DNA of 34,084 nt from Candidatus Synechococcus spongiarum LMB bulk15M (GTDB lineage Bacteria > Cyanobacteriota > Cyanobacteriia > PCC-6307 > Cyanobiaceae), in the NCBI GenBank assembly GCA_002018045.1, contig MWLD01000022.1, positions 1 to 34,084 on the forward strand. Direction: 5' to 3'. Both the position numbers and the translations under genes were made by a program. Shown piece after piece: positions 1 to 34,084 of this stretch (the stretch's first letter is position 1; every line of letters starts with the position of its first letter). The notes beneath the pieces are model-generated. The model was not told the origin of the DNA and ran no database searches. It was given only the letters and a program-made list of their open reading frames with translations.

Positions 1-17148: not shown

Positions 17149-19530
17149 CTAACTGATCCCGGCACGATAAAGCGTGAGCACATCTGCCATGGCGCGAATA
17201 CGGCTTATGGTTTTTGTCAGTTGATGAGCGCTGTGAAGTTCAATGCTCAGATCAATGCGCGCAGGTTTGCCACGACTGGTGCGCACGCGAGCATTCAGGA
17301 CGTTGATGTTGGCATCGGAAAGGCGTGTGAGGATATCCTTAAGCACCCCAACGCGGTCCATCACATCAATTCTTAAACGAACAGGATAGGTGTTATCTTC
17401 GGAATGACCAGGATTCCATTGCACCGGTAGGCGGCGCTCCATGGGAATGCGTTCAATATTGTCACAGTCTTGTCGGTGAATCGTGAGACCATGATTGCCC
17501 AAAGATATAGCACCAACAATAGGTTCCTTGGGCAGAGGCGTACAACAGCCCGCCAGGCGAAAGTCCAGCCCATCCACACCAAGAATCGGATCCCCTCGCA
17601 GTCGATCAGCCGTAGTACTCGGATCTCGGCTGGATGGAGCTGGGGCGGTGGGGGTAGGGTCAGGTTTGCGCTGCGACGCACGAGGGGCCTGGAGGCGAAG
17701 TTCCTCTCGTATACGGTTGGCAACCTGATGAATCGTGAGTGCGCCAAAACCAACAGCAGCCAACAGATCATTGACCGTATAAAGATTGCAGCGCTCAGCC
17801 ACTTTTTGCATCGCTGAGGATTTTAGTAATTCCTCCAGACCATGGCGACCCAGTTCCTGTTCTAGCATATCCCGACCGCGGTTAATGTTTTGATCTCGAT
17901 GACTGGTTTTGTACCATTGCCGTATACGGTTACGAGCCGTTGGTGTGGCAATAAAATTTAACCAATCCAGACTGGGACGGGCATTGCGTTCTGTCATGAT
18001 CTCAACAATATCGCCATTCTTCAAAGGAGTGGACAGGGGCGTGAGGCGGTTATTGATGCGGGCACCATGGCAGTGATGCCCCACTTCAGAATGGATACGA
18101 TAGGCAAAATCCACAGGTGTAGAACCACGCCGTAAACCTAGAACATCTCCCTTGGGTGTAAATACAAATACCTCGTCATCAAATAAATCATCTTTAATGG
18201 AGGCCAAATAGTCCTGGCCATCGCCATCGGCAGTGTCTTGCTGCCAATTGAGAAGCTGGCGCAGCCAGTTGAATTGCTCCTCTGCCTGACCACTGGCAGG
18301 GGAGCCCCCTTCCTTGTATTTCCAATGGGCAGCAATTCCATATTCCGCAACTTGATGCATCTGTTGTGTACGAATCTGCACTTCAAGCGGCCGTTGATTG
18401 GCAATAACAGCAGTATGTAACGATTGATAGCCATTGGGTTTGGGCAAGCCGATATAGTCTTTAAAGCGGCCGGGAATGGGACGAAAAGTGTCATGAACCA
18501 CAGCAAGTGCTCGGTAGCAGCTTTCTAGGCTATCCGTTAAAATCCGCAGCGCCGCCACATCGTAAATTTCATGGAAAGCCTTATTTTGTCGTTTCATTTT
18601 ACTCCAAATACCATAGAGATGCTTGGGGCGACCATTCACGTCCACCTGGCCAAGACCAGCCTCGGACAATCGTTGACGGACCAACTCCACAGTGGCGTTA
18701 AGTCGGGCTTCCCGCTCACTCCGCTTGCTGGCTAGCTGTTGAGAAATATCACGGAACTCCTGGGGATGGAGCACCTTGAAAGCCAGGTCTTCCAGCTCCC
18801 ACTTCAGCTTGCCAATGCCAAGGCGATTGGCCAAAGGGGCATAGATTTCTAACGTTTCGATGGAAATTCTTTTCTGCTTTGCTACTGGTAACGCCGTCAA
18901 CGTGCGCATGTTATGAAGACGATCAGCCAACTTGACCAGCACCACACGAATGTCACTGGCCATGGCAAGAAACATGCGGCGCAGATTTTCGGCCTGCTCC
19001 TCCGTACGATTGACAAAATGAATGCCCCCCAGTTTTGTGACGCCATTGACAAGCGCCCGCACCTCGCGACCAAACCTGGCTTCAACATCGGCCGTGGTTA
19101 CACCACAGTCCTCCACCACGTCATGGAGGAAACCTGCAGCAATCACACCAGGACTTACACCAATCTCCCGCAACAGATCTGCAACGGCAAGAGGATGGCT
19201 GATGTAGGGCTCCCCGCTGGCGCGCTCTTGCCCCTGGTGCTGTTGCCAGGCAAAATCAAAAGCAGCGGCAATCAGAGCAGCGCCCTCCAGGGGACCCTGA
19301 TGACGGCACGATTCCGCCGCCGGTTCAGCCTCTTGCAAGCACTCCACCAGCCAAGCTGGCAGTGGAAGGCCGTAATGCTGCTGCAGCCACTCCCCACGTC
19401 TCGGCACAACCTTTCCTCTCCCTTGAGGGTCATAACCGCTGAGGACGGAGGGGCCAGAGGTTTCCAGCACATTCGGTGAAGACCAGGTCTCCAGATTAAG
19501 CCCAATGACCACGCTGGTGATGAAATCCAC
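17149..19530 (-). CDS. Bifunctional (p)ppGpp synthetase/hydrolase (RelA/SpoT homologue)
   Basis: It makes and degrades the stringent-response alarmone (p)ppGpp. Domains in order: HD hydrolase (SHPLAVADLL with H112, and FLHDVVEDC with H136-D137), synthetase (RFKDYIGLPKPNGYQSLHTAVI), TGS (VFVFTPKGDVLGLRRGSTPVDFAYRIH), helical and zinc-finger region (LDFRLAGCCTPLPKEPIVG) and C-terminal ACT (YPVRLRIDVMDRVGVLKDIL). The RFKD signature is the RxKD type of bifunctional enzymes, not the ExDD of synthesis-only RelA. The family is often named spoT or relA in cyanobacteria, so no symbol is forced. The start is GTG at 19530 (793 aa), but the first 40 residues are poorly conserved and the true start may be later. 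Most of the gene is lower in GC (about 45-53% in sampled lines) than its neighbours. Divergent from obg, with 62 bp between. Confidence 0.95.
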   Translation of the reverse strand: MDFITSVVIGLNLETWSSPNVLETSGPSVLSGYDPQGRGKVVPRRGEWLQQHYGLPLPAWLVECLQEAEPAAESCRHQGPLEGAALIAAAFDFAWQQHQGQERASGEPYISHPLAVADLLREIGVSPGVIAAGFLHDVVEDCGVTTADVEARFGREVRALVNGVTKLGGIHFVNRTEEQAENLRRMFLAMASDIRVVLVKLADRLHNMRTLTALPVAKQKRISIETLEIYAPLANRLGIGKLKWELEDLAFKVLHPQEFRDISQQLASKRSEREARLNATVELVRQRLSEAGLGQVDVNGRPKHLYGIWSKMKRQNKAFHEIYDVAALRILTDSLESCYRALAVVHDTFRPIPGRFKDYIGLPKPNGYQSLHTAVIANQRPLEVQIRTQQMHQVAEYGIAAHWKYKEGGSPASGQAEEQFNWLRQLLNWQQDTADGDGQDYLASIKDDLFDDEVFVFTPKGDVLGLRRGSTPVDFAYRIHSEVGHHCHGARINNRLTPLSTPLKNGDIVEIMTERNARPSLDWLNFIATPTARNRIRQWYKTSHRDQNINRGRDMLEQELGRHGLEELLKSSAMQKVAERCNLYTVNDLLAAVGFGALTIHQVANRIREELRLQAPRASQRKPDPTPTAPAPSSRDPSTTADRLRGDPILGVDGLDFRLAGCCTPLPKEPIVGAISLGNHGLTIHRQDCDNIERIPMERRLPVQWNPGHSEDNTYPVRLRIDVMDRVGVLKDILTRLSDANINVLNARVRTSRGKPARIDLSIELHSAHQLTKTISRIRAMADVLTLYRAGIS

Positions 19531-19592
19531 AGGGCCATGCCACGATCCGTACCGGCAAGATGGGGTAGCAACGCGGGCAGGAGCGGGTCTGG

Positions 19593-20588
19593 ATGCAGTT
19601 CATTGACCTGGTGCGGATCGAGGTGCAGGCTGGCCATGGCGGGGACGGCATCGTGGCCTTCCGTCGGGAGAAATTCGTGCCGGCCGGTGGTCCGGCCGGT
19701 GGGGACGGCGGCTGCGGTGGAAGCGTGATTCTGGAGGCCACAACCAACTTGCAAACCCTGCTGGATTTCAAGTACAAGCGCTGTTTTACGGCTGGGGACG
19801 GGCGACGGGGCGGCCCTAAAAATTGCACCGGAGCCAGTGCCCGCCCCCTGTTGGTCAAGGTGCCCTGCGGTACGGAGGTCCATGACCTGGGGGACAACAC
19901 CTGGCTGGGAGACCTGACCACGCCCGGGCAGCAACTCTGTGTCGCCCTGGGGGGGAAGGGTGGCTTTGGTAATGCCCGTTATCTGAGCAACCGTAACCGG
20001 GCTCCGGAACAATGCACCACCGGCCATCCGGGCCAGCAGCGGCAGTTGCAGTTGGAACTCAAGCTTCTGGCCGAGGTGGGGTTGGTGGGTTGCCCCAACG
20101 CGGGGAAGAGCACCTTGATCCGCGCCCTCTCCGCTGCACGCCCCAAGGTGGCGAACTACCCGTTCACAACGTTGACGCCCAACCTGGGAGTGGTGCGGCG
20201 CCCCACGGGAGACGGCACAGTGTTCGCCGATATTCCCGGTTTGATCCAGGGCGCCGCCATGGGTGCCGGACTGGGGCACGATTTCTTGCGCCACATCCAG
20301 CGCACCCGCCTTCTGGTTCACCTGCTGGATGCCACGGCAGAAGATCCCTGCAGGGATGGGGCTGTGCTCCTTGGGGAGTTGGCAGCCTATGACCCCGCTC
20401 TGCTTGATCGTCCGCGTCTGCTGGCTCTCAACAAGAGCGATGCGGTGGAAGCCGGTCGGTTGGAACACCTGACCACGACGCTCAGCCAACACTTCCAACA
20501 GCCCTGCCGTCGGATCTCCGCAATCACGGGCCAGGGCTTGGAGCAGCTCAAGCAGGACGTTTGGGACGGCCTGGCCACCTGCTCCTGA
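19593..20588 (+). CDS. obg: GTPase Obg/CgtA (ribosome assembly)
   Basis: A 331-aa GTPase acting in large-subunit maturation. It has the Gly-rich Obg fold ([19 protein letters not shown] ... [12 protein letters not shown] ... GGKGGFGN), then the G domain with G1 GCPNAGKST, switch [11 protein letters not shown]3 [10 protein letters not shown]4 LNKSD and a G5 [13 protein letters not shown] lies about 10 bp before the ATG at 19593. Its placement opposite rsh is suggestive, since Obg proteins bind ppGpp, but adjacency alone does not show co-regulation. It converges with the phosphatase gene with a 2-bp gap. Confidence 0.97.
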
Positions 20589-20590
20589 CA

Positions 20591-21406
20591 TCAGCCCGGT
20601 GGTGGTTGGTTTTCAGGATGCAGGGCAGCGGCCCAAGGACGAAAGAGGGGGAAGAGTGACGGGGCAGCAACAGCCAGCAGGGGATAGCTCACCGTTGCCA
20701 GTTGGGCGCCGAGTGTGGCGGGGAAGGGATGTCCCGCCAGCGGTTCAACGGGACAACCCAGCTCCTCCAACACCAGCCAGGCTGCCGCCAGGTCCCAGAT
20801 TTTGGGTGAGGCCTCCAGGGCGCCGAGGCTTTGCCCCAAAGCCACGCCGGCCATGTTGGTGCTGGCCACACCGAACATGCGCAACTTGCAAGGGAATCGA
20901 CGGTCTGCCCGGCGCTGTAAGACCACCATGCTGCGGGTGCAGAGGCTGGCGCAGGCATTGGGTGTGACCGTATCCGTTGGTGGCTGTAGACGACGGCCGT
21001 TCAGCTCGACGCCTTCTCCCCGCACCACAACGATCCGCTGGCGCAGCGGGGGAATCTCCAGCCATCCCATCATGGGACGGCCCTGGTGCAGCAAGGCCAG
21101 GGAAACGGTCCAGTGGGGGATGCCGTAGGTGAAGTTGGTGGTCCCGTCCAGGGGATCCAGGATCCAGCTCCACTCCTGCTGCGGCACCCGTGTGTTGCCC
21201 TCCTCGCTCAGCATCCCCGTGGCGGGGAAACGGTCCTGCAGCCACTGGCTGATGGTGTGGTCGCTCCAGCGATCACAGTTTGTGATCAGGGAGCCATCGG
21301 CTTTTCTTTCAGCTTCGATCTGGCCAAAGTCCTCCCTCTGCCGTGCAGCCACACGGTCCAGGAGAGGACCCAACTGCTCTTGCCATGCGGCGATGGTTTG
21401 TTGCAT
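20591..21406 (-). CDS. Inositol monophosphatase family protein
   Basis: A 271-aa Mg-dependent phosphatase of the IMPase/CysQ/FBPase superfamily. Metal-binding motifs are in order: MLSEEGNT (Glu pair), WILDPLDGTTNF (DPxDGTxN), and C-terminal KIWDLAAAWLVLEELG (WDxAA). The substrate could be inositol phosphate, adenosine 3',5'-bisphosphate or another sugar phosphate; the motifs do not separate these. It begins 9 bp after the MFS transporter gene on the same strand, so they may share a transcript. Confidence 0.9.
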   Translation of the reverse strand: MQQTIAAWQEQLGPLLDRVAARQREDFGQIEAERKADGSLITNCDRWSDHTISQWLQDRFPATGMLSEEGNTRVPQQEWSWILDPLDGTTNFTYGIPHWTVSLALLHQGRPMMGWLEIPPLRQRIVVVRGEGVELNGRRLQPPTDTVTPNACASLCTRSMVVLQRRADRRFPCKLRMFGVASTNMAGVALGQSLGALEASPKIWDLAAAWLVLEELGCPVEPLAGHPFPATLGAQLATVSYPLLAVAAPSLFPLFRPWAAALHPENQPPPG

Positions 21407-21415
21407 GGGGAAGCC

Positions 21416-22876
21416 TCAGTCCAACTCCAGAGCCAGCACTTTGGTCAGCGTGCCGGCCGTGTCCCCACGGAATTGATGCACACGCACAGCGCCGAGAGAC
21501 CATGTGGCTGCAGCCATGACGAGGACTTCAACGAACAGCACGAAGCCATAGGCAGGGAAGGCCGACGGCAACCAGGTTGCCCCCCATCCATCGGGAACGA
21601 AGACGTGACCAAGGTCCAGCAGGCCCCCGCCCATGAGTTTGCCCAGTGCCCGGGACAGGGCCTGAGCCAAGGCCCAGGCCCCCACAAACGTGCCGGCTGC
21701 CTCCGGCAGCGTCAAATCCAGCATGAGAGAGAGGATGGCATTGGTGGCAATGCCCACGGCACAACCAAACAAAACCATCACCACTTGCAACACCATTGCC
21801 TGACCGGTACACCCTGCCAGAAACAGCAACGCCAGCGAGAGGGTGGTCAGTTGGCAGCCCAGACGGGAACTGGCCATCTTCCCCAGTTTGGGGGTGATCA
21901 GAAATCCTGCCAGGAGCAAGCCCAGCAGTGTGCCAGCACCCCAGAGGGCATTCAGGATGGTGCTTTTGGAAATCGGTAGATCAAAGACATCCGCCCCATA
22001 GCTTTCCAGGATGGGATCCTGAAGGAAAACCCCCAGGGAAAACAGCACCAGAAAGCCGAAAAATACAAAGGTCTGACGGCTGGAGGTGAGCAGGGCCCAT
22101 GTGCGTGGCAGGGTCATCATCTCTTCGGGATTCCGGCTCCCGCCGGAGCGGGAGCCGCCCCGGGGTTCCATTCCCCAGCAGGCCACGACGGTCAACGCCA
22201 CCACCACCAACGCCAGTTGGATCATGAAGCGTTGCAACGCAGGTTGCAGCACCGCTGGATCCGTCACCCCGTCCACACTCCCGAGGGTGATGGAAATGCA
22301 AACGGCCCCGACGATGATGCCAACGGTCAACATGCACCAGATGATTCCCACGGCACGGGGACGATCCTTCTCGGTGGTGCGGTCAATGACCAGAGCCAGG
22401 TAGGGCGTCGTGGCCATGGCCACAGCCAGGCCGAACAGGGCAAACAGTCCGCAGAGCGCAGTGGCGCCACCCCAGAAGGCACGGCTGTCGTCCGTTGCAA
22501 TGGCATGGCCCACAAAGAAGATCAGCGGAACGGAGAGCACTGCGATGAGGCAATAGAAGACGGACCCGGTCACCACGTAGGGAACGCGATGGCGGCCTTG
22601 AAACGCCTTGGCATCGGAGATCTGACCAAACAGCACCCGGCTTGGGGCCACCAACTGCTCGAATGCCAGGGCGCCGCCCACCAACAGACCCGGGAACGCC
22701 AGTTCGGTGAGCATGATGCGGTTCAACAGGCCTGCAAAGACCACCGCCATGGTGCCCAGGCATCCCTGGAACAAGCCAAGCCGAAGGATCTGCAACAGGG
22801 ATAAGCTCGACGGACTGGCCGGGGAGTCGTGAGACTGGTTGCTCCTGTTGACGCCTCGAGAAGGTGAAGGCACCAC
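21416..22876 (-). CDS. BCD-family (PucC-like) MFS transporter
   Basis: A 486-aa integral membrane protein with about 12 hydrophobic segments. Strong family cues are LRLGLFQGCLGTMAVVFAGLLNRIM near the N-terminus, and PSRVLFGQISDAK in the MFS A-loop position, followed by HRVPYV. Later it has LALVIDRTTEKDRPRAVGIIW, then LGKMASSRLG and a GAWALAQALSRALGKLMGG segment. The family is named for bacteriochlorophyll delivery; cyanobacterial members are linked to chlorophyll or antenna biogenesis, but the substrate here is unproved. The start is GTG at 22876, 45 bp after the TolC-like gene. Confidence 0.88.
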   Translation of the reverse strand: MVPSPSRGVNRSNQSHDSPASPSSLSLLQILRLGLFQGCLGTMAVVFAGLLNRIMLTELAFPGLLVGGALAFEQLVAPSRVLFGQISDAKAFQGRHRVPYVVTGSVFYCLIAVLSVPLIFFVGHAIATDDSRAFWGGATALCGLFALFGLAVAMATTPYLALVIDRTTEKDRPRAVGIIWCMLTVGIIVGAVCISITLGSVDGVTDPAVLQPALQRFMIQLALVVVALTVVACWGMEPRGGSRSGGSRNPEEMMTLPRTWALLTSSRQTFVFFGFLVLFSLGVFLQDPILESYGADVFDLPISKSTILNALWGAGTLLGLLLAGFLITPKLGKMASSRLGCQLTTLSLALLFLAGCTGQAMVLQVVMVLFGCAVGIATNAILSLMLDLTLPEAAGTFVGAWALAQALSRALGKLMGGGLLDLGHVFVPDGWGATWLPSAFPAYGFVLFVEVLVMAAATWSLGAVRVHQFRGDTAGTLTKVLALELD

Positions 22877-22921
22877 GGTTCTGCGACCTCGGGGACGTGA
22901 AGGGGTGTTCTGGGAGGCAGG

Positions 22922-24481
22922 CTAGGGCCGGGTTGATAGGCCTGTATAACGGTGCAACTGCGCCAGGCCCAGGTTGTAGTCCAGGACGGCCTGAGCGTGA
23001 TCAACGGCAGTGCGGGTCAGGGCATTCTGCTGATCAATCACGTCTTGCTGGGTGCCGACACCAGCCTCGTAGCGGGCAGTGGTGAGATTCAGGATCTCTT
23101 GCCGGGTCGTCACTTGTCGGGCGCGCAACTCCAGCGTTTCTTCCTGGGCATGCAGGGCATGGAAAGCCTTCTCCACCTGCTGCTGGAAGGTGTTGCGGGT
23201 ATCCGCCAGAAGGTGCTCCTGCCTCTGCGCCTCCAATCTCCAGTGGCGAGCGCTGGCCTGGGCAGAACCTCCGTCGTGGAGTTGTAACGTAAAGCGCACG
23301 CCCGTGGTAGTGGAAACCCGCCCCCTGAACCGGCTTTCAACTTGCGAGGCGCCGGAGAGAACGTTGCCGGACGCCTGGTTCCAGGACCCCGTCACAAAGA
23401 GGGAGAGGGTGGGCTGAAGCGCAGCCAGCGCTTCCTTGGCCCGTTCTTCCCGCTCCTGGATGGCGGAGAGAAACTGTTGCAACTCTTCGCGGCTTGCAAA
23501 GGCGGCAGCCAGGCTCTCCCTCAGTGTTGCGGCCCAGCGGCCTTGCTGCGTGTTGGCGTCCTGTGCCGTGGGCACCACCCCTTGGGGCAGATTCAGCACC
23601 CTCGCCAAGCGGCGACGGGCGATGCTCCGACGGGCCTCGGCGCTGGCCAGCAAGGCTTCAACGTCGGTCAACTGGGCTTCGGCCTGAAGAACGTCCAGGC
23701 GGGCCGCCACTCCGGCCCCATAGCGAGCACGGCTGATCTTCAAGGTGGCCTGAGCAGCCTGAACGGCTGCCGAACGCAGGTCTACTTCCGCATCCGTGCG
23801 TTGGAGTTCGTAGTAGGACTCCGCCACCTGTAGTTTCACGTCACGCTGCAACAGTTGGTGTTGCATCCTTGCCTGCTCAAGTTCATGGCGCTCCACTGCA
23901 ATGCGGGCCTTCCGTCGAGGATCTCTCCACAACCAGGCTGCCTCCACGTTGACGTGGGTTTCCAGTTCGCCACGGGGATAGGAGCCCTCCGGGTTGTATT
24001 GGTACTCCAGCGCCAATGCCGGCAACCCTGCGGACGACCCCAAGGTGACTTGCGGCTTCCAGGCGCCCAGGGAAGCCTCCAGTTGGGCCTGCCGCGATTC
24101 CACCGCAAGCGCCGCAGCCTGCAGGATAGGGTGATTGACCTGGGCTAGTTGCTGTGCCTCCTGCAAGGACAACGGCCGTAGCCGTTGATCTGCCATGTCG
24201 TCCGGCAACCGTGTTCCGGACAATGGCGACGGTGCGGCCAGATCCGCCAGGGACGTGGGCAAGGACGATCCATCGATCCTGGTCCCCGCCCGGGAACCGG
24301 TGGGCTTGCTCTGGCTGAGGACAGCACCGTCTTCTTCCCCACTGGAGTCGGGAGCCGACTTTGGCTCCGCCGCCACCCCCGCCAGCGGTAGCGCGCCAGC
24401 CAACAAAGTGCTCACAAGCAAGTGAGACACGCATTGACGAGACCGTTTCAACAAATGCCGAACGCAGGACAACGGTACCAA
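22922..24481 (-). CDS. TolC-family outer membrane efflux protein
   Basis: Up to 519 aa. It has a signal peptide (HLLVSTLLAGALPLAGVAA) and a low-complexity spacer, then two halves typical of outer-membrane factors. The first is LRPLSLQEAQQLAQVNHPILQAAALAVESRQAQLEA ... VAESYYELQRTDAEVDLRSAAVQAAQATLKISRARYGAGVAARLDVLQAEAQL. The second includes the matching LTTARYEAGVGTQQDVIDQQNALTRTAVDHAQAVLDYNLGLAQLHRYTG. The repeated 'ARYxAGV.....DVL/I..Q..L' is the family hallmark. The start is uncertain (TTG at 24481 or GTG at 24430). No adaptor protein or inner-membrane pump gene is adjacent, so its partners must be encoded elsewhere. Confidence 0.93.
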   Translation of the reverse strand: MVPLSCVRHLLKRSRQCVSHLLVSTLLAGALPLAGVAAEPKSAPDSSGEEDGAVLSQSKPTGSRAGTRIDGSSLPTSLADLAAPSPLSGTRLPDDMADQRLRPLSLQEAQQLAQVNHPILQAAALAVESRQAQLEASLGAWKPQVTLGSSAGLPALALEYQYNPEGSYPRGELETHVNVEAAWLWRDPRRKARIAVERHELEQARMQHQLLQRDVKLQVAESYYELQRTDAEVDLRSAAVQAAQATLKISRARYGAGVAARLDVLQAEAQLTDVEALLASAEARRSIARRRLARVLNLPQGVVPTAQDANTQQGRWAATLRESLAAAFASREELQQFLSAIQEREERAKEALAALQPTLSLFVTGSWNQASGNVLSGASQVESRFRGRVSTTTGVRFTLQLHDGGSAQASARHWRLEAQRQEHLLADTRNTFQQQVEKAFHALHAQEETLELRARQVTTRQEILNLTTARYEAGVGTQQDVIDQQNALTRTAVDHAQAVLDYNLGLAQLHRYTGLSTRP

Positions 24482-24483
24482 GC

Positions 24484-24669
24484 CTAAGGAGAGTCGGCAT
24501 CCACTGATGCGGACGGCGGCTGTGGGAATGGGTACGACTCACCGGAACCGCGCTCCACGACTACGACGAGCGTCATGGCAACCGACTGCAGGGCAGATGC
24601 CGACAACGGCGCCGGAAGCAGGGGACGTAATTGCTTCTCAAGTTGATTGACAACTCCGGCATTGTCCAT
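24484..24669 (-). CDS. Small conserved-looking protein before the TolC-like gene
   Basis: 61 aa from ATG at 24669 (MDNAGVVNQLEKQLRPLLPAPLSASALQSVAMTLVVVVERGSGESYPFPQ). It has an N-terminal helix and a hydrophobic 'MTLVVVVE' strand, too short for a membrane anchor. It stops 2 bp before the earliest TolC start, so it is very likely co-transcribed. No function is known to me. Confidence 0.5.
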   Translation of the reverse strand: MDNAGVVNQLEKQLRPLLPAPLSASALQSVAMTLVVVVERGSGESYPFPQPPSASVDADSP

Positions 24670-24749
24670 GGCTGCACGCTTGCGGCCCCCTGGTGTCCTG
24701 AGTCCGGGATAGGTTGGGCAACCTGTTATCCGGTACACCCGGGCGGCTA

Positions 24750-24908
24750 ATGTTCCGATCATTGATTCTGATGATCTTGATTATCAGCCTGGGCTTCGGG
24801 ATTCAGCGGGGCTGGATCATGGTGGATTGGCCCTTCATGCAGGCTGATTTCACGTCCCTGTGGGAACAGTTTGATCAGCGCTCCCAGGAGCACCGCAGGC
24901 AGCAGTAA
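24750..24908 (+). CDS. Small single-span membrane protein
   Basis: 52 aa from ATG at 24750. The N-terminal hydrophobic helix (LILMILIISLGFGIQRGWI) is followed by a short polar tail (LWEQFDQRSQEHRRQQ). Short proteins of this layout are common in picocyanobacteria. It is divergent from the 61-aa gene (80 bp between starts) and converges on the epimerase-like gene. Confidence 0.55.
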   Translation: MFRSLILMILIISLGFGIQRGWIMVDWPFMQADFTSLWEQFDQRSQEHRRQQ

Positions 24909-24950
24909 CCCCCGACACCCAATCCCGCCACCCGCCTTTTCCCATGGCAT

Positions 24951-25970
24951 TCAGCCTGCCAGAAGACCGTCAGCGCGATGGTAAACCGGGTTGAAATTTC
25001 CCCCTCTTTCCTCTGCAAGGGTGGCCACAAGACCCTCACGATAGGTGGGATAGCGCAGGACATAACCCCAGGACAGAAGCCTCCGGTTGCTGATACGACG
25101 GTTTTCGAGCCAGAAACTCCGGGCCATCGTTCCCATGCTGTCCTTCACGTCCCGATAGCGCTCACAGGGGGGCAACTTGCAGCCAAGCAGATGGGCAGCC
25201 ATGCCCAGGAGTTCACTGCTGGGGCAGGGCCGGTTGTCACAGACGTTGACCACCGTGTCACGGTATCCGTGGCGCCGACACCAGAGAACGGCTCCCACCA
25301 CATCGTCCACATGGACCCTGGAAAACACCTGCCTCGGTTTATGAATCATGCGGGCCCGCCTTTGATGCAGCCGCGAAAAAGGACTACGGCCAGGCCCGTA
25401 GATTCCTGGTAGGCGCAAGATCAGAGGCGCCAACCCGGACGCCTGCCACGCCGCTTCACAGTGAGTACGGTGACGGCTGCGGGGGATACGGGAACGCGGG
25501 GGCAGCGATTCATCCGCCCAGTCCCCTTGCAGGTCCCCATACACCCCACTGGTGGAGAGATAGCCCACCCATGGAGGTGCGTCCTGCCGGAGGGCGGTCC
25601 CCAGCCGATCCTGCACAGGGTCAACGCCGTCTTTCCCGGGAGGAATGGTTGAGATCACTGCCGTAAACGGTCCCAGTGCGCTCAGGTCGGGGACAATCCC
25701 CTGGGCATCGTCGAAGACGACCACCCGTGGTTGGGGTCTCGGTCGAGGGGAAGAGGTGTTGGGGGCCAGCGGAGCCGCCGGGTGGTGGATGGCGTATCGG
25801 TCGGTGCTTGCGCGGTGCGTTACCACAACGTCATGCCCCAGATCCAGGAGTTGATCCACCAGACGCATTCCGCAATAGCCGCCCCCCAGCACCAACCAAC
25901 GCTGTGGCTCACTCCGGGCACGGCCGGGTCCGGGAATGCCCGGGTTGCGGCTCTTCACACGGCTCACCAT
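24951..25970 (-). CDS. NAD-dependent epimerase/dehydratase-like protein (atypical SDR)
   Basis: A Rossmann-fold protein with an N-terminal WLVLGGGYCGMRLVDQLLDLGHDVVVTHR (GxxGxxG-type nucleotide binding), a STSGVYGDLQGDWADE stretch in the position of the SDR active-site strand, LILRLPGIYGPGRSPFSRL, and FSRVHVDDVVGAVLWC. This matches the atypical SDR group that includes E. coli YeeZ, whose substrate is unclear. ATG at 25970 (339 aa) is preferred over a TTG at 26003. It follows the lipoprotein gene by 61 bp on the same strand. Confidence 0.85.
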   Translation of the reverse strand: MVSRVKSRNPGIPGPGRARSEPQRWLVLGGGYCGMRLVDQLLDLGHDVVVTHRASTDRYAIHHPAAPLAPNTSSPRPRPQPRVVVFDDAQGIVPDLSALGPFTAVISTIPPGKDGVDPVQDRLGTALRQDAPPWVGYLSTSGVYGDLQGDWADESLPPRSRIPRSRHRTHCEAAWQASGLAPLILRLPGIYGPGRSPFSRLHQRRARMIHKPRQVFSRVHVDDVVGAVLWCRRHGYRDTVVNVCDNRPCPSSELLGMAAHLLGCKLPPCERYRDVKDSMGTMARSFWLENRRISNRRLLSWGYVLRYPTYREGLVATLAEERGGNFNPVYHRADGLLAG

Positions 25971-26031
25971 TGCCCCATGGCCAGCCCTTCGTGAAGGAGG
26001 CAAAAGACGTCCCTTCGCACTTTTTCAGTCA

Positions 26032-26418
26032 TCAACCACCTGCATCAACCACCTGGTTTCTACAGATTGCTTCCACGCTGAAGTGGAAATCCTCTCGATC
26101 ATCGGGGGTGGCGGTCAGCGTGGCCATGGTCTTCTCCAGATCAAAAAGCTTCCGGCAGGCTTCACGTTCTTTACCGTAATGCTGCCAGACGATGAAGCGA
26201 TCCACGTGTGCCCGCAGCAACCGGGGATGGCTGGCCACAATACGGTCACAGAGGTCCATGTGCTCAGCAGGATCGAGGAACTCCCGACTCAACTGCGCCA
26301 GGCAGCCGCTGGGTAGGGGCCCGGCTTGCGGAAGCTCCCCACCACCCGGGCCGCAACTGCCGAGAAGGGTCAGCAGGGCCACCCTCAGGGCAAGAGAAGT
26401 ATGCAGATGCCTTGTCAT
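26032..26418 (-). CDS. Predicted lipoprotein of unknown function
   Basis: From ATG at 26418 the product is 128 aa with a lipoprotein signal (MTRHLHTSLALRVALLTLLGSCG, lipobox LGSC). Four cysteines lie in the mature part (SGCLAQ, DLCDRI, REACRK, AICRNQ). The mature part is helical and acidic and not recognised. It is 27 bp downstream of the AbrB-like gene, probably in the same transcript. Confidence 0.7.
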   Translation of the reverse strand: MTRHLHTSLALRVALLTLLGSCGPGGGELPQAGPLPSGCLAQLSREFLDPAEHMDLCDRIVASHPRLLRAHVDRFIVWQHYGKEREACRKLFDLEKTMATLTATPDDREDFHFSVEAICRNQVVDAGG

Positions 26419-26445
26419 TCCTGCCACGGCCAGGCTCGGCATGTT

Positions 26446-26976
26446 CTATGAGTCACCGGGTGGACCCGCCTGGCCCATGGTCAGTAGCCGCACAAGCAGG
26501 GGCATCACCACCAGCACTGCCACCAGGCGCACGGTATGCAGGACTGCCACCGTAGCCCCAACCCCCAGCTCTTCTCCAGTCAGGCTCATGCCTGTAAGGC
26601 CACCTGGCGCTGCACCCAGGAGCCCTTCGGTCAGCTTGATTCCCAATAGCCGACTGCTCCACCAGCCAATCACGATCCCTGCCGCCAGAAGGGCCACCGT
26701 GATGAGAAGGGCAGGTCGCCAGAGATGGCGCATCTCTTGCAGCGTGGTGGCTGTCAGGCCCGAACCAATCACGATGCCAACGGCGATCTCCAGTATGGTT
26801 CGCGTCCCCGTGGGCCAGTGGATGGTCGACAGGTTGGGGATCAGACTCGACAGGGTTGACCCCAGCAAAGCGCCCACAAGGGGAGCGGCGGGAATTCGAG
26901 TGCCGAGGGCCAGAAGCCCCAGTCCCAGACCGGATAAAATTGTGAGAACTCCGGGCAGGTGTTTGACAGTGTCCAT
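26446..26976 (-). CDS. AbrB-family membrane protein, single-repeat form
   Basis: A 176-aa integral membrane protein with about five hydrophobic helices. It has the AbrB-duplication signature PAAPLVGALLGS in the first half and LLGAAPGGLTGMSLTGEELG in the second. E. coli AbrB is about twice this size with two copies of the domain, so this is a one-copy version, as commonly annotated in cyanobacteria ('AbrB family transcriptional regulator', a misleading name because the DNA-binding AbrB is a different family). Transport or regulatory role unknown. Confidence 0.8.
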   Translation of the reverse strand: MDTVKHLPGVLTILSGLGLGLLALGTRIPAAPLVGALLGSTLSSLIPNLSTIHWPTGTRTILEIAVGIVIGSGLTATTLQEMRHLWRPALLITVALLAAGIVIGWWSSRLLGIKLTEGLLGAAPGGLTGMSLTGEELGVGATVAVLHTVRLVAVLVVMPLLVRLLTMGQAGPPGDS

Positions 26977-27092
26977 TCAATCTCCATACCTCAACTGCAT
27001 TCTGTTGTGAAGTCGTCATGCTCGAGTGCATGTTCCAACGGCCCCGAATTGGAGAACCGGGTGTCAGAATGGGAAGAAAGTAAAGTGAAGGC

Positions 27093-27269
27093 ATGGAAAC
27101 GATCTCTGGCCATGCTTCGACCATCACCTTTTCCGAGCAGGACCATCAACTGGAAAAGCTGGAGTTTGCACTGGCCCTTGCTCTTTCGGAGGGCTGCCAC
27201 GACAAAGCCCATCACCTGCGCTCCTGCATTGAAGCGTTAGGAGACCAGGGCGAAGAACCCGGCACTTGA
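27093..27269 (+). CDS. Very short conserved-looking cyanobacterial protein ending EEPGT
   Basis: 58 aa: METISGHASTITFSEQDHQL, then a helix-turn-helix-like pair of helices (EKLEFALALALSEGCHDKAHHLR and SCIEALGD) and the ending QGEEPGT. The plan 'hydrophobic strand, two helices, EEPGT end' recalls short proteins in marine Synechococcus and Prochlorococcus. Divergent from the AbrB-like gene, with 116 bp between starts. Function unknown. Confidence 0.6.
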   Translation: METISGHASTITFSEQDHQLEKLEFALALALSEGCHDKAHHLRSCIEALGDQGEEPGT

Positions 27270-27308
27270 GTCCGGTTGCACTGTTGTCCACAGCGTTTTC
27301 ATCCATTC

Positions 27309-27503
27309 ATGCCCACGCTTCCTTCCATAAGCGATAAGGCCAGATTGCTCGATAAGGCCCGTCATTTCTTTGCTCAAGCGGAGTTGAGGGCAGGAGAAGG
27401 AGATCTCCAGCAGGCAGCGGAGTTGATTGTTCGTGGTCTCCACTACGAACACCGTGCCGCACGGCTGGGTCCTCAGGTTCTTCGGTTGATCAAGTCTTCA
27501 TGA
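27309..27503 (+). CDS. Short helical (TPR-like) protein coupled to a rhomboid gene
   Basis: 64 aa from ATG at 27309 (MPTLPSISDKARLLDKARHF, then FAQAELRAGEGDLQQAAELI and VRGLHYEHRAARLGPQVLRLI). The pattern A..FF.QAE.RA.EGDL.QAAE is like one tetratricopeptide repeat. Its stop overlaps the rhomboid start by four bases (ATGA), so the two are translationally coupled. Confidence 0.6.
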   Translation: MPTLPSISDKARLLDKARHFFAQAELRAGEGDLQQAAELIVRGLHYEHRAARLGPQVLRLIKSS

Positions 27504-28120
27504 GTTACGGCACCGCCGGTGGTCCGCGGCCAACCGGGCGCCTTTTGCCCGCCACCCTGGACTTTGTGGCCCTGCTCTGGATTGTCCATATTCTGCGGCT
27601 TGTCCTGTCTTTTCTGGGCCTGTTCTCCCGTCAGGCTTCCGCTCAAATCTTCGGCATCCATCCAGGTGGTTCGGTGACAGGCCTCTGGACCGTTTTCAGC
27701 GCCCCCCTGATTCATGGGGACTGGGGGCATTTGCTGGGTAACAGCATCTCGTTGCTGATTCTGGGCAGCTTGGTGGGCCTCCACCAGGGTCGGGGGCAAC
27801 TGTGGCAGGTGTCCATCGTCAGCGCCTTGGTGTCGGGCTCGGGAATCTGGCTGATTGCCCCCCACAACACGGTCCATGTGGGGGCCAGCGGAATTGTATT
27901 TGGCTACTTGGGCGCTCTGCTGTCGACAGGCTGGTTTCAGCGACGCCCCCTTGGCATCCTCCTCTCCGTTGTCAGCCTGGTTTTGTTCCATGAGATGGTT
28001 CCGGGACTGTTTCCGGGAGCGCCGGGCGTATCCTGGCAGGGCCATCTGTTCGGGTTTCTGGGTGGTGTGCTGGCAGCCCGCCTGACGGCTCGAAGTGCAA
28101 CACCGGAGACGGATCCGTAG
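27500..28120 (+). CDS. Rhomboid-family intramembrane serine protease
   Basis: A 206-aa membrane protein with about six hydrophobic helices. All features of an active rhomboid can be seen: HGDWGHLLGNSISL (His and Asn of the HxxxN motif), the serine in HVGASGIVFG (GxSG), and the histidine in SWQGHLFGF near the C-terminus. It cleaves transmembrane substrates; targets here are unknown. Converges with fumC with 48 bp between stops. Confidence 0.9.
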   Translation: MSYGTAGGPRPTGRLLPATLDFVALLWIVHILRLVLSFLGLFSRQASAQIFGIHPGGSVTGLWTVFSAPLIHGDWGHLLGNSISLLILGSLVGLHQGRGQLWQVSIVSALVSGSGIWLIAPHNTVHVGASGIVFGYLGALLSTGWFQRRPLGILLSVVSLVLFHEMVPGLFPGAPGVSWQGHLFGFLGGVLAARLTARSATPETDP

Positions 28121-28168
28121 CAGGAACCTTCAACGGGCTGGACGTCTCCCTTGATTCTGCTGCCCTGT

Positions 28169-29567
<1,399 letters not shown>

Positions 29568-29575
<8 letters not shown>

Positions 29576-30299
29576 GGAGAGGAGGGGATGTCGTTGGCGG
29601 CCACCAGCTTGCCATGCCACTACTGCGCCACACCTGATCCAGCACACCCGGATCCGTCCCACGGAGACGGGGCACATGGCCCAGGAGGCGGGTGCGACCC
29701 ATGTGGGGGAGCACCGTGGCGTTATCGGCAAAGCCGTCCCCGTTGAGCACCAGGCCCAACACCGGGATGCGGCGCCTGCGCAGGGCCTCCAGACTCAGCA
29801 AGGTGTGGTTGATGGTGCCCAGCCCGGCCCGGGCTACCAACACCACCGGCAAGCCCCATTCCCCCATCACGTCAATCTGCAGCAGGTGGCGGGTGACAGG
29901 CACCAGCAGACCCCCTGCCAACTCCACCACCAGCGCCCTGTGCTCCTCGTCTTCCGGTGGCCAGAGGCGCTGACGCTCCAGAACGATTCCCTCCTGCTCG
30001 GCGGCCCAGTGGGGAGAGGCGGGGTGTTGGAGGCCGTAAGCCTCCGGCACAATGGCGCTGCTGGAGCAACCACTGAGTTTCTGCACCTGCTCACTGTCGC
30101 TGGGCTCGGAACTCAGAGGCGGCAAGCCGGCCTGGATGGGCTTCCAATAGCGGGCCGCCAATGCCCGCACCAGCAAGGCTGAAATCACGGTCTTGCCCAC
30201 CCCCGTATCGGTGCCAGCCACCACCAGCCGTCGTGGCAGCGCCATGGCGGTGGCGGCATCTGGTGGCTGGGGTTGAGGTGTGGTGGCTGGCAGCATCAT
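29568..30299 (-). CDS. bioD: ATP-dependent dethiobiotin synthetase
   Basis: It forms the ureido ring of dethiobiotin, the penultimate step of biotin synthesis. A 243-aa P-loop protein with VVAGTDTGVGKTVISALLVRAL, YWKPIQAGL, PEAYGLQHPASPHWAAEQE, LVVELAGGLLVPV and VVLVARAGLGTINHTLLSLEAL, LGLVLNG. A second ATG follows immediately after the first. It precedes fumC on the same strand with an 8-bp overlap. No other biotin gene is seen in this window. Confidence 0.93.
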
Positions 30300-30428
30300 G
30301 GGGCAATAATAATTATTAAAGTCTTCCTATGCTGAACCATGGAGCCGTGGCGGCACTGCAACCGCTGGAGGCCTGGGGGCAAGGACTTGCGTGTCCTCAA
30401 TGGGGTTACATGGCCATTACATGATCTA

Positions 30429-30459
30429 TTGCAGAACCTGGACTTAAGCTGACTATAAA
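30429..30459 (+). promoter_or_regulatory. Possible sigma-70-type promoter for the two-gene unit
   Basis: TTGCAG (30429-30434) and TATAAA (30454-30459) are spaced by 19 bp, and the ATG of the 947-aa protein is at 30477. Transcription would start about 10 bases before the ATG, leaving almost no leader, and no Shine-Dalgarno sequence is visible. A direct repeat TTACATG (about 30404 and 30417) flanks the palindrome ATGGCCAT just upstream. Prediction by eye only. Confidence 0.35.
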
Positions 30460-30476
30460 CCCCACTCTACGGTGTT

Positions 30477-33320
30477 ATGGCTTACACACCACCACAGACC
30501 TGGCATCAGTGGGATACCCAAGTATGGAATCAACAGCTCTTGTGGTTCTGTTTCGTGGATGATGCAGATGCTCCGCCGCATCAAGGTCTGCGCGCTTCAG
30601 AAGAACAGCTTTGTGAAGTAACAGGAGATGATCAAAGCAACCCACGAACCATGGCAGAAAAAATGATACAAGCACTTAAGCGGCAGGCACAGTTGCGAAA
30701 TCGTAGACCAGACGACTTTGTGCTGAATCATCAGATGAAGCATTACACACCCTCAGCGCTGGAAGAACCTCCGTTCTTCGCTTTCCTTTGGCTTACCTGC
30801 CTCATTGCCCACGGTTACCCGGACCCTGATCAGAAGGGAAAGTTTCATGCCCGCTATGAAGCAGCTTTTGGTCATCAGGATCACCAGGGGCTCAAGCTTT
30901 TGACTAAAGCCTGGCAAAAACTTAGCGAGTGGCTTGCCATAGAAGGAATCTTTGAAGGCAAACGGCACCGGCAATTAGAGCTACCTCCAATAGATGATTA
31001 CCGCAGAAAAATCTCTCATTCCTGGCGGCTAGCTTTTCCGCGCTTGGCAGACTATCGTTTGCTACAGCAGCTCCTTAGTCGTCTGCGACAACGCCATGAA
31101 TGGCATCTGAAGGCCAACTCCCCGCAGTTAATTAGCCGTCTTCTTTCTGAAGCAGAGTTCAGCTCTGACTTCAGAAACGAGCTCACGCGATGGAAACAAG
31201 CACTGAATAAGAACCCTGATGATGAAACCTGGTTCAGCTCATTTCTAGGTCGGGTCATTCAGGATCTCCAAAAAGCCACATCTAACCAGACCAGCAACAA
31301 CAATCGGCAGATCGCTGGATCGAGTCCAGTGTTTGGGGCGCTGGTCCTTTGCTCGTATGGTGATGTGCTGGGGGTGCTGCTTCTCGCAGATGGAATTCCC
31401 CAGGCTGAGCGGGATGGCTGGCATGAGGAGCCTGGTGATGAGTGGTGTGAGAAGTTGAGTGAACATCCTTTACTGATTCCCAACACGGCGGACCCTCAGT
31501 ACGCTGCTTTTGAAGGGGGTAGCCTTGCCACTGACCTTGAGGAATCCTCAATCACCGGGCTTCGTCCCCTAATTAATCAGGGGTTGCTGTTATTTGGACT
31601 GGATCCCGCCATCGATTGTCCGCGATTGCTGCCGAGCCCTTCAGCGGAGCAAAGGCCAAGTCATGTAGTCATGCGTGAAGAGAGCAGTGAGGCTTTCCTT
31701 AAGCAATTTGGTGGAACAGAAATTGACAATTTCGACCTTGAGCAGGACGGATGGACCTGCATCAGGGATTTTGAGGCGACTGCCAGGCAACTCGAAAGAT
31801 TTGCCACATCTGGTATATCTCCAGATAGTAAAGAGTCGCCTCCAAAACTGACTCTTAGTAAAGGACTCCGAGTTCAAGGTGGTTTCCTGGCAAGGGGACT
31901 GGGCTTGCCCAATGTGCGCGTACAGTTTAGACAGCCAGCACGGGCTATCAAGCTTTTCATCCCTAAAGAAAAGTTCTCAATCGCCTACTTCCCAGACCGA
32001 GACAATCCAGAGATATGGAAACCGCCAGATGACAGCCGTCAGAAAACTGCCTTTCGGGCAGGAGCAGCAAGGCTCGAGGCTTCTTTTGACGACATTCCCA
32101 AACGGGATGTTACCTTTCAATTGGAGTACATCTCCTCTCATGTGCAGCTTAAACGCTCCCAGCTCATTGTTTTTCGAGAAGACTGGGGTTGTAAGCTGGG
32201 GCCTATCTATTTAGAGACGCCTAAGCAATCTAATTTTGACCTGGGTAATGCTTCCGTAAACAAAGCTAAGCAGTTGTTGAGCAATGGGAACTCAGCAGTT
32301 AACCCACAGTTTGAACGTCAGATACTTGACGCACTCTGTGCAGTATTCCAACGTCGTCCGCGCATCAAGCGACGGGAATTTCAGCAACTCTATCGCCAAC
32401 TAGGTGGGATGTCCTCTGAGTGGCCACTGTTTTACGAAGGCCTACTGCGAGCCTGGTGTGAAGGGGGTTGGCTTGAGGAGGGACTAGACCGGAATGGGGA
32501 GTGGAGTCTGCAGCCTATTGATCCCCGTCTAGTGCAAACAAGTCCGATAGGGGTGCAAGTGGTCGGCCTACTGTCCGTTGCAGGTTTGGAGAAGTTGCTG
32601 GCCCTTGCCAAAGAATTTGAGGAGGTGATGGAAGTCGACCCCGTAGCACCAGCCTGTCCTTGGCTGCCTCGCGGCTGGCGTTTTCGTGGGCATGAGGTGG
32701 TAAACTTGCTGGCTGAGTTTAGTGGTCTGCCGTTGGTGGCTCAGGAGGACTGGGTGGAATTGCCTGTGAACTTGGATGGGATCCCGCCTTGGGTGGTAGT
32801 CCCCAAGACATGCGACGCTCCGGATTGGCCCCGATCTGCCAGAGATCCCTCCTTCCACGAGGAACGGCTTTGTGGAATCCGAGAGAACAGTCACCTGGAC
32901 TACTCTCAGCCTCCAGAGCAGCATTGTCAGTATGATGTCAAGGCCAGCCCTAGCAAAGCAGTGATTCACCGGGAGCACAGGTTCGGGCGAACTCGATGGC
33001 ACAGTCCTGATGATGGACATGGCCCGTTCGTGTCCTGTCATCGCAACCGTGCTGCACTGCACAGCATCCATGGTGCCAGTGACGGACTCTGGCCCTTTGG
33101 CTTCCCTGATCGGCAGAAGCCACTGATCGAGCGTTTCTACGATGCTGATGCCTACTTGCCCCTACCGATTGGCCGCTTTGCAGCTCTGAAGGGGCGGCAA
33201 CTACCAGGTCCTACACTGCCATCCCGCCGGGAGCAGCACACCTATTCCTACTGGCTTGATAAAGGCACAGGTGATAAGATCCGAGACCAGGCTGAAATCC
33301 CCTTGATCAACCTCATCTAG
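30477..33320 (+). CDS. Large protein of unknown function, first gene of a helicase-linked unit
   Basis: 947 aa, not recognised. Residues about 1-320 look mostly helical and charged, with many Trp, Gln and Arg (WHQWDTQVWNQQLLWFCF; FFAFLWLTCLIAHGYPDPDQ; WRLAFPRLADYRLLQQLLSRLRQRH). About 455-590 look beta-rich (KGLRVQGGFLARGLGLPNVRVQF ... LEYISSHVQLKRSQLIVFRE). About 620-690 resemble a winged helix (RRPRIKRREFQQLYRQLGGM ... FYEGLLRAWCEGGWLEEGLD ... GEWSLQP). The C-terminus holds His/Cys-rich text and a DGLWPFGFPDRQKPLIERF segment. No signal peptide, membrane helix or P-loop is seen. Composition is lower in GC than bioD next door. The helicase gene follows 5 bp after the stop, so they form an operon. 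In Druantia type III a large unknown protein (DruH) precedes a DUF1998-type helicase (DruE); this could be a distant version or something else. Confidence 0.85.
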   Translation: MAYTPPQTWHQWDTQVWNQQLLWFCFVDDADAPPHQGLRASEEQLCEVTGDDQSNPRTMAEKMIQALKRQAQLRNRRPDDFVLNHQMKHYTPSALEEPPFFAFLWLTCLIAHGYPDPDQKGKFHARYEAAFGHQDHQGLKLLTKAWQKLSEWLAIEGIFEGKRHRQLELPPIDDYRRKISHSWRLAFPRLADYRLLQQLLSRLRQRHEWHLKANSPQLISRLLSEAEFSSDFRNELTRWKQALNKNPDDETWFSSFLGRVIQDLQKATSNQTSNNNRQIAGSSPVFGALVLCSYGDVLGVLLLADGIPQAERDGWHEEPGDEWCEKLSEHPLLIPNTADPQYAAFEGGSLATDLEESSITGLRPLINQGLLLFGLDPAIDCPRLLPSPSAEQRPSHVVMREESSEAFLKQFGGTEIDNFDLEQDGWTCIRDFEATARQLERFATSGISPDSKESPPKLTLSKGLRVQGGFLARGLGLPNVRVQFRQPARAIKLFIPKEKFSIAYFPDRDNPEIWKPPDDSRQKTAFRAGAARLEASFDDIPKRDVTFQLEYISSHVQLKRSQLIVFREDWGCKLGPIYLETPKQSNFDLGNASVNKAKQLLSNGNSAVNPQFERQILDALCAVFQRRPRIKRREFQQLYRQLGGMSSEWPLFYEGLLRAWCEGGWLEEGLDRNGEWSLQPIDPRLVQTSPIGVQVVGLLSVAGLEKLLALAKEFEEVMEVDPVAPACPWLPRGWRFRGHEVVNLLAEFSGLPLVAQEDWVELPVNLDGIPPWVVVPKTCDAPDWPRSARDPSFHEERLCGIRENSHLDYSQPPEQHCQYDVKASPSKAVIHREHRFGRTRWHSPDDGHGPFVSCHRNRAALHSIHGASDGLWPFGFPDRQKPLIERFYDADAYLPLPIGRFAALKGRQLPGPTLPSRREQHTYSYWLDKGTGDKIRDQAEIPLINLI

Positions 33321-33325
33321 TCCCC

Positions 33326-34084
33326 ATGCATGATCCCATTGGCGCCTTCTCCCGCATCCGTGCCTTCTATCTCAGCTACCTGGACACAGCTTCCAGGCTT
33401 GAGCCAGCAGACATTAGGGAAGATCGCCGAAAATTGCTCATGAAGACAGGTACGCTCTGTACCAGTCCATTGCTTGAGCCGCTGCCCTCCTGGGAGACAG
33501 ATGGGCGCAGCTTTGAGGATCTTGTGAGCGAGGAAGGGGAAGATGCGGTTCTGGCAAGCTTATCGCCAAAAGCACGGCGTGCCTTTGTTGACCTGATCGG
33601 TTGCGGTCTCATTGACCGTGATGAGCATGGAGCTCTCCATCGTCCCTACGGTCATCAGGTAACAATGCTGAAACGGGGGTTGCGTGATGGTCAAGCTGGC
33701 ATCGTCACCTCTGGAACAGGGTCAGGAAAAACTGAGGCCTTCCTGCTGCCAATTCTGGCATCAATCATTGAGGAAGCCACCCGCGATAAGGGGGGGTGGC
33801 CAAAGCCAAAGTCTGGTTATCTCAGCCTCGAGAATCGCTGGTGGCGTGGCCAGGATGGTCAGCCCATGGCAAAGCGAAATCACCAAGGGGAGTATGAGCT
33901 TAAAGAGGACATTAAAAAAGGCCTTAACTGGGATGATTACACAGGTTACGAACAAAGGCACAATGAGCAACGTCCTGCGGCCATCCGTGCCCTCATTCTC
34001 TATCCCATGAATGCTTTGGTGGAAGATCAGATGACTCGTCTACGTATGGCATTGGATTCTCAAAATGCCCGGGATGCCCTTGAC
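33326..34084 (+). CDS. Superfamily 2 DEAD/DEAH-type helicase, N-terminal part; continues beyond the window
   Basis: 253 codons are visible from ATG at 33326. After an N-terminal section (MHDPIGAFSRIRAFYLSYLD ... LCTSPLLEPLPSWETDGRSFEDL) come the helicase elements. LHRPYGHQVTMLKRGLRDGQ is a Q-motif-like region, motif I is GIVTSGTGSGKTEAF (P-loop residues 130-136), and motif Ia is ALILYPMNALVEDQMTRLR (from about 222). About 75 residues between motifs I and Ia hold a Trp-rich insert (ENRWWRGQDGQ ... LNWDDYTGYEQRH). The form 'TGSGKTExFLLP ... LYPMNALVEDQ' is typical of very large helicases with a C-terminal DUF1998 (MZB) domain found in defence islands (Druantia DruE, DISARM DrmA and related). 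The C-terminal part needed to prove this lies outside the window. Confidence 0.9.
   Translation, partial: MHDPIGAFSRIRAFYLSYLDTASRLEPADIREDRRKLLMKTGTLCTSPLLEPLPSWETDGRSFEDLVSEEGEDAVLASLSPKARRAFVDLIGCGLIDRDEHGALHRPYGHQVTMLKRGLRDGQAGIVTSGTGSGKTEAFLLPILASIIEEATRDKGGWPKPKSGYLSLENRWWRGQDGQPMAKRNHQGEYELKEDIKKGLNWDDYTGYEQRHNEQRPAAIRALILYPMNALVEDQMTRLRMALDSQNARDALD

Follow-up and report, generated by a model that had tools for sequence, protein, structure and literature searches.

Two adjacent genes at the right-hand end of a contig of genome G000 probably constitute a reduced Druantia system for antiphage defence that belongs to the type II lineage, in which a divergent druF and a druE occur without druM and druG; DruE would engage DNA, and DruF would serve in recognition or licensing. 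Because DruM and DruG, the components that define type II, are absent at the locus, the pair is regarded as a reduced member of this lineage rather than as a canonical type II system. The window, i.e., the whole stretch of DNA analysed, measures 34,084 bp and spans all of contig C55 of an assembly of 1.5 Mb (74% complete), so that the cut in druE is the end of the assembly. The relevant features, each with the evidence on which it is based, are the following:

28169..29731, minus strand: fumC (class II fumarase-like), conserved left flank; translation read by eye, adjoins bioD in congeners.
29568..30299, minus strand: bioD (dethiobiotin synthase-like), conserved left neighbour; translation read by eye, synteny.
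30329..30400, plus strand: type IIG restriction-modification gene, decayed remnant of its 5′ end, in the bioD–druF interval; similarity to the IIG start in the congener G391.
30477..33320, plus strand: druF-like gene (divergent DruF), 947 aa, ATG start, stop codon within the coordinates; PADLOC DruF2 models, hhalign, G391 relative, dN/dS.
30477..31304, plus strand: DruF N-terminal domain, residues 1–276; PADLOC PDLC00019/18/22, match to a Rubrobacter plasmid DruF, hhalign.
31305..33317, plus strand: DruF C-terminal part of the Cyanobiaceae kind, residues 277–947; matches in G189 and G330, hhalign with shuffled null.
33326..34084, plus strand: druE (DruE2), first 253 aa of a helicase of ~2150 aa, stopped by the contig end; PDLC00014, G391 relative, 9wae.

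The two-gene layout described in a first-pass annotation of this DNA was found as stated: the 947-aa ORF is followed, after a gap of 5 bp, by a helicase ORF that opens with an ATG and whose 253 aa contain GTGSGKT (Walker A) and LYPMNALVEDQ. The lower GC content that had been noted relative to the left flank is likewise apparent (0.52–0.55 over 30–34 kb versus 0.58–0.66 over 19–30 kb). A second low-GC stretch, unmentioned before, lies at 14–19 kb; GC falls to 0.33 within 15001–16000, where no long ORF is present except the end of a 161-aa one. Further to the left, at 380–2410 on the minus strand, a repetitive acidic 676-aa protein is encoded that appears Calx-beta-like by eye. No remainder of druE could be found on the other G000 contigs, the only match being a different, YprA-like helicase on contig C45. 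This contig harbors a second defence-like locus (L009, 2650–13095), in which a YprA/DruE-like helicase appears as two ORFs, of 481 and 1359 aa, and thus contains a frameshift or is split. Also encoded there are a DpdE-type SNF2 helicase (E = 1.8e-191) and part of an N6-methylase, and the locus is possibly ARMADA-like.

The 947-aa protein had been described as unrecognised and as either a new family or a distant DruH. The first description stands for general libraries, since nothing above the cut-off was obtained in Pfam and NCBIfam; it does not stand for PADLOC, the DruF2 models of which match residues 1–276 with a best E of 2.6e-19. A match to DUF445 (E 0.0024, below the cut-off) was set aside as a match of a helical region. 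The N part shares 35.5% identity with the N half of a Rubrobacter plasmid DruF. Relatives of the C part were at first found only in Cyanobiaceae, as ORFs of 856 and 863 aa in G189 and G330 with 37–38% identity and no PADLOC match, and a DruF–DruG fusion was considered because the C part first looked unrelated to DruF. This candidate was rejected on the basis of profile comparison: neither part aligns with DruG in hhalign (E ~0.4), and for the C part an E of 0.41 with DruG compares with 1.2e-14 with DruF.

When nine DruF rows were aligned with eight Cyanobiaceae rows in hhalign, the N part matched DruF with E 3.1e-19, and the C part proved colinear with residues 314–838 of canonical DruF over 506 columns (score 126.9), at an identity of ~16% in the profile alignment. 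The highest score among 30 column-shuffled profiles was 26.6, and the reversed profile scored 15.8. An earlier comparison with just four DruF rows had yielded E 0.0015, and it was the larger number of rows that settled the match. A linking form exists in G595, where coiled-coil-like, DruF N and DruF C parts are combined in one 1098-aa protein encoded near DruE and a DruM-like gene. From the alignments of both parts, the shuffled null, and the linking form it follows that the 947-aa protein is, by profile comparison, a strongly diverged DruF along its whole length.

Close relatives of the window DruF were absent from viral contigs and from phage records; a plasmid search returned a single match, confined to the N-terminal part, and a scan of the genome contig collection returned only the remnant on L012 described below. 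No solved structure related to DruF was found, and an AlphaFold2 model built from a two-row alignment reached a pLDDT of 30. Winged-helix-like stretches can be discerned by eye in the C part, a feature that would suit DNA binding.

The window portion of the helicase matches positions 1–223 of 1928 in the PADLOC DruE2 profile PDLC00014 (E 1.4e-82) as well as the solved helicase 9wae (E 1.6e-51), and is, judged by its profile match, a DruE2. The complete DruE of G391 (2147 aa, L022:10460–16900) scores 1700 bits with DruE2 as opposed to 1144 with DruE4 and 282 with DruE3, and carries DELH and QRVGRAGR in addition to conserved CxxC pairs. Among solved proteins it again most resembles 9wae (E 2e-292), which is named just "Helicase" in its record and which we infer to be a type II DruE. 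A C-terminal Zn module of the MZB/DUF1998 type, anticipated for the full helicase by the first-pass annotation, may be present in the G391 relative, which has a conserved CxxC pair and matches MZB PF09369 below the cut-off (E 0.0063); the window copy stops at residue 253. In a phylogenetic tree that did not include DruE1 and DruE3, the Cyanobiaceae DruE proteins group in a single clade (SH-aLRT 100) that lies on the side of type II; the type IV DruE encoded on plasmids of Nostoc, Oscillatoria, and Calothrix fall apart from it, and the type II set minus the Cyanobiaceae is weakly supported (27). The window row fills 11% of the columns, yet it pairs with G391 at 100.

These data speak to the proposal that the genes belong to Druantia type III, or make up a III-like pair, the 947-aa protein being a distant DruH; in light of them this proposal is extremely improbable. 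The arrangement of two genes, a large unknown protein plus DruE, is indeed that of type III (PMC13192584). However, DruF2 is the only family listed for the 947-aa protein in the PADLOC scan up to E 10, with DruH not matched, profile comparison places the protein in DruF, and DruE falls on the type II side of a tree lacking the DruE3 lineage and scores far higher with DruE2 than with DruE3. The suggested kinship with DruH and Druantia III is therefore not supported, and the protein does not represent a new family either. In contrast, the suggestion of a candidate antiviral system was upheld in that the PADLOC matches within the window and the DruE2 match in G391 point to a system of Druantia type.

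The complete locus in G391 has the same gene order, with a druF of 940 aa (75% identical over its full length) and druE. Together with purifying selection on both genes (dN/dS between G000 and G391 of 0.32 for druF and 0.17 for druE), this relative shows that druF and druE are real genes. DruF evolves faster than DruE, and the same has been reported for DruH relative to DruE (PMC13192584). Might the pair nevertheless be a decaying, non-functional Druantia remnant? The partners DruM and DruG are lacking, the contig end cuts the window copy short, and related copies are either reduced to a stub of 62 aa at the same site (G387/L012) or broken by one TAG (G631), so that the system is often lost. 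Yet neither ORF is interrupted over the length available, the dN/dS values against the complete G391 copy are low, and intact DruF-like and DruE genes occur in several other genera, so that decay is an unlikely account of the pair.

Among 400 Cyanobiaceae genomes, the DruF C part and DruE2 (E ≤ 1e-75) were found in the identical nine (G000, G391, G189, G330, G430, G527, G566, G595, and G631), a co-occurrence to which a simple probability does not apply because these genomes are related. Five more pass E 1e-60 by virtue of a different helicase that matches DruE2 weakly. The two genes are adjacent in G000, G391, G631, and G566, adjacent but convergent in G430, within 3 kb of each other in G595, 9–10 kb apart in G189 and G330, and on separate contigs in G527. 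In four genomes (G189, G330, G430, and G527) the N domain of DruF is replaced by a coiled-coil-like module, and two small genes of that kind are found upstream; these proteins share the C part of the window DruF and, where tested, their DruE falls in the same clade. Paired small genes of the coiled-coil-like kind, the same as those preceding the fused DruF in G189 and G330, also occur without Druantia (L068, 9901–10772, in G463; L069, 5037–6781 and 11756–12603, in G530), and in G530 such a pair adjoins hsdM. The homologues of the window DruF sit alongside DruE2 and at a restriction/defence site, so that the defensive role first proposed withstands the refuting observations named in the first-pass annotation, although with respect to the C-terminal Zn module only weakly.

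With respect to the missing partners, no DruM cytosine methylase is present in the G391 locus, where DruM-like methylases reside on other contigs, and none was detected anywhere in G000, G189, or G330 at E ≤ 0.001; for G000 this is weak evidence owing to the 74% completeness of the assembly. In G391, no gene that might be DruG separates druF from druE or directly adjoins the two, and a home-made profile, a weak probe for a diverged DruG, gave no match in the Cyanobiaceae loci. A separate DruL gene is likewise absent from the G391 locus.

The last point is relevant to type IV as defined by PADLOC (DruE, DruF, and DruL; PMC8565338). The same proteins are hit by models of DruL and by those of long DruF, and in a long DruF the N half aligns with DruF4 and the C half with DruL. 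This suggests that PADLOC DruL is a split-off C half of DruF and reduces the type IV parts list to DruF and DruE. In long DruF proteins, the C-terminal half was seen to correspond to DruL4 (L028 9132–9992, L032 8686–10011, and L095 3187–6228). The pair in the window could accordingly be a type IV system in which a single protein unites DruF and DruL, and its gene content would agree, as DruM and DruG are absent, as they are in type IV, and DruL4 corresponds to the C half of a long DruF. Nevertheless, the DruE and DruF sequences are of the type II kind (DruF2 rather than DruF4 models; DruE2 well ahead of DruE4), the type IV systems of other cyanobacteria lie on the opposite side of the DruE tree, and a direct comparison of the Cyanobiaceae DruF C part with DruL was not significant (E 0.077). 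Assignment to type IV is therefore quite unlikely.

The reduced type II pair resides at a site with a history of its own. BioD is present in nine of the ten genomes of the genus; beside it lies a type IIG restriction-modification gene in G388, G389, G390, and G393, a decayed IIG in G392, the Dru pair in G000 and G391, and just the first 62 aa of DruF in G387 (the same contig sequence as L012). The site is thus a restriction/defence hotspot in the genus. In the window, the IIG remnant upstream of druF reads MLNHGAVAALQ..., compared with MLNQGAVTALQ at the intact start; its 77-bp alignment with the beginning of the G391 IIG gene shows 77.9% identity (E 1e-9). A 47-bp counterpart exists in G387, and a faint trace can be seen by eye in the G391 spacer upstream of druF. 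Since a complete IIG gene follows druE in G391, these remnants indicate that the Dru pair was probably inserted at the start of an IIG gene. Synonymous divergence between G000 and G391 is similar for druF (dS 0.45), the available part of druE (0.43), fumC (0.42), and bioD (0.39), so the pair probably predates the split of these genomes.

In G391 the IIG gene begins 12 bp past druE in the same direction, and the canonical system includes the cytosine methylase DruM, which raises the possibility of a three-gene operon, druF-druE-IIG, with the IIG methyltransferase as self-marker in place of DruM. Several observations make this very unlikely. The IIG gene stands alone at the same site in four congeners, and in the window its remnant precedes druF, so that the Dru and IIG genes probably became neighbours by insertion. 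Moreover, G631 and G595 possess Dru genes without any relative of the G391 IIG, which by its Pfam domains is an N6-adenine type enzyme.

Canonical type II loci follow the order DruM, DruF, DruG, DruE on plasmids of Rhizobium (with one extra gene after the methylase), Agrobacterium, Sinorhizobium, and a second Agrobacterium. A viral-collection contig, IMGVR_UViG_3300037046_000297 (L059/L070), carries the whole set beside genes that appear phage tail-like by eye. With type II the reduced pair shares a DruE2-type helicase, the placement of DruF ahead of DruE, and tight spacing; it differs in lacking DruM and DruG at the locus and in its highly diverged DruF C part. Type III resembles it in consisting of two genes, a large variable protein and DruE, but employs DruH instead of DruF, and its DruE is reported to contain PLD nuclease domains, whereas the C-terminal Vsr-like nuclease of type II DruE is predicted to be inactive (Bell et al., PMC12458937).

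By analogy with its relatives, DruE, a YprA/MrfA-family SF2 helicase, would be loaded onto invading DNA, at 3′ single-stranded tails or at replication intermediates, and block its replication. DruF would be the variable component, recognising the invader or licensing DruE, as has been proposed for DruH in type III. In that type, DruE binds 3′-tailed DNA and DruH is likely the sensor (PMC13192584); circularization and replication of phage DNA are reported to be stopped by DruH–DruE (PMC13316683). Given the predicted inactivity of the type II nuclease, the pair may block rather than cut, or use a host or partner nuclease. In G391, the IIG enzyme encoded downstream may act alongside it.

DruF is almost unstudied, types II and IV are without a worked-out mechanism in the literature surveyed, and no activity test for any DruF was found there, DruF and DruE being named together in one paper. 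We tentatively propose that Druantia II and IV have DruF and DruE as their self-sufficient core, with DruM, DruG, and DruL either dispensable or pieces of DruF; the cyanobacterial pair might then defend although no methylase marks self, and it would distinguish phage from self by the structure of the DNA or through a product of the phage that is sensed by DruF. If DruL is indeed a C half of DruF that has been split off, the parts lists of the two types would become one. The comparison also suggests that detection tools miss Cyanobiaceae DruF proteins that lack the N domain, for which PADLOC gives no match. As a natural two-gene unit, DruF–DruE would offer the smallest system for studying the function of DruF and the need for a methylase.
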